DNA of 64,000 nucleotides from an uncultured Veillonellaceae bacterium. Lineage in GTDB: Bacteria; Bacillota; Negativicutes; Selenomonadales; Selenomonadaceae. Both the position numbers and the translations under genes were made by a program. The first letter of the stretch is position 1, and the number at the start of each line of letters is the position of its first letter. The notes beneath the pieces were generated by a model. It saw only the letters and a list, made by a program, of their open reading frames with translations, ran no database searches and was not told where the DNA came from. The stretch lies in contig CACZZN010000009.1 in NCBI GenBank assembly GCA_902785705.1, positions 1 to 64,000 of the forward strand, in the 5' to 3' direction. Below are positions 1-64,000 of this stretch, in pieces.

Positions 1-389
1 AGTCTGTCCTTATAAGTGACAACCACTCTTTCCACATGTCCCTCCAGCACTTCATCCAGCATCTCAAAAAAGTCTTTGCGTTTCTCGAAGCTGATTCCGT
101 TGGCAATGTCAGAATATATTCCTGAAATTGTGTAGCCGTTGGAAAAGCAGAACTGCTTCAATAGAGAAATCTGATTTTCAAGGTCTGGCTTCTGCTTGGC
201 GGTCGATACACGGGCGTAAACAAAAGTTTTCCGCTTCATGTCCTTATTCAGAAAGCCGTATACATCTTCCTCGTTATAGTCATACCGCTTATTTGGTAGG
301 ACAGTCACTCGGATGATACCCGTTTTGACGTACTTAGTCAGTGTAGGGCGTGTTATTCCAAGAACACGGAGCACATCTTTTGCCAACAT
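1..389 (-). CDS. tnpA: IS607-family TnpA serine recombinase, partial (3' end outside window)
   Basis: The minus-strand frame starts at the ATG at 389-387, after a good ribosome-binding site (AGGGAGG at about 398-404), and stays open to the window edge for 129 codons. The first 45 residues read as a MerR-like helix-turn-helix (DVLRVLGITRPTLTKYVKTG, then the wing residues NKRYDYNEEDVY). A catalytic serine-recombinase domain follows, with the motif YARVSTAKQKPDLENQ containing the nucleophilic serine, and then GIYSDIANGISFEKRKDF. An N-terminal MerR-type helix-turn-helix placed before the resolvase domain is the hallmark of IS607 TnpA. The C-terminal end and any TnpB partner lie outside the window, so activity cannot be judged. 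The element end should lie between this start and the UvrA-like gene at 526. Confidence 0.85.
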   Translation of the reverse strand, partial: MLAKDVLRVLGITRPTLTKYVKTGIIRVTVLPNKRYDYNEEDVYGFLNKDMKRKTFVYARVSTAKQKPDLENQISLLKQFCFSNGYTISGIYSDIANGISFEKRKDFFEMLDEVLEGHVERVVVTYKDR

Positions 390-406
390 GATACAATCCT
401 CCCTTC

Positions 407-441
407 TTGTGTGGATTATATCATATATTATATAATGTCAA
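407..441. promoter_or_regulatory. Overlapping divergent promoters between tnpA and the uvrA-like gene
   Basis: On the minus strand TTGACA (441-436) and TATAAT (420-415) are 15 bp apart and point at tnpA. On the plus strand TTGTGT (407-412) and TATAAT (431-436) are 18 bp apart and point at the UvrA-like gene. The two core promoters overlap, so they may compete. The 15-bp spacing is shorter than the usual 17, which makes the minus-strand call less certain. Confidence 0.45.
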
Positions 442-525
442 TAACCAATGAAGCTGCTTAGCAAGGCAGGAATTCCCGGCAAAGCGGCGAAACTCTACAA
501 GAAAGTAATTTATGAAAGCAGTGAC

Positions 526-3015
526 ATGATGAAAACACCGGATTGCATCAAAATACGCGGCGCAAAAGTTCATAATCTCAAACATATCGATGTGGATGTA
601 CCGCTCCATAAAATCGTCGGCATCGCCGGAGTCTCCGGCTCCGGCAAGTCCTCTCTCGCCTTGGGTGTGCTGTACGCTGAAGGCTCCCGACGCTATCTCG
701 ATGCTCTGTCCACCTATACGAGACGGCGCATGACCATGGCGGCAAAGGCGCAGGTGGACGAAGTGCTGTATGTCCCCGCCGCCCTTGCCTTGCGGCAAAG
801 GCCGGGGGTGCCGGGCATACGCTCCACCTTTGGCACCGGAACGGAGCTTTTGAACAGTCTGCGGCTGATGTTCTCACGCCTTGCCAGCCATCGCTGCCCC
901 AACGGCCACTATCTGCCCCCATCCCTTGCCGTGGCTGCAGATCAGGAGCTCCTTTGCCCCACATGCGGCGAGCATTTCTACGGTCCCGGCGCCGAGGAGC
1001 TGGCCTTCAACAGCCAGGGAGCCTGTCCCCATTGCAGCGGCACGGGGACCGTGCGAACCGTGGATGAATCCACCCTCGTTCCCGACGAATCCCTGACCAT
1101 CGACGAAGGGGCCGTGCTGCCGTGGCAAACCCTCATGTGGTCGCTGATGAAAGACATTGCGCGGGAGCTGGGCGTGCGGACGGATGTTCCCTTCGCGGAG
1201 CTTACGCCCAAGGAGCGCGATATGGTCTTTCGCGGTCCCGCCGTCAAGCATCACATGATTTATCAGAACAAGACCAGCGGCGCAGCCGGAGAAATGGATT
1301 TCACCTATTTCAACGCCATTTACACCGTAGAAAACGCCCTCGCAAAAGTGAAGGACGAAAAGGGCATGAAACGGGTAGAGAAATTCTTGAAGGAAGAGGT
1401 TTGCCCGGAATGCCACGGCACGCGTTTGTCGGAAGCGGCCAGAGCGCCGCTCCTGCAGGGAATTTCCCTGCCTGAAGTCTGCCAAATGACCTTGTCCGAC
1501 CTGATTCCGTGGGTAGCGTCCGTTCCCGCTTCCCTGCCGAAAGAAATGCGGCCCATGGCGAAGAGCATCGGCGAATCCTTCCAAATCGTCGCCAAACGCC
1601 TGATGGATTTGGGGCTTGGCTATCTGACACTGGACAGGGCAGCGTCCACCCTTTCCACGGGAGAACGGCAAAGGATGCAGCTTGCCCGCGCGGTACGCAA
1701 CCGCACCACGGGAGTGCTTTATGTGCTGGATGAGCCTTCCATTGGCCTGCACCCTGCCAATATCGTAGGGCTCTCCGGCGTGATGCGCGACCTGATTGCC
1801 GACGGCAATTCCATTTTGCTGGTGGATCACGAAACGCAGATCCTCCGGGAAGCGGACTGGCTGATTGAGATGGGGCCGGAGGCGGGTTCCAAGGGAGGCA
1901 GAGTCATTGCCGCCGGAAGCATAGAAAACGTTTGTAAAAATCAGGATTCCAAAATCGCGCCCTTTTTGGCAGGGACAGCCGAGGTGATGATTCGCAGACG
2001 CGCTTCTGCCGCCGAACTGTTTGCCAAGGGAAGCATCCACATGGAAACCGACGGGATCCATACCGTGAAGCCCCTCAAAGTGGATATCCCGCAAGGACGA
2101 CTGACGGTTGTGACCGGGGTTTCCGGCAGCGGCAAAACCACCCTGATCTTGGAAAGCCTCGTGCCGGGGCTGACGGCCATGACGCAAGGCACAGCCCTTC
2201 CCAAGCACGTCAAAAAGATCGCAGCGGCGGGAATTTGCCATGTCAAACTGATCGATGCCACCCCCATCGGCATCAACATCCGCTCCACTGTGGCCACCTA
2301 TGCCAACGTTCATGACGAACTCAGGAAAATCTACGCCCGCACGGCAGCGGCCAAACAGAAGGGCTATAAGGCCGGGGATTTTTCCTACAACACGGGAAAA
2401 CTTCGCTGTCCCGTCTGTGACGGAACGGGAGCCATCAGCCTCGATGTGCAGTTCCTCCCGGATGTGGACATCCCCTGTCCCGACTGCCGCGGCTCCCGCT
2501 ATGCCAAAGCGGCGTACAGCGTGAAATACGAAAACAAAGCAGGGCAGGCATTTTCCCTGCCGGAGCTGATGGATATGGACGTGAATACGGCGCTGACGGT
2601 CTGCCGGGATATGAAAACCGTACATCAGCGCCTCACCGTTTTGCAGCAGCTCGGACTCGGGTATTTGACACTGGGGGAAGAAACCCCCAGCCTCTCCGGC
2701 GGCGAGGCCCAGCGGCTGAAACTGGCCAGCGAAATGGGCAAGCTCCAATCGGATGCCCTATTCGTCTTCGATGAGCCGACCATCGGGCTTCATCCGCTGG
2801 ACGTGCAGGCTTTGCTCGGCGTATTTGCAACGCTGATGGAAAACGGCGCCACGGTCGTGGTCATCGAGCATGACCTGGATGTGATAAAAAATGCCGACTA
2901 CATCATCGATATGGGGCCGGGCGGCGGCGAGGCCGGAGGCAGGATTGTGGCAGCGGGAACGCCGGAAGATGTTGCAGGGAACAAGGAAAGCGTCACCGGA
3001 CGGTTCCTGAGATAG
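526..3015 (+). CDS. UvrA-like ABC ATPase lacking the UvrB-binding domain (UvrA class II/III paralog)
   Basis: The protein (829 aa from the ATG at 526) has two UvrA-type nucleotide-binding halves. The first has Walker A GVSGSGKSS near residue 35, signature STGERQRMQLA and Walker B YVLDEPSIGLHP. The second has GVSGSGKTT, signature LSGGEAQRLKLA and FVFDEPTIGLHP. Zinc-type CXXC pairs are visible (CPTC and CPHC, CPEC, CPVC and CPDC). In genuine UvrA about 100 residues of UvrB-binding domain separate the CP.H motif from the first zinc CXXC; here about 20 residues do. By family knowledge this fits the short UvrA paralogs linked to drug tolerance or DNA protection rather than core excision repair. 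The frame is open from 448, but a -10 box at 431 would make a start there nearly leaderless, so 526 or 529 is preferred. The ribosome-binding site is weak. Confidence 0.85.
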   Translation: MMKTPDCIKIRGAKVHNLKHIDVDVPLHKIVGIAGVSGSGKSSLALGVLYAEGSRRYLDALSTYTRRRMTMAAKAQVDEVLYVPAALALRQRPGVPGIRSTFGTGTELLNSLRLMFSRLASHRCPNGHYLPPSLAVAADQELLCPTCGEHFYGPGAEELAFNSQGACPHCSGTGTVRTVDESTLVPDESLTIDEGAVLPWQTLMWSLMKDIARELGVRTDVPFAELTPKERDMVFRGPAVKHHMIYQNKTSGAAGEMDFTYFNAIYTVENALAKVKDEKGMKRVEKFLKEEVCPECHGTRLSEAARAPLLQGISLPEVCQMTLSDLIPWVASVPASLPKEMRPMAKSIGESFQIVAKRLMDLGLGYLTLDRAASTLSTGERQRMQLARAVRNRTTGVLYVLDEPSIGLHPANIVGLSGVMRDLIADGNSILLVDHETQILREADWLIEMGPEAGSKGGRVIAAGSIENVCKNQDSKIAPFLAGTAEVMIRRRASAAELFAKGSIHMETDGIHTVKPLKVDIPQGRLTVVTGVSGSGKTTLILESLVPGLTAMTQGTALPKHVKKIAAAGICHVKLIDATPIGINIRSTVATYANVHDELRKIYARTAAAKQKGYKAGDFSYNTGKLRCPVCDGTGAISLDVQFLPDVDIPCPDCRGSRYAKAAYSVKYENKAGQAFSLPELMDMDVNTALTVCRDMKTVHQRLTVLQQLGLGYLTLGEETPSLSGGEAQRLKLASEMGKLQSDALFVFDEPTIGLHPLDVQALLGVFATLMENGATVVVIEHDLDVIKNADYIIDMGPGGGEAGGRIVAAGTPEDVAGNKESVTGRFLR

Positions 3016-3043
3016 CTCCATTTTACAGGTTCTTCAAAAATTT

Positions 3044-3072
3044 CTGCAACCCCCGTGCAACTATGATATAAT
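3044..3072 (+). promoter_or_regulatory. Promoter for the 167-aa hypothetical gene
   Basis: CTGCAA (3044-3049) and a perfect TATAAT (3067-3072) are separated by 17 bp, about 55 bp before the gene at 3128. The -10 is strong and the -35 weak. Confidence 0.45.
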
Positions 3073-3127
3073 GGTTATATGATGAAACGCCTTAAAAAAT
3101 ATCCAATTTCAAAGGAGGAAAAACACG

Positions 3128-3631
3128 ATGGAAGACAAAGAAAAGATTTCGACGGTGGAGGAACTCATCAACGGCGAGAATCAGGAATCCTTTATCAAGC
3201 TCCTCAATGCGGTGGAGCGGAAACAGCGCATCCTGCTCATCGGACAGATCGGCGCGCACGGCTTGGCAACTCTGGCTTCCACGCTGTTGATGCAGGGCGA
3301 TTCGCAGGGCATGACCTATGAGATCTTCGATGCAGAGCTCATGAAGGACCGACGGGGCATGGGAAAGCTCTACACCGCCCATATCCAAAGCGAGGAAGAA
3401 ATCTGCAAGCTCCTCTCGCTCTGGGCAAACGGCGACAGCGGCATCGCGACCATGTATGCCGATGCGCTGGACCATGCGTTCCAAAAAATCGACAAGGCTC
3501 TGAAGAAGTACAGCATCAAGGATCCAACGGCTTTCATGAACTGCACGATCGATGTGATCTGCATGGTGGAAAACGAGGACGAAAGCTGCCAGAACAGCGT
3601 CATCCGCGACATCATCGTCATGCATCAATAG
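3128..3631 (+). CDS. Hypothetical protein, 167 aa
   Basis: I do not recognise this family. The start is well supported: AAAGGAGG at 3111-3118 lies about 9 bases before the ATG, and a promoter with a perfect -10 box lies upstream. The protein looks soluble and acidic, with no signal peptide or membrane segment. It opens with a charged helix (MEDKEKISTVEELINGENQ), followed by a hydrophobic stretch around residues 35-60 (ILLIGQIGAHGLATLASTLL) that may be a buried helix. Two cysteines sit near the C-terminus (NCTIDVICMVENEDE). It appears to be monocistronic: a dispersed repeat begins 20 bp after the stop codon. It could be a small cytosolic regulator, but nothing in the sequence fixes a function. 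Confidence 0.75.
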   Translation: MEDKEKISTVEELINGENQESFIKLLNAVERKQRILLIGQIGAHGLATLASTLLMQGDSQGMTYEIFDAELMKDRRGMGKLYTAHIQSEEEICKLLSLWANGDSGIATMYADALDHAFQKIDKALKKYSIKDPTAFMNCTIDVICMVENEDESCQNSVIRDIIVMHQ

Positions 3632-3651
3632 GCCGTCCCCATCAACAACCT

Positions 3652-3785
3652 AGGAACTGGTAATAAATAAATTTTAAGATAAGACGCAGGATAAATCTTC
3701 ATAGGCTAGGCGGAGGAAGGAGTCATAGCGGTGCTATGTCGACTGACGACAACAACGCCTATGGAGATTTAGACAAGTCAATTAT
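3652..3785. repeat. MITE-like dispersed repeat, hybrid of families A and B
   Basis: The left end AGGAACTG matches the terminal repeat of the copies at 32639 and 33047. The centre carries AGTCATAGCGGTGCTATGTCGA, with the hairpin CATAG/CTATG, which is the core of the copies at 25814, 36855 and 37124. The block GCGGAGGA before the hairpin also matches the 37124 copy. The right end is degenerate. It has no coding capacity, and its end runs into the ribosome-binding site region of the Uma2 gene. Confidence 0.6.
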
Positions 3786-3803
3786 CCTAAAGGAGGATTT
3801 CCC

Positions 3804-4364
3804 ATGCCAGCAAAAATTGCAAAGTATGCAGATTATGACTTAGCAGAAAGAATCCATGGCGTAGAATACCAGATGGCTCCGGCCAGAATTCATCACGCAG
3901 AGATCCGACAGAATCTCGACAGAATTTTTTCATCCTACTTAAGAGGAAAGCGCTGCAAGACATTCTCCGAAGTAGGCGTGTTCCTGGATGACAATCTCCT
4001 GATTCCCGATGTCCTGATTGTATGCGATCGTGACAAAATCAAATATGACGGCATCCACGGCGCTCCGGATCTCGTGATTGAAATCCTTTCCCCGAGCACC
4101 AGCAAGCGTGACAAGGGCAGCAAGCTCAAGCTCTACGAACAATACGGCGTAAAAGAATACTGGATCGTGGATCCGAAGGGAAACTCCATTGAGGTGCGCA
4201 AGCTGCAGGACAATGAGTTCGTGCTGGATGAGGTATACCACCTTTTGGATCAGGAGGAATGGGATTGCATGGACGAGGATGAAAGAAAGGCCGCGAAGAT
4301 TTCCCTGAAAGTGTCCTTGTACGATGATCTGGAAATTCCCCTGAAGGACATTTTTGCGGAATAA
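3804..4364 (+). CDS. Uma2-family (DUF820) PD-(D/E)XK endonuclease-like protein
   Basis: The 186-aa protein has the layout of the Uma2/DUF820 family, a PD-(D/E)XK nuclease fold. VEYQMAPARIHHAEIRQNL comes first, then the core IPDVLIVCDRDKI with the conserved PD, then APDLVIEILSPSTSKRDKGSK with the second acidic group, and KLYEQYGVKEYWIVDP with the K-x-YW-VDP signature. Length is normal for the family. The ATG at 3804 follows a strong AAAGGAGGA. Uma2 proteins are numerous in Negativicutes and cyanobacteria, and their biological role is unknown. The gene lies directly after a dispersed repeat and is convergent with the DUF192 gene. Confidence 0.85.
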   Translation: MPAKIAKYADYDLAERIHGVEYQMAPARIHHAEIRQNLDRIFSSYLRGKRCKTFSEVGVFLDDNLLIPDVLIVCDRDKIKYDGIHGAPDLVIEILSPSTSKRDKGSKLKLYEQYGVKEYWIVDPKGNSIEVRKLQDNEFVLDEVYHLLDQEEWDCMDEDERKAAKISLKVSLYDDLEIPLKDIFAE

Positions 4365-4397
4365 TTTTGATCGTATTGCCGAGTTGTTCTCGTCGCA

Positions 4398-4748
4398 TCA
4401 TTGCGCTCTTTTGATCAGCGCCCTCCCCTGTTCCATGCCAAATCTCTCTATCGTGCCCACGGGAAGCTCCAGCGCACCCCAAGCACCCATGCAGAGGCTC
4501 ATGCCGATCCATGGGCGCAGCCCTTTTACTGCCTTCAAAATGCGGTATTCCCTGTCAAGGTACACGACATCAATGGAAAAACGCATGAAGCACATGTGGA
4601 CGCTACTGCACGGAGCAATCAAAAGCCCCGTGCCTTCCGCAAGGGAAGCCCTCCCCATGAGCCCCAGGAATCTCGAAAAAAAGGAATCCGCCACCTCCAC
4701 CCGAAGCGGCGGATTCCCGCTTGTGCCGTCAACCGAAAACAAAACCAC
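4398..4748 (-). CDS. DUF192-family protein
   Basis: The conserved DUF192 core is complete: VADSFFSRFLGLMGR, then GLLIAPCSSVHMCFMRFSID, VVYLDREYRILKAVKGLRPW, and a C-terminal ALELPVGTIERFGMEQG. This is a small beta-barrel family of unknown function, usually 110-150 aa. The frame is open upstream to a TTG at 4865, but that extension covers the hairpin of the neighbouring toxin module and looks non-coding. The GTG at 4748 gives 116 aa, close to the family length; no convincing ribosome-binding site decides the start. It lies downstream of the holin-like toxin on the same strand and may be read from the same transcript. Confidence 0.75.
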   Translation of the reverse strand: MVLFSVDGTSGNPPLRVEVADSFFSRFLGLMGRASLAEGTGLLIAPCSSVHMCFMRFSIDVVYLDREYRILKAVKGLRPWIGMSLCMGAWGALELPVGTIERFGMEQGRALIKRAQ

Positions 4749-4795
4749 CCCATCGCGCCCTTTCTTTTTCTCGGAAACTATGCTATAATGAGTTG

Positions 4796-4900
4796 TAAGA
4801 ACAGCAGTCGGTGCTGCAAGAAGATAACAGCCGGTGAGTTGGAGTGCTCCGGCTCCCATCTTCAAAAGATATGACGAGCTCGACTTTCTCCTACTTGGCG
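4796..4900 (+). ncRNA. Candidate antisense RNA of the holin-like toxin module
   Basis: A plus-strand -10 box TATAAT at 4784-4789, extended by TGC, faces the minus-strand toxin gene. About 33 bases downstream lies the stem AGCCGG (4829-4834) with CCGGCT (4849-4854). The same arrangement, a hairpin just past the toxin stop with an opposing promoter beyond it, is found at the second toxin at 18.8 kb. The RNA ends are guesses, and the -35 region is poor. Confidence 0.35.
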
Positions 4901-4901
4901 C

Positions 4902-4979
4902 CTATTTCAAAAGAGAGAGCACAGAGGCAATCAGAGACAAGATAGCTGTCAAAAGGGACAGCTTCTCGTACATCGTCAT
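4902..4979 (-). CDS. Holin-like small toxin (type I toxin-antitoxin), 25 aa
   Basis: A 25-codon frame runs from the ATG at 4979 to the TAG at 4902. It begins MTMYEKLSLLTAILSLIASV and consists of one hydrophobic helix ending in lysine. The MT-YEKLSL start followed by a single membrane helix is typical of the putative holin-like toxin family in Firmicutes, regarded as type I toxins relatives of TxpA/BsrG. A strong ribosome-binding site (GGAAAGGAGGT) precedes the start, and a promoter (TTGTTC, 17 bp, TAAAAT) lies at 5055-5027. A second related toxin is at 18770. The peptide would insert in the cytoplasmic membrane; repression by an antisense RNA is inferred from the opposing promoter. Confidence 0.7.
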   Translation of the reverse strand: MTMYEKLSLLTAILSLIASVLSLLK

Positions 4980-5026
4980 GCATATACCTCCTTTCCGAAG
5001 AAAGGAGCCATACCGGCTGCTTTTTT

Positions 5027-5055
5027 ATTTTATCACAAAGACCGTGGTGGAACAA
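5027..5055 (-). promoter_or_regulatory. Promoter of the 25-aa holin-like toxin
   Basis: Read on the minus strand, TTGTTC (5055-5050), a 17-bp spacer and TAAAAT (5032-5027) lie about 48 bp before the toxin start codon. Confidence 0.5.
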
Positions 5056-5081
5056 CTGCGGCCAAAATAAGGATGAGCTAG

Positions 5082-6362
5082 ATGCCCGAAAAAGTGCGTG
5101 TGATGTCAAAAAACATGGTTGTCATCAAGGCCAACGAGGCCGAAAGCAATCGCATGCGGCACATGCTGCTGGGACTTATCGGCGGCGCTGTCCTGGGACT
5201 GCTCCTGAAATGGGCCGTGCCCGATCCCCTGCACCTGTCTTGGATTGAGGACAATCTTCTCAGCCCTGTGCAGTCCATGCTCCTGCATGCCCTGATTCTG
5301 GTTTCCGCTCCGATGATTTTCTTCTCGATTCTGTCCGGCATTGCCAATATCTCCGATACAGCTTCCCTGGGGCGTATCGGAGGAAGACTCTTGCTGCTGT
5401 CCCTGCCCAAGCTTGCTTTTTATGTGGTGCTGGGGCTCTTCGTGGGGGATATGTTGGGCGGTTTTGCCTCATTTCCCGAAATGATGGCAAAAGATGCCGT
5501 CTATGAGACCGGAACAAAATTAAGAGACTTGATCATCGGCATTGTCCCTGCCGATATCGTAACGCCGTTTCATACCAACAATGTGCTGCAAATGCTGTTT
5601 TTGGCCTGCTTCTTCGGCGTGATGCTGGCAAAAGCAGGGGACTGGGCCGATTGGGCAAAGAACGGCGTCAATTTCTTCAGCCGTTTCCTGATGGAGCTTC
5701 TCGATATCCTTCTGCCGTGCCTCCCATGGCTCGTTTTTGTGTCCATGACGAAGCTGGTCATGCACACGGGACTGGCATCGCTCCTCATCTTTGGCAAAGT
5801 GGTGGCGGCAGCCGCCCTTGGCATACCGATCGCCATGCTCATTTCGGGGATGCTCGTGCTGATCGTGGGCAGATGTTCCCCTCTCCCCTTTGTGCGAAAG
5901 GTGGCAAGGTTTATCCCCCTGCCTTTCTCCCTGAGCAATTCCACCGCTTCCATGCCTTTTGTCCTGTCATTTTGCAGACAAAAACTGGGTATGGAGGAGA
6001 AGTTCACGAAATTTACCATTCCTGCGGGGATGCAGCTCAATATGGACGGCACGGCGTTCTATGTTGCTATTTTATCCATGATGCTGGCACACACGTTTCA
6101 GATCCCCATGGACATGGAATTCTATGTGGCCTTCTCCCTGGCGCAGTTTTTGATTGCGCTGACAGGATTGGGCATCATCGCTATGCCGTCCGTTTATGCG
6201 GCTTTTGGCATCCCGGAGATCGCTGTTGCCATGGTCATCGGCATGGAGCCGATACTCGACATGTTTGGCACGGCGCAAAACGTGGCGGGAAATATCACCA
6301 CCTCCTTCATCGCCTGCAAAAAAGAGAATCTGGTGGATGAAAAAGCGTATCGGCAAAAATAA
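5082..6362 (+). CDS. Dicarboxylate/amino acid:cation symporter (DAACS/SDF family)
   Basis: The 426-aa protein is a sodium- or proton-coupled carrier of the GltP/DctA/SstT superfamily in the cytoplasmic membrane. It shows the expected run of hydrophobic helices and the hallmark regions. HP1 appears as a serine-rich reentrant loop (PFSLSNSTASMPFVLSFC), TM7 as NMDGTAFYVAI, and HP2/TM8 as EPILDMFGTAQNVAGNITTSFIA, with the DMFGTAQNVAGN segment that binds substrate and cation. Substrate cannot be told from sequence; glutamate, aspartate, serine or C4-dicarboxylates are all possible. The start follows AAGGATGAG. A dispersed repeat follows 30 bp after the stop, and no clear terminator is seen. Confidence 0.9.
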   Translation: MPEKVRVMSKNMVVIKANEAESNRMRHMLLGLIGGAVLGLLLKWAVPDPLHLSWIEDNLLSPVQSMLLHALILVSAPMIFFSILSGIANISDTASLGRIGGRLLLLSLPKLAFYVVLGLFVGDMLGGFASFPEMMAKDAVYETGTKLRDLIIGIVPADIVTPFHTNNVLQMLFLACFFGVMLAKAGDWADWAKNGVNFFSRFLMELLDILLPCLPWLVFVSMTKLVMHTGLASLLIFGKVVAAAALGIPIAMLISGMLVLIVGRCSPLPFVRKVARFIPLPFSLSNSTASMPFVLSFCRQKLGMEEKFTKFTIPAGMQLNMDGTAFYVAILSMMLAHTFQIPMDMEFYVAFSLAQFLIALTGLGIIAMPSVYAAFGIPEIAVAMVIGMEPILDMFGTAQNVAGNITTSFIACKKENLVDEKAYRQK

Positions 6363-6393
6363 GCAACGGTTCAAAACTGCCGATTCTGTTTTA

Positions 6394-6530
6394 AGGAACT
6401 ATCCCGAAATAAATTACATTTTCTGCTTGTCTAAATTCCGTCTGTCTGCGTCAGGAAAAACTCGACGTAGCTCTGCTACGACTTCGTTTTTCTAAGACTT
6501 TTTTCCTATGATTTCCCGATAAATATTCCC
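6394..6530. repeat. MITE-like dispersed repeat, family A, degenerate right end
   Basis: The left 100 bases match the copy at 32639 closely. Shared blocks are AGGAACT, TTCCGTCTGTCTGCGTCAG and the hairpin core GACGTAGCTCTGCTACGACT (about 6464-6483). The right terminal repeat is no longer recognisable, so the end is approximate. It lies between the symporter and the TadG-like gene. Confidence 0.6.
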
Positions 6531-6539
6531 GGAATCCGA

Positions 6540-6568
6540 TTGAAATTGCAGCAAAATTCCTATACAAT
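6540..6568 (+). promoter_or_regulatory. Promoter of the TadG-like gene
   Basis: TTGAAA (6540-6545), a 17-bp spacer and TACAAT (6563-6568) lie about 50 bp before the start of the gene at 6620. Confidence 0.5.
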
Positions 6569-6619
6569 GAAGGTATCTATCTATGCAGGTTGAGAAATCT
6601 ATATTTCGTTTAGGAGTGA

Positions 6620-8368
6620 ATGATGGTGAAAATGGCGAATCTCAAACCATACTTCAAGCAAAGAGGTGCGACGCTCATCATGACCGCCTTCCTGCTGCCG
6701 GTGATGTTCGCTGCCCTCGGCGGCGCACTGGATCTCGGCAATCTCTACGTCTACAAGTCGCAGCTGCAGAACGTGGCGGACTCGGCGGCATTGGCGGGGA
6801 TAGAGAGAAGCTTTGCCAAAGCCGATTATGCCGCGCTGAGCCAAAGCCTCACCTATCGGCTGATCGAGGATCCCGATGTCAACGAAAGCGATGCCGGGGA
6901 TACATCCGGCCAGCAGGCTGAGTTCACGCTGAAACTGGACGACGATATGACGTACTCATTCTATCGGGACGAGAACACAGACACTTTGGACAGAAATGCC
7001 TCCGACTATGTAGATGTGAACACTTCCGGGGATCGCAAGCTGTCCCTGACCGATCAAAAAAAAGCCAATACGGATGCGACGAAGTTGTGGGTGGCAAGAA
7101 ACAACAGCAATAATCCTGTCGCCTTCTGCTATCGTGTCCAGTTGGAAAATACCATCCCCACCTACTTTATCCGCTTCTTCGGCATCGACGAGCTGACTGT
7201 GGATGCGAATGCCGTGGCTTTGGTCTACATCAGCGGCAGCAACAAGACCCCGGATGAGGTAATCCAAGATACGGCAAAGGACATCGCGGAGACCATCCCC
7301 AACTACTATTGGGAAACCCTCGTCGGCAACAGCTTTAGCGTGGACAATACGGATCCCTCCGTCATGGATATAAAGATCCGAAAAACTGGCTTCGGCAAAC
7401 GAAAAGCAGCGTATTTCACGACGGATTGGGACAGCTATATCAAGGACATCACAACATTCGAGGAATTCTCGGACAGTATTATCGCATACAAGGACAGGGA
7501 CTATATCGGCCAGCCACATACAAACCCGAACGACAAAAGCGAAACCATCATTGACTACTCGGAAACCGCGGGGTTCGTATCGGACCGGTTCTGCGCCGAG
7601 CCGATTTATGTCGATGACGACGGAAAAAAAGACATGAGCAAGCTCCAGAACCTCGTCTATACGCTGGATGCAACCCTGATGCAAAAGGGCGATGATGGAA
7701 AAAAGGAGATCACAGGCCTGTTCCTTGACCGTCCCAACATCGGCGCTACGAACGCGAAGACCGTACGTGGAACCGTGCTGAATATCAAAAGCGATACACT
7801 CAGCAAGGATAACACTACGCCTCTCTATATGCGATTCGAAAGCGAGCCGATCAAATTCGCCTCAAGCTCTACCTTTGCCCAGCCCATCACCATCAACGTA
7901 AAGGGCTATCAAGAAAAGCCCATGATTATCGCCTACGATGGGCCGGATCCGAACCGAACGCTGAAGGATGTACCAAAAACGGATATCAAGAATCCTACGG
8001 CGGCATGGAATCATGACACCGAAAGAGTCCTCAGCACGGAGAGGCTGACCACCGCCACCTATTCACCTCCCTACACCATCAATCTGAACGCCGATTTCAA
8101 CGGTGTCATCTACGCCCCTTTCAGCACAGTGACCATCAACGGAACCGGCAAGATCAACGGCTTTGTTCTGGCGGCACGCATCATCGACAACGGAGCGACC
8201 TCCACAAGAACAAAGCTGACCTCCAGCAAGGTGAAACTGCCCATTTGGGGTGCCAAACACGATGGCAATAACAAATTCTCGTACACCGTGACCTACATCG
8301 AGGACACCTATATGATCGTCTATGATACCCTCAAATACTACACGAACCAGATCCTCATCAAGAGTTAA
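6620..8368 (+). CDS. TadG-like pilus-assembly protein (Tad_Flp N-terminal domain)
   Basis: Residues 13-60 form a type IV pilin-like N-terminus: a short basic leader ending KQRG, then a long hydrophobic helix (ATLIMTAFLLPVMFAALGG) and the characteristic LDLGNLYVYKSQLQNVADSAALAG of Tad_Flp/TadG-like proteins. The remaining 500 residues are a secreted, low-complexity, acidic region. Near residues 485-525 there is a stretch with NLNADFNGVIYAPFSTVTING and GKINGFVLAARII, reminiscent of the beta-helical segments in PilX/DUF7305-like pilus proteins. It likely sits in or across the envelope with the Flp pilus encoded next door. It is transcribed separately, convergent with tadC across a shared terminator, from its own promoter at 6540. 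Confidence 0.75.
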   Translation: MMVKMANLKPYFKQRGATLIMTAFLLPVMFAALGGALDLGNLYVYKSQLQNVADSAALAGIERSFAKADYAALSQSLTYRLIEDPDVNESDAGDTSGQQAEFTLKLDDDMTYSFYRDENTDTLDRNASDYVDVNTSGDRKLSLTDQKKANTDATKLWVARNNSNNPVAFCYRVQLENTIPTYFIRFFGIDELTVDANAVALVYISGSNKTPDEVIQDTAKDIAETIPNYYWETLVGNSFSVDNTDPSVMDIKIRKTGFGKRKAAYFTTDWDSYIKDITTFEEFSDSIIAYKDRDYIGQPHTNPNDKSETIIDYSETAGFVSDRFCAEPIYVDDDGKKDMSKLQNLVYTLDATLMQKGDDGKKEITGLFLDRPNIGATNAKTVRGTVLNIKSDTLSKDNTTPLYMRFESEPIKFASSSTFAQPITINVKGYQEKPMIIAYDGPDPNRTLKDVPKTDIKNPTAAWNHDTERVLSTERLTTATYSPPYTINLNADFNGVIYAPFSTVTINGTGKINGFVLAARIIDNGATSTRTKLTSSKVKLPIWGAKHDGNNKFSYTVTYIEDTYMIVYDTLKYYTNQILIKS

Positions 8369-8484
8369 GTGAAAGGGGACTGTCTCATGCTTGCAGAATG
8401 TGAGGACTATGATCTGAAGAATCTTTGCAAGCTATATTCAAAGATACCTAATGATTGAAGGCATAAAGCAAGCATCATCATCAA

Positions 8485-8520
8485 AAAATCGCTGCTTCGG
8501 ATGATTGAAGCAGCGATTTT
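8485..8520. terminator. Bidirectional terminator between the TadG-like gene and tadC
   Basis: A 14-bp stem, AAAATCGCTGCTTC with GAAGCAGCGATTTT, encloses an 8-base loop and is followed by GTTTTTT on the plus strand. It has A-runs on the left for the minus strand. It separates two convergent genes. Confidence 0.85.
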
Positions 8521-8551
8521 GTTTTTTATTGCCAATTCTTCACTTGATTCT

Positions 8552-9550
8552 TTACTTGAACAGATTCTTCGCAACATTGAACATCGCGGGTCCCAGCGCC
8601 ACGATGAAGATAGCGGGCAAGATAAAACCCACCAGCGGCAGCACAATTTTGACCGGCGCTTTGAGCGCCATGGCCTTGACCCATTGCCGATGCCGCTCCC
8701 GCACATTATCCGCCTGAATGCTCAAAGTATTGCTGAGATTCGAGCCAAGCCGCTCCGCCTGAATAATGGAAGTCACAAAGAGAGACACCTCCTGCACGCC
8801 GCAGCGATAGCCCACGCCCAGCAGTGCATCCCGCCGCGTCATGCCCATACGCACATCGTCCAGCATCTTGCGGCACTCCGCGACAAATGGCCCCCCCATC
8901 CGCACAACGATCTTCCGCAGGGCAGCATCAAAGGAAAGCCCCGCCTGCACGCTGACGCAGAGCAGATCCAGCACCTCCGGGAGCTGCTTCTTGATGGCTG
9001 CCTGCCGCTTCCGTATCTGGCTACGCAGCACAAGGAGGGGAAACATCAAGCCTCCTACTGTCCCAAGGGCGAAAATGGCCATCTTCTGCGGCATGGGCAT
9101 GCCATGTTTCTGAGAAAGCGCATAGAAAAGCAGCCCTCCGACGATGACGGCGCACACTGCCATCTTCAGTACAAACTGTCCGGCGTGTCCTCTGGCAGGC
9201 CTCCCCGCGAGCATCAGCTGATGCTCGATGCTGGTGCGGATATACCCCGATGTGAACCGCAGCAAAAAAGCCTCGATATTCTTTCGCATCGGCAAGATGA
9301 CACGCTCTACGAAAGGTGTGTCCTCCAGCTTTCGCGCCCTTTTTCGCTCACGCTCCTGCTGTTCCATCATGCTCTGCACGACAGACGGCCTTCGCAGGTT
9401 CACATTCATATTCTCAATGCCCAGCATACGCTTCTGTATCTGCGTTCTGTCTCCGACCTTTTGCTTGATGACGGAAAAAAGAGCAAGGAAGATAAATGCC
9501 GCGACGGAAAGGGCAAACAGGAGCTTGACGAATATCGCAAGATTTCCCAT
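8552..9550 (-). CDS. tadC: TadC-like inner-membrane platform protein (type II secretion F domain)
   Basis: The 332-aa protein has an N-terminal membrane helix (IFVKLLFALSVAAFIFLAL), two further helices near residues 125-165, the cytoplasmic GspF/T2SSF domain (LPEVLDLLCVSVQAGLSFDAAL, FVTSIIQAERLGSNLSNTL) and a C-terminal helix (APVKIVLPLVGFILPAIFIV). Together with TadB it forms the membrane platform of the Flp pilus machine, on which the TadA ATPase acts. It is the last gene of the minus-strand tad operon, and its start overlaps the tadA stop by one base. Unlike most tad loci, tadB is not next to it but lies upstream, beyond the pilin genes. Confidence 0.9.
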   Translation of the reverse strand: MGNLAIFVKLLFALSVAAFIFLALFSVIKQKVGDRTQIQKRMLGIENMNVNLRRPSVVQSMMEQQERERKRARKLEDTPFVERVILPMRKNIEAFLLRFTSGYIRTSIEHQLMLAGRPARGHAGQFVLKMAVCAVIVGGLLFYALSQKHGMPMPQKMAIFALGTVGGLMFPLLVLRSQIRKRQAAIKKQLPEVLDLLCVSVQAGLSFDAALRKIVVRMGGPFVAECRKMLDDVRMGMTRRDALLGVGYRCGVQEVSLFVTSIIQAERLGSNLSNTLSIQADNVRERHRQWVKAMALKAPVKIVLPLVGFILPAIFIVALGPAMFNVAKNLFK

Positions 9551-10956
9551 TAGAAGATACCTCCTCCATCCGAAGCCGGCCCTGCCTCAAAGAAGTTCTC
9601 CGGCAGCTCTACGCCGTTCATGGCGAACTTCTCCAAGAATCCCGGCTGCAAACCGGTTGCCTCGAAATGCCCGACAGACTTCCCATCGGCATCGAATCCC
9701 GTCTGTACATAGTGGAAAATATCCTGCGTCGTGATGGTATTGCCCTCCATCTTCTGCACCTCCGTGATATAGGTCACCTTGCGGCTGCCGTCACGGATAC
9801 GGGACTGCTGCAATACTAAGTCGATAGCGGAGGAAACCTGTTCACGGATGGCTCGCACCGGGAGATCGAGACCCGACATGAGCACCATGGTCTCCAAGCG
9901 GCTCAAAGCATCACGGGGCGTGTTCGCATGGGCAGTGGTGAGGGAGCCGTCATGGCCCGTGTTCATGGCCTGAAGCATGTCCAGCGCCTCGCCGGAACGC
10001 ACCTCTCCCACGATAATGCGATCGGGGCGCATACGCAGGGCATTCCGCACAAGGTCGCGGATGGTGATTGCGCCCTTGCCCTCCAGATTTGCGGGACGGG
10101 ACTCCAGCGTCACCACGTGCTCCTGCTGCAGACGGAGCTCCGCCGCATCCTCGATGGTCACGATACGATCCGTATTCGGAATAAAGGAGGACAGCACATT
10201 CAGGGTCGTTGTCTTGCCGGAGCCGGTACCTCCCGACACAAGGATATTGACGCGCGCCTTCACACAGGCGCGCAGGAATTGCGCCATACGCTCGTCCATG
10301 GTGCCGAAAGCGATGAGATTCTCAACGGAAAACGGCTTCTTTGAGAATTTACGGATGGTCACCGCAGGCCCCACAAGGGAAAGAGGCGGAATAATCGCAT
10401 TCACGCGGGAGCCGTCCGCAAGACGCGCGTCCACCAAGGGCGAGGACTCATCAATGCGGCGTCCCAAGGGCGTCAGAATGCGCTCGATGATATTCATGAG
10501 ATGCTGGTCATCCTGGAACTTCACATCCGTCAGCGTGAGCTTCCCCAGCTTCTCCACGAAAATCTTCTTCGGTCCGTTGACCATGATCTCCGTGATGGTA
10601 TCATCCTTCAAAAGCGGCTCCAGGGGACCAAGCCCCAGCATCTCGTCGCGAATCTCCGTGACGAGGCGCGTGCGTTCCCCCAGCGGCACCGCATAGGGAT
10701 TCGTCTCCAGCACCCGCTTGAAGTACTTGTCGATGATATCATTCACAAGGCCGAGATCATCATCAGACATTTTCTTCGCAGAAATAATACGCTGCTCCTC
10801 CGGGGTGATCTCCTCCACGATCTTGCGATGGATCATGAGCTTCAGATTCTGCGCCCGATCCTCCGCGACATTCGTCTCGCTGCCTTTACGGGAGGAAAAG
10901 ATCATGACCTGCAGATTCTTCCCATCTGTACGCCCCAAACGCGTAAGCAATGACAT
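9550..10956 (-). CDS. tadA: TadA/CpaF secretion ATPase of the Flp pilus
   Basis: This 468-aa cytoplasmic hexameric ATPase powers Flp pilus assembly. It carries the CpaF-type N-terminal helical region, then [21 protein letters not shown], the [18 protein letters not shown] Walker A, the ASP box region [19 protein letters not shown] with Walker [19 protein letters not shown], and a His box ([20 protein letters not shown]). The frame and length are complete. The ATG at 10956 is preceded by GGGGGAG. It lies between tadE and tadC, and an intercistronic GAAA-loop hairpin precedes it. Confidence 0.95.
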
Positions 10957-10993
10957 ATTTTCGCTCCCCCTTAAAAAAGGATTCTATCCATTT

Positions 10994-11013
10994 CATGGAG
11001 AGAAATCTCCATG
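10994..11013. other. Perfect GAAA-tetraloop-type intercistronic hairpin between tadE and tadA
   Basis: CATGGAGA and TCTCCATG form a perfect 8-bp stem enclosing GAAA on the plus strand (TTTC in the minus-strand transcript). It is not followed by a U-run in the operon direction, so it is more likely an mRNA processing or stability element than a terminator. Confidence 0.5.
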
Positions 11014-11028
11014 CTTATTTTCGTCTTG

Positions 11029-11508
11029 TCAAGTAGTAGCCAAAACATTCTCGCAATGCATCCGATACTGCACCGTCAGAGTCCGCAGAACAGAATCTGC
11101 CCTCAAAACGTTGGAAAATGCCCCGCTCAGGCTGCCGGTATCAGGGTTCATCGTTGCCGTCACGGTCACGACGACACGCTGATTCGCCGCCTCATATTCG
11201 ATGCCGACATCTTCAAGTAAATAAAGATTGTTCGGAAGAACAAACGCCTCATACTGCTCCTCCAACTCACTGAAACCGACCCTGCCTGCACTGGCATTGG
11301 TGGCGTCCACAGCCGTATTGTATTCTTCCGCTGTCATCACAGCGGCATCCCGTGCAGCCATCCTGGCCAGATCATTGATGGCTTCATAGTCCGAATAGAT
11401 AAATCCCGAATACATAATGCCTAATACAATCAAAATCAAAAAAGGCAGTACAATTGCAAATTCCACGATGGACTGCCCTTTTTGCCAGCATATTTGCCAT
11501 AGCTTCAT
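11029..11508 (-). CDS. tadE: TadE-like pseudopilin
   Basis: The 159-aa protein begins with a short leader ending QKG, then QSIVEFAIVLPFLILIVLGIM, which is the TadE-type signal: cleavage after glycine with glutamate at +5 and a long hydrophobic helix. The rest is a periplasmic domain (YSDYEAINDLARMAARDAAV). It is processed by the prepilin peptidase, expected to be encoded at 17913, and acts as a minor pilin in Flp pilus assembly. It sits between the flp pilins and tadA, separated from flp by a hairpin that probably lowers its expression relative to the pilin. Confidence 0.85.
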   Translation of the reverse strand: MKLWQICWQKGQSIVEFAIVLPFLILIVLGIMYSGFIYSDYEAINDLARMAARDAAVMTAEEYNTAVDATNASAGRVGFSELEEQYEAFVLPNNLYLLEDVGIEYEAANQRVVVTVTATMNPDTGSLSGAFSNVLRADSVLRTLTVQYRMHCENVLATT

Positions 11509-11542
11509 TCCACTGCCTCCTTCCTACCGCCTGATTCAGAAA

Positions 11543-11565
11543 CAGCCTCCCCATAGGGGAGACTG
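11543..11565 (-). terminator. Attenuator hairpin between flp and tadE
   Basis: CAGCCTCCCC (11543-11552) and GGGGAGACTG (11556-11565) form a 10-bp stem with one mismatch around a 3-base loop. In the operon direction it is followed by a short GTTTCT. A leaky terminator here would make pilin transcripts more abundant than the downstream assembly genes. Confidence 0.5.
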
Positions 11566-11608
11566 CTTCCGGCACAAAGCAACAAATAACCTGTGAATGG
11601 AACAAAAA

Positions 11609-11809
11609 TCAGTTGTTTTGCATACCCGCAGGGGTGTTAATCTGGGTTGTAGCATCGGTAAAGACGCCTTGAATTGCCTCGCCAAGTCCTCCACCTGACA
11701 GAAAGACAGCCAGAGCCACGACAAAAGCGATGATGAGCGCATACTCCACCATGCCCTGCGCCTTTTCGCTCAGATAGCGATCCCTCAGATACTTCATCAT
11801 TGCCAACAT
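11609..11809 (-). CDS. flp: Flp-family pilin
   Basis: The 66-aa prepilin has a 17-18 residue basic leader, then the Flp motif QGMVEYALIIAFVVALAVFL, giving glutamate at +5 of the mature pilin. The residue before the cleavage point is alanine (SEKA) rather than the usual glycine found in the second pilin at 11864. The mature pilin would be about 48 aa with a small C-terminal tail. A strong GGGAGG precedes the ATG at 11809. It is probably the major subunit of the adhesive Flp pilus; which of the two pilins dominates cannot be said from sequence. Confidence 0.85.
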   Translation of the reverse strand: MLAMMKYLRDRYLSEKAQGMVEYALIIAFVVALAVFLSGGGLGEAIQGVFTDATTQINTPAGMQNN

Positions 11810-11863
11810 AAAAATTCCTCCCTTATAAATGATAAATAAGATATATGTAAGCCTAAACAGGCA

Positions 11864-12085
11864 TCACACCGAATCAATGACAGCCGTGGGGCGGTCAAAA
11901 CTTGCCCTCACTGCGTCCATCAGATCCGGACGCACCACCGTGAGCAAAACGGCAATTGCGACAACAAATGCTATCACCAGCGCATATTCGACAAAGCCCT
12001 GCCCTTTTTGGGAATATTTCCTCATGGCACATCGCATGACCCGGGAAAACATTTCCTCACCTCTGTCCGTGATAGCTTCTATCAT
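11864..12085 (-). CDS. flp: Second Flp-family pilin
   Basis: The protein carries the canonical processing motif KG followed by QGFVEYALVIAFVVAIAVLL, with glycine at -1 and glutamate at +5. From the ATG at 12085, which overlaps the tadB stop as ATGA, it has 73 aa and an unusually long leader. An internal ATG at 12052, preceded by AGAGGTGAGG, would give a more normal leader and may be the real start. After cleavage it leaves a mature pilin of about 44 aa ending in a short polar tail (RASFDRPTAVIDSV). It is paired with the pilin at 11609. Confidence 0.8.
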   Translation of the reverse strand: MIEAITDRGEEMFSRVMRCAMRKYSQKGQGFVEYALVIAFVVAIAVLLTVVRPDLMDAVRASFDRPTAVIDSV

Positions 12086-13053
12086 ACATCAATATCAATA
12101 ATTTTCTTGATGACGACCACCGCCAGAAGTTCCAGCACAACAGCCGCAGCCAAAAGCATCTTGCCGAGCTGGCTGTCCAACATCGGCTGGAAATAGTCCG
12201 GATTATTGGACAAGACAAACCCCACAATGAAAATTGGAATAAACCCGACAATCAATCCCGACAACTTGCCCTGCGCCGTCAGTGCACTGATTTCTCTGCG
12301 CATGCGAATGCGCTCGTTGATGGTATTGCTGATGGAGTCTAGGACCTGGGAGAGATTGCCTCCCACCTGCCGCTGAATTAAGACGGCAGTCACCACCAAA
12401 TCGAAATCCGAGCTCTGCATCCTCCTGCCCATGTTTTCCATGGCAGTTTCCAAGGTCGCCCCAAGGTTCATCTCATTGATGACCTTCTGGAACTCCACCC
12501 CGATGGGGGGCTGCATTTCCTTCGAGATGAGCTCCATGGCCTGCATGAAGCTGAATCCCGCGCGAAGGGCATTGGATACCATGATCAGCGTGTCGCCCAG
12601 CTGGTTCAGGAACGCCGTTTGCCTGCGGCTGATGTGGATTTTCAGATACAGCATGCAAATGAGCGCCGCACCCGCTGCCCCTGCAAGACCCATAACAGGC
12701 TTGAAGGTCAGCAGGAAGACAAAGATACCCGAAACAACGGCAATCAGCAGCACAAGCACTTGGAATTCCGAGCCGAGCAGAGGCCAATCCGCCTGCTGCA
12801 TCCTGAGATCCATCGTATCATTCTGGTGTACCTTGCGCCAATGGCTCGCCAGGAACCGTACCTGATCCATAATCTTTTCTTTCAGATCCCGGTTCTTCGC
12901 CAAAGCGATCTTCTTGCCTTCTTCATCCTCATTGCCGGAGAAGAATTCCATACGCTTGACCATCTGGTTGCGATTGGTTTCCCGCTTTTGGATGTAGTAA
13001 AGGGCAACAAAGAAAACAATCGCTGTAACGAAAACTGCAATCGTGACCCTCAT
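12082..13053 (-). CDS. tadB: TadB-like inner-membrane platform protein (type II secretion F domain)
   Basis: The 323-aa protein has an N-terminal helix, a pair of helices around residues 95-135 (FQVLVLLIAVVSGIFVFLLT), a GspF/T2SSF cytoplasmic domain (FLNQLGDTLIMVSNALRAGF, LDSISNTINERIRMRREI) and C-terminal helices. It forms the platform with TadC. The start overlaps the end of the CpaE-like gene at 13050 by four bases, and its stop overlaps the next pilin start by four, so translation is probably coupled. Its separation from tadA and tadC by the pilin genes differs from the Aggregatibacter tad order. Confidence 0.9.
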   Translation of the reverse strand: MRVTIAVFVTAIVFFVALYYIQKRETNRNQMVKRMEFFSGNEDEEGKKIALAKNRDLKEKIMDQVRFLASHWRKVHQNDTMDLRMQQADWPLLGSEFQVLVLLIAVVSGIFVFLLTFKPVMGLAGAAGAALICMLYLKIHISRRQTAFLNQLGDTLIMVSNALRAGFSFMQAMELISKEMQPPIGVEFQKVINEMNLGATLETAMENMGRRMQSSDFDLVVTAVLIQRQVGGNLSQVLDSISNTINERIRMRREISALTAQGKLSGLIVGFIPIFIVGFVLSNNPDYFQPMLDSQLGKMLLAAAVVLELLAVVVIKKIIDIDV

Positions 13054-14177
13054 GGTTTATCCCACCGTATATGCTTATGTCCGATGATCTTGTCCGCAAG
13101 CTTGTTGATGCTGCGGGAAAGCTGGCTGTCCGGCTGGATGTCCGTCGCCATGCGCCCGTTGTCCGCCGCTTCGGAGACCACCAGGTACTCATTCGGGATG
13201 ATGGCCTCCACCGGATAGCCCATAAGCTCCTCAATCTGCAGCTTCGCAGCAATGTCGCAGGGCGTGACGCGCGTATAGATGGCCTTCACCCGTTCCTTAT
13301 AGTCTTCCCAGTCCTTGAAAATCTCCAGCGCCCGCTGCATGTGGCGGATCTCGTAGCCCCCGTTGATCATAGCGACCAAATAGGTCGTGTCCGTCGCCTC
13401 GCATGCCGCAATGGAAGTCGGGTTGAAGCCCGCAGGAATATCCACCAGCACATAGCGGAAAAGATTTTTCGACATATTCAGTACACTGACAAAGGGCTCG
13501 ATCTCCACCTTATCATTGAGACTCGGATTCTGCGTGCCGCAAAGCACCTTCACCTTGTCCGTCACAGGCAGGAAATAGTTGTTGAGGGAGATGGGGGACA
13601 GGAAATCCACGTCCCGCGAAGCCTCCACAATGGTGCTCTTTGCGTCCAGATTGAAAAACACGGACATATCCCCGAACTGCAAGTCCGCATCAATGATGCC
13701 CACCTGCTCGCCGGTCTTCTGCGCAAGGCTCATGGCGAGATTCGCGATGAGCGTGGTCTTCCCGCTCTTCCCCTTCGGGCTGAAGAATGCCATCGTATGG
13801 GAAGAAACCTCCATGCCGCTTTTGCCGAAGGTATCGACAGCCTCCCGCAGCTCCTCTGCGGAAAACGGCTTGACCAGATACCCCCTGGCTCCCGACTGCA
13901 CCACATGGCTCGCCACTTCGGACTGCCAGCGCTCTCCCATGCAGATGATCGCGGTATTCGGAAACACGCGAAGGAAATCCGCCAAAATGCCTGTTCCGCT
14001 TTGCTGGTCGATATCCAGCAAAATGAGATTCGGATGGAACACGACCCCCTGTCCGAGGGCATCCATCGGATCTTGATAGCGCGCCGCCAGCGTGAAGCCC
14101 GGCGCTTCCTTGATGGCATGGGCAAGCTGCTCCAGCATCAGGCGGTTGCCCTCTACGAGCATGACATGATATTCCAT
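13050..14177 (-). CDS. cpaE: CpaE/TadZ-like protein: receiver-like domain plus ParA-type ATPase
   Basis: Residues 1-120 resemble a response-regulator receiver (YHVMLVEGNRLMLEQL, LILLDIDQQSG with a candidate phospho-acceptor aspartate, GARGYLVKPFSAEELREAV with the switch lysine). Residues 130-375 are a ParA/MinD-type ATPase with the deviant Walker A FSPKGKSGKTTLIANLA, IIDADLQFGDMSVF and VLVDIPAGFNP. CpaE/TadZ proteins place the pilus machine at the pole. Keeping a plausible receiver aspartate and lysine is notable because many CpaE receivers are degenerate. It lies in tandem after a related ATPase without a receiver (14189). Confidence 0.85.
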   Translation of the reverse strand: MEYHVMLVEGNRLMLEQLAHAIKEAPGFTLAARYQDPMDALGQGVVFHPNLILLDIDQQSGTGILADFLRVFPNTAIICMGERWQSEVASHVVQSGARGYLVKPFSAEELREAVDTFGKSGMEVSSHTMAFFSPKGKSGKTTLIANLAMSLAQKTGEQVGIIDADLQFGDMSVFFNLDAKSTIVEASRDVDFLSPISLNNYFLPVTDKVKVLCGTQNPSLNDKVEIEPFVSVLNMSKNLFRYVLVDIPAGFNPTSIAACEATDTTYLVAMINGGYEIRHMQRALEIFKDWEDYKERVKAIYTRVTPCDIAAKLQIEELMGYPVEAIIPNEYLVVSEAADNGRMATDIQPDSQLSRSINKLADKIIGHKHIRWDKP

Positions 14178-14188
14178 ACACCCGCCTC

Positions 14189-15028
14189 CTAGCTGAACAA
14201 GCGGCTGAACCAGCCACTCCCGCCGCTATTCTCCGTCTCGTAGGATTCATCTCCCGCGTAGACACGGTTGGTATAGCGGGACACCAACTCTCTCAGGCTC
14301 TTGCTGAGTTCCGTTCCCTCATCCTCCAGCACCAGCGGGACACCCGTCTTGATGGACTTGCTTGCCGCCCGAAAATCGTTGGGCAGAATAAAATCGAAGG
14401 GAACACCCAACAGCCGCTCCACATCCCGCATGCTGATCCGCGACTTTGCATCACTGCGGTTGAGCACCAGGCGGATTTTGTTTTCATCGTAGTTCAGGCT
14501 CCGCAAGGTATCATTTCCGATTTTCATGTTCTTGATGGTCGGTATGAAATCCACAATGCCAAGGAACGTGACAATCGTACTGAGATCCAGAAGCATGAGA
14601 TTGACCACACTGAACATGGAGGTGGTATCGATGATCACATACTCGAACATCGTCTGCAGCCTTCGGATGATCTCCTTGATCTCCTTCTCCGATATGTTGT
14701 ATGCTTCTTCCAGCTTCTTGGGCGAAGCCAGCACATAGAACACAGTGCCATCGTATTCGTAGGGACAGAGAAACGATGCGACATCGCACTCGCTGCCCTG
14801 TGTCTGGATGCCCTTTTGCAGATCCGCGATGGTGTGGCTCGGGTCCAGCAGCAGATAATTGCAGACATCCCCAAACTGCAGATCCAGATCCACCAGACAC
14901 ACCTTGGCGCCGGCTTTCGCCAGTTCAGACGCCATATTGATGCTGATGAGCGTCTTGCCCACAGCAGAAGCTGTACTGAAAAAGGTCAGAACCGTACCGT
15001 TGATTCTCTCTCCGGGCAAGCCGCCCAC
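14189..15028 (-). CDS. CpaE/TadZ-like ATPase without receiver domain
   Basis: The 279-aa protein is a ParA-superfamily ATPase fold: TVLTFFSTASAVGKTLISINMA, CLVDLDLQFGDVCNYLL, YVIIDTTSMFSVVNLMLLDL, then KIRLVLNRSDAKSRISMRDV and IPNDF-like ILPNDFRAASKSIKTG. The P-loop reads STASAVGKT: the GKT is kept, but the lysine of the deviant KGG-GKT signature is absent. It is a paralog of the neighbour at 13050, which has that lysine. It probably acts with that protein in localising or regulating the Flp pilus. The start codon is GTG at 15028 or a nearby TTG; the ribosome-binding site GGGAG favours the TTG at about 15019. Confidence 0.8.
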   Translation of the reverse strand: MGGLPGERINGTVLTFFSTASAVGKTLISINMASELAKAGAKVCLVDLDLQFGDVCNYLLLDPSHTIADLQKGIQTQGSECDVASFLCPYEYDGTVFYVLASPKKLEEAYNISEKEIKEIIRRLQTMFEYVIIDTTSMFSVVNLMLLDLSTIVTFLGIVDFIPTIKNMKIGNDTLRSLNYDENKIRLVLNRSDAKSRISMRDVERLLGVPFDFILPNDFRAASKSIKTGVPLVLEDEGTELSKSLRELVSRYTNRVYAGDESYETENSGGSGWFSRLFS

Positions 15029-15040
15029 TCCCTTCCCGAA

Positions 15041-16618
15041 TTATTTTTTCGCTTCCTGCTTCTCTTCTTCTGTTGGCTTGCGAAGCACATCCTGATGCAG
15101 ATACTTTCCAATAATGGAATCCTCTTCCTGCGTGAGCTTTGGATCGGCCACAGCCTTCTTCTGCTGCTCCGCCAGTTTTGCCGCTTTTTCTTCCTCCACG
15201 GACGGAACCGGCGCGTTGACATCCACCTCAGGCATCATTTCTTCTGCTCTGCGTTCTTCGCGATACAAGTCACGCATCCGCTCCGTCATGCGCGTTGGCG
15301 TCGTCTCATTGACCACCCGCGGCGTAACGAGAATCATGAGTTCCGTTTTTTCGTTAGTTTTTTCATGGTACCTGAAGAGATGTCCCAAAATTGGGATATC
15401 TCCCAACAGAGGCACCTTCCTGACCGCATCCGCATCGCTTGAGTCCATTAACCCACCAATAATCATAGTCATGCCGCTCGGAACATTTATCATCGTTTCC
15501 GCCGAGCGTGTTGCCAAAGCTGGTTGCCGAGTATTCGAAGACGTTACTGCATTATCCCAATCCAAACGGCTAACCGTTGCATATAATCTCGTCGTTATAT
15601 TGTTATCTCCGTCCACTTCTGGCTTAATTAAGGTCAACTGAATGCCGTAATCCTTGAATTCGATACTGGGGTTTCCGTTCCTGTCTGATTTAACATATGG
15701 TATCTGACCACCCACCAAGATGCTCGCCGTCTTTCCGCTCATGGTGGTGATGTTTGGGCGGGAAACAACACGTGCCTTCCCATTGTCGATGAGCGCATGT
15801 ATTTGTGCATTGATTTGGGAGAAATGGGTAAAGAGCCAATTCCGGTTGTACCAGCGATCTCCCTTTTCCCGCTGGGCTCCGAATCCCTCCCCGGCAAAGT
15901 AGATGCCCTCATTGCCAAAGGCCGTTGTCGTCCCGATGCTGGAACCATACCGAACGCCAAGTTGCTTTGCATCGTTGGAACTAAGTTCTATGACCATTGC
16001 CTCAACATTGATTTGGTCGGGATTTGCCATCTCAATGAGGTTTATGATATTTGGATTGGTAATATCCGCATCGTCTAATGAGAAACTTTGTCCACTGGTA
16101 GCATCGTCTCCAGCACCCCCGCTCACCAATTTATTGTTCGCTTCCTCCTCTTTTCCCGTTTCTCCATCAACGAACATAGAGGCAATCTGCACAGCACGAT
16201 CCCTCTCCCGCTGGTTCTGCACCGTGCCCGTGAGGATAATCTTGTCACCAATCTTGTCCACCCGGACTCCCGGCAGCCCGATGGTCTTCTGGATCAAAGC
16301 CGCCAGACCGGAATCTGACGAGGAAACCACCACCTGGAACTCCTGACGAATCCCGTCGGAGGTCCAGACCGTAAGCGTCGTGGTGCCCGCTCCGAAAGCG
16401 ACTACGTTCAGCGCGCTTGCCCCAAGAATATTCACATCCGCGATTTTCGGATTCGCCACGGCGACCCTTGTGATCTGACCTCCGGTATTCAGGTAATAAG
16501 ACTGGTTGACCTCCAGCCAGATGGGCTGCTGCGCCGCATAGGCAGGCGCTTCGACCGCAATGGCAACGGATGCCGCCAAAAGGCCAATCCCTATATTTTT
16601 GCTCCAACCAAACATCAA
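15041..16618 (-). CDS. rcpA: RcpA/CpaC-like outer-membrane secretin of the Flp pilus
   Basis: The 525-aa protein starts with a signal peptide (IGIGLLAASVAIAVEAPAYA). A CpaC-type N-terminal domain follows (YYLNTGGQITRVAVANPKIADVNI), then a BON-like domain (KIGDKIILTGTVQNQRERDRAVQIA) and the secretin beta-domain (VVSRPNITTMSGKTASILVGGQIPYV, VPSGMTMIIGGLMDSSDADAVRKVPLLGDIPILGHLF, LMILVTPRVV). It forms the outer-membrane channel for the pilus, direct evidence that the host has an outer membrane. A charged tail of about 90 residues rich in Glu and Lys ends the protein. The start overlaps the cpaB stop by four bases. Confidence 0.95.
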   Translation of the reverse strand: MMFGWSKNIGIGLLAASVAIAVEAPAYAAQQPIWLEVNQSYYLNTGGQITRVAVANPKIADVNILGASALNVVAFGAGTTTLTVWTSDGIRQEFQVVVSSSDSGLAALIQKTIGLPGVRVDKIGDKIILTGTVQNQRERDRAVQIASMFVDGETGKEEEANNKLVSGGAGDDATSGQSFSLDDADITNPNIINLIEMANPDQINVEAMVIELSSNDAKQLGVRYGSSIGTTTAFGNEGIYFAGEGFGAQREKGDRWYNRNWLFTHFSQINAQIHALIDNGKARVVSRPNITTMSGKTASILVGGQIPYVKSDRNGNPSIEFKDYGIQLTLIKPEVDGDNNITTRLYATVSRLDWDNAVTSSNTRQPALATRSAETMINVPSGMTMIIGGLMDSSDADAVRKVPLLGDIPILGHLFRYHEKTNEKTELMILVTPRVVNETTPTRMTERMRDLYREERRAEEMMPEVDVNAPVPSVEEEKAAKLAEQQKKAVADPKLTQEEDSIIGKYLHQDVLRKPTEEEKQEAKK

Positions 16619-17619
16619 TTATCCACCCCCACTGTCGACGCATCTGTTCCCCGGTATACCTCAATGATATGCGCCGGCGGGGCAGAAGCCACCGACGAAG
16701 GAACAGGAGCCGACGCAGAAGCGTTCGGATTGATCACCACGGTCTGCGGCGCCTGCGATGCCGGCTGTTCCACGCGTTCTCTCTCTTTCATCTGGAAATA
16801 ATCCGTATCCAGCACAAACATATCCTTCGGCTTCACGGGACGGAGCACCAGATATATCTTCCCCTGCTCCATGGCGACCGCCAGCTTCAAAGCCTCCTCA
16901 GGCGTCACAGCAAGCGTTGCGGTTGCCATGGCTTCCCCGGAAGCCTGCACATTGCCATTGTTGCTATTTTCCTTTTTCTTGTCGTCCTTCTTGTCTTTTC
17001 CCGATTCCTCCGGCGCGGCTGCCTGATTGGAAGGAGGGTTCGCGCTCTTGTTGACGCCCAGCAGCAGGACATTCTGCATGAGGATCTCACCCTCGATGCG
17101 GTTCTGGCTGCGCTGTCCGTTGACAACCATGACATCCACATAGTCACCCGGCTTCGCAAAGCCGGCAATGCCCGTCACATCCGAAATCGGAACAGAAATC
17201 GCACGGCAGTCGGGGGGAATCATGCCCGGAAAACCCGCCATCTTGATGTCCGTATATACTTTCTTGCTGGTCAGCACATCTCCCTGCTGGATCATCACAC
17301 TGGCAGGAAGGTTCAGCGCTTCGCTCATATCCTTCAACGCTCCTGCCGGCACCAGATTGTCCGGTACATCCACGACCTGCAGCATGGTGTCCTTGATGAT
17401 CGCCCTCTGCGGGATATCCTGCTTTGCGACCACCACCTTTGTCGTGGACACAGGCGGCGCTGCGGGCTTCTCACTCTTTTTGTTCCCGCTCGGCATGAGC
17501 ATAAAGACAAAAAGCCCCAGCAAACAGCTCACCACACCCGCCAAGATCAAAAGCTGCCGATAGGTCACCTTTTCCGAGATGGCCCTAAGTTTCTGTGCCA
17601 GCTTTCCTTTCGCTGCCAT
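16615..17619 (-). CDS. rcpC: RcpC/CpaB-like Flp pilus assembly protein (SAF domain)
   Basis: The 334-aa protein has one N-terminal membrane helix (LLILAGVVSCLLGLFVFMLM) and a SAF domain (VVVAKQDIPQRAIIKDTMLQVVDVP, ASVMIQQGDVLTSKKVYTDI, RAISVPISDVTGIAGFAKPGDYVDVM), the layout of CpaB/RcpC. A Lys/Glu/Ser-rich insert near residues 200-225 and a Ser/Pro/Ala-rich C-terminus flank a ribosomal-like domain (LAVTPEEALKLAVAMEQGKIYLVLRP). It is a periplasmic partner of the secretin. It is the first gene of the ten-gene minus-strand tad operon, with AAGGAGCGGGGG before the ATG. Confidence 0.9.
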   Translation of the reverse strand: MAAKGKLAQKLRAISEKVTYRQLLILAGVVSCLLGLFVFMLMPSGNKKSEKPAAPPVSTTKVVVAKQDIPQRAIIKDTMLQVVDVPDNLVPAGALKDMSEALNLPASVMIQQGDVLTSKKVYTDIKMAGFPGMIPPDCRAISVPISDVTGIAGFAKPGDYVDVMVVNGQRSQNRIEGEILMQNVLLLGVNKSANPPSNQAAAPEESGKDKKDDKKKENSNNGNVQASGEAMATATLAVTPEEALKLAVAMEQGKIYLVLRPVKPKDMFVLDTDYFQMKERERVEQPASQAPQTVVINPNASASAPVPSSVASAPPAHIIEVYRGTDASTVGVDN

Positions 17620-17676
17620 TTTTCTTCCCCCGCTCCTTTTTGAAGATGAATGATTTTGATATGATGCAATTTCATC

Positions 17677-17705
17677 AAGACGTTTCAGGATCGTTATGCT
17701 ATAAT
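17677..17705 (+). promoter_or_regulatory. Promoter upstream of the prepilin peptidase gene
   Basis: AAGACG (17677-17682), a 17-bp spacer ending TGC, and TATAAT (17700-17705) point at the gene at 17913. The leader would be about 200 bases and contains a small hairpin (GGACT/AGTCC near 17793). The rest of the 290-bp gap between the divergent pilus genes shows nothing else clear. Confidence 0.45.
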
Positions 17706-17912
17706 ATCCACCGATATGCCTTCATCATATCATACACTTCTGCTATTTTCCATGTTTTTTTCAGAAAGATGTTTCCATCAGGCAACGAGGAAGGACTAAA
17801 ACTATAGTCCTAAATCAATAATACCATAACTTTTGTCTATTGGAAATAGTACTATCCTCGTTTATTTTGAAATTTCTTAGGATGATTTACCTAAAGGATA
17901 AGGAGCAACCCA

Positions 17913-18593
17913 ATGCACGATCAGATTCTCCATTTATTTTCCCCAGTCCCTACTTCTTCGACATATCTTGTTTTTTTCCTTCTCTCCTGCATCATTTCCC
18001 TTTTTTTTTCTGAGTGGATGGATGCATGTTACCGAAAAGAGCCGGATACCCTCAGCTATCCTTCGGACATAAGGAACAGAAATCGTTTTCGCAAACCTTT
18101 TCTTTCCATTTTCCTCTTTCTTTGCATGATGCCCTTTCTATCCCTGCCGCTTCCCCTTCTCGTGTACTATTTCCTGCTCATTTCTTTCCTTTTGTGCACG
18201 ATCTGCACGGATTTCGAGCAGCATGTCATCTACGATGTCATGCTCCTTCCCTTTGCCTTGCTCGCCCTTCCCTTTTTTCCGCTGCTGCCGCTGCCTGCGG
18301 GAAATCACCTGATGGCGGCTTTCGCGGGCGGCATCGCATTCCTCCTGCTTGCCATTCTCACCGGGGGCGGCATCGGCGGCGGGGACATCAAGCTCATTTT
18401 CGTTTTAGGACTATGGTTGGGGACTCACAAACTCCTCGCTGTCATACTCCTTGGTTTCTTCCTCGGCGGCCTTGCCGCCCTGCTTCTGCTTCTGACGGGC
18501 AAAAAGAAGCGCAGGGACTTCCTCGCCTACGGCCCGTATTTCGCAGGAAGCGCCATCCTGCTGTCTATTTTATGGCAAAAAGCTTCCTTATAA
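17913..18593 (+). CDS. tadV: A24-family prepilin peptidase (TadV/CpaA-like)
   Basis: The 226-aa polytopic membrane protein has the two aspartates of GxGD aspartyl proteases: the first in CTDFEQHVIYDVMLLPF, the second in GGGIGGGDIKLIFVLGLWLG. It lacks the cysteine-rich N-methyltransferase domain of PilD, as expected for TadV/CpaA. About six hydrophobic helices are visible. It should cleave the Flp and TadE leaders encoded on the opposite strand. It is transcribed away from the main tad operon; AAGGATAAGGAG precedes the ATG. Confidence 0.9.
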   Translation: MHDQILHLFSPVPTSSTYLVFFLLSCIISLFFSEWMDACYRKEPDTLSYPSDIRNRNRFRKPFLSIFLFLCMMPFLSLPLPLLVYYFLLISFLLCTICTDFEQHVIYDVMLLPFALLALPFFPLLPLPAGNHLMAAFAGGIAFLLLAILTGGGIGGGDIKLIFVLGLWLGTHKLLAVILLGFFLGGLAALLLLLTGKKKRRDFLAYGPYFAGSAILLSILWQKASL

Positions 18594-18707
18594 ATTCACT
18601 TCACCATCATGCGAATGCCCTTGATTCCCCAATATCTCGCATTCCTCACCTTCCTTCATAATGGGCAGGAAAAAACCGCCATATTTCCATGACGGCTCAA
18701 AATATGC

Positions 18708-18713
18708 TATACT
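18708..18713 (+). promoter_or_regulatory. -10 box of the second holin-like toxin
   Basis: TATACT with an upstream TGC (extended -10) lies 57 bp before the toxin start at 18770. No convincing -35 box is seen. Confidence 0.4.
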
Positions 18714-18769
18714 GTTGCCAAGCACCGTTTGGCGGGTTGTCTTCGCCCTCAAGAAGGGCGGTGGGGCTT

Positions 18770-18838
18770 ATGACGCTTTATGAGAAGTTGTCCCTTGTGA
18801 TTGCTTTTCTTACGCTGATTGTCACACTCATGAAGTAG
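18770..18838 (+). CDS. Holin-like small toxin (type I toxin-antitoxin), 22 aa
   Basis: The frame from the ATG at 18770 to the TAG at 18838 begins MTLYEKLSLVIAFLTLIVTL and ends in MK. It is a single hydrophobic helix with the MT-YEKLSL start shared with the peptide at 4902. That start is typical of the putative holin-like toxins of Firmicutes. GGTGGGG lies just before the start. The hairpin GCCCGCCG/CGGCGGGC follows the stop directly (18838-18867), and a strong opposing promoter lies 95 bp downstream, the usual arrangement of a toxin mRNA overlapped at its 3' end by an antisense RNA. Toxicity has not been shown here; it is inferred from the family. Confidence 0.75.
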   Translation: MTLYEKLSLVIAFLTLIVTLMK

Positions 18839-18926
18839 CCCGCCGATAGCTGGAACCTACGGCGGGCGTTGCGTGGATAACCACAAAACCAAAACCAAGG
18901 GCGAACCGCTAGGCGGTGCTCTCCTT
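18838..18926 (-). ncRNA. Candidate antisense antitoxin RNA of the 22-aa toxin
   Basis: A near-consensus minus-strand promoter (18962-18933) would start an RNA at about 18926, reading back into the toxin 3' region. The RNA would include the hairpin ACCGCCTAGCGGT (complement of 18905-18917) and the strong stem at 18838-18867. The 3' end is not defined by the sequence and could extend into the toxin coding region. Confidence 0.5.
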
Positions 18927-18932
18927 ACGCCT

Positions 18933-18962
18933 ATTATACATGCAATGCACCCCTATCGTCAA
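18933..18962 (-). promoter_or_regulatory. Promoter of the antisense antitoxin RNA
   Basis: On the minus strand TTGACG (18962-18957), an 18-bp spacer and a perfect TATAAT (18938-18933). The -35 overlaps the last codons of hepT. Confidence 0.6.
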
Positions 18963-19348
18963 GATTCCTGATATTTCTGTACTGCTTTTCCCATACGTTC
19001 AAAGGCGGGAATGTAACATTGGATGATTTTGTTCACCAATTCCATTGCCCGCGATTTGTTATAGATGTGCGTCATATCGTTGCGATCCTGCAGCATATCC
19101 AGCCAAATCTCTTCCTCGATGAAGTCATAGCATTCATAGGAAGCTTTGATGATGGAGCGAGGAGAACCGCTGGCGCTGATCGATTTTCCGTCATACGCCA
19201 ACATCTCTTTCAACAATTTCCAACCGAGCTCAAATTGAATGAAAAACTTGTCGATGATTCCGCTGACAATGAATTCGTTGGAAATATCCTCTTTTGGGGC
19301 GCGCAAAAGAACAGACAGATGGCCCATAAAATGATCATATTTTCTCAT
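18959..19348 (-). CDS. HepT-like HEPN protein (nucleotidyltransferase substrate-binding family)
   Basis: The protein is an all-helical HEPN-domain protein of the HI0074/HepT type. The catalytic RX4-6H motif is present as RNDMTHIY near the C-terminal third. By family knowledge HepT is an RNase toxin neutralised by its MntA partner, which AMPylates the tyrosine two residues after the histidine; that tyrosine is present here. The frame is open to 19372. The ATG at 19348 (MRKYDHFMGHLSVLL) reduces the overlap with the upstream mntA-like gene to 14 bp and is preferred, although no ribosome-binding site settles it. The two genes form one minus-strand operon. Confidence 0.85.
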   Translation of the reverse strand: MRKYDHFMGHLSVLLRAPKEDISNEFIVSGIIDKFFIQFELGWKLLKEMLAYDGKSISASGSPRSIIKASYECYDFIEEEIWLDMLQDRNDMTHIYNKSRAMELVNKIIQCYIPAFERMGKAVQKYQES

Positions 19349-19649
19349 ATATGATGATTCCATCCCGATCAATTTCCTTTCTCAAATCCTCCGAAACATC
19401 GCCATCCATGTTTACGATGTCAAATTGCAGCAACGTCCTGATTTTTTCATCTGCATCAAAAGAAAAATCCCGAAAATTCCTGCAATTATAGACGGCTAAA
19501 TCAATATCGCTCTTCGGATGGTGCGTACGCCGCGCCCGAGAACCGAAAAGGACGATTTTTCCCGCCTCATATTGTTTTGCGAGCTGTGAAATTTCCGAGA
19601 AAATTTCCTTTTCCCTTTCGCTGATACGATGTTCCATAGCAGATAGCAT
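19335..19649 (-). CDS. MntA-like minimal nucleotidyltransferase antitoxin
   Basis: The protein of about 104 aa has the pol-beta nucleotidyltransferase signature: IVLFGSRARRTHHPKSDIDLAVY, with the GSR motif and the DxD metal-binding pair, and a third acidic position in LLQFDIVNMD. This is the size and layout of MNT antitoxins that pair with HEPN proteins. It overlaps the HepT-like gene. The start is ATG 19649 or the GTG just before it, after AAGGAA. The pair fits a MntA-HepT toxin-antitoxin module. Confidence 0.85.
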   Translation of the reverse strand: MLSAMEHRISEREKEIFSEISQLAKQYEAGKIVLFGSRARRTHHPKSDIDLAVYNCRNFRDFSFDADEKIRTLLQFDIVNMDGDVSEDLRKEIDRDGIIIYEKI

Positions 19650-19698
19650 CACTGAAAAAATTCCTTCACTTTCCCTGTCACATGTTCAGAAAATCATC

Positions 19699-20376
19699 TC
19701 ACGGCTCTTCCTGCCATCCCTGATAGGTCCAGAACATCTCTGCCTTGTCTGTCACGGGCACGATCAAACCCGCGATGTTTGCGATCTGCGTAAATTTCCA
19801 GTTTCCCTCTGGCTGCTGCTCCATGCCGAGCTGCAGCTCGATGCCGTCCGTCATTCTGCCGTAGGGACTTTCATCCCCTTGAATGCGCAATACCACGACG
19901 GCTTTCTTGCCATCCTGCCGGATTTCCGTCACCTCTGCCTGACTTGCCCGATAGAGCCTTCCTAACTCTCCAGAGAGCCATGAGGTAGGATTCTTATCAT
20001 AGGACGAGGCAGGCTCTTTTCTGGAGAAATAATGGGACAGGATCTGCCGCATGAATTCCATGCTGATTTCCCGATGCTCCCTTGCGTAGTTCTCCATGAA
20101 TGCCGTATCGTGCCAAAAAAACGGATCCTTGGGGTATCGCTTGCCCAGTTCCCCGATACGGACGGCAGTCTGATGTCCGGCCTCATCATATGTCCTGCCC
20201 AGAAAATCTTCCAAATCCACATATCGCGACAGCTGCTCCCGATCTCTTTGGGCGACGGCACGCTGCATTTCCCGAAGGGCATCCTCCGGCGTCTGCTCCG
20301 CCCTTCCCTGCGCCATACCACATCCTGCGAGCAGCGCCATGCACAGGAACACCATGAGCAAATAGGACTTTTGCAT
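19699..20376 (-). CDS. Putative lipoprotein, 225 aa
   Basis: The protein starts with a lipoprotein signal peptide (MQKSYLLMVFLCMALLAGC) whose lipobox LLAGC puts the modified cysteine at residue 19. The ATG at 20376 is chosen because GAGGTGAG precedes it and the signal begins there; the frame is open further upstream. The mature part is helical and charged (EDALREMQRAVAQRDREQLSRYVDL), then a beta-rich end (VTEIRQDGKKAVVVLRIQG, NWKFTQIANIAGLI). It resembles periplasmic DUF2939-type proteins in outline, but I do not assign the family. It follows the gtrA-like gene on the same strand, 10 bp apart, so the two are probably co-transcribed. Confidence 0.75.
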   Translation of the reverse strand: MQKSYLLMVFLCMALLAGCGMAQGRAEQTPEDALREMQRAVAQRDREQLSRYVDLEDFLGRTYDEAGHQTAVRIGELGKRYPKDPFFWHDTAFMENYAREHREISMEFMRQILSHYFSRKEPASSYDKNPTSWLSGELGRLYRASQAEVTEIRQDGKKAVVVLRIQGDESPYGRMTDGIELQLGMEQQPEGNWKFTQIANIAGLIVPVTDKAEMFWTYQGWQEEP

Positions 20377-20386
20377 GAAACTCACC

Positions 20387-20839
20387 TCAGTTGAATACCC
20401 ATATCTTCCGCGCAAAATAGTTCCAGAACATCACGATCAGCGTCACAACGATCTTCGTGAGCAGATAGTTCCAAAGAAGCAGCTCTACCCCCACATACAT
20501 GCCGAATGTCGTAAGCGCCATGCCGATGATGCCTATGATGAGGATGCGAAAGAGATCCTTTGGCGTCTTCCCCCGCCCGCTTGCCACGACCTCCGCATCG
20601 CGGAACACAAATTTCACGGCAAGCACGGTATTCACGGCGAGACCGACCAGGAACGCCAGTACCGTCGCGATATAAAGCTCCGTCAGACTTCCCGAAAGAA
20701 CCGTCTCGCGGAGCACAAAAAGGGATCCGAAATCCGCCAGGAACGAAATCCCGCCCACGACCCCGAAGCGGAAGAATTCCATGAACTGGCTGCGCTTCGC
20801 ATGGAACAGGGATGCCATCGGGAAAACAAAACGCCTCAC
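20387..20839 (-). CDS. GtrA-family membrane protein
   Basis: The protein has the four-helix GtrA layout: FFRFGVVGGISFLADFGSLFVL, LYIATVLAFLVGLAVNTVLAV followed by KFVFRD, FRILIIGIIGMALTTFGMYVG, and the C-terminal KIVVTLIVMFWNYFARKIWVF with the WNY--R--WVF ending typical of the family. GtrA proteins help move or present polyprenyl-phosphate-linked sugars across the membrane. It may serve the glycosyltransferase at 22961, though the two are not in one operon. The frame is open to 20887. The GTG at 20839 is favoured because AGGGGGG lies six bases before it. Confidence 0.85.
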   Translation of the reverse strand: MRRFVFPMASLFHAKRSQFMEFFRFGVVGGISFLADFGSLFVLRETVLSGSLTELYIATVLAFLVGLAVNTVLAVKFVFRDAEVVASGRGKTPKDLFRILIIGIIGMALTTFGMYVGVELLLWNYLLTKIVVTLIVMFWNYFARKIWVFN

Positions 20840-20968
20840 ACCGAACCCCCCTGAATAATTTGAAAAGAAAACTTCAACCTCACCCATTGTACCTCAAAAC
20901 CACCGGCTTGTCTACGAAGGAGCACATAGTTAAAGCCGGGCTTGGTCTTTGCCCGGCTCAGTGTTTCC

Positions 20969-21838
20969 TTAACGAAGCAGGCGCATCTCGGATGCCTGCT
21001 GACGCAGAAGAGCGATGCGCTCGGAGGTAGCGGGGTGGGTGCTGAACAGGCTCTGCAATGTTTTTCCCGCCCCTGACAGGGGATTGACGATGAAGAGATG
21101 GGATGTGGCTTGCGTCGCCTGCTGCATGGGAGCCGCATGGGTCGCATAGTACTCGATTTTCTCCAAGGCATCCGCAAGATAGTTCGGATTGCCGCAGATC
21201 TCTCCTCCGCTCTTGTCCGCCTCGTACTCGCGGGAGCGGGAAATCGCCATCTGGATCAGCATAGCCGCGATCGGCGCCACGATGATCGTCACAAGGGTCG
21301 CAATCGGATTGCTGCCCTCGTCATCATCGCTGCGTCCCCCGAAGATGGCAGCGAACTGCGCAATCTGGGCAATCATGGAAATCACGCCTGCCATACAGGC
21401 AGCAATCGTGGAAATCAGGGTATCCCGATGCTTCACATGGGAAAGCTCATGTGCCAGCACACCGAAAAGCTCATTGTAGTTGAGCGCCCGCATGATGCCC
21501 GTCGTGACCGCTACAGCCGCATGGGACGGGCTGCGCCCGGTCGCAAAGGCATTCGGCACGTTGCTGTCGATGATGCAGACCTTCGGCATGGGAAGCTGCG
21601 CTTTATCCGCAAGCTTTTCCACCAGATGGTAGAGTTCCGGAGCCTCCGACTCCGATACCTCCCTTGCACCGTAAGACTTGAGCACGATACTGTCACTGAA
21701 CCAATAGCCGAACAGATTCATGCCGATCGAGACGATGAGCATCACAAATGCCATCGAATGGCCGCCCAATGCTCCGCCTGCAGCCACCATGATGCCTGTC
21801 AGCAGTGCCATGAGCATGGTAGTTTTAAGCGTATTCAT
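20969..21838 (-). CDS. htpX: HtpX-family membrane zinc metalloprotease
   Basis: The 289-aa M48-family protease has two N-terminal membrane helices (TTMLMALLTGIMVAAGGALGG and MAFVMLIVSIGMNLFGYWF), the motif PNAFATGRSPSHAAVAVT, the zinc motif VLAHELSHVKHRD (HExxH), two more hydrophobic segments and the third zinc ligand region SREYEADKSGGEICGNP. It degrades misfolded membrane proteins with FtsH. Length is standard. It is a single gene with a probable promoter in the 250-bp gap that separates it from the divergent hpnK-like gene. Confidence 0.95.
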   Translation of the reverse strand: MNTLKTTMLMALLTGIMVAAGGALGGHSMAFVMLIVSIGMNLFGYWFSDSIVLKSYGAREVSESEAPELYHLVEKLADKAQLPMPKVCIIDSNVPNAFATGRSPSHAAVAVTTGIMRALNYNELFGVLAHELSHVKHRDTLISTIAACMAGVISMIAQIAQFAAIFGGRSDDDEGSNPIATLVTIIVAPIAAMLIQMAISRSREYEADKSGGEICGNPNYLADALEKIEYYATHAAPMQQATQATSHLFIVNPLSGAGKTLQSLFSTHPATSERIALLRQQASEMRLLR

Positions 21839-22088
21839 AAGATTTCCCTCCGTAATGTGAAACTTGTTATTGTCCTCTGTGCTACAATATAAACGATAAC
21901 ACAGTCCTTTCAGCTTTGCAAGAATAAAAAGTCAAAAAATCAAAGTTTTTTTGGAAAACCTATTGATTTGACGCGCACGGTTGGGAAATGGAGCGAAATC
22001 AGGATTTTTCGTCTTGCTTGCGAGTATAGGACTAGCTTCACACCGCAATTCGCGTTATACTATAGGATAGAATGAATTCGGAAATAGG

Positions 22089-22961
22089 ATGTGTGTCAAG
22101 TTGTATCAGCTTATCTTGAATGCAGATGATTTTGGACGGCATGTACTGATCAACCGTGCCGTGGAGCTTGGCGTTTCCGAAGGATGCCTGCGCTCTGCCA
22201 CGCTTATGCCGGGGGGAGCGGCTTTCGATGATGCTGTGGCAGTCGCCAAAAGGCAGCCAAAACTCGGCGTGGGTATCCACTTCACGCTCGTGAACGGCAA
22301 CCCTATCCTTCCCCCATCCGCGATTCCGTCCCTTGTGGACAGGAACGGCCTCTTCTATGACAACCACGCGATTTTCGTAAAGCGCTTCTTGACGGGGAAA
22401 ATCAGCATTGAAGAAGTGAGAAGCGAGCTTGCGGCGCAGCTCACAAAGATGAGGCGCACAGGACTGGAGCTTACCCATGTGGACAGCCATCAGCATATGC
22501 ATACGCTGCCGGGCATCATCGACGTCGTACTGCAGCTTGCCGCCTCCGCAAAGATCCGTGCCGTCAGGGCTCCAAGGACATCCGTCTTCTATCGGGGAAG
22601 CGGCGTCCCAAGCCTCGGACAGTTCATTGGAAGGCTTGGTCTTGGAACTCTCGCCTCCATTTCAGCGCTCAAGGCAGAACGCCACCATTTTTTCGTGCCG
22701 GATCATTTCGCAGGCATCGTGGCAGGAGAGGCATTCGATGAGTCCCATCTCGTCGATCTGCTCCATCATCTGAAGTCTGGAACCACAGAGGTCATGCTGC
22801 ATCCCGGTATGGAGAATGAAACACTGCAAAGAGATTGTGCATGGGAGCATGATTTTAAAGCAGAATTTTCATCTATTACATCTATAAAAATAAGAGAAAT
22901 AATAGATAAAAACAAAATACATCTAATAAATTTTAAAGATTTATTTGAGGATGTCTTATAA
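22089..22961 (+). CDS. ChbG/HpnK-family carbohydrate deacetylase
   Basis: The 290-aa protein has the YdjC/ChbG/HpnK motifs: LILNADDFGRHVLINRAV with the metal-binding DD, ATLMPGGAAFDDAV, GVGIHFTLVNG with a metal histidine, ELTHVDSHQHMHTLPGI with DSHQH, and VMLHPGMENE. Members remove acetyl groups from N-acetylglucosamine-containing glycolipids or chito-oligosaccharides. The gene ends where the next glycosyltransferase begins (TAATG overlap at 22959-22963), so it belongs to a three-gene envelope-sugar operon. The last 35 codons are strikingly AT-rich compared with the rest, continuing into the next gene. Confidence 0.9.
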   Translation: MCVKLYQLILNADDFGRHVLINRAVELGVSEGCLRSATLMPGGAAFDDAVAVAKRQPKLGVGIHFTLVNGNPILPPSAIPSLVDRNGLFYDNHAIFVKRFLTGKISIEEVRSELAAQLTKMRRTGLELTHVDSHQHMHTLPGIIDVVLQLAASAKIRAVRAPRTSVFYRGSGVPSLGQFIGRLGLGTLASISALKAERHHFFVPDHFAGIVAGEAFDESHLVDLLHHLKSGTTEVMLHPGMENETLQRDCAWEHDFKAEFSSITSIKIREIIDKNKIHLINFKDLFEDVL

Positions 22962-23971
22962 TGAAAATTATTACACTCATCATTCCATGTTTTAATGAAC
23001 AAGAAGTTCTAAATTTATTTTATAAAGAAGTTTCCCATGTTACAAACGCTATGACGGATATATCCTTTCGTTTTTTATTTATTAATGATGGAAGCAAGGA
23101 TCATACCTTGGATATTTTAAAGGAACTATCGCAAAACTATGAGAATGTATCCTATTTAAGCCTGTCCAGAAATTTTGGCAAGGAAGCGGCTATGCTGGCA
23201 GGATTGGATTATGCGGAAGGGGATGCTGTGATCATCATGGATGCGGACCTGCAGCATCCGCCTGAGATGATTCCTGATATGGTGAAATACTGGAAACAGG
23301 GATATGATGATGTGTGTGCCAAACGGAAGAACCGAAAGGATGAGGGACGGCTCAAAAGATGTCTGACACAGGCGTTCTATTCCTGTATCTCCTTTCTGAG
23401 CAAAGTTCCCATGCAGCAAAATGTGGGGGACTTCCGCCTAATGGATCGCCGCTGTGTCGCTTCCCTGCGGCTGCTGCGTGAGAGCCAGCGCTATACCAAG
23501 GGCATCTTCACCTGGATTGGATATCGGAAGAAAGAAATTCCCTTTGAAGTACAGACGAGAGCAGCCGGAAAGACCACGTGGAACTACTTCTCTCTGGTGA
23601 ATCTCGCCCTGGAGGGCATTACTTCCTTCACAACGGTTCCCTTGCGCCTGACGACCTGTTTGGGGCTTTTGATCTCCGTTCTCGCCATCTGCTATATGTT
23701 TTTTGTGGTCATCAACGCGCTTCTTTATGGCGATCCGGTAGCAGGCTATCCGACGCTCATGACCGTCATGCTCTTTTTGGGAGGCGTCCAGCTGCTTTCC
23801 TTGGGCATTATCGGGGAATATCTGGGCCGTATCTTCAACGAGAGCAAGAACCGGCCTCTCTACCTGATTGATGAATATGACGGGAAACCTGTCACCTATG
23901 TTCCGGATATCAAGCCCGTGGAAAGGAATTTCCGCATAGCGAACAAAAACGAGGAGGAAAGCTATGAATGA
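22961..23971 (+). CDS. Family 2 glycosyltransferase (GtrB/ArnC/DPM1-like, with C-terminal membrane helices)
   Basis: The 336-aa protein has an N-terminal GT-A domain: ITLIIPCFNEQEVLNLFY, LFINDGSKDHTLDIL, FGKEAAMLAGLDYAEGDAVI, IMDADLQHPPEMI with the DAD metal site, and GDFRLMDRR. Two membrane helices follow (RLTTCLGLLISVLAICYMFFVV and LMTVMLFLGGVQLLSLGIIG), ending GEYLGRIFNESKNRPLY. This layout transfers a sugar to undecaprenyl phosphate on the inner leaflet. Partners are the deacetylase before it and the large membrane protein after it. The first 60 codons are AT-rich and unlike the rest, a sign of recombination or recent transfer at the 5' end. Confidence 0.9.
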   Translation: MKIITLIIPCFNEQEVLNLFYKEVSHVTNAMTDISFRFLFINDGSKDHTLDILKELSQNYENVSYLSLSRNFGKEAAMLAGLDYAEGDAVIIMDADLQHPPEMIPDMVKYWKQGYDDVCAKRKNRKDEGRLKRCLTQAFYSCISFLSKVPMQQNVGDFRLMDRRCVASLRLLRESQRYTKGIFTWIGYRKKEIPFEVQTRAAGKTTWNYFSLVNLALEGITSFTTVPLRLTTCLGLLISVLAICYMFFVVINALLYGDPVAGYPTLMTVMLFLGGVQLLSLGIIGEYLGRIFNESKNRPLYLIDEYDGKPVTYVPDIKPVERNFRIANKNEEESYE

Positions 23972-25742
23972 ACGTGCAAGGGGAATCCTGCCTCCCTTTC
24001 TGGTGCTTGTCATCATCTTCACCATCCTTTATTCCCTGAATACCATGATGCCCCTCCATCGGGACGACTATGACTATTCCATGATCTGGGGAACCGGGCA
24101 GCTCATGACATCCTTCAGCGATATCTTCACTTCCCTTTTCCATCACTATATGGAGCATGGAGGACGCATGGTCAGCGTCTTCTGGCTGGATCTTTTCCTG
24201 CTGCTGGGGACAGGCTGGTTTGATGTCTTCAATGCGGCCATGTTCGCTTCCCTCGTCCTGCTCATATTCCTGCACGGCAGGCGGTCCCTTTCCCTGGATG
24301 GAAAAGCCGTCCTCCTTGCGGGAACCGGGCTCCTGACATGGCTCGGCCTGCCTCATTTCGGGGAAACAGCAATCTGGATGAGCGGCTCCACCGTTTATCT
24401 TTGGACTGCCGTACCTGCCTTTCTCTTTTTTCTTCCGTACAATCTCTACCTCGCCGGAAGGTGGAAGCATAACGGATGGTATATGGTGCCTGTCATGCTG
24501 GTCTTCGGCATCATGGCAGGATGCTCCGTCGAAAACCTCGGAGTGACCTCCTGCGTGCTGTCCGTCGGAATCCTTTACCTGTGCCATTGGAACCGTAAGC
24601 TGCGTCCCTGGATGGTCTCGGGCGCCTTGGGAACGATTGCCGGCTTTCTCGTGCTGCTTGCCGCTCCGGGCAACTATGTCCGCTATGATGACCAAAGCTC
24701 CCCCTTCCTGCAGCATATTGGGAATCAGTTCGCGGGAAACGGAGAAATGATCCTCTACATCCTGCCGGTGATACTGCTCCTGAACCTTTCCTATCGCATC
24801 CTGCAGACCCACCTTCTGAAACAGAGAGGCATCAGGCTCGCCCCTGTTAGAATGGAGGGATATCGGACGAAAATCCTTTTGCTTCTGCTGATCGTTCTCC
24901 TGGTCATTTCCTATTTCAACGGTTCCTTTGTCGCCAATGCGATCCGCGATGCATGTGTCTTTGCCGTGCTCTCTCCGATCGGGCTGACCGATGAAAAAAC
25001 CATATCGCATTTTGATAATGTCATGGCCGGTTTCGAGGAAATGGCCATCTACTGGCTGGCTGTTTTCCTGATTTTCTTTTCGGTTCGCCAGGCTCTCGGC
25101 TTTCACAAAGAAAACCGCATGCTCCTGAAGAAATCCGTTTCCTTCTCGGATCTCTTCTTTTTCTGTCCCTCGGTACGCTATGCATGCTTTCTCTTCTTCC
25201 TTGCCTTTTTCAACAATTTCGTGATGATTGCTGCCCCGACCTTCCCCGCTCGCGCCACCTTCAGTTCCGTCTGCATGATTCTCATGGGCTTCGTCGCGAT
25301 TTTCAGCTTGGACGAAATATCGTCCGCATGTTCCGGACAAGTATCCAAGCACGTCCTGCTGGCCGGAGCCCTGTGCCTTGGCGTCTACACCGTATCCGCT
25401 TCCGCCGTGATCCTGCACAGCGTGCAAAAAGCGGATGCGATACGGATCGAAATCATCCAAAAATCGGCCCGGATGAGCATCCGGGAAATCGAGATTCCTC
25501 CGCTGGAATTTACGAACCGCGCCCTCCGGCACGTCTACTACGAGGATTTCGATAACGGCGTCACCAAAGACGGACTCATCGAGCGGTACGGGCTGGACGA
25601 TATCATTGTCGATGAAGACGCAGACTTGGATATCCCCACGGCAGAAACCCAACGCCTCTACGAGCGAAAGGAAGCTCTGAAAGATAAGGAGGAACTGGAC
25701 GACCACGAAGATTACGATGCGGAATATCCGAGGGATTCATAA
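23964..25742 (+). CDS. Polytopic membrane protein, DUF6056-like (possible polyprenyl-linked glycosyltransferase)
   Basis: The 592-aa protein has a cytoplasmic start, a first membrane helix (FLVLVIIFTILYSL), then MPLHRDDYDYSMIWGTGQL with a D-D-Y motif in the first outside loop, HHYMEHGGRMVSVFW, and about ten further helices (FGETAIWMSGSTVYLWTAVP). The loop-1 acidic motif and helix pattern recall GT-C glycosyltransferases such as DUF6056 proteins. A charged tail of about 130 residues ends the protein. The eight-base overlap with the glycosyltransferase gene suggests it uses the lipid-linked sugar made by that enzyme. Family assignment is from pattern recall and is less sure than the membrane topology. 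Confidence 0.7.
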   Translation: MNERARGILPPFLVLVIIFTILYSLNTMMPLHRDDYDYSMIWGTGQLMTSFSDIFTSLFHHYMEHGGRMVSVFWLDLFLLLGTGWFDVFNAAMFASLVLLIFLHGRRSLSLDGKAVLLAGTGLLTWLGLPHFGETAIWMSGSTVYLWTAVPAFLFFLPYNLYLAGRWKHNGWYMVPVMLVFGIMAGCSVENLGVTSCVLSVGILYLCHWNRKLRPWMVSGALGTIAGFLVLLAAPGNYVRYDDQSSPFLQHIGNQFAGNGEMILYILPVILLLNLSYRILQTHLLKQRGIRLAPVRMEGYRTKILLLLLIVLLVISYFNGSFVANAIRDACVFAVLSPIGLTDEKTISHFDNVMAGFEEMAIYWLAVFLIFFSVRQALGFHKENRMLLKKSVSFSDLFFFCPSVRYACFLFFLAFFNNFVMIAAPTFPARATFSSVCMILMGFVAIFSLDEISSACSGQVSKHVLLAGALCLGVYTVSASAVILHSVQKADAIRIEIIQKSARMSIREIEIPPLEFTNRALRHVYYEDFDNGVTKDGLIERYGLDDIIVDEDADLDIPTAETQRLYERKEALKDKEELDDHEDYDAEYPRDS

Positions 25743-25765
25743 AGAAATCTTTTCCCCGTGACATC

Positions 25766-25811
25766 AAAAAATCTGCAGAGCTTGATTTCTCAAGTCCCTG
25801 CAGATTTTTTT
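25766..25811. terminator. Bidirectional terminator between the envelope operon and gyrB
   Basis: AAAAATCTGCAG and CTGCAGATTTTT form a long stem around a 20-base loop, with T-runs on both strands. It lies between convergent genes. Confidence 0.85.
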
Positions 25812-25813
25812 GA

Positions 25814-25912
25814 GGAAACACTGATTAAAGCGGTCGTCCAGATTGGCGTGGATTGCTTGTTCCTCCCAAGGAGACAAACCGCAGTCATAGTGGTGCTATG
25901 TCGAGGATTTGA
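25814..25912. repeat. MITE-like dispersed repeat, family B, single-ended copy
   Basis: It begins GGAAACACTGAT and contains a 49-bp block (about 25862-25910) identical to the reverse complement of a block in the full copy at 36855-37014. The block includes the hairpin CATAGTGGTGCTATG. Only one terminal repeat is present; the other end stops at the gyrB stop codon. Confidence 0.75.
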
Positions 25913-25914
25913 TT

Positions 25915-28273
<2,359 letters not shown>

Positions 28274-28278
28274 CAGCC

Positions 28279-29382
28279 TCACTTCCTTTTCACCTTTCCG
28301 GCATGCACATGATAAACGGCCCCCATGGACTGCTCCGGGAAATACGCGGCATCGGTTGCCGTAATCAAGGTCTGGATGTGCTCCTTCCGTATGAATTCCA
28401 GCATTTGCTTCCTGCGGACCGCATCCAACTCGCTCATGACATCATCCAGAAGCAGCACCGGATACTCACCCGTTTCCGAATGCAGGAATTCCAGCTCAGA
28501 CAGCTTGAGAGCCAAAGCCCCTGTGCGCTGCTGTCCTTGGGAGCCGAAGGTACGAAGATCCGCTCCGTTGACCGAGAGCCGCAGATCATCACGATGAGGC
28601 CCTATGCCGGTAGACCCGCGGAGGATGTCAAGCTCCTGCAGCTCCCCTATCTTTTCATTGTACCATGAAGTCAGGTCATTTGTCATGCTGTTTTCCCCAT
28701 GATGGAGTTCATAGCCGATGAAAAGATTCTCTGCATTGGCCGAGATGCGGCGCTGCATGAGATTTGCAAGCATGTTCAGCTTCTTTACGGCTTCCAGCCG
28801 CTTGGACACAATGCGAGCTGCGCTTTCCGCAAGCTGCCTGTCCCAAATCCCGAGCATCTCCCTTTTTGCCCTGTGCTCACGAATATTCTTCAGAAGGGCA
28901 TTGCGCTGTGTGACGATCTTGGTATAGGAAAGCAATTCCTGATAGTAGGAGGGGCTTGCCTGGGACAGTTCACTGTCAAGAAAACGTCTTCTATTCTGAG
29001 GGGAACCCTTGATCAGAAAAAGATCTTCCGGCGAGAAAAGCACGGTGTTCAGTTTCCCGATGAGTTCCTTGTGCGGGACAGGATGCCCGTTGATCAGAAT
29101 GCGGCGGCGTCTTTCTGCAGACAGCTCAAAGCCGAGCTTCTGCACGACCCCCAAACGCTCCAGCTGCAGGTCGATCCGTGCTTCTCTCTGCTCCCAGCGG
29201 ATCAGATCGTGATCTGCATGGGTACGATGGGAATGGCCCAGAGAGGCATAGAAGACCGCTTCCACGATATTGGTCTTGCCTTGCGCATTCGGTCCCAGAA
29301 AGATATTGACGGAATCCTCCAATGGAAGCTCAAGCTCTTCATAATTCCGGTAATTCCTGAGCTCCAGCTTGCGGATCAGCAT
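28279..29382 (-). CDS. recF: DNA replication and repair protein RecF
   Basis: The 367-aa SMC-like ATPase loads RecA at gaps. It has LELRNYRNYEELEL, Walker A LGPNAQGKTNIVEAVFYASL, the region GSPQNRRRFLDSELSQ, the ABC signature FGSQGQQRTGALALKLSEL and Walker B PVLLLDDVMSELDAVRR. Length is normal. It lies 37 bp after dnaN and overlaps or abuts remB, the standard Firmicutes order. Confidence 0.97.
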   Translation of the reverse strand: MLIRKLELRNYRNYEELELPLEDSVNIFLGPNAQGKTNIVEAVFYASLGHSHRTHADHDLIRWEQREARIDLQLERLGVVQKLGFELSAERRRRILINGHPVPHKELIGKLNTVLFSPEDLFLIKGSPQNRRRFLDSELSQASPSYYQELLSYTKIVTQRNALLKNIREHRAKREMLGIWDRQLAESAARIVSKRLEAVKKLNMLANLMQRRISANAENLFIGYELHHGENSMTNDLTSWYNEKIGELQELDILRGSTGIGPHRDDLRLSVNGADLRTFGSQGQQRTGALALKLSELEFLHSETGEYPVLLLDDVMSELDAVRRKQMLEFIRKEHIQTLITATDAAYFPEQSMGAVYHVHAGKVKRK

Positions 29383-29419
29383 CGGTCAAGCATCCCCCTA
29401 GAGAAAGAAGTAAACGTTA

Positions 29420-30532
29420 TCAATTTGCAGTACGGACAGGCGTCACAACGTAGATGAAGGTGGAATCGCTGCCTTCATGGATGGCTGCTGGCTGAAGCGG
29501 CTGGTTCAGCTCCATGCGGCATTCCTCTTCATCCAGATTCTTGAGGACATCGACGATGTACTGCGCGTTGAAGGCGATATTGACATCCGGCCCGGTAATC
29601 TCGGCTGCGACGGTATCCTCTGCATTTCCTATTTCCGGATTGTTGGATGAAATATGAAGCTTTTGGCCGCTGAATTCAAATCGGATGATATTATAGTCGT
29701 TGGCGCGCGAGATCAAAGCCACGCGGTCAACCGCCGCGATCAGTTCCGATGTATTCATCCGCGCCTCTGTAGCAAACGATTTCGGAATAATGTTCTGGTA
29801 ATCGGGGAACTGACCTTCGATGAGTCTGGACGTGATGTAGATATTATCGCATTCAAAGCTGATTTGGTTGTGGGAGCAGGTGACCCTTACATCCGTCGGG
29901 ATATCCGAGTTGATGATATGCATCAGTTCATTGAGCACTCTGGAAGGAATGATAATGCGGATATTTCCGATATTCTCATCAAATACGGCAGTCTTGACGG
30001 AGAGGCGATGGGTATTCGTGGCTGCCATGGTGATCAGCGTGTCGTTGATATCCATGTAGCAGCCCGTGAAGATAGGTCTGGATTCATCGGTTGCACAGGA
30101 AAAAACCGTTTTTTTGATCAGTTTTCTGAGGACATTGTCCTTGATTGTGAAGGATAGCTGATCCTCCAGATAACGTATGGTCGGAAATTCCGAGGCATTC
30201 ATGCTGAGAAGGGTGAAATTGGATGTATCGGACTGGATCTGCACGATATTTTCGTCCTTGCGGTAGGCAAAGGCAACGGTTTCCCCGGGAAGCCTGCGTA
30301 CCACTTCTTGGAGATAGCGCCCTGTGGCAACCAGCTGCCCCGGTTCTTCGACCTGAGCCGGGATTTTTGCAACGAGTCCCAGCTCATAATTGTTCGCTTG
30401 GAGTTCCAGGGTATTATTCTCAGCGCGAAGATAAATTCCGGACATGATGGGAGTTTGAGGTTTTGCTGCTACAGCCTTGGAAACGATTTGAAGGGCTTCG
30501 ACAAGTTCCCTTTTGTTGCAGGAAAGTTTCAA
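29420..30532 (-). CDS. dnaN: DNA polymerase III sliding clamp (beta subunit)
   Basis: The 370-aa protein has the three-domain clamp layout. It opens MKLSCNKRELVEALQIVSKAV, with KPQTPIMSGIYLRAENNTLEL, VATGRYLQEVVRRLPGE in domain 1, RPIFTGCYMDINDTLITMAATNTHRL in domain 2 and the C-terminal ending FIYVVTPVRTAN. The start codon is TTG, preceded by AAGAAGG, which could lower expression. It lies between recF and the dnaA gene, separated from dnaA by 326 bp that hold a repeat and one half of the origin. Confidence 0.97.
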   Translation of the reverse strand: MKLSCNKRELVEALQIVSKAVAAKPQTPIMSGIYLRAENNTLELQANNYELGLVAKIPAQVEEPGQLVATGRYLQEVVRRLPGETVAFAYRKDENIVQIQSDTSNFTLLSMNASEFPTIRYLEDQLSFTIKDNVLRKLIKKTVFSCATDESRPIFTGCYMDINDTLITMAATNTHRLSVKTAVFDENIGNIRIIIPSRVLNELMHIINSDIPTDVRVTCSHNQISFECDNIYITSRLIEGQFPDYQNIIPKSFATEARMNTSELIAAVDRVALISRANDYNIIRFEFSGQKLHISSNNPEIGNAEDTVAAEITGPDVNIAFNAQYIVDVLKNLDEEECRMELNQPLQPAAIHEGSDSTFIYVVTPVRTAN

Positions 30533-30555
30533 TTTGGAGCCTTCTTTCTATTTGT

Positions 30556-30632
30556 TATGAAATCTCAGCGAGCACAAGTCGCGACACGGAATTAGTCTCT
30601 TTAGGGATGCGAAACACCGTTTCGTATAGAAT
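30556..30632. repeat. Dispersed repeat, family C, copy 1
   Basis: It begins TATGAAATCTCAGCGAGCA and ends near GAAACACCGTTTCGTA. Both ends match the copy at 51161-51250, while the middle differs. It contains the short hairpin GAAAC/GTTTC. It lies between the dnaN start and the DnaA boxes. Confidence 0.4.
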
Positions 30633-30734
30633 TTTTATGGCTGATAAAAATATAATATAAATAGCCGTCGTAGTAGTAGGGGCTGTGGAAATGTGGAAAA
30701 GGGGCATTTTGCTATGGTATGTCTGCATCTTTGG

Positions 30735-30812
30735 GGTGGATAAGCCTGTGAACACACAGGTGCAGATTATCCACATTATCCACTGATTTTGCGAGGAACC
30801 GGCTTATCCACA
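30735..30812. promoter_or_regulatory. DnaA-box cluster between dnaN and dnaA (part of oriC)
   Basis: DnaA boxes are seen as TTATCCACA (30767-30775), TTATCCACT (30776-30784, directly adjacent), TTATCCACA (30804-30812) and, on the minus strand, TTATCCACC (30743-30735). Two looser TGTGGAAA sites lie at about 30684-30699. The intergenic stretch 30533-30858 otherwise holds family C repeat copy 1 and the AT-rich run near 30640-30665 (ATAAAAATATAATATAAATA), a plausible unwinding region. Confidence 0.75.
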
Positions 30813-30858
30813 TTTCATCGACAAGCTGCTCAACATGTTATGCACAGCGTTATGCAGT

Positions 30859-32391
30859 TCAGTGACTCTGGATGCGGCTGACGAGTTCTTGCAGGATTGA
30901 TGAGAGCTTGGCATCCGTTTCTTTTTCCTTCTTGATTTTGTCATAGGCGTGGATGACGGTCGTATGATCGCGTCCCCCAAAGAAGTTGCCGATTTGGGGC
31001 AGCGAGGTATCCGTGAGCTCGCGGCAGAGGAACATGGCGATCTGACGGGGATAGGCAATCTCTCGCGTTCGCTTTTTGGTGTGAAGATCTTCCACACGCA
31101 GCTGGAAGTAATCGGCGACGATGTTTTCAATGAATTCGATGGTGATCTCACGCTTCTTGTTGTTTGCAAACAGGTTTTTCAAGGTTTCTTCCGCGATTGC
31201 TACGGTAATCGGCTGATGCATGAGCGAAGCGTATGCTACGACACGGGTGAGAGCGCCTTCCAGCTCGCGGATATTGCTTACGATGGAACTTGCGATGCTG
31301 ACCATGACTTCATTCGGCACGTTCAGCCGGTCAAGCTGCGCTTTCTTTTTCAGAATGGCGATGCGCGTCTCAAAATCAGGCGTCTGCACTTCCGTGACGA
31401 GGCCTCCCTCGAAGCGGGAAATCAGGCGTTCCTCGATCTGCTTTACTTCGTGCGGCGGGCGGTCACTGGAAAGAATGATGGCGCGTCCGGAATCGTGCAG
31501 CGTGTTGAATGTGTGGAAGAATTCCTCCTGTGTTCCGGCCTTTCCGGACAGGAACTGGACATCGTCCACCAGCAGGACGTCAATGGTGCGGTACTTTTGG
31601 CGGAAGAATTCCACATTGCCGTCGCGTATCCCGTTGATCAGCTCATTGGTGAATTTTTCACTGGATACGTAGAGCACGCGCTTGTCGGGATTCTTTTGCA
31701 GGATCTGATGGGCAATCGCGTGCATCAGATGCGTCTTGCCAAGCCCCACGCCTCCGTACATAAAAAAAGGATTGTAGACCCTTCCCGGGCTGTCCGCGAC
31801 GGCCAATGCAGCGGCATGCGCGAACTGGTTGGAATTTCCTGTCACGAAGGTATCGAAGGTATATTTAGGGTTCAGGGAGGATGCATCCCCCGGCGCGATT
31901 TGTTCCGATGGCTCATGAATCGATTGCACATGGGATATCTCATCCGGCGTGATGCGGAATTCCTCGGAAGCGATATTGTCCATGGCAGAGGGGAGATTTT
32001 CCTGCAGGCCGTTGGCATTGTCCAGCAACGTGGTCTGCATGGGGATGTCCTCGGAAATGGCGTGTTTGGATTTCTGGCGTTCGCGTTTCCCATGCGCCGG
32101 CATCGGCGGGAAGGAGGCTTCCTTCTGCGGTTTGTTCAGATTCTTCATTTCGATGGTGCAATGTTCGCCCATTGCATCGTAAACAGCTTCTTCCAATGCT
32201 GTGATGTAGCGTTCCTTGATCCAGTTGCACGAGAAATCGTTCGGGGCACCCAGTACGAGCAGATTGCCGTTCCACGAAATCGGCTCCACGGGCTGCAGCC
32301 ATTTTCTATACGCCACTTCTGTAATCTTTCCATGCGCTTGGGCAGTATGCAGAACTTGTTCCCAAACAGCTTGAAGATGAGATTGTTCCAT
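30859..32391 (-). CDS. dnaA: Chromosomal replication initiator DnaA
   Basis: The protein (510 aa) has domain I (LQAVWEQVLHTAQAHGKITEVAYRKWLQ), a long polar domain II (residues 80-165), the AAA+ domain III (YTFDTFVTGNSNQFAHAAALAV, Walker A MYGGVGLGKTHLMHAI, Walker B DVLLVDDVQFLSGK, sensor region ILSSDRPPHEV) and the DNA-binding domain IV (ADYFQLRVEDL, FFGGRDHTTVIHAYDKI). The ATG at 32391 follows AAAGGAA at a good distance; the frame is open to 32424. Domain II is longer than in Bacillus. DnaA boxes occur on both sides of the gene, as in a bipartite origin. Confidence 0.98.
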   Translation of the reverse strand: MEQSHLQAVWEQVLHTAQAHGKITEVAYRKWLQPVEPISWNGNLLVLGAPNDFSCNWIKERYITALEEAVYDAMGEHCTIEMKNLNKPQKEASFPPMPAHGKRERQKSKHAISEDIPMQTTLLDNANGLQENLPSAMDNIASEEFRITPDEISHVQSIHEPSEQIAPGDASSLNPKYTFDTFVTGNSNQFAHAAALAVADSPGRVYNPFFMYGGVGLGKTHLMHAIAHQILQKNPDKRVLYVSSEKFTNELINGIRDGNVEFFRQKYRTIDVLLVDDVQFLSGKAGTQEEFFHTFNTLHDSGRAIILSSDRPPHEVKQIEERLISRFEGGLVTEVQTPDFETRIAILKKKAQLDRLNVPNEVMVSIASSIVSNIRELEGALTRVVAYASLMHQPITVAIAEETLKNLFANNKKREITIEFIENIVADYFQLRVEDLHTKKRTREIAYPRQIAMFLCRELTDTSLPQIGNFFGGRDHTTVIHAYDKIKKEKETDAKLSSILQELVSRIQSH

Positions 32392-32492
32392 GAGAAAATT
32401 CCTTTCTTCGTCACAGGAAGTCAACCGGACTTCCCTCTCCGTGCCATCGCATGAGGCAGGAAAAGAAATATAGGAGAAAGATGCAAAGCAAA

Positions 32493-32583
32493 TTATCCAC
32501 AGATTTATCCACGGTTGTGGAAAAACCTGAAAGCATAAGAGTCAACAGCAATATCTTATCAAAATCGCAACAAGTTATCAACA
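32493..32583. promoter_or_regulatory. DnaA-box cluster upstream of dnaA (part of oriC)
   Basis: Boxes read TTATCCACA (32493-32501), TTATCCACG (32505-32513), TTATCAAAA (32556-32564) and TTATCAACA (32575-32583); TTGTGGAAA at 32515-32523 is a looser reverse site. The region is AT-rich. Such boxes also usually autoregulate dnaA. In the whole 32392-32912 gap the other contents are repeat copy 32639-32798 and the rpmH promoter. Confidence 0.75.
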
Positions 32584-32638
32584 ATTTTTCGCAGTCAAAG
32601 CTTTTGCGGGAGACGCCTTTTTTTCATGGCATGGGCTA

Positions 32639-32798
32639 AGGAACTGTCGAAAAATAATTTAGCCATTTTGCTTGCCCAAATTCCGTCTGTCTGCGTCAGC
32701 GAAAACTTGACGTAGCTCTGCTACGACTGCGTTTTCGCTTCCTTGTCAGACAAAATTTGTTCTGCGCCATATGACTAACTTATTTTCCTCCAGTTCCT
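32639..32798. repeat. MITE-like dispersed repeat, family A, complete copy
   Basis: The ends are AGGAACTG and CAGTTCCT, and the inverted similarity extends for about 26 bases with a few mismatches (AAAATAATTTAG on the left against AAAATAAGTTAG from the right). The centre has the hairpin CGTAGCTCTGCTACG. The 160-bp element has no coding capacity and sits between the oriC box cluster and the rpmH promoter. Confidence 0.75.
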
Positions 32799-32805
32799 AA
32801 ACATC

Positions 32806-32834
32806 TTGACATGCTTAAGTTGACAGGATATAAT
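32806..32834 (+). promoter_or_regulatory. Consensus sigma-70-type promoter of rpmH
   Basis: TTGACA (32806-32811), a 17-bp spacer and TATAAT (32829-32834) match the consensus perfectly, as expected for a ribosomal protein gene. The -35 box starts only 8 bp after the end of the dispersed repeat. Confidence 0.85.
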
Positions 32835-32912
32835 CTGAAATGGTGTGGTCTTTGAGAGAGTGCTTTGGCAGCCTCAAAGCCGATGGAATGGAAAACAGGA
32901 GGTGCATATCGA

Positions 32913-33047
32913 GTGAAGCAGACATATCAGCCAAACAACCATTGGAGGAAAAAGACACATGGCTTCCGTGAGCGCATGAAGACAAAGGGCGGCCGTCTCG
33001 TCATCAAAAGAAGGCGCCAGCGTGGCAGAAAGAAGCTTACTGCATAA
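32913..33047 (+). CDS. rpmH: 50S ribosomal protein L34
   Basis: The 44-aa protein reads [18 protein letters not shown] at the start, then [20 protein letters not shown], the complete L34. The start is the GTG at 32913, with GGAGGTG seven bases before it; an in-frame TTG at 32865 only lengthens it artificially. The stop codon TAA at 33045-33047 touches the terminal repeat of the dispersed element that follows directly. Location beside dnaA, divergently transcribed, is classical. Confidence 0.97.
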
Positions 33048-33194
33048 GGAACTGTCGAAAAATAACTTAGCCGTTTGGCTTGCCCAAATCCCGCCTGACT
33101 GCGTCAGCGAAAACTTGACGTAGCTCTGCCCTAAAGGACTAGCTGCGCGTCGCTACGACTGCGTTTCCGCTTAACTTATTTTCCTCCAGTTCCT
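33047..33194. repeat. MITE-like dispersed repeat, family A, with insertion in the hairpin
   Basis: The ends are AGGAACTG (from 33047) and CAGTTCCT (to 33194), and it is closely related to the 32639 copy, only 250 bp away. The central hairpin CGTAGCTCTG...CTACG is split by about 24 extra bases (CCCTAAAGGACTAGCTGCGC and more). The left end coincides with the last base of the rpmH stop codon, and the copy lies between rpmH and its terminator. Confidence 0.75.
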
Positions 33195-33205
33195 AGGAAA
33201 CTGCA

Positions 33206-33227
33206 GGTCACTCCGGTGGCCTTTTTT
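33206..33227 (+). terminator. Terminator after rpmH
   Basis: GGTCAC, loop TCCG, GTGGCC, followed by six T residues. The stem is 6 bp with one wobble pair. Confidence 0.65.
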
Positions 33228-33286
33228 CCGTTTTATATCGGAAGTTTTTGTTCATTGTGTCAATTCTTGAAAATTGAGGGATTGGA

Positions 33287-33658
33287 ATGTATCGGTTGCC
33301 AAAGGGGCGGATCTTGAGCGATAAGGCGCAGTTCCAGCGGGTATATCACGCGGGACGCTCCTATGCGAACCGCTTTTTGGTGCTGTATGTCCTCCGTTCG
33401 GGGGAGCTGGACGGGAAGACGGGCTTTGCGGCAGGAAAAAAGCTTGGCAATGCGGTGGTCAGGAACCGTGTCAAGCGTATCCTGAGGGAAAGCTATCGTC
33501 TTCATCAGGGAAAGCTCTGCTCCGGCTTCGCGCTTCTGCTGGTAGGCAGAAAGGCGCTTACCGATGCCGGGTGCGGTGAAGCGCAGAGGGCGTTCCTGCA
33601 GCTCTGCGGACGGGCCGGGATTCTGAAAGAGGAACCAGTGCAGGAGGAAGGGAAATGA
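33287..33658 (+). CDS. rnpA: Ribonuclease P protein component
   Basis: The 123-aa basic protein has the RnpA signature [26 protein letters not shown], preceded by the N-terminal strand region [25 protein letters not shown]. It binds the RNase P RNA for tRNA 5' processing. GAGGGA precedes the ATG. Its stop overlaps the yidD start by four bases (ATGA), so the two are coupled. Confidence 0.97.
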
Positions 33659-33867
33659 AGCGCCTGCTGATCCTTGCGATCCGGTTTTATCGGGGATATC
33701 TTTCTCCCCTGAAGCCGCCTTCCTGCCGTTTTATCCCTACCTGTTCCGAATACGCTTTGCTTGCGATTGAAAAATACGGGGCTTGCCGCGGCGGATGGCT
33801 TGCGATGAAACGCATCCTGCGCTGTCATCCCTTTCACAGGGGAGATCGGTACGATCCCGTGCCATAG
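33655..33867 (+). CDS. yidD: Membrane protein insertion efficiency factor YidD
   Basis: The 70-aa protein has the YidD motif: [58 protein letters not shown]. The three conserved cysteines are present. It associates with the inner membrane and assists YidC. It sits between rnpA and yidC as usual. Confidence 0.95.
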
Positions 33868-33903
33868 ATCGGGTTTTTCTTATTTACCTTAGGATGTGAT
33901 GTT

Positions 33904-34581
33904 TTGGAAATGGGTTTCTTTGGGACGCTGTTTGCTCCCATCGAGGGTTTCCTGCATTTTGTGCTGGAAATGCTCTATTCGCTGACGGAAGCGGTTGGAT
34001 TCGGCAGCTACGGCGTTGCCATCATTCTTCTGACGATCGTCATCAAGATGCTGCTCTATCCTTTGACGGTGAAGCAGGTCAAGTCCATGCGGGCGATGCA
34101 GGAACTGCAGCCGCAGATGAAGAAGATACAGGAGAAATACAAGGACAAGCCGCAGGAAATGCAGATGAAAATAGCGAATCTGTACAAGGACGCGGGCGTG
34201 AATCCACTGGCCGGATGTCTGCCGCTCCTCATACAAATGCCGATTCTCATGGGCATGTACTATGCGTTGTATAATTTCGACTACGGCGAGGTGGCGCCGA
34301 CGTTTCTGTGGCTGCCGAGCCTTTCCGAGCCGGATCCGATTTATGTCCTGCCGGTGCTCTCGGCGCTCACGACGTTTTTGCAGCAGAAGATGACGACGAC
34401 GGAAATGACGCAGCAGATGAAGATTATGATGACCATCATGCCTGTTTTCATCGGCTGGATCAGCTTGCAATTCCCGTCCGGACTGGTGCTGTACTGGGTG
34501 ACGATGAACATCGTGCAGATCGTGCAGCAGTGGTGGATGTATCGCGGCGACGAACCGAAAGGAAAAAAGGAGGCTGCCTGA
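33904..34581 (+). CDS. yidC: YidC/Oxa1-family membrane protein insertase
   Basis: The 225-aa protein is the short type without a large periplasmic domain or lipoprotein signal. It has the Oxa1 core: SYGVAIILLTIVIKMLLYPLTVKQ with the conserved arginine-type groove helix replaced by lysine (IVIKML), the coiled-coil region MQELQPQMKKIQEKYKD, then NPLAGCLPLLIQMPILMGMYYAL and the C-terminal pair LPVLSALTTFLQQ and GLVLYWVTMNIVQIVQQWW. The start is TTG at 33904 or ATG at 33910. It precedes jag by one base. Confidence 0.93.
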   Translation: MEMGFFGTLFAPIEGFLHFVLEMLYSLTEAVGFGSYGVAIILLTIVIKMLLYPLTVKQVKSMRAMQELQPQMKKIQEKYKDKPQEMQMKIANLYKDAGVNPLAGCLPLLIQMPILMGMYYALYNFDYGEVAPTFLWLPSLSEPDPIYVLPVLSALTTFLQQKMTTTEMTQQMKIMMTIMPVFIGWISLQFPSGLVLYWVTMNIVQIVQQWWMYRGDEPKGKKEAA

Positions 34582-34582
34582 T

Positions 34583-35359
34583 ATGGGACAGGTAGTGGAG
34601 AAGACGGCAAAAACCATCAGCCAGGCTTTGGCCGAGGCATTGGAGGAGCTTGGCGTTTCCGAGGAACAGGTGGACTATGAGGTGCTGGAGTATCCTTCCA
34701 AGGGATTGTTCGGCGTTCTGGGAGCGAAGCCTGCGCGTATCCGTGTGAAGCTGAGGGAATCGCGCTATCGCAGGCACCATGAGCCTGCAAGGAAGGAAAA
34801 AGAAGAAGGGGCGCAGGCAGAGCAGGATGTTTCGGAACAGACGGCGCCGGAGCCTCGTGAGTATCATCTGGTGCTGAATGACGAATCCTTGGCGCGTGCC
34901 AAGGCGTTCCTGTCGGAAATATTCCGCGTGATGGAGCTGGAAGTGGAAATATCCTCTGAAACGACGGAAGAAGGATATGTGATCCGGCTGGAAGGCGAGA
35001 ATTTAGGGATACTCATCGGCAAGCGGGGACAGACGCTGGATGCTCTGCAGTATCTCGCGAATCTGGCGGCAAACCGGGGAGAGTCGGAGCGCATCCGGGT
35101 GATTTTGGATATCGAGAACTACCGCGACCGCAGGGAGGAAACGCTTCGCAATCTGGCGAAGCGGCTGGCGGACAAAGCGGTGCGCATGCATCAGGATGTC
35201 AAGCTGGAACCCATGAACCGCCATGAGCGCAAGATCATTCATATGGCCTTGCAGGAGTACAGGCGTGTCACGACGACGAGCGAGGGCGAGGAGCCATACC
35301 GCTGCGTGATTATCATGCCGAACAAACAGCGGCGCGGCGGAAGACGCAAACCGGAATAG
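34583..35359 (+). CDS. jag: Jag/KhpB RNA-binding protein
   Basis: The 258-aa protein has the Jag N-terminal domain (AKTISQALAEALEELGVSEEQVDYEVLEYPSKGLFGVLG), a charged linker, a KH domain with the GxxG-type loop (NLGILIGKRGQTLDALQYLANLAA) and an R3H domain (VKLEPMNRHERKIIHMALQ). With KhpA it binds RNA and affects cell division in other Firmicutes. It lies after yidC in the standard order. Confidence 0.95.
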   Translation: MGQVVEKTAKTISQALAEALEELGVSEEQVDYEVLEYPSKGLFGVLGAKPARIRVKLRESRYRRHHEPARKEKEEGAQAEQDVSEQTAPEPREYHLVLNDESLARAKAFLSEIFRVMELEVEISSETTEEGYVIRLEGENLGILIGKRGQTLDALQYLANLAANRGESERIRVILDIENYRDRREETLRNLAKRLADKAVRMHQDVKLEPMNRHERKIIHMALQEYRRVTTTSEGEEPYRCVIIMPNKQRRGGRRKPE

Positions 35360-35386
35360 AATGACAGTTGAGCAAGAGAACGGTGG

Positions 35387-35431
35387 AAGAGTTGTCTTGT
35401 CGCAGGGGATTTCCTGCGGGGGACAGCTCTT
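35387..35431 (+). terminator. Hairpin between jag and mnmE (possible attenuator)
   Basis: AAGAGTTGTC (35387-35396) pairs with GACAGCTCTT (35422-35431) with one wobble, enclosing an inner CAGG/CCTG pair, and is followed by TCTT. The T-run is short, so read-through into mnmE is likely. Confidence 0.4.
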
Positions 35432-35455
35432 TCTTCATATTGGGGAGATTGGAGT

Positions 35456-36847
35456 GTGACGGCTATGCAGCAGGAGGATACCATCAGTGCGATTGCCACG
35501 GCAGGCGGGGAAGCGGGGATAGGAATCGTCAGGATTTCCGGGAGGACGGCCCTTTCCGTGGCGGATCGGATATTTCGCGCGAAAAACGGCAAGCGTCTGT
35601 CGGATATGGAATCTCACCGTGCCGTCTACGGAACGGTCGCGGACGATGAAGGGAGACCCGTGGATGAGGCCATGGCGCTCATCATGCGGTCGCCCCATTC
35701 CTACACGAAAGAGGATGTGGTGGAGCTTCAGTGCCATGGGGGAAGGCTTGTGCTGCGTCAGGTGCTGTCCTTGACCTATTGCGCGGGAGCGCGTCCGGCT
35801 GAGCGTGGCGAGTTCACGAAAAGGGCTTTTCTGAACGGCAGGCTGGATCTTTCGCAGGCGCAGGCCGTCATGGACGTGATTCAGGCAAAGACGGATTCCG
35901 CCCTGAGGGCCGCAGAGGGGAATCTTTCCGGAAAATTCTCTGCGAAGATACGGGAAATGAGGAATGAGATCCTGGGGGTGATCGCGCATTTGGAAGCGTT
36001 GATTGATTTCCCCGAGGAAGATGTGGATGATATATCACTGGAGGATGCAAGGAAAACTGTGGCGGGATTGGCCGACAGATTGCGCAAGCTCCTCCAAACA
36101 GCGCATGCAGGGCAGATCCTGCGGGAAGGGCTGATGACGGCCATCATCGGCAGGCCGAATGTGGGAAAATCCAGCCTTCTCAATATGCTCCTTCGGACAG
36201 AGCGCGCCATCGTGACGGATATCCCGGGTACGACGAGGGACAGTATCGAGGAATACGCGGATATCGGAGGGGTTCCGCTCCGCATCATTGATACGGCAGG
36301 CATCCGGGCCACGGAGGACAAGGTGGAGCGCATCGGCGTCGAGAAGTCGCGGGAATATGCGGAGCAGGCAGCCCTTCTTCTGGTCCTGTTCGACGGCTCG
36401 CAGGAGCTTTCCACAGAGGACGAGGAAATCCTTGCTTTGCTGGAGGGAAAGCAGGCCATCCTGCTGGTGAACAAGTCCGATCTGCCCCAAAAGGTCGATC
36501 CGGGGATCCTGCGGCAGCGATTCCCGGATTTCCCGGTCCTCCCCATCTCCACAAAGGCCGAGAACGGCTTGGAATCCCTTCAGAAGGCTATTTTGGATAA
36601 GGTGTATACCACAGGCTGCGATGAAGAGGAAACAACCCTTGTACGCGACGAGAGAGAGGCTCATCTCTTGCGCCGCGTGCTGGAGCATCTGAACGAAGCG
36701 ATCAATGCCATGGATGGTTCGATGGACGCGGATCTCGTATCCATCGACCTGCGTTCCGCATGGGAAATTCTCGGCGAGCTGACAGGCGAGATGGCAGGAG
36801 AAGATATCATTGACGAGATTTTCTCGCGTTTCTGCATTGGAAAATAA
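35456..36847 (+). CDS. mnmE: tRNA modification GTPase MnmE
   Basis: The 463-aa protein has the N-terminal tetrahydrofolate-binding domain (DTISAIATAGGEAGIGIVRISG), the helical domain, an inserted G domain (GRPNVGKSSLLNMLL, DIPGTTRDSIEE, DTAGIRAT, NKSD) and the C-terminal FCIGK with the catalytic cysteine. With MnmG it makes cmnm5U34 in tRNA. The start is GTG at 35456. In most relatives mnmG follows directly; here it lies 18 kb away. Confidence 0.97.
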   Translation: MTAMQQEDTISAIATAGGEAGIGIVRISGRTALSVADRIFRAKNGKRLSDMESHRAVYGTVADDEGRPVDEAMALIMRSPHSYTKEDVVELQCHGGRLVLRQVLSLTYCAGARPAERGEFTKRAFLNGRLDLSQAQAVMDVIQAKTDSALRAAEGNLSGKFSAKIREMRNEILGVIAHLEALIDFPEEDVDDISLEDARKTVAGLADRLRKLLQTAHAGQILREGLMTAIIGRPNVGKSSLLNMLLRTERAIVTDIPGTTRDSIEEYADIGGVPLRIIDTAGIRATEDKVERIGVEKSREYAEQAALLLVLFDGSQELSTEDEEILALLEGKQAILLVNKSDLPQKVDPGILRQRFPDFPVLPISTKAENGLESLQKAILDKVYTTGCDEEETTLVRDEREAHLLRRVLEHLNEAINAMDGSMDADLVSIDLRSAWEILGELTGEMAGEDIIDEIFSRFCIGK

Positions 36848-36854
36848 TCAATAT

Positions 36855-37014
36855 GGAAACACTGATTCATTCAGCCGCCCATCTTGACGCATCTTGCATG
36901 TCCTCCCTGTGTCGACAAATCCTCGACATAGCACCACTATGACTGCGGTTTGTCTCCTTGGGAGGCACATGCAATCTACGCCAAGCTGGACGACTTCATT
37001 TCATCAGTGTTTCC
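36855..37014. repeat. MITE-like dispersed repeat, family B, complete copy
   Basis: Perfect 12-bp terminal inverted repeats GGAAACACTGAT (36855-36866) and ATCAGTGTTTCC (37003-37014) bound a 160-bp element. The interior holds the reverse complement of the 49-bp block at 25862-25910, including the hairpin CATAGCACCACTATG. It begins 8 bp after the mnmE stop codon. No coding capacity. Confidence 0.85.
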
Positions 37015-37073
37015 ATAGATTTTTTCTATTTTTAGATTAATAAAATTTATATTAAATAATTTAAATATAAATA

Positions 37074-37102
37074 TTGCAAATTTTGTTTTTGTAGTGTAGA
37101 AT
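37074..37102 (+). promoter_or_regulatory. Promoter with AT-rich upstream region, before the 98-aa gene
   Basis: TTGCAA (37074-37079), a 17-bp spacer and TAGAAT (37097-37102). The 55 bases upstream are almost pure A and T, which would act as an UP element. The predicted transcript carries the whole 217-bp family A element as a leader of about 260 bases before the gene at 37369. Confidence 0.55.
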
Positions 37103-37123
37103 AATGTGCGTGTAGGAAAACCT

Positions 37124-37340
37124 AAGGAGCTGTGCAAAAATAATCGATACAGAATGCGCAGGATGAATTTGTCATGACAAAGCGGAGGAGTGAGTCATAG
37201 TGGTGCTATGTCGAACGGCTGATGTGCCAGTGGCACGTCAGCGAGAATCCTGAGCCCATGGCGAAGGATTGTCCGACCGACAACGCAGTCATGGCAAATT
37301 CAGACAGGCAGAATGCAGTGATTATTTGCGCACAGTTCCT
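37124..37340. repeat. MITE-like dispersed repeat, family A ends with family B core
   Basis: The terminal inverted repeats match at 18 of 21 positions (AGGAGCTGTGCAAAAATAAT on the left, ATTATTTGCGCACAGTTCCT on the right). The interior has AGTCATAGTGGTGCTATGTCGA as in family B, and an extra hairpin CTGATGTGCC/GGCACGTCAG around 37218-37240. At 217 bp it is the longest copy. Together with the family B copy before it, this fills the gap 36848-37368. Confidence 0.75.
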
Positions 37341-37368
37341 GACTTCAAAATGGAAGGAGGTGGACTCT

Positions 37369-37665
37369 ATGTACGCATGGACTGCTGTTATCAAAAAAAG
37401 GGAAACATCCTTGATCATCGGGTTCAGTTTCGGCAGCGACCTGAGTTGCTACGGACGTTTGCGATATCGGAGGGATAAGGGCAGGATGGAGCTTCTGCGC
37501 ATGCCAAAACAGGAGATCACCGGCCGCGAGCTGAAGAACTTCGTGACAGAGCTGCAATGTGCTCTCCGGGACGATGTCATTCCCTGGCAAAAAACCTGTA
37601 TGCATTACCGTTCGGTCGAAGACGAGGAAGAATTCGGTCGGATGATGGATAAGGTTTATGCCTGA
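37369..37665 (+). CDS. Hypothetical protein, 98 aa
   Basis: I do not recognise the family. The ATG at 37369 has GGAGG nine bases upstream; the frame is open earlier but crosses the repeat. The protein is soluble and mixed-charge: MYAWTAVIKKRETSLIIGFS, then GRLRYRRDKGRMELLRMPKQ, then ITGRELKNFVTELQCALRDD and a C-terminal MHYRSVEDEEEFGRMMDKV. The first half suggests beta strands and the second a helix, the look of a small regulatory or antitoxin-like protein, but this is only an impression. A clear terminator follows. It is not in an operon with the recombinase. Confidence 0.65.
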   Translation: MYAWTAVIKKRETSLIIGFSFGSDLSCYGRLRYRRDKGRMELLRMPKQEITGRELKNFVTELQCALRDDVIPWQKTCMHYRSVEDEEEFGRMMDKVYA

Positions 37666-37687
37666 TGTTTTGTGGTTTCTTGCACGA

Positions 37688-37725
37688 AAAAGGCCGAGAG
37701 CCCCGAAATGGGCTTTCGGCCTTTT
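37688..37725 (+). terminator. Terminator after the 98-aa gene
   Basis: A 16-bp stem (AAAAGGCCGAGAGCCC with GGGCTTTCGGCCTTTT) encloses a 6-base loop and ends in a T-run. Confidence 0.85.
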
Positions 37726-37812
37726 GCTGTGCGGCAAGTTCAAACAAGAAATGCGGAAAGTGGGTGAATGTATTAGACTCTTCTTGCAAGTATTCGTGCA
37801 GGAGGGATTTGC

Positions 37813-38406
37813 ATGCAGAAGAAAATATACGGATATGTCAGGGTGAGCACAAGAGAGCAAAACGCAGATCGCCAGATGGCTTCCATGCGGGAGATGGATG
37901 TGCCGGAGGAGAACATTTATCTGGATCGAATGTCGGGAAAGGATTTCAACCGTCCGAGGTATCAAAAACTCCTTCGGAAACTGGATTCGGATTCGTTGCT
38001 CTATATTCACTCGATTGATCGGCTGGGAAGGAACTATACAGAGATACAGGAGGAGTGGAGGCGCATTACAAAACGAAAAGGCGCGGATATCGTAGTCATC
38101 GACATGCCCCTGCTAGACACAAGGCGCGGCAAGGATTTGATGGGGACATTCCTCAGTGACATTGTCCTGCAGGTTTTGTCCTTTGTAGCGGAGAATGAAC
38201 GCTCCGCCATCCGCCAGCGTCAGGCAGAGGGAATAGCAGAGGCAAAGAAAAAAGGCACCCGTTTCGGACGCCCGAGAAAACCTGTACCGGAAGGATTCCA
38301 ACATCAATACCAGAAATGGAGGGAAGGCAAAACAACCCTAAAAGAGGCCGCAAAGGCCTGTGGTATGCCTTTGAGCACATTTTATGCGAAGGGGAAAGCG
38401 TTGTGA
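37813..38406 (+). CDS. Serine recombinase, resolvase/DNA-invertase (Hin/Pin) family
   Basis: The 197-aa protein has the resolvase catalytic domain: IYGYVRVSTREQNADRQ with the nucleophilic serine (residue 11), DRMSGKDFNRPRYQKLL, LYIHSIDRLGRNYTEI with the DRLGR motif, and LSFVAENERSAIRQRQAEGI followed by the long E-helix AEAKKKGTRFGRPRKPVP. A C-terminal helix-turn-helix follows (TTLKEAAKACGMPLSTFYAKG). Size and layout equal Hin, Gin or Tn3-type resolvases. It lies 200 bp before two flagellin genes, and paired palindromes lie between. Inversion or resolution at the flagellin promoter is a hypothesis. Confidence 0.93.
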   Translation: MQKKIYGYVRVSTREQNADRQMASMREMDVPEENIYLDRMSGKDFNRPRYQKLLRKLDSDSLLYIHSIDRLGRNYTEIQEEWRRITKRKGADIVVIDMPLLDTRRGKDLMGTFLSDIVLQVLSFVAENERSAIRQRQAEGIAEAKKKGTRFGRPRKPVPEGFQHQYQKWREGKTTLKEAAKACGMPLSTFYAKGKAL

Positions 38407-38443
38407 GGGGGAACGCAGCGTTTCGCATGAGAAAAATTTCTAA

Positions 38444-38457
38444 AAAGGTATACCTTT
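38444..38457. other. Palindromic site 1 between the recombinase and flagellin
   Basis: AAAGGTATACCTTT is a perfect 14-bp palindrome 38 bp after the recombinase stop. A near copy lies at 38547. The two bracket the candidate sigma-28 promoter, with centres about 105 bp apart. They could be recombinase crossover sites, res sub-sites or operators. Confidence 0.55.
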
Positions 38458-38490
38458 GTAAAATTCAATATTTTGCTTAGGAAAACGGCG

Positions 38491-38516
38491 TAAAGTTACG
38501 ATAACATGCTTGATAG
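38491..38516 (+). promoter_or_regulatory. Candidate sigma-28 (FliA/SigD) flagellin promoter
   Basis: TAAAGTTA (38491-38498), a 10-bp spacer and CTTGATAG (38509-38516) resemble the flagellar consensus TAAAGTTT-N11-GCCGATAA, with the TAAAGTT and GATA parts matching. It lies about 90 bp before the first flagellin. Confidence 0.55.
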
Positions 38517-38546
38517 GATGATTGTTTTCGATGTACAATATTTTTA

Positions 38547-38563
38547 AAAAGGTTATACCTTTT
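38547..38563. other. Palindromic site 2 between the recombinase and flagellin
   Basis: AAAAGGT, TAT, ACCTTTT: a 7-bp inverted repeat around three bases, closely similar to site 1 at 38444 (AAAGGTATACCTTT). It lies between the candidate promoter and the flagellin start, where it would also be in the 5' leader. Confidence 0.55.
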
Positions 38564-38604
38564 AAAATACACGTGCGAATGCAGCGAACACGGAGGTTGT
38601 TGTA

Positions 38605-41568
38605 ATGGCGATGACGGTTCTGAATAATACATCAGCAATGATGACATTGGGAGAATTGAACAAGAATGTGTCGGAGGTGGGCAAGAGGCTCAAAAAGATT
38701 TCCTCCGGGCAAAATATCAACAGTGCCGGAGACGATGCATCGGGATTTTCGATTTCCGAGCGCATGAGGGTGAGGATTCGCGCACTGGAGCAGGATGAGC
38801 GCAATGTGCAAAATGGGGCATCCATGCTGCGAGTGGCAGAGGGAGCTATTCAGTCGCAATTGGATATCATGAGGACCATCAAAGCCAAAGTGATCGATGC
38901 GGACAATGACTCCAACACGGATCTGGATCGGGCTACCATCCAGAAGGAAATCAATCAGGGATTTCGTCAGATCAACGATATCGCCTACGAGACAACCTAC
39001 AACGGCAGAATTTTGCTGATTGGAGGAACGAAGGTGGATGAGGTCTACTCTTGGAGGGTTTTGGATCACACGGAAGAAATAGAGGGCGCTGATTCACTGA
39101 ATTGGATTGCGGATGTCTATGATACCTTGGACAATATCCATGGCCCGTTTGATGTGCTGCCCAGTTACTCCGACCAGGTCGCTACGGCAGAACCCTTGCT
39201 TGGGAGTGCGTCTAGCGTCAATCTGGCAGGCGGCGTCGATGGCTATTATGATCCTCCGACCACGGAGGGACCGGCGACCTTTACGATGGACTTCAGCGGA
39301 TATGCGGATGCGAGCGAGCTGGACGGCGTGGGATTTACATGCGGCGGGAGAAATTATGTGTTTTCGACGAATGCTGGAACGAATTACAGAACGGGAACCG
39401 TGATTTCGATTTCTGACAGTGACAGTTGGAGTGCCGTGGCGACGAAGATGGCCAGCGCTGTCGGGTATATCGCTAGCGGAACGGCTGCGGGAAATGTATT
39501 GACATTCACGACCAGCGGGACGGGAACAAGCGCCGACACCACGACTCCGCCCGTGACCGGCTGGTCGAATGGAGCCAGCTCGACAACGGTTATGGTGGGT
39601 GTCCATCCGGCTTATAATGCCCGGACAAGCGCGTCTGCCACCGGGTTGGGAAGCTTTTCGGCAAGCGGGAAGAATGCCTTTCCGGGTACGTACCATCCGG
39701 CAGTGACCGAATGGGAGGAATATGTAGACCCAAACACCGATGAGCGGACGGGCAGGTGGGTGGAAGTAAGTCCTGCTTATTATGATAACGACAGCAGACC
39801 GGCTACCGCAGCAACTGTCACGAAAGACATCTCCGGTGTGACGGACGGTTCCGGTATCACGATTTCAGGCCCGAACGGCACTGCCTATGTGAAATTTGTG
39901 AGCGGAACATCGCCGCTTCAGCAGGACAGCACGGGAGTTTATACTGTGGGAATCAATGCTGCGGTGTCCGGCACGGAACTGAAGCAATGGGTTAGTACGG
40001 GAAATCCCTTGGGAGGATCTGGGAGCGGAGTCATGTTTTCGCTGCAGGGGGGACAGATGACGCTCACTGCGCGAAATGCAGGGGGATACACCATCAGCGT
40101 TTCGGACGGCATTACTGGGCAATCGGCGGTTGATGCCTATGAGGGAGATCCGAGAACGACCGAATACGCTGCGGTGCAGGCGTTTAGCGGTGCGGTTTCC
40201 AATGCGACCGGCGGGACGGATCGGGGACTGTATCACAGCCCGATCTATGCTACCTATACCATGGATTTGACATCTTATGACACGATCAGCACAGCGAGTT
40301 TGGACTCCTTTATTGATGAGGTGCTGGGAAAAAGTCTGCATACGCCGCGCGGAACTTATGAGTTCATCGACACTACCGTTCCCTCCTCCATGGATGCCTT
40401 GGGAGCCAGTTCGTCGGCCATGACGGTGGATTTGAAGGACTTGCGCACTGCGGTCAATCGTGGCGAGTCCATCGCGGATGCCTTCATTTCCATGATGGCG
40501 GGACGGCCGGGAATTTCGGATGGCAGCGATGACGAAGCCGGAACTAAGGCACTCACATTTACGGCGTACAGCGCCGGAACGGCCGGAAATTCCGAAACCC
40601 TCAGCATTCGGGAAGGAAAATTAAGTTCCTACACGGTGGATGTGGGGCAGGCCGTTGCGAACGACCCGTCCTTCAGCTTTCCGGATTCCCTCGTAGGAAA
40701 AGGCTTTCGAGCCTATTGTGCCACCTGCTCGGAACAGTGGTTCAACTTCCAGTTCACGATGGGCGGGGAAATGGATCTTCTCCGGCCGACCAGCGGATCT
40801 TCGGGAGCCGATCTGGTAACCACGTTGATTGATATCCACGAGGTGACCGGTGTATCGTCTTTGATCCAGGCGATTTACGAACAGGGTGGGGAGGCCATGG
40901 AGCACATCCGAAATGGGCACGCTCATACCCTGCATATCGCGGCAGACCCGGAGGATGGAACCTTCACCGTCTATGATCACCGCAAATTTGCGCTTACAAG
41001 CGATAGATTCCCTAATCTGCAGGAAAAGGGAGCGAAGTTGGCAGATGGGCTGGTGGATGATGTCGTTTTAATGAAGCGGGGCGTTTTTGTCAATGATCTG
41101 GTTATTCACGATACCGATAAAGCGAGCCAGAACATTCACATACGGATTCCTCAGACCTCTATGGATCATCTGTTCAGCTTCAGCCCGGGGACGATGAAGC
41201 TGTCGGAATTCAATGTCATGACTGCCCAAAATAGGGAAAAGCTCTTGGGTAATCAGGCCGGTCGGAATTCACGTGATGGCAGCCGATTTGTGAAAGCGGA
41301 AGAGAGAGGCTTATTGGACAGCGCGATCGACTACCTCACTGCGGCCAATACCCTGATCGGTTCCGAAATCAATCGGCTGGACAATTCTCGAGGAAACATT
41401 GTGACATCTCAGGAGAGCACTCAGTTCTCCGAGTCCACCATCCGCGATGCGGACATGGCGAAAGAAATGGTGAACTACACGAAGGCCAACGTCTTGTCCC
41501 AATCGGCCCAGTCCATGCTGGCGCAGGCGAACCAGAATGCCAGCGGTGTATTGTCTTTGCTTCAATAG
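38605..41568 (+). CDS. Very large flagellin (987 aa) with an expanded central domain
   Basis: The conserved flagellin ends are intact. Residues 1-140 carry MTVLNNTSAMMTLGELNKNV, GDDASGFSISERMRVRI and YNGRILL (D0/D1). The last 85 residues carry SAIDYLTAANTLIGSEINRL, ESTIRDADMAKEMVNYTKAN and SMLAQANQNASGVLSLLQ. Between them lie about 760 residues, rich in Gly, Ser, Thr and Ala, that would be exposed on the filament. Common flagellins have 270-550 aa. No HExxH protease motif of the flagellinolysin type was seen in the insert. ACGGAGG precedes the ATG. It probably has its own sigma-28 promoter and is co-transcribed with the next flagellin 21 bp downstream. Many Ser/Thr residues would allow glycosylation; that is not shown. 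Confidence 0.93.
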   Translation: MAMTVLNNTSAMMTLGELNKNVSEVGKRLKKISSGQNINSAGDDASGFSISERMRVRIRALEQDERNVQNGASMLRVAEGAIQSQLDIMRTIKAKVIDADNDSNTDLDRATIQKEINQGFRQINDIAYETTYNGRILLIGGTKVDEVYSWRVLDHTEEIEGADSLNWIADVYDTLDNIHGPFDVLPSYSDQVATAEPLLGSASSVNLAGGVDGYYDPPTTEGPATFTMDFSGYADASELDGVGFTCGGRNYVFSTNAGTNYRTGTVISISDSDSWSAVATKMASAVGYIASGTAAGNVLTFTTSGTGTSADTTTPPVTGWSNGASSTTVMVGVHPAYNARTSASATGLGSFSASGKNAFPGTYHPAVTEWEEYVDPNTDERTGRWVEVSPAYYDNDSRPATAATVTKDISGVTDGSGITISGPNGTAYVKFVSGTSPLQQDSTGVYTVGINAAVSGTELKQWVSTGNPLGGSGSGVMFSLQGGQMTLTARNAGGYTISVSDGITGQSAVDAYEGDPRTTEYAAVQAFSGAVSNATGGTDRGLYHSPIYATYTMDLTSYDTISTASLDSFIDEVLGKSLHTPRGTYEFIDTTVPSSMDALGASSSAMTVDLKDLRTAVNRGESIADAFISMMAGRPGISDGSDDEAGTKALTFTAYSAGTAGNSETLSIREGKLSSYTVDVGQAVANDPSFSFPDSLVGKGFRAYCATCSEQWFNFQFTMGGEMDLLRPTSGSSGADLVTTLIDIHEVTGVSSLIQAIYEQGGEAMEHIRNGHAHTLHIAADPEDGTFTVYDHRKFALTSDRFPNLQEKGAKLADGLVDDVVLMKRGVFVNDLVIHDTDKASQNIHIRIPQTSMDHLFSFSPGTMKLSEFNVMTAQNREKLLGNQAGRNSRDGSRFVKAEERGLLDSAIDYLTAANTLIGSEINRLDNSRGNIVTSQESTQFSESTIRDADMAKEMVNYTKANVLSQSAQSMLAQANQNASGVLSLLQ

Positions 41569-41589
41569 TTTTTGAAAAGGTGATCTTGA

Positions 41590-43467
41590 ATGGCTATGAC
41601 AGTTTTGAACAACACATCTGCTATGATGACACTGGGAGAATTAAACAAGAATGTCAGTCGGGTCGGAAAAGATCTGAAGAAGCTTTCTTCGGGGATGAAG
41701 ATTAATAGTGCAAGTGATGATGCTTCAGCCTATGCGATTTCCGAGCGGATGCGTGTGATGATGCGCAGTTTGGATCAGGATGAGCAGAATGTGAAGAATG
41801 GACGGTTTCTTCTGAATGTAGCGGCAGGTGGCATTGACAATATCGTACAGGAATTGCGCAGTCTGAAGGAATTGGCGTTAAATTCAGCAAATGACCACAA
41901 TACAGATGCAGATCGCGCAACCATCCAGAAAGAATTTGATCAGAGGATGGCGAATATCGATGATATTGCGGTAGAAACAAACTATAATGGGAAGATTTTG
42001 CTGGATGGGAGATACAGGAAAAAAACGGAGAGTTCGTGGGTTGCCAGCCAGATAAAGCCAACAAGTGAAAGTCCTATCATGATTTCCAGCGGAAATTACA
42101 CGATTGCTGCTGATGGCGTGTACGTACTTGCGGATGGATACAAAGGAACTGTAACCATTGCAAATGGCGTCCAAAATGTAAAATTGCAGCAACAGAATCC
42201 TTCCGTTGCTCTTGATCATACCTTTATTGTCGGATCATCTTCAGGTGGTGCTAATCTTTGGATTAAGGATTTGAATATTCGAAACACCTTTGATTCAACC
42301 TATTCAAGAGACTGGGGAATTGTAATGGTCTCCCCTGCCATCAAGTTTCAAGGAACAGATAATTACTTGACATTGGAGGGAAATAATACTTTCTCGCGGG
42401 GGAATGGACTTGATTTCGATAGTTCAGACGGTTCGATAGACAGTTATGCATCAGGATACCCTATCATTGATGCTGGTCAGGGACTTACCATAGAGGCTTT
42501 TGGCAATGGTAGCGTAGAGGTGTATGACACCCCCCTTATTATCCGGATGCCGGAAGCTGGACTTTCTCAGGAAGAGTTTTTGCATACCGGTTGGTACTAC
42601 GCAGCATCATTCTCTGGAGCAGGGATAGGTTTTCGCACATCCGATCAAGATACATACCTGAAAATCAATAGCGGAAATATTAATGTGGATATGGCACATG
42701 GCGTGAGTGAAAGTCAATTGGATGCATATTACAGTCAATATGCGGCGTTATACGATCAATATGGGATTTACCTCCGACCGCAAGCAAGGATGGGATTTGA
42801 GTTTGGAGATAATGCTGGCATTGGCGGAAACGGTAGAAAAGAATTCGATTCAGATCAAAGCAATTATGGTGACGTTATCATCAACGGAGGTACTATTACA
42901 TCCAGAGCAGTTAATGGAGCTGGTATAGGAAGCAATGGCTTTGGCTCTCGCATTCGTGATGTTATCATCAATGGAGGTGATGTCACTGCATCTAGCTATT
43001 TGGGGGAAGACATTGGTGCAGGTTATGAAGGTGAAATAAGAAGTCTTATTAAGAGTGGTAAAGGAGGTAAAGGAGGTCCACTTGTCATCCACCACGGTCC
43101 AAAATCCAATCAAGCACTCAATGTGTACATCAACGATATGCGAACCGATGCCATGGGATTGACCGGTACGGCGGTCACAACGCGGGACAAGGCAACAAAA
43201 GCGATTGAAACGATTGATTTGGCAGTTGACTATGCGTTGGATGAAGCAACGAATGTGGGGGCTTACATATCTCGTCTGGAGTATACGGAAGAAAATATCG
43301 TGACAGCGAATGAGAATACACAGGCAAGCGAAAGCACTATCCGAGATGCGGACATGGCGAAGGAAATGATGAGCTACACTAAGAACAATGTGCTGGCGCA
43401 AGCCTCTCAGTCCATGCTGGCGCAAGCGAACCAGAATGCGAGCAGCGTTTTGTCGCTTTTGCAATAG
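41590..43467 (+). CDS. Flagellin (625 aa) with a beta-helix-like central domain
   Basis: The ends match the preceding flagellin almost residue for residue (MTVLNNTSAMMTLGELNKNV; ESTIRDADMAKEMMSYTKNN; MLAQANQNASSVLSLLQ). The insert of about 400 residues is different. It contains repeats such as NYGDVIINGGTITSRAVNG, AGIGSNGFGSRIRDVIINGG and NYTIAADGVYVLADGYKGTV, the pattern of right-handed beta-helix or carbohydrate-binding surface domains. The insert DNA is more AT-rich than the conserved ends and the neighbouring genes, suggesting separate acquisition. The start follows AAAAGGTGAT, 21 bp after the first flagellin. A strong terminator lies 17 bp past the stop. Confidence 0.92.
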   Translation: MAMTVLNNTSAMMTLGELNKNVSRVGKDLKKLSSGMKINSASDDASAYAISERMRVMMRSLDQDEQNVKNGRFLLNVAAGGIDNIVQELRSLKELALNSANDHNTDADRATIQKEFDQRMANIDDIAVETNYNGKILLDGRYRKKTESSWVASQIKPTSESPIMISSGNYTIAADGVYVLADGYKGTVTIANGVQNVKLQQQNPSVALDHTFIVGSSSGGANLWIKDLNIRNTFDSTYSRDWGIVMVSPAIKFQGTDNYLTLEGNNTFSRGNGLDFDSSDGSIDSYASGYPIIDAGQGLTIEAFGNGSVEVYDTPLIIRMPEAGLSQEEFLHTGWYYAASFSGAGIGFRTSDQDTYLKINSGNINVDMAHGVSESQLDAYYSQYAALYDQYGIYLRPQARMGFEFGDNAGIGGNGRKEFDSDQSNYGDVIINGGTITSRAVNGAGIGSNGFGSRIRDVIINGGDVTASSYLGEDIGAGYEGEIRSLIKSGKGGKGGPLVIHHGPKSNQALNVYINDMRTDAMGLTGTAVTTRDKATKAIETIDLAVDYALDEATNVGAYISRLEYTEENIVTANENTQASESTIRDADMAKEMMSYTKNNVLAQASQSMLAQANQNASSVLSLLQ

Positions 43468-43483
43468 TGGCGGCTAAACGCAA

Positions 43484-43525
43484 AAAACCGGCGGCAGATT
43501 TCAGACGAATCTGCCGCCGGTTTTT
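43484..43525. terminator. Bidirectional terminator between the flagellins and the FtsA-like operon
   Basis: AACCGGCGGCAGATT and AATCTGCCGCCGGTT form a 15-bp perfect stem, with A-run and T-run on either side. It serves both converging operons. Confidence 0.9.
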
Positions 43526-43644
43526 CAGCGCTTCAGTTGTTCTGCGTGGAAACGGCGCATCCATTCCATTACAATCGTTTCTTGGTTGTAAGTAATATGC
43601 CGCAGGATTTTACGCAGCTCGTGTTCAGGGATATCCTTAGTCAT
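43525..43644 (-). CDS. Small hypothetical protein, 39 aa, coupled to the FtsA-like gene
   Basis: A 39-codon frame starts at the ATG at 43644, which overlaps the end of the FtsA-like gene (stop at 43637-43639) by 8 bases, and ends at 43525 exactly at the terminator. It reads MTKDIPEHELRKILRHITYN at the start and ends in MEWMRRFHAEQLKR: helical, charged and soluble. There is no separate ribosome-binding site, so translation would depend on coupling. The tight fit between the upstream stop and the terminator argues that it is real, but its length makes chance possible. I do not recognise it. Confidence 0.45.
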   Translation of the reverse strand: MTKDIPEHELRKILRHITYNQETIVMEWMRRFHAEQLKR

Positions 43645-46363
43645 GCCGGATGAAATCCGCGATGGATGGCTTGCGGGGTTTTTGGGTGCCGTCCGGTGCG
43701 GAGGTCGTGAGGGTGCGGAATGCGCTGAAGGGGCTTTTGTGCTGCTGTGGCTGCTGCGCCGGCTGTGCAGTGGAAGGTTTGGGTGACGGTGCAGTCCACG
43801 GGCTTGTGGCCGGATTGGCGGGATGCGGCATCTGCTGTACCTGCGCTGCGGGCATGGCCTGCCTGGAAAGCTCCGGCGGAGCCGTGAGGGTTGCGTAGTC
43901 GGGGATTTGCTCCGGCTGGTCGAGGGATTGCAGGATCACATCCAGCGTATCGCCGTTTTTGACGGGATCCGTGAAATCTGCGGGACGCTTGTTCACGAGA
44001 ATCGTGAAGGTCATGCGGCTGGTGGCCACGGGCGGCTGGAAATCCACCGCGAGCAGCGCGTCGCTGACCGTGGTCGCGCGGCGCTCGGACTTGGTGTAGC
44101 GGATTTTGCTGCCGTCGCTGACGATGGTATTCGGATTCGCCGGGCGTCCGTTGAGTTCCAGATGGACGCTGGCGGAGGGCACTTTGTACTCCTCATTGTT
44201 GTAGTAGATGACGGTGGACGCTTCCATTTCGGAAATGTCCAGGATATCCCCGATTTTCGGATTCGTATGCTCGATGTATTCGATATGGTCGCCCTCGTTG
44301 ATGGGCTGGGAAATCGTGACGGGCATATCGTTGATGAGAATCTCGGGGGAGCAGGAATAGTGTGTCTCGCGGCCGTTGAGCTGATAGCGGATGCGCTCGC
44401 CTGTCGGCGGATAGCCTGCGGAGCGCAGCGCCTCGCCGATGGTCTTGGGAGCCTTGCACTCGATCGTGTCGCCGTCCGCAAGCAGGCGGTCCGGCTCCGA
44501 GGGCTGGCCGTTCACCAGCATCCTGGGCTTTATGATTTCCTCTTTGCCGTTCACGTAGATGCTGTAGCTCGGCAGTTCGGTCATGACATCGCTCAGGCGT
44601 ATTTCCGCCGTCTTTCCGTTCTCGCCCGCGACGATACTGATATGGCAGTCGCTGTGGATGGGCGTGTCCAGCGTCGCCGGTTCGCCGTCGATGGTGATCT
44701 GGGCGAGGGTCCCCATCGTGCCGGGGAAGGTCTTGCGCTCGCCGTCGATGGTGACCATGAGCCCCATGCCCGGATGTCCGTTGAATTTCCGGAGCTGGAT
44801 GCCTGCGCTCAAAAGGGCGTCGGAGACGGTCAGGTCGCGGAAGTGGAACAGGCTGTACTCCATATCGTTCACGTAGACGGAGAGGAAGTGCAGGGTGTTG
44901 AGGGAGGCAATCTTGAGGATGCCGAGGGGTGTGACCGCATCGGGAAGCTGCAGGGATTCGGGGATATTGACAATGCCCTCGACTTGATCGGGATGGCGCA
45001 CTGCCACGCGATTCTCCGGCATGGAAAGCGCATTCGCGACGAATTGCTGCAGCATGGGCGTGAGAGATCCGCCTCCCACGAGCATGACGGCCTGGGGGGA
45101 CTCGTTTCCGTTGAGGTCCAGAATCTGCTTTGCAATCGCGTTTGCCAGCCCCTGGATATTGGAAAGGATCGGTTCGATGATTTCCGGCGCCTGCAGGTCG
45201 TAAGTGCTGCCCAGAATGTCATGGAAGCTGGAGCCTTCCCCGTTGGCGGCCTTGCGCTTGATTTCCTCCGCCACATTGAAGTCCAGCAGGAATTTCTGCG
45301 AAATGGCCTCGGTGATCTCGTCGCCGGCGAGGGGCACCATGCCATAGGCAATGACGGAGCCGTTCTTCGTGATGGCAACATCCGAGGTGCCCGCGCCGAT
45401 GTCCACCAGCACAAGGTTCAGATGGCGCATGGTGGGCGGAATGAGCACGTTGATGGCGGCAATGGGCTCCAGCGTCAGCGCGCGCATGTCCAGCATGGAC
45501 TCATGGAGCGCGGACTGCATGGAGTCGATGACCTGCCTTGGCAGGAAGGTCGCGATGACGGTGGCTTTCGCCTTTTTGCCCCGCTGGCCTACGAGCATCT
45601 TCAGCGGGATGTCATCGAGCACATAGCGGATGGTGCTGTAGCCGACGCAGTAGTAGCGCGTGGGATCGTCGATGGTATGGGAGGCGGCCAGCTTTCCCTG
45701 GGCGGCCTGTACGCCCGCGAAGTCGAGGCCGCGCTGCTGTTCCTGCGTGATGACGCCGTCCACGTCCAGCTCCGCCTCTGCGGTCATGGTGTAGAGCGCG
45801 CGCCCCGCGGCGGCGACTGCCGCGCTCTTGAGGGGACCGGTCTGCTCCACGAGCCTGCGCTTGACTTGCTGGATGATGGCGGCGACCTGAGGCACGTCAT
45901 GGATCTGGCCGTCCAGCATGGCGCGGGTCTTATGCTCCTGCCGTTCGGTGGCGATGATTTTCATCTGCCCGTTTTCGTCCCGTTCCGCCACGATGCCGAT
46001 GACGCTTCTGGTACCGATATCCAGCGCAAACAGCCGATCCGGATTGTCGGCGTTCCCCTTTACGGGCGCTTCTTCCTTCGGCTTGGCCGCTTTTGGCTTG
46101 CGGGTCATGGTCTTTTTTGCAGGTGCGGCTGCAGCAGTCTCTTCGGCGTTCTTGCGCGGGCGCCCGCGGCGGGCCGGCTTCTCGGCAGGTTCCTTGTCTG
46201 TCGCCTTTGGGGCAGGTACTGCTTTGACCAGCTCTGCGGCAGGCGCAGGCTCCTTTGCAGGGGTTGCTGTGTTTTCCTGCGGGAGCTGCTCGCTTTCGGC
46301 AGGTGTCTGCAATCTATTGAGTGTCAGGCCTTTTGCCTGGATTTTTTTCTTTTTTTTCGGCAT
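43637..46363 (-). CDS. FtsA/PilM-like actin-family protein with long basic N-terminal tail (908 aa)
   Basis: Residues 1-105 are a low-complexity Lys/Ala/Pro/Glu tail containing RRGRPRKNAEE and KKTMTRKPKAAKPK. Residues 110-450 form an FtsA-type actin fold: LFALDIGTRSVIGIVAERDENG, an SHS2-like region, NLVLVDIGAGTSDVAITKNGSVI, AGDEITEAISQKFLLDFNVAEEIKR and AVMLVGGGSLTPMLQQFVANAL. Residues 460-800 contain several short repeated units of the type INGKE--I-PR-LVNGQPSEPDRLLADGD and ELNGRPANPNTIVSDGSKI, which look like ubiquitin-like or SLBB-type modules. The end is Pro/Ala/Gln-rich. Classical FtsA has about 420 aa and a membrane-targeting helix; none is obvious here. It may be a cytoskeletal or DNA-associated scaffold. 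Function unknown. Confidence 0.75.
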   Translation of the reverse strand: MPKKKKKIQAKGLTLNRLQTPAESEQLPQENTATPAKEPAPAAELVKAVPAPKATDKEPAEKPARRGRPRKNAEETAAAAPAKKTMTRKPKAAKPKEEAPVKGNADNPDRLFALDIGTRSVIGIVAERDENGQMKIIATERQEHKTRAMLDGQIHDVPQVAAIIQQVKRRLVEQTGPLKSAAVAAAGRALYTMTAEAELDVDGVITQEQQRGLDFAGVQAAQGKLAASHTIDDPTRYYCVGYSTIRYVLDDIPLKMLVGQRGKKAKATVIATFLPRQVIDSMQSALHESMLDMRALTLEPIAAINVLIPPTMRHLNLVLVDIGAGTSDVAITKNGSVIAYGMVPLAGDEITEAISQKFLLDFNVAEEIKRKAANGEGSSFHDILGSTYDLQAPEIIEPILSNIQGLANAIAKQILDLNGNESPQAVMLVGGGSLTPMLQQFVANALSMPENRVAVRHPDQVEGIVNIPESLQLPDAVTPLGILKIASLNTLHFLSVYVNDMEYSLFHFRDLTVSDALLSAGIQLRKFNGHPGMGLMVTIDGERKTFPGTMGTLAQITIDGEPATLDTPIHSDCHISIVAGENGKTAEIRLSDVMTELPSYSIYVNGKEEIIKPRMLVNGQPSEPDRLLADGDTIECKAPKTIGEALRSAGYPPTGERIRYQLNGRETHYSCSPEILINDMPVTISQPINEGDHIEYIEHTNPKIGDILDISEMEASTVIYYNNEEYKVPSASVHLELNGRPANPNTIVSDGSKIRYTKSERRATTVSDALLAVDFQPPVATSRMTFTILVNKRPADFTDPVKNGDTLDVILQSLDQPEQIPDYATLTAPPELSRQAMPAAQVQQMPHPANPATSPWTAPSPKPSTAQPAQQPQQHKSPFSAFRTLTTSAPDGTQKPRKPSIADFIRHD

Positions 46364-46436
46364 ATTGTTCTCCTTATCCGGAAGCCGGAAGAAAGTACTC
46401 TGAATTTCTTTGCGGTTCCTGAAAATGAAAAAAGGT

Positions 46437-46465
46437 TATTTGTATTATTTCGCGAATAGTATAAT
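46437..46465 (+). promoter_or_regulatory. Promoter of the DAK2-domain gene
   Basis: TATTTG (46437-46442), 17 bp, and a perfect TATAAT (46460-46465), about 50 bp before the start at 46517. Only the -10 is convincing. Confidence 0.4.
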
Positions 46466-46516
46466 AGAATCCTGTTCTGAAAAAAAAATATTCGTCCACT
46501 GGAAGTAGGTGTTAAG

Positions 46517-47773
46517 ATGACAGGAAACAGGGAAGTAATCACAGGCGGCGATTTCAAGCGTATGGTGGCGGGAGCCTACAGTGAGCTGCTGCTGGAATAT
46601 GAAAACGTGAACGCAAGGAAGGGCGGCGGGCATCTGCCCGGCACGCATGTGCTGCGCACGATGGGAGCCGCGGTCATGCCGCTCTACGGTGTGAAGGATG
46701 AGAGCATCGGCGGTCTTGCGCGCCGTGTTTCCGCGGCGGCTGTCTTTGGCGCCCGCGGAAATGCAGGCGTGGTGCTGGCGCAGATGTTCCGGGGGCTGGA
46801 CAAGGGGCTTTCCGGCAAGTACCATGCAACGAGCTCGGAATTCGGCAAGGCGTTCCAGTATGGGATACTCTATGCCCAGCGCGTGATCCCGGAGGGGAAG
46901 GAAAGCACCTTCATCAAGGTGGCAAAGGCCGTCGCCAAGGGCGCCTACCATGCGGTGCGCGCGAACGTGCCGATTTCGGAGCTCTTGGAAGCCGCCATCA
47001 GCGCGGGGCGGAATGCCATCGAGAAAACAGGCTGCGGGGATGAGGCCGGCGCCCATATCATGGTCAGCTTCCTTTCGGGATGCCTCAAAGGTCTGGACGG
47101 GAATTTCGTGTCTCCCGCCGTCAGCCTTTCCCTCGGGCTGGAGTCCAAGAGCGATATGCCCGATCCGCGTAAGGATGCGGTACGCCCCTATTGTATCACA
47201 TTGACCGTAAAAAACCAGAAGGCAAATGTGGCGGATATCGAAAAACAGCTGAAGGAATTCGGAAACTTTGCCCTGGTGGAATATCATCATTCCGCAGTGG
47301 ACATCCATCTGCACACGAACCAAGTGGGAAAGGTCATGGAGCAGGCCATTGGATGGGGTCCTCTCAGGGATGTGCGCATCACCAATATGAGCGAGACGCA
47401 TGTCCTGCGGGCGCATGACGCGCTGACGCAGGTGGCGGCTCTGACGGTGGCGGCGGATGAAGAAGAGGCCCAGAGAATGCAGGATGCGGGAGCGTCGATC
47501 CTGGTGTCCGGCAAGGAAACATCCTGCCCCTCCGTGGCGGAGCTCGTGAGCGCCGCTCACAGCGATTTTGCCTCTTCCTATGTGCTTGTCTCATCGAGCA
47601 TTGATTATAAATTGGTGTTTCGTCAGGTGAAACGGCTGCTGGGCGACCGCGTGGAGCTGGTGTTGGCGGAAACGCCCGCGCAGGCGGAGACGGCACTGCG
47701 GGCATTCTCTGCGGAGCGCACGGCGGCGGAGAATGCAAAGGCGATGAAGGAAGCCGTGGAACAGGCACGGTAG
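46517..47773 (+). CDS. DAK2-domain protein (YloV/FakA-like)
   Basis: The 418-aa protein has a dihydroxyacetone-kinase-like DAK2 domain: ITGGDFKRMVAGAYSELLLEYENVNARK, GTHVLRTMGAAVMPL, ARRVSAAAVFGARGNAGVVLAQMFRGL, and a C-terminal extension of about 200 residues (VEYHHSAVDIHLHTNQVGKVME, ITNMSETHVLRAHDALTQ). The usual DAK2 nucleotide-binding motif with the three aspartates (DGDTG) is not seen in the first 60 residues, where NVNARKGGGHLPGTH stands in its place, so kinase activity is doubtful. By family it may relate to FakA, which phosphorylates fatty acids held by FakB. It is divergent from the FtsA-like gene and precedes the SNF2 gene by 43 bp. Confidence 0.8.
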   Translation: MTGNREVITGGDFKRMVAGAYSELLLEYENVNARKGGGHLPGTHVLRTMGAAVMPLYGVKDESIGGLARRVSAAAVFGARGNAGVVLAQMFRGLDKGLSGKYHATSSEFGKAFQYGILYAQRVIPEGKESTFIKVAKAVAKGAYHAVRANVPISELLEAAISAGRNAIEKTGCGDEAGAHIMVSFLSGCLKGLDGNFVSPAVSLSLGLESKSDMPDPRKDAVRPYCITLTVKNQKANVADIEKQLKEFGNFALVEYHHSAVDIHLHTNQVGKVMEQAIGWGPLRDVRITNMSETHVLRAHDALTQVAALTVAADEEEAQRMQDAGASILVSGKETSCPSVAELVSAAHSDFASSYVLVSSSIDYKLVFRQVKRLLGDRVELVLAETPAQAETALRAFSAERTAAENAKAMKEAVEQAR

Positions 47774-47815
47774 ATTCATTGGGGATTCGTATGAGGACCA
47801 GTAGGAGGAAAACGT

Positions 47816-50800
47816 TTGCTTGAGAATCGCATCATCGAAAATTTGGCAGATCCGCAGGTCTATGTACGTGGAAAACGGTATTTTTCCGCAGGACACGTTA
47901 CAGAGCTGGAGAAAATCAAGGAAAATGAATATCGTGCTATTGTGGCGGGAACGCAGGATTATCATGTCCGGTTGTCCTTGAGCATGGGCGGGGAGGATGT
48001 CTTTTCCTATGAGTGCAACTGCCCTGCCGCGAGGCAGTCCTTCCGCGCCTGCAAACATGTGGTTGCTGCCGCGCTGGCTGTCCAGGAATCCCAGAGTATG
48101 GCGGCGAGGAACAACAGGGGGAACAGCACTTCGGAAGACCCGTGGCGCAGCCAGCGGGAGGCGGCCCGGAGGAAACAGCAATACGAAAAAGGCTCGCGGA
48201 TGCTGGAGCTCTTCCGCTCCCATCCGCCCCTTTCCAAGGCAAAGACCCAGATGCTGCGGCTGGAACCCCAGCTCTTTGCCCTTCGGAGTTATTATGATGA
48301 GCTGACTCTCTGGCTGGAGTTCCGGATCGGCGAGGAAAAGATGTATGTGCTCAAGGATCTGGCCTCCTTTCTCAGGAGCGTGGATCGGCAGGAGGAGGTG
48401 CGGTTCGGGAAAAACCTTCTGGTAGATACTGCCGCGATGCAGTTTGAGCCGGAGATTTCCGGGCCGGTCTGGCAGATGCTTCGGGACGCATGGCACCAGC
48501 TGAATTCCGGCAGGCGTGCGTCCTATTTTATGATGTCTCCGTTCCAGCAGAAGCGGTTTATGCTGTCTTCCCGGAATCTGGAGACTTTTTTTGCGTGCAT
48601 GGGAGATCGTCCCTTTATGTTCCAGACGGAGAGTTTTCCGGCGCGGGAGGTTTCCCTGGCGAAGGGCAATCCCGCTCTTTCGGTTGCCGTCAAACGGGAT
48701 CCGGAGGGCGGCGGTCTGCTGTCCATGGACACGGGCGGCGCATATCCTCTGGATTCTGCCTATCGCTATGTCTGTCAGGGGAGCAGGATCTACGAAACGG
48801 GGGAGTCCACGCGGGATCTCTCCCTGCGCCTGTTCCAATCCTTCGGCAAAGATGCGGAAATTGCGGTTTCTCCCGGGGGCATGAAGGAATGGTTCGATGT
48901 GGTGCTGCCGAAGCTGGAACAGGTGGCGGAGATTGACGTGGCGGAGTCCTTCGAGGCCCAGTACCTCATGGAGCCCCTGCAGGCGGAGTTCTATCTGGAT
49001 TATCATGGGGACGGAGTCGAGGCGCGTCCGCTGTTCCGCTACGGGAGTGCGGAATACAACCCGTTGATCGGCAAGGCGCCGGAGAAGGCGGACGGACGGA
49101 TTCTGGTCACGGATACGGAAAAGGAAAGCCGTCTGCTCGGTCTTTTTTTGGCTTACGATTTCGAGGAGCAGAACGACTGTTTTGTGCAGCCGGATGAGGA
49201 AAAGGCATATGAGTTCCTGTCCGAAGGTCTGCCGGTGCTTTCGGAGCAGGCGGATGTCTTCTATACGGAGGCCTTTCAAAAGAAGCCCGTCCAGCAGATG
49301 GCCCGCGTGACCGCAGGCGTGAGCGTCAATGACAGCAACCTCCTGGAGATCAGCTTGCATGCGGAGGATATCGACTTCGACGAGATCCTGGACATCCTTG
49401 CGTCCTACCGGAAAAAGAGGCGCTATCACAGACTGAAGGACGGCACCTTTGTGACCTTGGAGGAACAGCAGCTTGCGGCGGTGGCGGAGCTGGTGGAAAG
49501 CACGGGGATCCGCAAGGGCTCGATCCGGGACGGGGAAAAGGCGGAGATGCCCCTTTCCCAGGCTATGTACCTCGATGCACTGGCAAGGGAGGAAGAGGGA
49601 CTGCGCCTGGAGCGCAGCAGCCGTTTCCGCTCGGTGGTGAAGAATCTCCGCAATCCCGCGGAGGCGGAGGTGGATGTTCCGGCGGGGCTTGCTCATGTGC
49701 TTCGCGACTATCAGGTGACGGGCTTCAACTGGCTTTCCACCCTTGCCTCCTATGGGCTGGGCGGCATCCTCGCAGATGACATGGGGCTTGGGAAGACCCT
49801 GCAGGTGCTTGCCTTCCTGCTTTCCCAAAAGGATGAAAACAAGGCTCCCGCCCTCGTTGTCGCACCGACCTCCCTGATGTACAACTGGGCGGAAGAGGCG
49901 GAGCGCTTCACGCCGGAGCTCAAGGCCGTGGTCATTGCGGGCACGAAGGAGGAGCGCACGGCTGCGCTGGAGCAGCTGGATCAGCGCACGGATTTTGCCA
50001 TCACCACCTACAACATGCTCTCAAGGGATTTGGAGCTTTACGGGAAAAAACAGTTTTCCTACTGTTTTTTGGATGAGGCGCAGCATATCAAGAACCCCTC
50101 CACCCAGAAGGCGAAGGCGGTCAAACACATTCGCGCAGGTGTCTGCTTTGCGCTCACGGGAACGCCCATCGAGAACACCCTCACGGAGCTATGGTCCATC
50201 TTTGATTTCCTCATGCCGGGCTATCTGCTGAATCACGCCAAGTTCAAGCAGCGTTATGAGACGCCCATTGTCCGCGGGCAGGATGCCCACGCTGCGAAGG
50301 ATCTCAAGCGCCATGTGACACCCTTTATCCTGCGGCGGCTCAAAAAGGATGTGCTCCGGGAACTGCCGGATAAGGTGGAGCGCCGTCTCATCAACGAGAT
50401 GACGGAGGAACAGGCCAAGGTCTATCGGGCGTACTTCGTGCAGGCAAAGAAGGAGTTTGCGCAGGAGCTGCAGAAGCATGGTTTCGGGGAGAGCCGCATC
50501 AAGATCCTTGCGATTCTGACGCGCCTCAGGCAGATTGCCTGCGATCCGTCCCTGTTTTTGGAAAGCTATGAGGGCGGCTCGGGAAAGCTGGACATGCTGG
50601 AGGAAATCGTGGCGGATGCCGTGGCGTCCGGACATCGCATCCTGCTCTTTTCCCAGTTCACTTCCATGCTGCAGAATATCGGGAAGCGTTTGCAGGATAT
50701 GCAGGTGGGGTATTTCTATCTGGACGGGCAGACGCCGTCACTGGAGCGCATCCGTCTCGTGAAGAAATTCAACGAGGGGACGATGCCGATTTTCCTCATC

Positions 50801-51097
50801 TCCCTGAAAGCGGGCGGCACGGGTCTGAACCTCACGGGCGCGGATATGGTGATCCACTACGATCCATGGTGGAATCCTGCCGTGGAGGACCAGGCAACGG
50901 ACCGTGCCTATCGCATCGGACAGCAGAAGAACGTGCAAGTGCTGAAGCTCATCACGAAGCATACCATCGAGGAGCAGATTTATGAGCTGCAGCAAAAAAA
51001 GAAATCCTTGATCGACAAGATGATCGAGCCGGGAGAGAATTTCCTTTCCAAGCTCAGCGAGGAGGAGATACGGGGTCTGTTTGAAGGTGGGAAGTAG
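47816..51097 (+). CDS. SNF2-family DNA helicase/translocase with SWIM zinc finger
   Basis: The 1093-aa protein has a SWIM zinc finger near residues 60-80 (YECNCPAARQSFRACKHVVAA: CxC and CxH), a large middle region typical of bacterial SNF2 proteins, and the helicase core. The core shows motif I ILADDMGLGKTLQVLAFLLS, motif II CFLDEAQHIKNP, motif III ALTGTPIENTLTELW, and C-terminal motifs LLFSQFTSMLQNI, ISLKAGGTGLNLTGADMVIH and DQATDRAYRIGQQKNVQV. The start codon is TTG with a strong AGGAGG seven bases before it. Such proteins remodel protein-DNA or transcription complexes; the role here is not known. A strong terminator follows. Confidence 0.95.
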   Translation: MLENRIIENLADPQVYVRGKRYFSAGHVTELEKIKENEYRAIVAGTQDYHVRLSLSMGGEDVFSYECNCPAARQSFRACKHVVAAALAVQESQSMAARNNRGNSTSEDPWRSQREAARRKQQYEKGSRMLELFRSHPPLSKAKTQMLRLEPQLFALRSYYDELTLWLEFRIGEEKMYVLKDLASFLRSVDRQEEVRFGKNLLVDTAAMQFEPEISGPVWQMLRDAWHQLNSGRRASYFMMSPFQQKRFMLSSRNLETFFACMGDRPFMFQTESFPAREVSLAKGNPALSVAVKRDPEGGGLLSMDTGGAYPLDSAYRYVCQGSRIYETGESTRDLSLRLFQSFGKDAEIAVSPGGMKEWFDVVLPKLEQVAEIDVAESFEAQYLMEPLQAEFYLDYHGDGVEARPLFRYGSAEYNPLIGKAPEKADGRILVTDTEKESRLLGLFLAYDFEEQNDCFVQPDEEKAYEFLSEGLPVLSEQADVFYTEAFQKKPVQQMARVTAGVSVNDSNLLEISLHAEDIDFDEILDILASYRKKRRYHRLKDGTFVTLEEQQLAAVAELVESTGIRKGSIRDGEKAEMPLSQAMYLDALAREEEGLRLERSSRFRSVVKNLRNPAEAEVDVPAGLAHVLRDYQVTGFNWLSTLASYGLGGILADDMGLGKTLQVLAFLLSQKDENKAPALVVAPTSLMYNWAEEAERFTPELKAVVIAGTKEERTAALEQLDQRTDFAITTYNMLSRDLELYGKKQFSYCFLDEAQHIKNPSTQKAKAVKHIRAGVCFALTGTPIENTLTELWSIFDFLMPGYLLNHAKFKQRYETPIVRGQDAHAAKDLKRHVTPFILRRLKKDVLRELPDKVERRLINEMTEEQAKVYRAYFVQAKKEFAQELQKHGFGESRIKILAILTRLRQIACDPSLFLESYEGGSGKLDMLEEIVADAVASGHRILLFSQFTSMLQNIGKRLQDMQVGYFYLDGQTPSLERIRLVKKFNEGTMPIFLISLKAGGTGLNLTGADMVIHYDPWWNPAVEDQATDRAYRIGQQKNVQVLKLITKHTIEEQIYELQQKKKSLIDKMIEPGENFLSKLSEEEIRGLFEGGK

Positions 51098-51108
51098 ATG
51101 GAAAAACG

Positions 51109-51155
51109 AAATGGATGGCAGTCGGCGGATATTCGCTGACTGCCATCCATTTTAT
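51109..51155 (+). terminator. Terminator after the SNF2 gene
   Basis: AAATGGATGGCAGTC (51109-51123) and GACTGCCATCCATTT (51138-51152) form a perfect 15-bp stem, followed by TATTTT. Confidence 0.9.
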
Positions 51156-51160
51156 TTTAC

Positions 51161-51250
51161 TATGAAATCTTAGCGAATACAAGCCAAAGGCGCAGTACGA
51201 GCTTAGATTTTGCGTAAAGGCGTAGTGAGAAACACCATTTCGCACGGAGT
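51161..51250. repeat. Dispersed repeat, family C, copy 2
   Basis: It begins TATGAAATCTTAGCGAATAC and ends with GAAACACCATTTCGCAC, matching both ends of the copy at 30556-30632. Its middle is longer and different. It lies between the SNF2 terminator and the 6S RNA. Confidence 0.4.
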
Positions 51251-51312
51251 TTATTCTTTATCTTTATAGACGCGAAAAGGGACTACCAATACTCGCATCA
51301 GCAATCCCTTTT

Positions 51313-51502
51313 AAAAAAGGGGTCCAGAGTGCCGGCTCCTTTATATGCCTATACCTGCGGAATTGCAGGTGGGTACCCTAAGTCCTGCTTCAGCTATTCG
51401 CTCAAGGCGATGCAGCATCCCCAGGCTCAAATCGGATTCCCTAGAATAAATGTAGGTTAGACATAAAAAAATTCCTCGAACACCCCAGGCTTGTCCTTCT
51501 TT
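51313..51502 (-). ncRNA. ssrS: Candidate 6S RNA
   Basis: A strong promoter starts a minus-strand RNA at about 51502, and a run of T residues ends it at 51313, giving about 190 bases, the usual 6S length. The 5' part contains CUGGGGUGUUCGAGG, like the conserved GAUGUUCGC of E. coli 6S RNA. The 3' part contains GCCGGCACUCUGGA, like GGCGGCAUCUCGGAGA. These pair as a closing stem (GGGGU with ACCCC, and GAG with CUC). A small hairpin ACCUGC/GCAGGU near the 3' side of the centre is also typical. 6S RNA binds sigma-70 RNA polymerase and lowers transcription in stationary phase. It lies in the otherwise gene-free stretch 51098-51606, downstream of cdd. Confidence 0.75.
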
Positions 51503-51508
51503 ATAGGT

Positions 51509-51537
51509 ATCATAGCACAAAAAAACAGGAAGCACAA
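51509..51537 (-). promoter_or_regulatory. Promoter of the candidate 6S RNA
   Basis: On the minus strand TTGTGC (51537-51532), a 17-bp spacer and TATGAT (51514-51509) preceded by TGC. Confidence 0.6.
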
Positions 51538-51606
51538 GTCTTGACAAATACCGGAAGGGAGAAAATAGAATTTTTTTGAAAAATTTTGATGTCTTACCTT
51601 TCCGGC

Positions 51607-52002
51607 TTACGCATTCAGGAAATCCCTGTCCGAAAACGCATAAGGGAGCAGTTCCTCCAAGGATATGGTTTTCGTATCTCCCTTGAGATTCGCCATGATG
51701 ATGCGCGGGATGCAAAACTCTGCCATGACCTGGCGGCAGGCTCCGCAGGGGGAGCAGGGCCCTTCCGTGTCCGCGATGACGGCGATGGCCTCCAGCTCAC
51801 GCTCTCCCTCGGAAACCGCCTTGAAGATGGCTGTGCGTTCCGCGCAGTTCGTCACGGGGTAGGAGGCATTCTCGATATTGCAGCCCCCGTAGATCTTGCC
51901 GGACTTTGCCAGCACCGCGGCGCCCACCTTGAAGTTTGAATAGGGTACATAGGCGCGCTCGCGGTACTCTTTTGCCGTTGCAATCAGTTCCTCGTCTTTC
52001 AT
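51607..52002 (-). CDS. cdd: Cytidine deaminase
   Basis: The protein (131 aa from 52002) has the zinc-dependent deaminase motifs CNIENASYPVTNCAERTAIFKAV (CAE) and PCSPCGACRQVMAEF (PCxxC). It converts cytidine and deoxycytidine to uridine and deoxyuridine for salvage. An in-frame TTG at 52032 overlaps the pdp stop, but the ATG at 52002, preceded by GAGGGTGAG, fits the family N-terminus. It is the last gene of the deoB-pdp-cdd operon. Confidence 0.95.
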   Translation of the reverse strand: MKDEELIATAKEYRERAYVPYSNFKVGAAVLAKSGKIYGGCNIENASYPVTNCAERTAIFKAVSEGERELEAIAVIADTEGPCSPCGACRQVMAEFCIPRIIMANLKGDTKTISLEELLPYAFSDRDFLNA

Positions 52003-52028
52003 TTCGCTCACCCTCTTCGTTTCATGGC

Positions 52029-53363
52029 TCAACAGCCGGTGTCATATCGCTCTATGCTGTCTCTTTCGACACGGGCGAATACCAGCGGGATCTTTTTCGG
52101 CGGCTCGCTGCCCGTGCGGATCGCCTCCCGATACAGGCTTTCCGCTTCCGCCAGTTTTTCCGGTCGGGAGGTGTAAAAAGTCACCAGGGGCTCCCCTTTC
52201 CGGACGGCATCCCCGTATTTTTTGTGGAGCACAAGCCCTGCGCTGAGGTCGATCGCGCTCTCCTTTGTCTCGCGGCCCGCGCCCAGAAGGACGGAGGTGA
52301 GGCCCACTTTTTCCGCATCCATGCGGGTGATATAGCCGTCCTGCTCTGCCTTGACTTCCAGCGTATAAGGAGCCTTTGGGAACTTTTCATAGTCGCGCAG
52401 CACGGAGTCGTCGCCGCCATGTCGTCTCGCCATGTGGCAGAAAGTTTCGAAGGCCGAGCCGTCCGCAATGGCCTTTTCCGCCATCCTGCGGCATTCCTCC
52501 AAGGTGCCCTTATCTGCCAGACAGAGCATATTCGCTGCCAGCTGCAGGGATACCTCGACAAGGTCCTTCGGCCCCCTGCCCTTGAGCACCTCCATGGACT
52601 CGATGACCTCCAGCGCATTGCCGATGCTGTGGCCAAGCGGTGTATCCATGTCCGTGATGAGAGCCACGGTGCGCCGTCCCGCGCCCTCGCCGATGGCGAC
52701 CATCGTCTGCGCGAGTCGGATGGAGTCCTCCAGCGTCTTCATGAACGCGCCGCTGCCTGTTTTCACGTCCAGCAGGATGCAGTCACTGCCTGCCGCCAGT
52801 TTCTTGCTCATGATGGAGGAGGCAATGAGGGGGATGCTGTCCACCGTCGCGGTCACATCGCGCAGCGCATAGAGTTTCTTGTCTGCGGGCGCGAGATTGC
52901 CGGACTGGCCGATCAGGCTCACGCCGCACTCCCGCAGGGTATCAAGGAATTCCCTGCGGTCCAGTGCCGTGCGATAGCCGGGGATTGCCTCTAGCTTGTC
53001 CACTGTGCCGCCCGTATGGCCGAGACCGCGTCCGCTCATCTTCGCGACTTTGACGCCGCATGCCGCCACGATTGGCGCCACGATGAGCGACGTTTTGTCC
53101 CCTACGCCGCCCGTGCTGTGCTTGTCCACCTTCTTGCCCTCGATGGGGGAAAGGTCGACCTTGTCGCCGGATCTTGCCATGGCTTTCGTGAGCTCTGTGG
53201 TCTCATGGGCATCCATGTCCCGGAACCAGATCGCCATGAGCATTGCAGACATCTGGTACTCCGCAATCTCACCCTTGACAAAGCCGTCGATCATGTAGCC
53301 GATCTCGGCATCCGTCAGCGCCTCCCCATGCTTTTTCTTTGCAATCAGGTCATATATTCTCAT
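52029..53363 (-). CDS. pdp: Pyrimidine-nucleoside phosphorylase
   Basis: The protein of about 444 aa has the family signature SGRGLGHTGGTVDKLEAIPGY and the phosphate-binding KHSTGGVGDKTSLIVAPI, with the active-site DVKTGSGAFMKTLEDS. It splits uridine, thymidine or deoxyuridine to base and (deoxy)ribose-1-phosphate. AAAGGGAG lies before the ATG at 53363; the ATG nine bases earlier is too close to it. It lies between deoB and cdd, which supply its product route and its substrate. Confidence 0.95.
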   Translation of the reverse strand: MRIYDLIAKKKHGEALTDAEIGYMIDGFVKGEIAEYQMSAMLMAIWFRDMDAHETTELTKAMARSGDKVDLSPIEGKKVDKHSTGGVGDKTSLIVAPIVAACGVKVAKMSGRGLGHTGGTVDKLEAIPGYRTALDRREFLDTLRECGVSLIGQSGNLAPADKKLYALRDVTATVDSIPLIASSIMSKKLAAGSDCILLDVKTGSGAFMKTLEDSIRLAQTMVAIGEGAGRRTVALITDMDTPLGHSIGNALEVIESMEVLKGRGPKDLVEVSLQLAANMLCLADKGTLEECRRMAEKAIADGSAFETFCHMARRHGGDDSVLRDYEKFPKAPYTLEVKAEQDGYITRMDAEKVGLTSVLLGAGRETKESAIDLSAGLVLHKKYGDAVRKGEPLVTFYTSRPEKLAEAESLYREAIRTGSEPPKKIPLVFARVERDSIERYDTGC

Positions 53364-53391
53364 GACGCTCATCTCCCTTTTGCACAGTTCC

Positions 53392-54573
53392 TTACTCTTT
53401 CAAAATTCGTGGCAGCAGGCTTTCGCCTTTGCTCGTCATGGGGGCATCGAAGATATCCGACACCGTCGCCCCCAGCATCGCAAAGGTCGGGTAAGTTCCC
53501 AGATTCAGGTTTTCCTTGATGTTTTTTCCGTAAATCAGGAGCGGCACATATTCGCGGGTGTGATCTGTCCCGGCAGCTCCGGGATCGCAGCCATGATCCG
53601 CCGTGATCATGAGCACATCATCGCCCCGCATCTTCCCCATGAACTCTCCGAGCTGCACATCCACCTTCGAGGCATTTTCCGCATAGCCGTCGATGTCTCT
53701 GCGGTGTCCGAACTTCATATCGAAGTCCACGAGGTTCACGAAGCAGAGTCCCGTGAAATCCTCCTCCATGACCTTCAAGGTCTTGTCCATGCCGTCCGCG
53801 TCGTTTTCATTGACGCCAAGGCTGCGGCTCACGCTGCGGCCTGCGAAGATATCCGAGATTTTGCCCACGCCGATGGTGGCAAGCCCTTTCCTGGCGAGGG
53901 CGTCCAGCATCGTGTCTCCCGTCGGATCCAGCGAAAAATCATGCCTGCGGGGCGTGCGCTCATAGTTGGGGTAGCTTCCCGCAAAAGGGCGCGCAATCAC
54001 GCGGCCCACGCCATGCTTTCCCTGCAGCAGCTTCCTTGCGGTGCGGCAGTAGCCATAGAGCTGCTCCACAGGCACATGCTCCTCATGGGCAGCGATCTGG
54101 AACACGCTGTCCGCCGATGTGTAGGCAATGAGCGCGCCTGTCTTCTCGTGCTCCTGCCCGTAGTCGTGGATGACCTTCGTGCCCGAGTAGGGAAGGTTGC
54201 AGATCAGCTTTCGGCCAAGTGCCTGTTCCATTTTCTCCACCAGTTCCTTCGGAAAGCCGTCGGGATAGGTGGGCATGGGCTGCTCCGACACGATGCCCGC
54301 AAGCTCCCAATGACCGATGGTCGTGTCCTTTCCGCGGGACAGCTCCCGCAGTCTTGCGAACGTCCCGATGGGGGACGGTTCCCTTTCGCCGCACGAAACC
54401 CCGTCGATGTTGAACAGCCCCAGTTTCCTCAGGTTCGGCACGTGGAATTTGGGGGAGGATGCCAGGGACGCCAGGGTATTGCACACCTTGTCCCCGAAGT
54501 CCTCCGCATCCGGCTCTCGGCCGATGCCGAAGCTGTCCAGCACGATCACGAACACCCGTTTGATACCATTCAC
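53392..54573 (-). CDS. deoB: Phosphopentomutase
   Basis: The 393-aa metalloenzyme of the alkaline phosphatase superfamily has VFVIVLDSFGIGREPDAEDFGD with metal-binding aspartates, GKDTTIGHWELAGIVS with the phospho-acceptor threonine, ADHGCDPGAAGTDHTREYVPLLIYG with metal-binding histidines. It converts (deoxy)ribose-1-phosphate to the 5-phosphate. It is the first gene of the nucleoside salvage operon and is divergent from mnmG; the 205-bp gap between shows no clear site. Confidence 0.96.
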   Translation of the reverse strand: MNGIKRVFVIVLDSFGIGREPDAEDFGDKVCNTLASLASSPKFHVPNLRKLGLFNIDGVSCGEREPSPIGTFARLRELSRGKDTTIGHWELAGIVSEQPMPTYPDGFPKELVEKMEQALGRKLICNLPYSGTKVIHDYGQEHEKTGALIAYTSADSVFQIAAHEEHVPVEQLYGYCRTARKLLQGKHGVGRVIARPFAGSYPNYERTPRRHDFSLDPTGDTMLDALARKGLATIGVGKISDIFAGRSVSRSLGVNENDADGMDKTLKVMEEDFTGLCFVNLVDFDMKFGHRRDIDGYAENASKVDVQLGEFMGKMRGDDVLMITADHGCDPGAAGTDHTREYVPLLIYGKNIKENLNLGTYPTFAMLGATVSDIFDAPMTSKGESLLPRILKE

Positions 54574-54778
54574 TTGCGATCACCTCTGACATGGAAGATA
54601 CCGTGAATATCATCCATTTGTTCTTTGAAAAGCTCTGTATAAAATTCTGCATTCGGTTCTGATTTCCTGCTTTGCGGAAAATATCGTCTTCAGAGGGAGG
54701 AAATGCGTTTTTTTTCTTGAATTGAACCAAGAGAAGTTTTTGAAGTTTTTCGGAATTTGATGGATGATGAGGAAAAAG

Positions 54779-56650
54779 ATGTTTGATGCGGGAAAATATG
54801 ATGTGATTGTCATCGGCGCAGGCCATGCAGGGGTGGAAGCGGCTCTGGCTGCGGCAAGGATCGGCTGCAGCACGCTTTTGATGACGCTTTCGATGGACAA
54901 TATTGCCATGATGCCGTGCAATCCTTCCATTGGCGGTCCTGCCAAGGGGCATTTGGTGCGTGAGGTGGATGCGCTGGGCGGGCAGATGGGCGTGAATGCC
55001 GATCGTACCTGCATCCAGTTCCGCATGCTCAACACGGGAAAGGGTCCGGCGGTGCATGCGCTCCGTGCGCAGGCGGACAAGAAGCATTACCAGTTCTTGA
55101 TGAAGGAGACCTGCGAGCACACGGAACATCTGGATGTGAAGCAGCTTCTTGTGGAGCGTGTGCTCATGGAAGATGGGGAGATCCGAGGGGTGGAGACCGA
55201 GACGGGGGAGCGGTATCTGGCAAAGGCCGTCATCCTGGCATCCGGCACCTATCTGCGGGGCCGCATCATCATCGGGGAGACTGCCTATGACGGGGGACCG
55301 AACGGCCAGCGGGCGGCGATGGCGCTCTCCGCATCCTTGCAGGAGGCAGGCATCCGCCTCATGCGGTTCAAAACGGGGACGCCCGCGCGCGTGGACGGCA
55401 GAACGCTGGATTTCTCCAAAATGGAATTGCAGCCGGGAGACGACGAGGCGCGAAATTTTTCCTTCCTGAGCGATATCGAGACACGGGAGCAGGTGCCTTG
55501 CTACCTGACCTATACCAATGAGAACACCCATGCGATTTTGCGGAAGAATATGCACCGCGCGCCGATGGCGAACGGCGTGATCGAGGGCATCGGTCCGCGC
55601 TACTGCCCTTCGATTGAAACCAAGGTGCTGCGCTTTCCCGACAAGGAACGGCACCAGCTTTTTCTGGAGCCGGAGGGGCTTCACACCGGGGAGTACTATG
55701 TGCAGGGCATGTCCACCAGCATGCCCATGGATGTGCAGCTGGAGTTCCTTCATACGATACCGGGGCTGGAGCACGCAAAGGTCATGCGGGCAGGCTATGC
55801 CATTGAGTACGATTGCATCGATCCCTTGCAGCTCAAGCCGACGCTGGAGTTCAAAACGATTCGCGGATTCTTTTCCGCGGGACAGTCCAACGGCACCTCG
55901 GGCTATGAGGAGGCGGCGGCGCAGGGCATCATGGCGGGCATCAATGCGGCGATGCTGGTGAAGGGCAGGGAGCCTTTGGTCCTGAAGCGCTCCGAGGGCT
56001 ATATCGGCGTGCTCATCGACGATCTGGTGACGAAGGGAACCCGGGAGCCTTACCGCATGATGACGTCCCGGGCGGAGTACCGCCTGCTGCTGCGGCAGGA
56101 CAATGCAGACCTGCGGCTCACGCCTCATGGGCGCAGGGTGGGCTTGGTGCAGGAGGAGCGCTGGCAGCGCTATGAGCGAAAGAAACGTGCGATTGATGAG
56201 ACAAAGGCGCTTTTAGGGCGGAAAATCCTTACGCCGAGCACGGAAACCAACGGAAAGCTCCAAGCGCTCGGCATTCCCGAGATCCATACGGCCATGCCCC
56301 TATCCGAGCTCATGCGGCGTCCGGAGGCAGGCTATGAGAAGCTGCGCGAGGCCTTTGATCTGCCGGAGATTGCGCCGGAGGTGCGGCAGCAGGTGGAAAC
56401 GGATATTTTTTATGAGGGCTATATCCAAAAACAGCTGGAGCAGGTGGAGCGCATGGAACGATGGGAATCCAAGCTGCTGCCGGAGGACATCGACTATGGG
56501 GTGATACCGAATCTGCGCGATGAAGCGAGGGAAAAGCTCACCGCCATCCGCCCGCGCTCCGTGGGCCAGGCAGGCCGCATCTCAGGCGTCTCCCCGGCAG
56601 ATGTCTCGGTGTTGGTCATCTATCTGGAGATGCAGAAGCGGCGGAGCTAA
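54779..56650 (+). CDS. mnmG: tRNA uridine-5-carboxymethylaminomethyl modification enzyme MnmG (GidA)
   Basis: The protein (about 623 aa) begins [20 protein letters not shown] with the FAD-binding GxGxxG, followed by [69 protein letters not shown] and [19 protein letters not shown], with a complete C-terminal MnmE-binding domain. The ATG at 54779 has GAGG six bases upstream; 54764 is also possible. With MnmE it modifies U34 of tRNAs. Its usual neighbours mnmE and rsmG are both displaced here. Confidence 0.97.
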
Positions 56651-56665
56651 AGATTCGTTTCTGTG

Positions 56666-56694
56666 TAGCAAAACATTTCTATTGGCGCTATAAT
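56666..56694 (+). promoter_or_regulatory. Promoter of the restriction-modification island
   Basis: TAGCAA (56666-56671), 17 bp and a perfect TATAAT (56689-56694), 40 bp before the first methyltransferase. Confidence 0.45.
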
Positions 56695-56733
56695 CAGATT
56701 GTGATGTGTGTCAGATGGAAAGAAGGAAATTTG

Positions 56734-57705
56734 ATGGATTGGAGCCGATTTCGGTTTATTGATCTGTTTGCCGGCATAGGAGGCATTCGGCTGGGATTTG
56801 AGTCCGTTGGCGGCATTTGCGTTTTTTCGTCCGAATTTGACGAAGATGCTTGCAAGACCTATGAAGCAAATTTCGGTGAGCATCCAGCGGGCGACATTGC
56901 CAAGATTGCAGCTCAGGACTTGCCTGATTTCGATATTTTGTTAGGCGGATTTCCATGCCAGGCATTTTCTATTATCGGGAAAAAAGAAGGATTCGCCAAT
57001 GAAACGTGCGGGACGCTTTTCTTTGATATTGAACGTATCTTGAAAGCAAAGCGGCCTCCCGCCTTTATGCTTGAAAATGTACGGAATCTTGCCGCGCATG
57101 ATGGTGGCAGGACATTCCATGTCATTCGGTCGCATTTAGAGTCGTTGGGCTATCATGTGCATGCGAAAGTTTTGAATGCCTTGGACTATGGCGTGCCGCA
57201 AAAACGAGAGCGGATCATTATTGTTGGTTTTTTGGAAAATGTGCCGTTTCGGTTTCCAGAGCCTGTTCCCGAAGTGCAGCGTAAAAGCCTGCGAGATATT
57301 TTGGAGATCGACGTGGATGAAAAATATTATGTGAGGCCGAAGATTCGTGAATTGAGATTGAAGCGGCTGAAAGCAAAGGACTTTCCAAAGCCATATATTT
57401 CATATGAGAATATGGCGAAATCTGTTACTCCGCACGCATATTCCTCAGCGTTGCGTGCGGGAGCGTCGGCAAACTATATTCTGATTAACGATGAAAGGCG
57501 CCCGACAGAGCGGGAAATGCTTCGTTTGCAGGGATTCCCGGATAGTTTCAGGATTGTGGTTCCTTATACGAAGATACGCCATCAATGCGGAAACTCTGTT
57601 GCGGTTCCGATGATTGCCGCAGTGGCGAAGTCCATGCTGGAGGCTTTAAGGCTGCATGAATGCAGGGACAGCAGTTATGAGGTGTGTATGGCATGGACAG
57701 CATGA
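56734..57705 (+). CDS. C5-cytosine DNA methyltransferase 1
   Basis: The protein (323 aa) has the C5 methyltransferase motifs: I FIDLFAGIGGIRLGFESVGG, IV LLGGFPCQAFSIIGKKEGF with the catalytic cysteine, VI FMLENVRNL, VIII DYGVPQKRERIIIVGF, IX ERRPTEREMLRLQGFPDSF and X HQCGNSVAVPMI. The target domain between VIII and IX is short, and its recognition sequence cannot be read from the sequence. The ATG at 56734 follows AAGGAAA. The Vsr-like nuclease gene overlaps its end, so it probably protects against T:G mismatches arising from this enzyme's methylation. Confidence 0.93.
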   Translation: MDWSRFRFIDLFAGIGGIRLGFESVGGICVFSSEFDEDACKTYEANFGEHPAGDIAKIAAQDLPDFDILLGGFPCQAFSIIGKKEGFANETCGTLFFDIERILKAKRPPAFMLENVRNLAAHDGGRTFHVIRSHLESLGYHVHAKVLNALDYGVPQKRERIIIVGFLENVPFRFPEPVPEVQRKSLRDILEIDVDEKYYVRPKIRELRLKRLKAKDFPKPYISYENMAKSVTPHAYSSALRAGASANYILINDERRPTEREMLRLQGFPDSFRIVVPYTKIRHQCGNSVAVPMIAAVAKSMLEALRLHECRDSSYEVCMAWTA

Positions 57706-58103
57706 CGCGGGAGCAGCGAAGCTACGTGATGAGCAGGATCCGTTCCTCTGACACGAAAGCGGAGGTCAGGCTTCGCAAAGCACTTTGGCATCGGGGCTTG
57801 AGGTATCGGAAAAATTATCGAAAATTGCCCGGCACTCCTGACATTGCACTGACACGGAAGAAAATCGCTATTTTTGTGGATGGCGATTTTTGGCATGGAA
57901 AAGGGTATGAGGATGCCCCGGGGAAACAGATCAAGACGAACCGGACTTATTGGAAAAGCAAGCTTTCCCGCAACATAGAGCGGGACAAGGATGTGAATGA
58001 TGCTCTTTTGCAGGAGGGCTGGCTCGTGCTGCGCTTTTGGGAGTCGGATATCCAAAGGGATTTAGAAGCGTGCGTAGAGGAGATTTTGCGGTATATCAAG
58101 TGA
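57693..58103 (+). CDS. vsr: Very-short-patch-repair (Vsr)-like endonuclease
   Basis: The protein (136 aa) matches Vsr: MTREQRSYVMSRIRSSDTKAEVRLRKALW, LRYRKNYRKLPGTPDIALTRKKIAIFVDGDFWHG with the catalytic aspartates, and WKSKLSRNIERDKDVNDALLQEGWLVLRFWESDI. In E. coli Vsr the segment after VDG is CFWHHH-C with zinc-binding cysteines. Here it is VDGDFWHGKGYED, so that zinc site appears to be missing, as in many Vsr relatives linked to restriction systems. It cuts next to T:G mismatches from deaminated 5-methylcytosine. It overlaps methyltransferase 1 by 13 bp; a GTG at 57684 is another start. Confidence 0.9.
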   Translation: MDSMTREQRSYVMSRIRSSDTKAEVRLRKALWHRGLRYRKNYRKLPGTPDIALTRKKIAIFVDGDFWHGKGYEDAPGKQIKTNRTYWKSKLSRNIERDKDVNDALLQEGWLVLRFWESDIQRDLEACVEEILRYIK

Positions 58104-58177
58104 GAATGGCAATAGACAGTCAGATCAGCAATTTTTCATGAATAGTGTCATAGTTTCTGCCGAGGCAATAGCCGCAG

Positions 58178-58206
58178 TTGTAGCACTAGGGTTTTTATGC
58201 TAGAAT
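58178..58206 (+). promoter_or_regulatory. Promoter of methyltransferase 2
   Basis: TTGTAG (58178-58183), a 17-bp spacer ending TGC, and TAGAAT (58201-58206), 31 bp before the gene. A separate promoter would let modification precede restriction. Confidence 0.55.
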
Positions 58207-58236
58207 AGTGAAACGAAACAAGAAAGGAGTGCTTTC

Positions 58237-59187
58237 ATGGCTGGATTTACGGCAGCAAGCCTGTTTGCTGGTGCCGGCGGGTTGGATATGGGCTTTGACA
58301 ATGCCGGATTCAAAACCGTATGGGCGAATGATGTTGATGCAGATGCTTGCAGGACACATGAAAAGTGGTGCAAGGCAGAAACGGTGTGCGGCGATATCGG
58401 GAAGGTGGGACAGGACAGCATTCCTTGTACGGATGTCATTCTGGGCGGGTTTCCATGCCAAGGCTTTTCACTTTCAGGTCCGCGTAAGTTGGATGACTCA
58501 CGGAACGTGCTTTACAAACATTATGTGCGGATTGTCAAGGAAAAGCAGCCAAAGATGTTTGTGGGGGAGAATGTGAAGGGTCTGCTCACTATGGGAAACG
58601 GTGAAATCATGGACGCTATACTTCGTGCGTTTTCGGAGTGCGGATACCATGTGTTCTATCAGTTATTGAATGCGAGGAATTATGAAGTGCCGGAAGATCG
58701 AGAACGCGTGATTATCGTAGGTTTTCGGAAGGATTTGGGTATTGAGCGTTTTGACTATCCTGCGCCGCGGAATCATATTATCACCTTGAGAAAAGCAATT
58801 GGGAATATGCCGCAGGCCAAGCCAGAGGATATCTGCGATGCACCTTATTCTTCACGGTATATGTCGAGAAACAGGAAGCGAGGATGGGATGAAACATCGT
58901 ATACAGTTCCTGCAATGGCGAAACAAGTAACATTGTGGCCGGGCTCTCCCGACATGGTAAAGAATGGGCCGGACGATTGGTCATTTGGTAAAGAAGGAAC
59001 TACAAGAAGATTGAGCTGGCGCGAATGCGCGGCAATTCAGACATTCCCGCCTGATCTTGAGTTTGCCGGGAATCTGACCAGTAAATACAAGCAGATAGGC
59101 AACGCGGTTCCTGTGCGCTTGGCGGAAATCATGGCATCGCATTTGTATTCCATCTTGGTCAATGCGAGTTATACTAGAGCAAACTAG
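58237..59187 (+). CDS. C5-cytosine DNA methyltransferase 2, M.HaeIII-like (probable GGCC)
   Basis: The 316-aa protein has motif I ASLFAGAGGLDMGFDNAGF, IV ILGGFPCQGFSLSGPRKLDD, VI FVGENVKGLL, VIII NYEVPEDRERVIIVGFRKDL and X YKQIGNAVPVRLAEIMA. The target-recognition region YMSRNRKRGWDETSYTVPAM, followed by KQVTLWPGSP, closely follows M.HaeIII (FMSRNR-R-W-E-A-TV-A, then a Q--LHPQAP-like end) as I recall it. GGCC specificity is therefore likely and agrees with the HaeIII-family nuclease encoded downstream. It has its own promoter. AGAAAGGAGTG precedes the ATG. Confidence 0.9.
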   Translation: MAGFTAASLFAGAGGLDMGFDNAGFKTVWANDVDADACRTHEKWCKAETVCGDIGKVGQDSIPCTDVILGGFPCQGFSLSGPRKLDDSRNVLYKHYVRIVKEKQPKMFVGENVKGLLTMGNGEIMDAILRAFSECGYHVFYQLLNARNYEVPEDRERVIIVGFRKDLGIERFDYPAPRNHIITLRKAIGNMPQAKPEDICDAPYSSRYMSRNRKRGWDETSYTVPAMAKQVTLWPGSPDMVKNGPDDWSFGKEGTTRRLSWRECAAIQTFPPDLEFAGNLTSKYKQIGNAVPVRLAEIMASHLYSILVNASYTRAN

Positions 59188-59196
59188 AATTTTCGA

Positions 59197-59314
59197 AGCC
59201 TTCCCCTAGAGGGGAAGGGGAACCGCAGAGCGGTGGATGAGGTGGCAAGCGCAGATAGTAAACACCTCATCCGTCAGCCTATCGGCTGACACCTTCCCCT
59301 CAAGGGGAAGGCTT
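59197..59314. repeat. Palindromic MITE-like repeat inside the restriction-modification island
   Basis: Perfect 12-bp terminal inverted repeats AAGCCTTCCCCT and AGGGGAAGGCTT bound a 118-bp element. It contains GGTGGATGAGGTG and CACCTCATCC, which pair with each other, and a small hairpin CAGCCTATCGGCTG. The ends themselves fold (CCCCTAGAGGGG). It resembles a short palindromic repeat known in many Firmicutes and differs from families A-C. It lies between methyltransferase 2 and the endonuclease. Confidence 0.85.
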
Positions 59315-59346
59315 TTCCGTCAATGAGTTAGGAGGAAGGTTTTAGC

Positions 59347-60378
59347 TTGGCAAAAAAAGGAAGTACAGAACTGGGCAAGGCTTTTGAGTATGCGTGTATT
59401 CTTTCCCTGTACAACCGCTATCGCTTAGAGCAGAATGTTCATATGAATGTGACGGATTCGTTTCGCACTGCACAGAAAAATTTCTATCATGCAGATTCGA
59501 GGATGCAGCAAGATTTGCTTCACGCTGCATATGCTGCTATCAATGTAATTGAAAGATTAGAGCCAAGGTTACCATACCCGGATGATGATGCGCAGTTGAC
59601 ACTTCATTTGCAATCGGATGCAGCAGGAATGTCAGGTGATGTGAGAGACATCCTTTGTATTCGAAGAATCGGGCATTGGGAAATCGGGATTTCATGCAAA
59701 CATAATCACTATGCTGTCAAGCACAGCCGTTTATCCGATCAAATTGATTTTGGAAATGAATGGTTTGGCATCGGATGTTCTCGTCGATATTTTTCTGAAG
59801 TGGTGCCGCTATTCACAAGATTGCGAGAAATTCGTGATTCCAGCAGGGCGCAAGGCAATCCGGCATTGTGGAAGGAGATGCCAGACAAGGCAGAGAGATG
59901 CTATCGGCCGGTTCTTCAATCCTTCATTGACGAGTTGAAACGGTTGGATGAACAGCACGAGAATATCCCGGAGCTTCTGGTCAGATACCTTATTGGTAAG
60001 CGTGATTTTTACAAAGTGATTACGAACGATGCGAAAAGATATACAAGAATTGAGGCCATCAATATTGAGGGGACGTTGAACAAATCATCAGCGCAGCATG
60101 CGGCTATGGTGCATGTCCCTGCATTGAGATTGCCGACCAGATTCTATAGCGTTGATTTCAAGATAGGTTCCAATAATACAGTTTTAGTCGCGTGCGACTG
60201 CGGCTGGGAAATCTCGATGCGGTTGCATAATGCCTCATCCAAAGTGGAGCCTTCGCTGAAATTTGACGTTCAGTTGGAGTCCATGCCATCGTCTATATAC
60301 AGTGAATCTGAGCCGTGGGATGCGGAACAGGTCAAAAGGATGGCGGCGGAGTCGCATGTTCCTTATGGGGATGCGTGA
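59347..60378 (+). CDS. HaeIII-family type II restriction endonuclease
   Basis: The 343-aa protein matches the HaeIII endonuclease family as I recall it: KGSTELGKAFEYACILSLYNRY near the start, then GDVRDILCIRRIGHWEIGISCKHNHYAVKHSRLS, whose D, E and K-H positions fit the catalytic core, followed by DFGNEWFGIGCSRRYFSEVV and PTRFYSVDFKIGSNNTVLVACDCGW. The expected cut site is GGCC. The start codon is TTG with strong AGGAGGAAGG upstream. It follows the M.HaeIII-like methyltransferase and is separated from it by the palindromic repeat, which could weaken its expression. A terminator follows. Confidence 0.85.
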   Translation: MAKKGSTELGKAFEYACILSLYNRYRLEQNVHMNVTDSFRTAQKNFYHADSRMQQDLLHAAYAAINVIERLEPRLPYPDDDAQLTLHLQSDAAGMSGDVRDILCIRRIGHWEIGISCKHNHYAVKHSRLSDQIDFGNEWFGIGCSRRYFSEVVPLFTRLREIRDSSRAQGNPALWKEMPDKAERCYRPVLQSFIDELKRLDEQHENIPELLVRYLIGKRDFYKVITNDAKRYTRIEAINIEGTLNKSSAQHAAMVHVPALRLPTRFYSVDFKIGSNNTVLVACDCGWEISMRLHNASSKVEPSLKFDVQLESMPSSIYSESEPWDAEQVKRMAAESHVPYGDA

Positions 60379-60402
60379 GCAGCCAATCAGGATATGTTGT
60401 GG

Positions 60403-60431
60403 AAAGCCACGGTTGTTGTACCGTGGCTTTT
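60403..60431 (+). terminator. Terminator at the end of the restriction-modification island
   Basis: AAAGCCACGG, an 8-base loop, and CCGTGGCTTT followed by T. It ends 17 bp before rsmG. Confidence 0.75.
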
Positions 60432-60447
60432 GCAGAGGTCGGAAAAG

Positions 60448-61176
60448 ATGGAAAAAAGGATGTTTTTATCGGAACTTGCGCGTGCGGCGGAGCTTTATGG
60501 GGTGGAGCTGACGGGGGAACAGATGGAGCAGTTCGGTATTTATTATCGCCTGCTCATCGAGTGGAACGAGAAGATGAACCTCACGGCCATCACGGAGCCG
60601 AAGGAGGTTGCCGTCAAGCACATGATCGATTCCCTTTCCGCATGGGACGGAACCCGTATGGCGGAGCGTGCGAGCCTTGTGGATGTGGGGACAGGCGCGG
60701 GCTTTCCCGGGCTGCCGCTCAAGATTTTCCGTCCGAAGCTGCATCTGACGCTTTTGGACTCGCTCCACAAACGCGTGACATTCCTGCAGACGGTCGTGCA
60801 GGAAATCGGGCTTTCGGACGTTGCCTGCATCCATGCGCGTGCGGAGGAAGCTGCGAGGAACAAGGCGTACCGTGAACAGTTCGATATCGCGGTGTCCCGT
60901 GCGGTGGCAAGGCTTCCGATCCTTGCGGAGTACTGTCTGCCTTTTGTGAAAAAAGGCGGGCTCTTTGTTGCGCTCAAGGGCATGCGCTATCAGGAGGAGG
61001 CGGAGGAGGCAAGACGCGCCGTCAAGCTCCTGGGGGGTGCAGAGACGGAATGTGTGCCGGTCAAGCTGCCGGAGCTGGAGGATAAGCGTGCGGTCATCTA
61101 TATCAAAAAGATTGCGGCAACGCCAAAAGCATACCCGCGCAGGGCAGGGACGCCGGAGAAAAAACCGATTTTGTGA
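60448..61176 (+). CDS. rsmG: 16S rRNA (guanine-527-N7)-methyltransferase RsmG (GidB)
   Basis: The protein (242 aa) has the RsmG layout: YYRLLIEWNEKMNLTAIT, the SAM motif LVDVGTGAGFPGLPLKIF, LTLLDSLHKRVTFLQTV, ARAEEAARNKAYREQFDIAVSRAVARL and the C-terminal YIKKI end. The ATG at 60448 has AGAGGTCGG upstream; the frame is open to 60394 but that part overlaps the terminator stem. It is normally read directly after mnmG. Here it must depend on a promoter within or beyond the inserted island; a -10-like box is not evident. Confidence 0.96.
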   Translation: MEKRMFLSELARAAELYGVELTGEQMEQFGIYYRLLIEWNEKMNLTAITEPKEVAVKHMIDSLSAWDGTRMAERASLVDVGTGAGFPGLPLKIFRPKLHLTLLDSLHKRVTFLQTVVQEIGLSDVACIHARAEEAARNKAYREQFDIAVSRAVARLPILAEYCLPFVKKGGLFVALKGMRYQEEAEEARRAVKLLGGAETECVPVKLPELEDKRAVIYIKKIAATPKAYPRRAGTPEKKPIL

Positions 61177-61208
61177 TTTCATTTTTGTTTTTGCGGCAAA
61201 TCGCATAT

Positions 61209-61255
61209 GGGAGGATGAATGCGCATCCATTCGCGCGGACATCCTCCTATTTTTT
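61209..61255 (+). terminator. Terminator after rsmG
   Basis: GGAGGATG (61210-61217) and CATCCTCC (61240-61247) pair around a 22-base loop that folds further, followed by TATTTTTT. Confidence 0.75.
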
Positions 61256-61312
61256 CGTGCAAATTCTGCCTTCCCTGTTGCCGATGCAACCTACCCGGAT
61301 TCCTGTGCATGA

Positions 61313-61318
61313 TATAAT
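61313..61318 (+). promoter_or_regulatory. -10 box of the Crp-family regulator gene
   Basis: TATAAT, 36 bp before the start at 61354, without a clear -35, as is common for activated promoters. Confidence 0.35.
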
Positions 61319-61353
61319 AAGACGTAGCAAACTCTATCGAAACGGAGGATATC

Positions 61354-62022
61354 ATGCAAATTTACAATCTGGACTTGCAGGAACTCCCCTTATTCCGAGG
61401 ACTCTCCTCGGAAGAAATCGATCGGTTCGTCGAGCATACATCTGCCATGATCAAGCACTATGAAAAAGGTGTCTACGTTCTGCGCCCCTATGAGAAGAAT
61501 TCCAACATCGGGGTCATTGTGAAGGGTCTGGCACAAGTCATTACCGAAGACCGTCTGGGCAACGAGGCCATCGGGCACAGTTTGGAACGCGGGGCTTTGC
61601 TGGGCAGCACCTCCGCGATTCTTTCCGAAGAGTACAATCCGACGGCGATTGAGCCCTTGACCGATGTGCTTGTGCTCTGGATCCCCTACCGTTCTCTCCT
61701 CATCGCGGGGCCGAAACTCGGACGTATCCACGGCATCGTGATGCAGCATATGCTGGAAGCCTTCTGCAACAAAAACGTGCTCATGCTGGAAAAATTGAAG
61801 CTGCTCTCGCAAAAATCCTTGCGTGAACGCGTTATCCTCTATCTGCTGCAAAAAGAGAAGCGTCAGAAAACAGCGCGTGTGAAAGTGCCGCGCAGAATGC
61901 AGCTGGCAAAGGAACTGGAATGCAACCGCAGCGCCCTGACAAGGGAGATCAGTCTGATGCAGCAGGAAGGCCTCTTGGTTTGCGAAGCGGATGTCATGTG
62001 TCTCAACAAAGACAATTTATGA
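61354..62022 (+). CDS. Crp/Fnr-family transcriptional regulator
   Basis: The 222-aa protein has an N-terminal cNMP-binding-like beta-barrel (LPLFRGLSSEEIDRFVEHTSAM, GVIVKGLAQVITEDRLGNEAI, LGSTSAILSEEYNPTAIEPLTDVLVLWIPY), a dimer helix (RIHGIVMQHMLEAFCNKNVLMLEK) and a C-terminal helix-turn-helix (LAKELECNRSALTREISLMQQEGLL). No four-cysteine cluster of the Fnr type is present, so it is not a classical oxygen sensor; the effector is unknown. GGAGG lies six bases before the ATG. It lies 28 bp before ccmA on the same strand, so it may control the cytochrome c maturation genes. Confidence 0.92.
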   Translation: MQIYNLDLQELPLFRGLSSEEIDRFVEHTSAMIKHYEKGVYVLRPYEKNSNIGVIVKGLAQVITEDRLGNEAIGHSLERGALLGSTSAILSEEYNPTAIEPLTDVLVLWIPYRSLLIAGPKLGRIHGIVMQHMLEAFCNKNVLMLEKLKLLSQKSLRERVILYLLQKEKRQKTARVKVPRRMQLAKELECNRSALTREISLMQQEGLLVCEADVMCLNKDNL

Positions 62023-62050
62023 AATCCATAAGATTCCCGGTGGTGTACGC

Positions 62051-62680
62051 ATGTTGACAATTTCCTTTGAGGCGGTGGGTCTGGGCTTCGGCTCCCAGAC
62101 ATTGTTCGAGGCTCTGTCCGTTCTTCTCCCGTCGGGCCGGGTGACTGCCATTACGGGGCACAATGGCAGCGGAAAATCTACCTTTCTCCGGCTTGCCGCA
62201 AAGTTCCTTGCCCCGGATAGGGGCGCGGTGACTGCCAGGGAAGATGCGACTGTGCTTCAAAAAGATTCCTTTCGCAGCCGTCTGGCCATGGTCACGCCGG
62301 AATGGAAACTGTATCCGAGACTTACGGCAGAAGAGAATCTTCGTTTTTTCCTCGGACTTCGCGGCATCGAGCTGTCCTCGGATGAAATTTTCTCGCTCTG
62401 GGAGCGTGTGGGGCTTCGCCGGGAAGATCTTTCCGGTACGCTGGCGGCCAACCTTTCCACCGGCATGCGGCAGCGTGTCAAACTGGCTGTCCTTCTCGCA
62501 GCACAAGCGGATTTCTGGTGTTTGGACGAGCCCGGCTCCAATCTGGATCCTGCCGGTTTGCAAATGCTGCTGCGGGAAACCCGTCAAGCCGCCTCCGGGG
62601 GAAAACTCATCCTCTGGGCCACCAATGACGCAAGAGAGGAGGCGGCAGCCGATGCGACCATCCGTCTTCCGTGGAATTAG
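62051..62680 (+). CDS. ccmA: ABC transporter ATP-binding protein, CcmA-like
   Basis: The protein (209 aa) has Walker A ITGHNGSGKSTFLRLAAKFL, signature NLSTGMRQRVKLAVLLA and Walker B FWCLDEPGSNLD. It matches CcmA in size and by being followed by ccmB and ccmC. The H-loop position, usually a histidine after the Walker B region, reads ILWATNDAREE, with asparagine in place of histidine, which would be expected to change ATP turnover. The ATG at 62051 follows GGTGGTG; the frame is open from 61991. In System I, CcmAB drives release of haem-loaded CcmE from CcmC. Confidence 0.85.
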   Translation: MLTISFEAVGLGFGSQTLFEALSVLLPSGRVTAITGHNGSGKSTFLRLAAKFLAPDRGAVTAREDATVLQKDSFRSRLAMVTPEWKLYPRLTAEENLRFFLGLRGIELSSDEIFSLWERVGLRREDLSGTLAANLSTGMRQRVKLAVLLAAQADFWCLDEPGSNLDPAGLQMLLRETRQAASGGKLILWATNDAREEAAADATIRLPWN

Positions 62681-63323
62681 GCTGGTTTTCCAAAAGGAAT
62701 TGATTGTCGGGATGCGCTTCAAGGCTGCATGGTCCACCATCTTCATGTTTGCCTTGACCACGCTCTCCTGCATCAGCCTCGCGCTGCAGGGCGCTGTCCT
62801 GGAGCCGGACCTGCAGGCGGCGCTTCTTTGGACCATCCTGTTTTTCGCCTCCATGACAGGCATGGATCGCAGTTTTGCGGATGAGGACATGTCAGGCACG
62901 CTTCCGGCTTTGAAACTGTATGGGGATGCGCAGGCGGTCCTGTTCGGCAAGATGCTCTATGCCCTGTTCCTGCTTCTGGCCTTGTCGCTGTTTGTCATGC
63001 TTCTGTTCTTTCTGCTGTTCGATGTGCAGACAGCCTCCCTGTCGGAGTTTCTTGCTGTCGCCTTGGCCGGAATCTGCGGACTTGCCGGCGCCGGAACTTT
63101 CATCGCGGCGCTGGCCACGGGCGCCCATGTCAAAAGCGGCCTGTTCTCCGTCCTGATGCTTCCGGTCATCCTTCCCATCTTTCTTCCCGCCATCTTCCTG
63201 ACAAGCGCGGTCTTTGGCGGCGAGCCCGTTCTGCTCCCCCATCTGGGCGGCATGATACTCTATGACCTGCTGCTGGTGGTGGGGGCTTCGGTTCTTTTTG
63301 ACTACTTTTGGTACGAGGAGTAA
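62652..63323 (+). CDS. ccmB: Haem exporter membrane subunit CcmB
   Basis: The 223-aa protein has six hydrophobic segments and the CcmB pattern: VFQKELIVGMRFKAAWSTIFMFALTTLSC, LLWTILFFASMTGMDRSFADEDMSGTL, LYGDAQAVLFGKMLYALF, GAGTFIAALATGAHVKSGLFSVLMLPVILPIFLP. The ATG at 62652 overlaps the end of ccmA by 29 bp. It is the partner of CcmA in the cytoplasmic membrane. Confidence 0.9.
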   Translation: MRPSVFRGIRLVFQKELIVGMRFKAAWSTIFMFALTTLSCISLALQGAVLEPDLQAALLWTILFFASMTGMDRSFADEDMSGTLPALKLYGDAQAVLFGKMLYALFLLLALSLFVMLLFFLLFDVQTASLSEFLAVALAGICGLAGAGTFIAALATGAHVKSGLFSVLMLPVILPIFLPAIFLTSAVFGGEPVLLPHLGGMILYDLLLVVGASVLFDYFWYEE

Positions 63324-63330
63324 TCCCTGT

Positions 63331-63972
63331 ATGATGAAATACTTATCCTTTGCCATTATGCTTTTGACCGTCCTTGTGCTGTACCTTGTGTTCTTTGTTG
63401 TCCCCCCTGCGGAGGGGCTGGGCGGACTCGTGCGCATCGCGTTCTTCCACATTCCTATGGCATGGATTTCCGTGCTGGCGTTCCTGATGAGCGCTTGGTG
63501 GGCAGCCGCTTATCTGCGCAAGGGAACCTTGCGGCAGGACCATCTGAGCGCACGTTCCGCAAAGCTTGGCTTTGTTTTCGTCCTGCTTGCAACCGTCAGC
63601 GGGGCGATTTTCAGCAAGCTGACCTGGGGGGCCTATTGGAACTGGGATCCCCGGCAGACCACGATTTTTGTGCTCATCCTGATTTACGGGGCCTATCTGA
63701 CGCTTCGGGCAGCGATTCCGGAACCGCGCAAACGGGCGCGGACGTCGGCGGCCTATTCTCTGTTTTCCTGCCTTACGGTTCCCTTTCTCGTGTTCATCAT
63801 CCCACGGCTTTATTTTTCCCTGCATCCCACGCCTGTTCTGAATGCCGAAGGGCATGTGGACATGGATCCTGTCATGCTCGGGACGCTCATGGCCGCATTG
63901 CTGGACGCGACGCTCATCTATGTCCGGCTGCTCTTCCATCATCTGCCAAAGGAGGATTCCCATGAACCGTAA
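63331..63972 (+). CDS. ccmC: Cytochrome c maturation haem-handling protein CcmC
   Basis: The 213-aa protein has six membrane helices and the tryptophan-rich WWD motif (SKLTWGAYWNWDPRQTT), flanked by conserved histidines (AFFHIPMAWISVLAF and FSLHPTPVLN). CcmC attaches haem to the CcmE chaperone on the outer side of the membrane. It starts at the ATG at 63331, 7 bp after ccmB. Finding System I in a Firmicute agrees with a diderm Negativicute host. Confidence 0.93.
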   Translation: MMKYLSFAIMLLTVLVLYLVFFVVPPAEGLGGLVRIAFFHIPMAWISVLAFLMSAWWAAAYLRKGTLRQDHLSARSAKLGFVFVLLATVSGAIFSKLTWGAYWNWDPRQTTIFVLILIYGAYLTLRAAIPEPRKRARTSAAYSLFSCLTVPFLVFIIPRLYFSLHPTPVLNAEGHVDMDPVMLGTLMAALLDATLIYVRLLFHHLPKEDSHEP

Positions 63973-64000
63973 TTACCTTTTGATCGCATTACTGCTGGCC
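63962..64000 (+). CDS. Start of a further ccm-operon gene (partial)
   Basis: The ATG at 63962 overlaps the end of ccmC by 11 bases in another frame and has AAAGGAGG seven bases upstream. The 13 visible codons read MNRNYLLIALLLA, the start of a membrane or signal-anchor helix. ccmD, ccmE or ccmF would be expected here; the sequence is too short to tell. Confidence 0.55.
   Translation, partial: MNRNYLLIALLLA

Follow-up and report, generated by a model that had tools for sequence, protein, structure and literature searches.

A high-copy miniature element family with IS5-type ends, diverse end types, and a strand-specific hairpin body in an uncultured Veillonellaceae bacterium

Two inverted sequence blocks, located at gyrB and behind mnmE in the 64,000-nucleotide stretch of DNA analyzed here (the window), belong, as ordinary copies, to a large family of mobile elements. 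We consider it highly probable that the element is a high-copy, non-autonomous MITE that is mobilized by an IS5-type transposase and has a strand-specific hairpin as its body, with ends and core constituting separate modules.

The earlier note reported an exact inverted block of 49 bp at the two sites; the block is real and measures 50 bp (25862-25911 against 36916-36965), which is the longest exact reverse-complement match, and the wider inverted match extends over 79 nt at 95% identity (25833-25911 against 36916-36994). The 12-mer GGAAACACTGAT occurs at three sites in the window. Two of these (36855-36866, plus strand, and 37003-37014, minus strand) are the perfect 12-bp terminal inverted repeats that had been described for the element behind mnmE, an intact copy with A-type ends at 36855-37014 whose conserved fold lies on the minus strand and whose flanks (atat and atag) represent an imperfect 4-bp duplication. 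The third (25814-25825, plus strand) is the only end present in the gyrB copy (25814-25911, plus strand), as had also been noted; its right arm is missing, the loss beginning immediately beyond the base of the apical hairpin, and the copy ends 3 nt short of TCA (25915-25917, plus strand), the gyrB stop codon. Five relatives with other ends occupy the same window. A full-length relative with GGAACTG-type ends lies between dnaA and rpmH (32640-32797, minus strand) and has TAA at both flanks (32637-32639 and 32798-32800), and another with ends of this type, in which the loop carries an insert (CCCTAAAGGACTAGCTGCGCGTCG) and one arm a deletion, is situated directly 3' of the rpmH stop codon (33048-33193, minus strand; stop codon TAA at 33045-33047). 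This stop codon, within the rpmH-rnpA stretch, doubles as the TAA that flanks the element on its left. The remaining three are one at 37126-37339 (plus strand), which lies 111 bp beyond the intact mnmE element and has GGAGCTGTGC/GCGCACAGTTCC ends with an enlarged apex; one that retains a single GGAACTG end, the other having apparently been lost (3653-3781, boundary approximate, plus strand); and a partial relative consisting of a GGAACTA end and the apical hairpin (6395-6503, boundary approximate, minus strand).

Family copies in the source genome (G000, a draft of 2.01 Mb in 38 contigs that is 82% complete) were examined through genome searches and short sequence stretches. The exact GGAAACACTGAT 12-mer is present at 32 sites, versus none for a backward-read control, and so occurs far more often than chance would allow; blastn with a 163-bp query recovers 37 pieces; and a covariance model (R1) detects 68 distinct places in the genome at an E value of ≤0.001. 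The genome-wide search for GGAAACACTGAT-bounded elements that the earlier note had proposed thereby yields many copies, with about 70 related copies in total. At about 160 bp, with terminal inverted repeats, many interspersed copies, and no open reading frame, the element has the properties that define a MITE.

Target duplications, likewise proposed as a check, are present: full-length copies mostly carry exact 4-bp direct duplications of the NTAN type (TTAA in L011, L035, L043, and L057; TAAG in L004; TTTA in L005; and ATAA in L009); in several others, the duplication is imperfect. Copies in relatives are flanked by TTAG, TAAA, or TATA, and 13 of 25 further copies from genomes G019 and G029 have exact 4-bp duplications. 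A candidate source of the mobilizing activity occurs in the relative G002 as a 1263-bp insertion sequence (L091) that has the same 15-bp ends, with TTAA on both sides, and whose transposase belongs to the IS5 family (NF033581 [IS5_4], 318 bits, above the cut-off; Pfam DDE_Tnp_1 and DUF772); decayed relatives of this insertion sequence with the same ends were also detected (L092, L098, L110, and L120). No intact insertion sequence with these ends was found in the source draft genome (82% complete), which contains two other transposases. The shared ends suggest that the element is mobilized in trans by an IS5-type transposase, which would recognize the outer 12 to 15 bp and insert the element at NTAN targets, giving rise to the 4-bp duplications. 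Neither site carries the element in other genomes: on the 3' side of gyrB and mnmE, none of ten relatives has a copy within 1.5 kb. The earlier note had attributed the identity of the two blocks to recent movement, gene conversion, or a selected function; mobility is upheld by the terminal repeats, the duplications, the roughly 70 copies, the IS5-family insertion sequence, and the absence from the ten relatives, whereas exchange between the two blocks is contradicted by a closer copy on another contig (see below). We also considered REP/RAYT and IS200/IS605 (HUH) systems, which were rejected on the grounds that target duplications are present and that the matching insertion sequence encodes a DDE rather than a Y1 transposase. 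The attC sites were considered for their ssDNA-like asymmetry, but the ends and the 4-bp duplications point elsewhere.

The body of the element folds preferentially on one strand, which we term ori2 (the minus strand at 36855-37014). For that element, the predicted RNA fold has an energy of -91.3 kcal/mol on the minus strand (z score of -12.4) versus -63.8 kcal/mol on the plus strand (z score of -7.5), and ori2 is the better-folding strand in 34 of 35 copies, as well as in all 24 copies examined that have other ends. In an alignment of 29 copies, 41 of the 55 consensus pairs exhibit double-sided change, there are 191 double-sided-change cells versus 53.3 in shuffles, and 95.6% of cells are paired versus at most 45% for slid partners, noting that the copies are related, so that pair counts do not represent independent events, and that part of the covariation could stem from copying between arms. 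G.U cells exceed A.C cells by 169 to 23 in the first set and by 163 to 47 in a second set that was aligned by means of a structure model (sign tests over columns, p = 0.0014 and p = 0.0003, respectively). Because double-stranded DNA cannot distinguish G.U from A.C, this excess implies selection or mutation acting on a single strand. All 29 copies share a tandem GA/GA mismatch (columns 41-42 opposite 125-126), and 24 of them have a second tandem G.A mismatch 11 columns away. In our reading, the arms and a core of 60 to 75 nt make up a conserved hairpin that is strand-specific and contains tandem G.A mismatches; we infer that this hairpin functions in single-stranded form, more plausibly as RNA than as ssDNA.

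In the source genome, this core is combined with no fewer than seven end types (GGAAACACTGATTAA, GGGCGTGTTGA, GGAACTG, GAACCTGTTTAG, GTATAACACG, GTAGCAGGTTTC, and TGACACATTGATA). Duplications differ by end type: GGGCGTG ends are flanked by TA, whereas, in our reading of the flanks, GGAACTG ends have TAA or TTA and both GTATAAC and GTAGCAGG ends have CTAG-like duplications. Identity between end classes is 0.62 in the core, 0.38 in the ends, and 0.42 in the arms. A and B ends are found on nearly the same body (approximately 77 to 78% identical), and the B ends match a relic of the IS5_3 type (L107). A core-only model (R2) was left unused, as it kept just 9 pairs, arm lengths varying among end types. 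When 398 genomes sampled from the phylum were searched with a second model (R3), 26 of them, from about a dozen families, gave matches; these genomes display further ends (e.g., GTACTCTGTGATA, GTACCTTGT, GGGGCTATC, and GAGGTTGTTC) around a recognizable core of ACAAGGCGGAGGA..GNCATAC..GTATGNCGA..GACAACGCAG. A core common to element families whose ends fit other transposases would make ends and core separate modules, and the relatives with different ends are probably each moved by a different transposase.

Bacterial MITEs are usually regarded as inert relics of one transposon. That one strand-specific fold is found on at least seven end types within a single genome, and on yet other ends in additional families across the phylum, suggests that the body, and not the ends, is the lasting unit, which makes it testable what selects a MITE body and how such elements switch transposase. 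Tentatively, and as a proposal that we hold with less than even confidence, the tandem-G.A hairpin core of about 75 nt could be a persistent strand-specific RNA (or ssDNA) unit that has spread through the phylum by adopting successive transposase ends while being held constant by a widely conserved factor that recognizes it.

Several observations concern variation in the body itself. An apical-loop insert of 23 to 24 nt (CCCTAAAGGACTAGC..CGCGTCG) is present in L007, L013, L133, L142, L147, L177, and L180 and, in the window, at 33129-33152; it occurs in elements with A, GGAACTG, and GAACCTG ends, its orientation in A bodies being opposite to that in the others. This loop segment may be mobile or invertible. 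A second insert, of the GTACCCATAGGGCACAGGC type, resides in an internal loop of two copies (L013 and L017). Genome G029 contains many short forms of 66 to 67 bp that have both model ends and no middle (e.g., C1:1219591-1219657 and C1:425324-425390), possibly representing a second-level miniature family.

The alternative that survives best, which we regard as possible but doubtful, is that the element is a plain selfish MITE in which the inverted repeat and the covariation are by-products of palindromy or arm copying and the folded strand has no role. The element does possess a complete set of mobile features, its arms are roughly inverted repeats of one another, and its orientation is biased relative to neither genes nor replication forks. 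Arm copying, however, predicts symmetric and perfect arms, whereas the arms have retained internal loops that are asymmetric, along with two tandem G.A mismatches; moreover, G.U greatly exceeds A.C, and the core persists through changes of ends.

As to what a single-stranded fold might do, the sense of neighboring genes relative to ori2 (both along it in 14 cases, both against it in 20, convergent in 25, and divergent in 11, counts that are approximate because genes were taken as the longest open reading frames) reveals no preference of ori2 for the sense of neighboring genes. Similarly, ori2 shows no bias to replication in genomes G019 and G029 (36 versus 48, p = 0.23), on the assumption that the origin lies close to gyrB, where each contig starts. 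Because orientation is biased neither to genes nor, in these two genomes, to replication, passive read-through transcription and exposure of the strand at forks both fail as explanations for selection on the fold and were ruled out. Three possibilities are left: an RNA transcribed from a cryptic promoter or from one outside the element, a stage in the spread of the element at which it is single-stranded, and binding of a host factor. Of these, we favor, with modest confidence, a role at the RNA level.

A single-stranded stage would make the core a structured DNA hairpin used in the element's own spread, not an RNA, and we judge this to be unlikely. DDE transposases use a double-stranded cut-and-join route, which the IS5-type ends and the duplications fit, and the lack of bias relative to replication forks also speaks against the ssDNA hairpin. 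In its favor, the strand-specific fold contains G.T-type and tandem G.A pairs, which can form in DNA too, no promoter or terminator features were noted in the element, and the accessible text of PMC11109978 raises the same option for the mobile motifs that it describes.

The strand-specific MITE also accounts for the gyrB copy. This copy is identical at 98 of 98 positions to L006, which lies on another contig (G000:C29:7151-7309), with L005, L008, L011, and L012 being almost as close, and the mnmE copy is more distant from it than is L006. Since L006 matches the gyrB copy 98/98, the identity between the gyrB and mnmE blocks is not a sign of recent mutual exchange, which we ruled out. That the two copies are kept alike by exchanging sequence, or by flipping the 11-kb origin segment between them, is suggested by inverted 79-nt blocks at 95% identity; yet the gyrB copy has its closest match on another contig and resembles the mnmE copy less, the reverse of what local exchange predicts, and we consider this explanation very improbable. 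Part of the block common to the two copies is the apical hairpin, where conservation within the family is highest, and a conserved hairpin core can make two near-origin copies mimic sequence exchange. Least credible of all is that the copies serve gyrB and mnmE as a gene-linked regulatory element or 3'-end RNA, a gene-linked element without mobile ends being what the earlier note had named as its counterexplanation: copies are often located just past a stop codon and convergent contexts (25) outnumber divergent ones (11), but the element, although it does contain a conserved nucleic-acid structure, has mobile ends and target duplications, lies beside unrelated genes, and was ruled out as gene-linked by its absence at both genes in ten relatives and by its mixed orientation.

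The truncation of the gyrB copy recurs within the family. The right arm is missing from L010 (the gyrB copy) and L012, internal deletions are present in L009 and L011, and all four deletions share a starting point, ATGTCGAGGAT(TTG), immediately beyond the base of the apical hairpin; in B-end copies (L015, L020, L021, and L023), the breaks fall on the opposite side of the same hairpin. The simplest reading is that such deletions arise from replication slippage or from processing at the long hairpin. The gyrB copy would be an ordinary insertion whose right arm was later deleted from the apical-hairpin base, as in several other copies, and nothing special is required to explain its position beside the gyrB stop codon. 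We also observed 27-bp end-to-end relics (GGAAACACTGATTCATTCAGCGTTTCC type) from which the body has apparently been deleted (L034, L047, and L053, these three with exact target duplications; similar relics are L038, L045, and L056), and their sequence is consistent with deletion between short CTGA repeats.

Searches of Rfam returned no relevant match to the element, and those of plasmid and phage collections returned no match. Among named genomes, exact core matches occur in rumen Selenomonas and Veillonellaceae assemblies and in one Desulfovibrio-binned contig; the latter (L121, JAFTCE010000076.1) harbors a near-identical element, reflecting either mis-binning or transfer between phyla. A literature search, to which most subscription journals were outside scope, found no description of this element family. 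ERIC, Correia, and RUP elements are short palindromic interspersed repeats that are able to form long RNA hairpins, but they have other hosts and other end sequences, a distinction made here by description only. Insertion sequences of the IS5 family (IS5 group) and the MITEs derived from them resemble the element in their GG... ends, the 4-bp NTAN duplication, and the 15-bp ends on L091. They differ in that, beyond the outer 15 to 21 bp, the body of the element is unrelated to the insertion sequence and has a conserved strand-specific fold, and in that this body is common to elements whose ends belong elsewhere.

Of the published classes found, the closest is the mobile or repeat sequence candidates in the accessible text of PMC11109978. 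One of these, MRSC-65-2, is described there as a single long covarying stem with dozens of copies per genome, inconsistent gene orientation, and likely mobilization by a transposase, all of which find parallels in the window element (a long covarying stem, many copies, inconsistent gene orientation, and likely transposase mobilization). MRSC-65-2 is, however, defined by a repeated UYCCGG (PMC11109978), a signature that is absent from both strands of the window element as read by eye, and the accessible portion of that source does not mention a single core with diverse ends. TIMEs are Tn3-derived miniature non-autonomous elements that are moved in trans via their terminal repeats (PMC4133298), a mode of mobilization that we infer for the window element, which is similarly miniature and non-autonomous; TIMEs differ in having Tn3-type ends, and no fold common to several transposase families is reported in the part of PMC4133298 available.

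Two other features of the window were recorded. Beyond the two elements behind mnmE lies a 197-amino-acid open reading frame (37813-38406, plus strand) that, by eye, resembles a serine resolvase/invertase, and the stretch behind mnmE looks, again by eye, to be insertion-prone. Farther along, the window contains a 6S RNA gene at 51317-51494 on the minus strand (Rfam RF00013, 59.5 bits).
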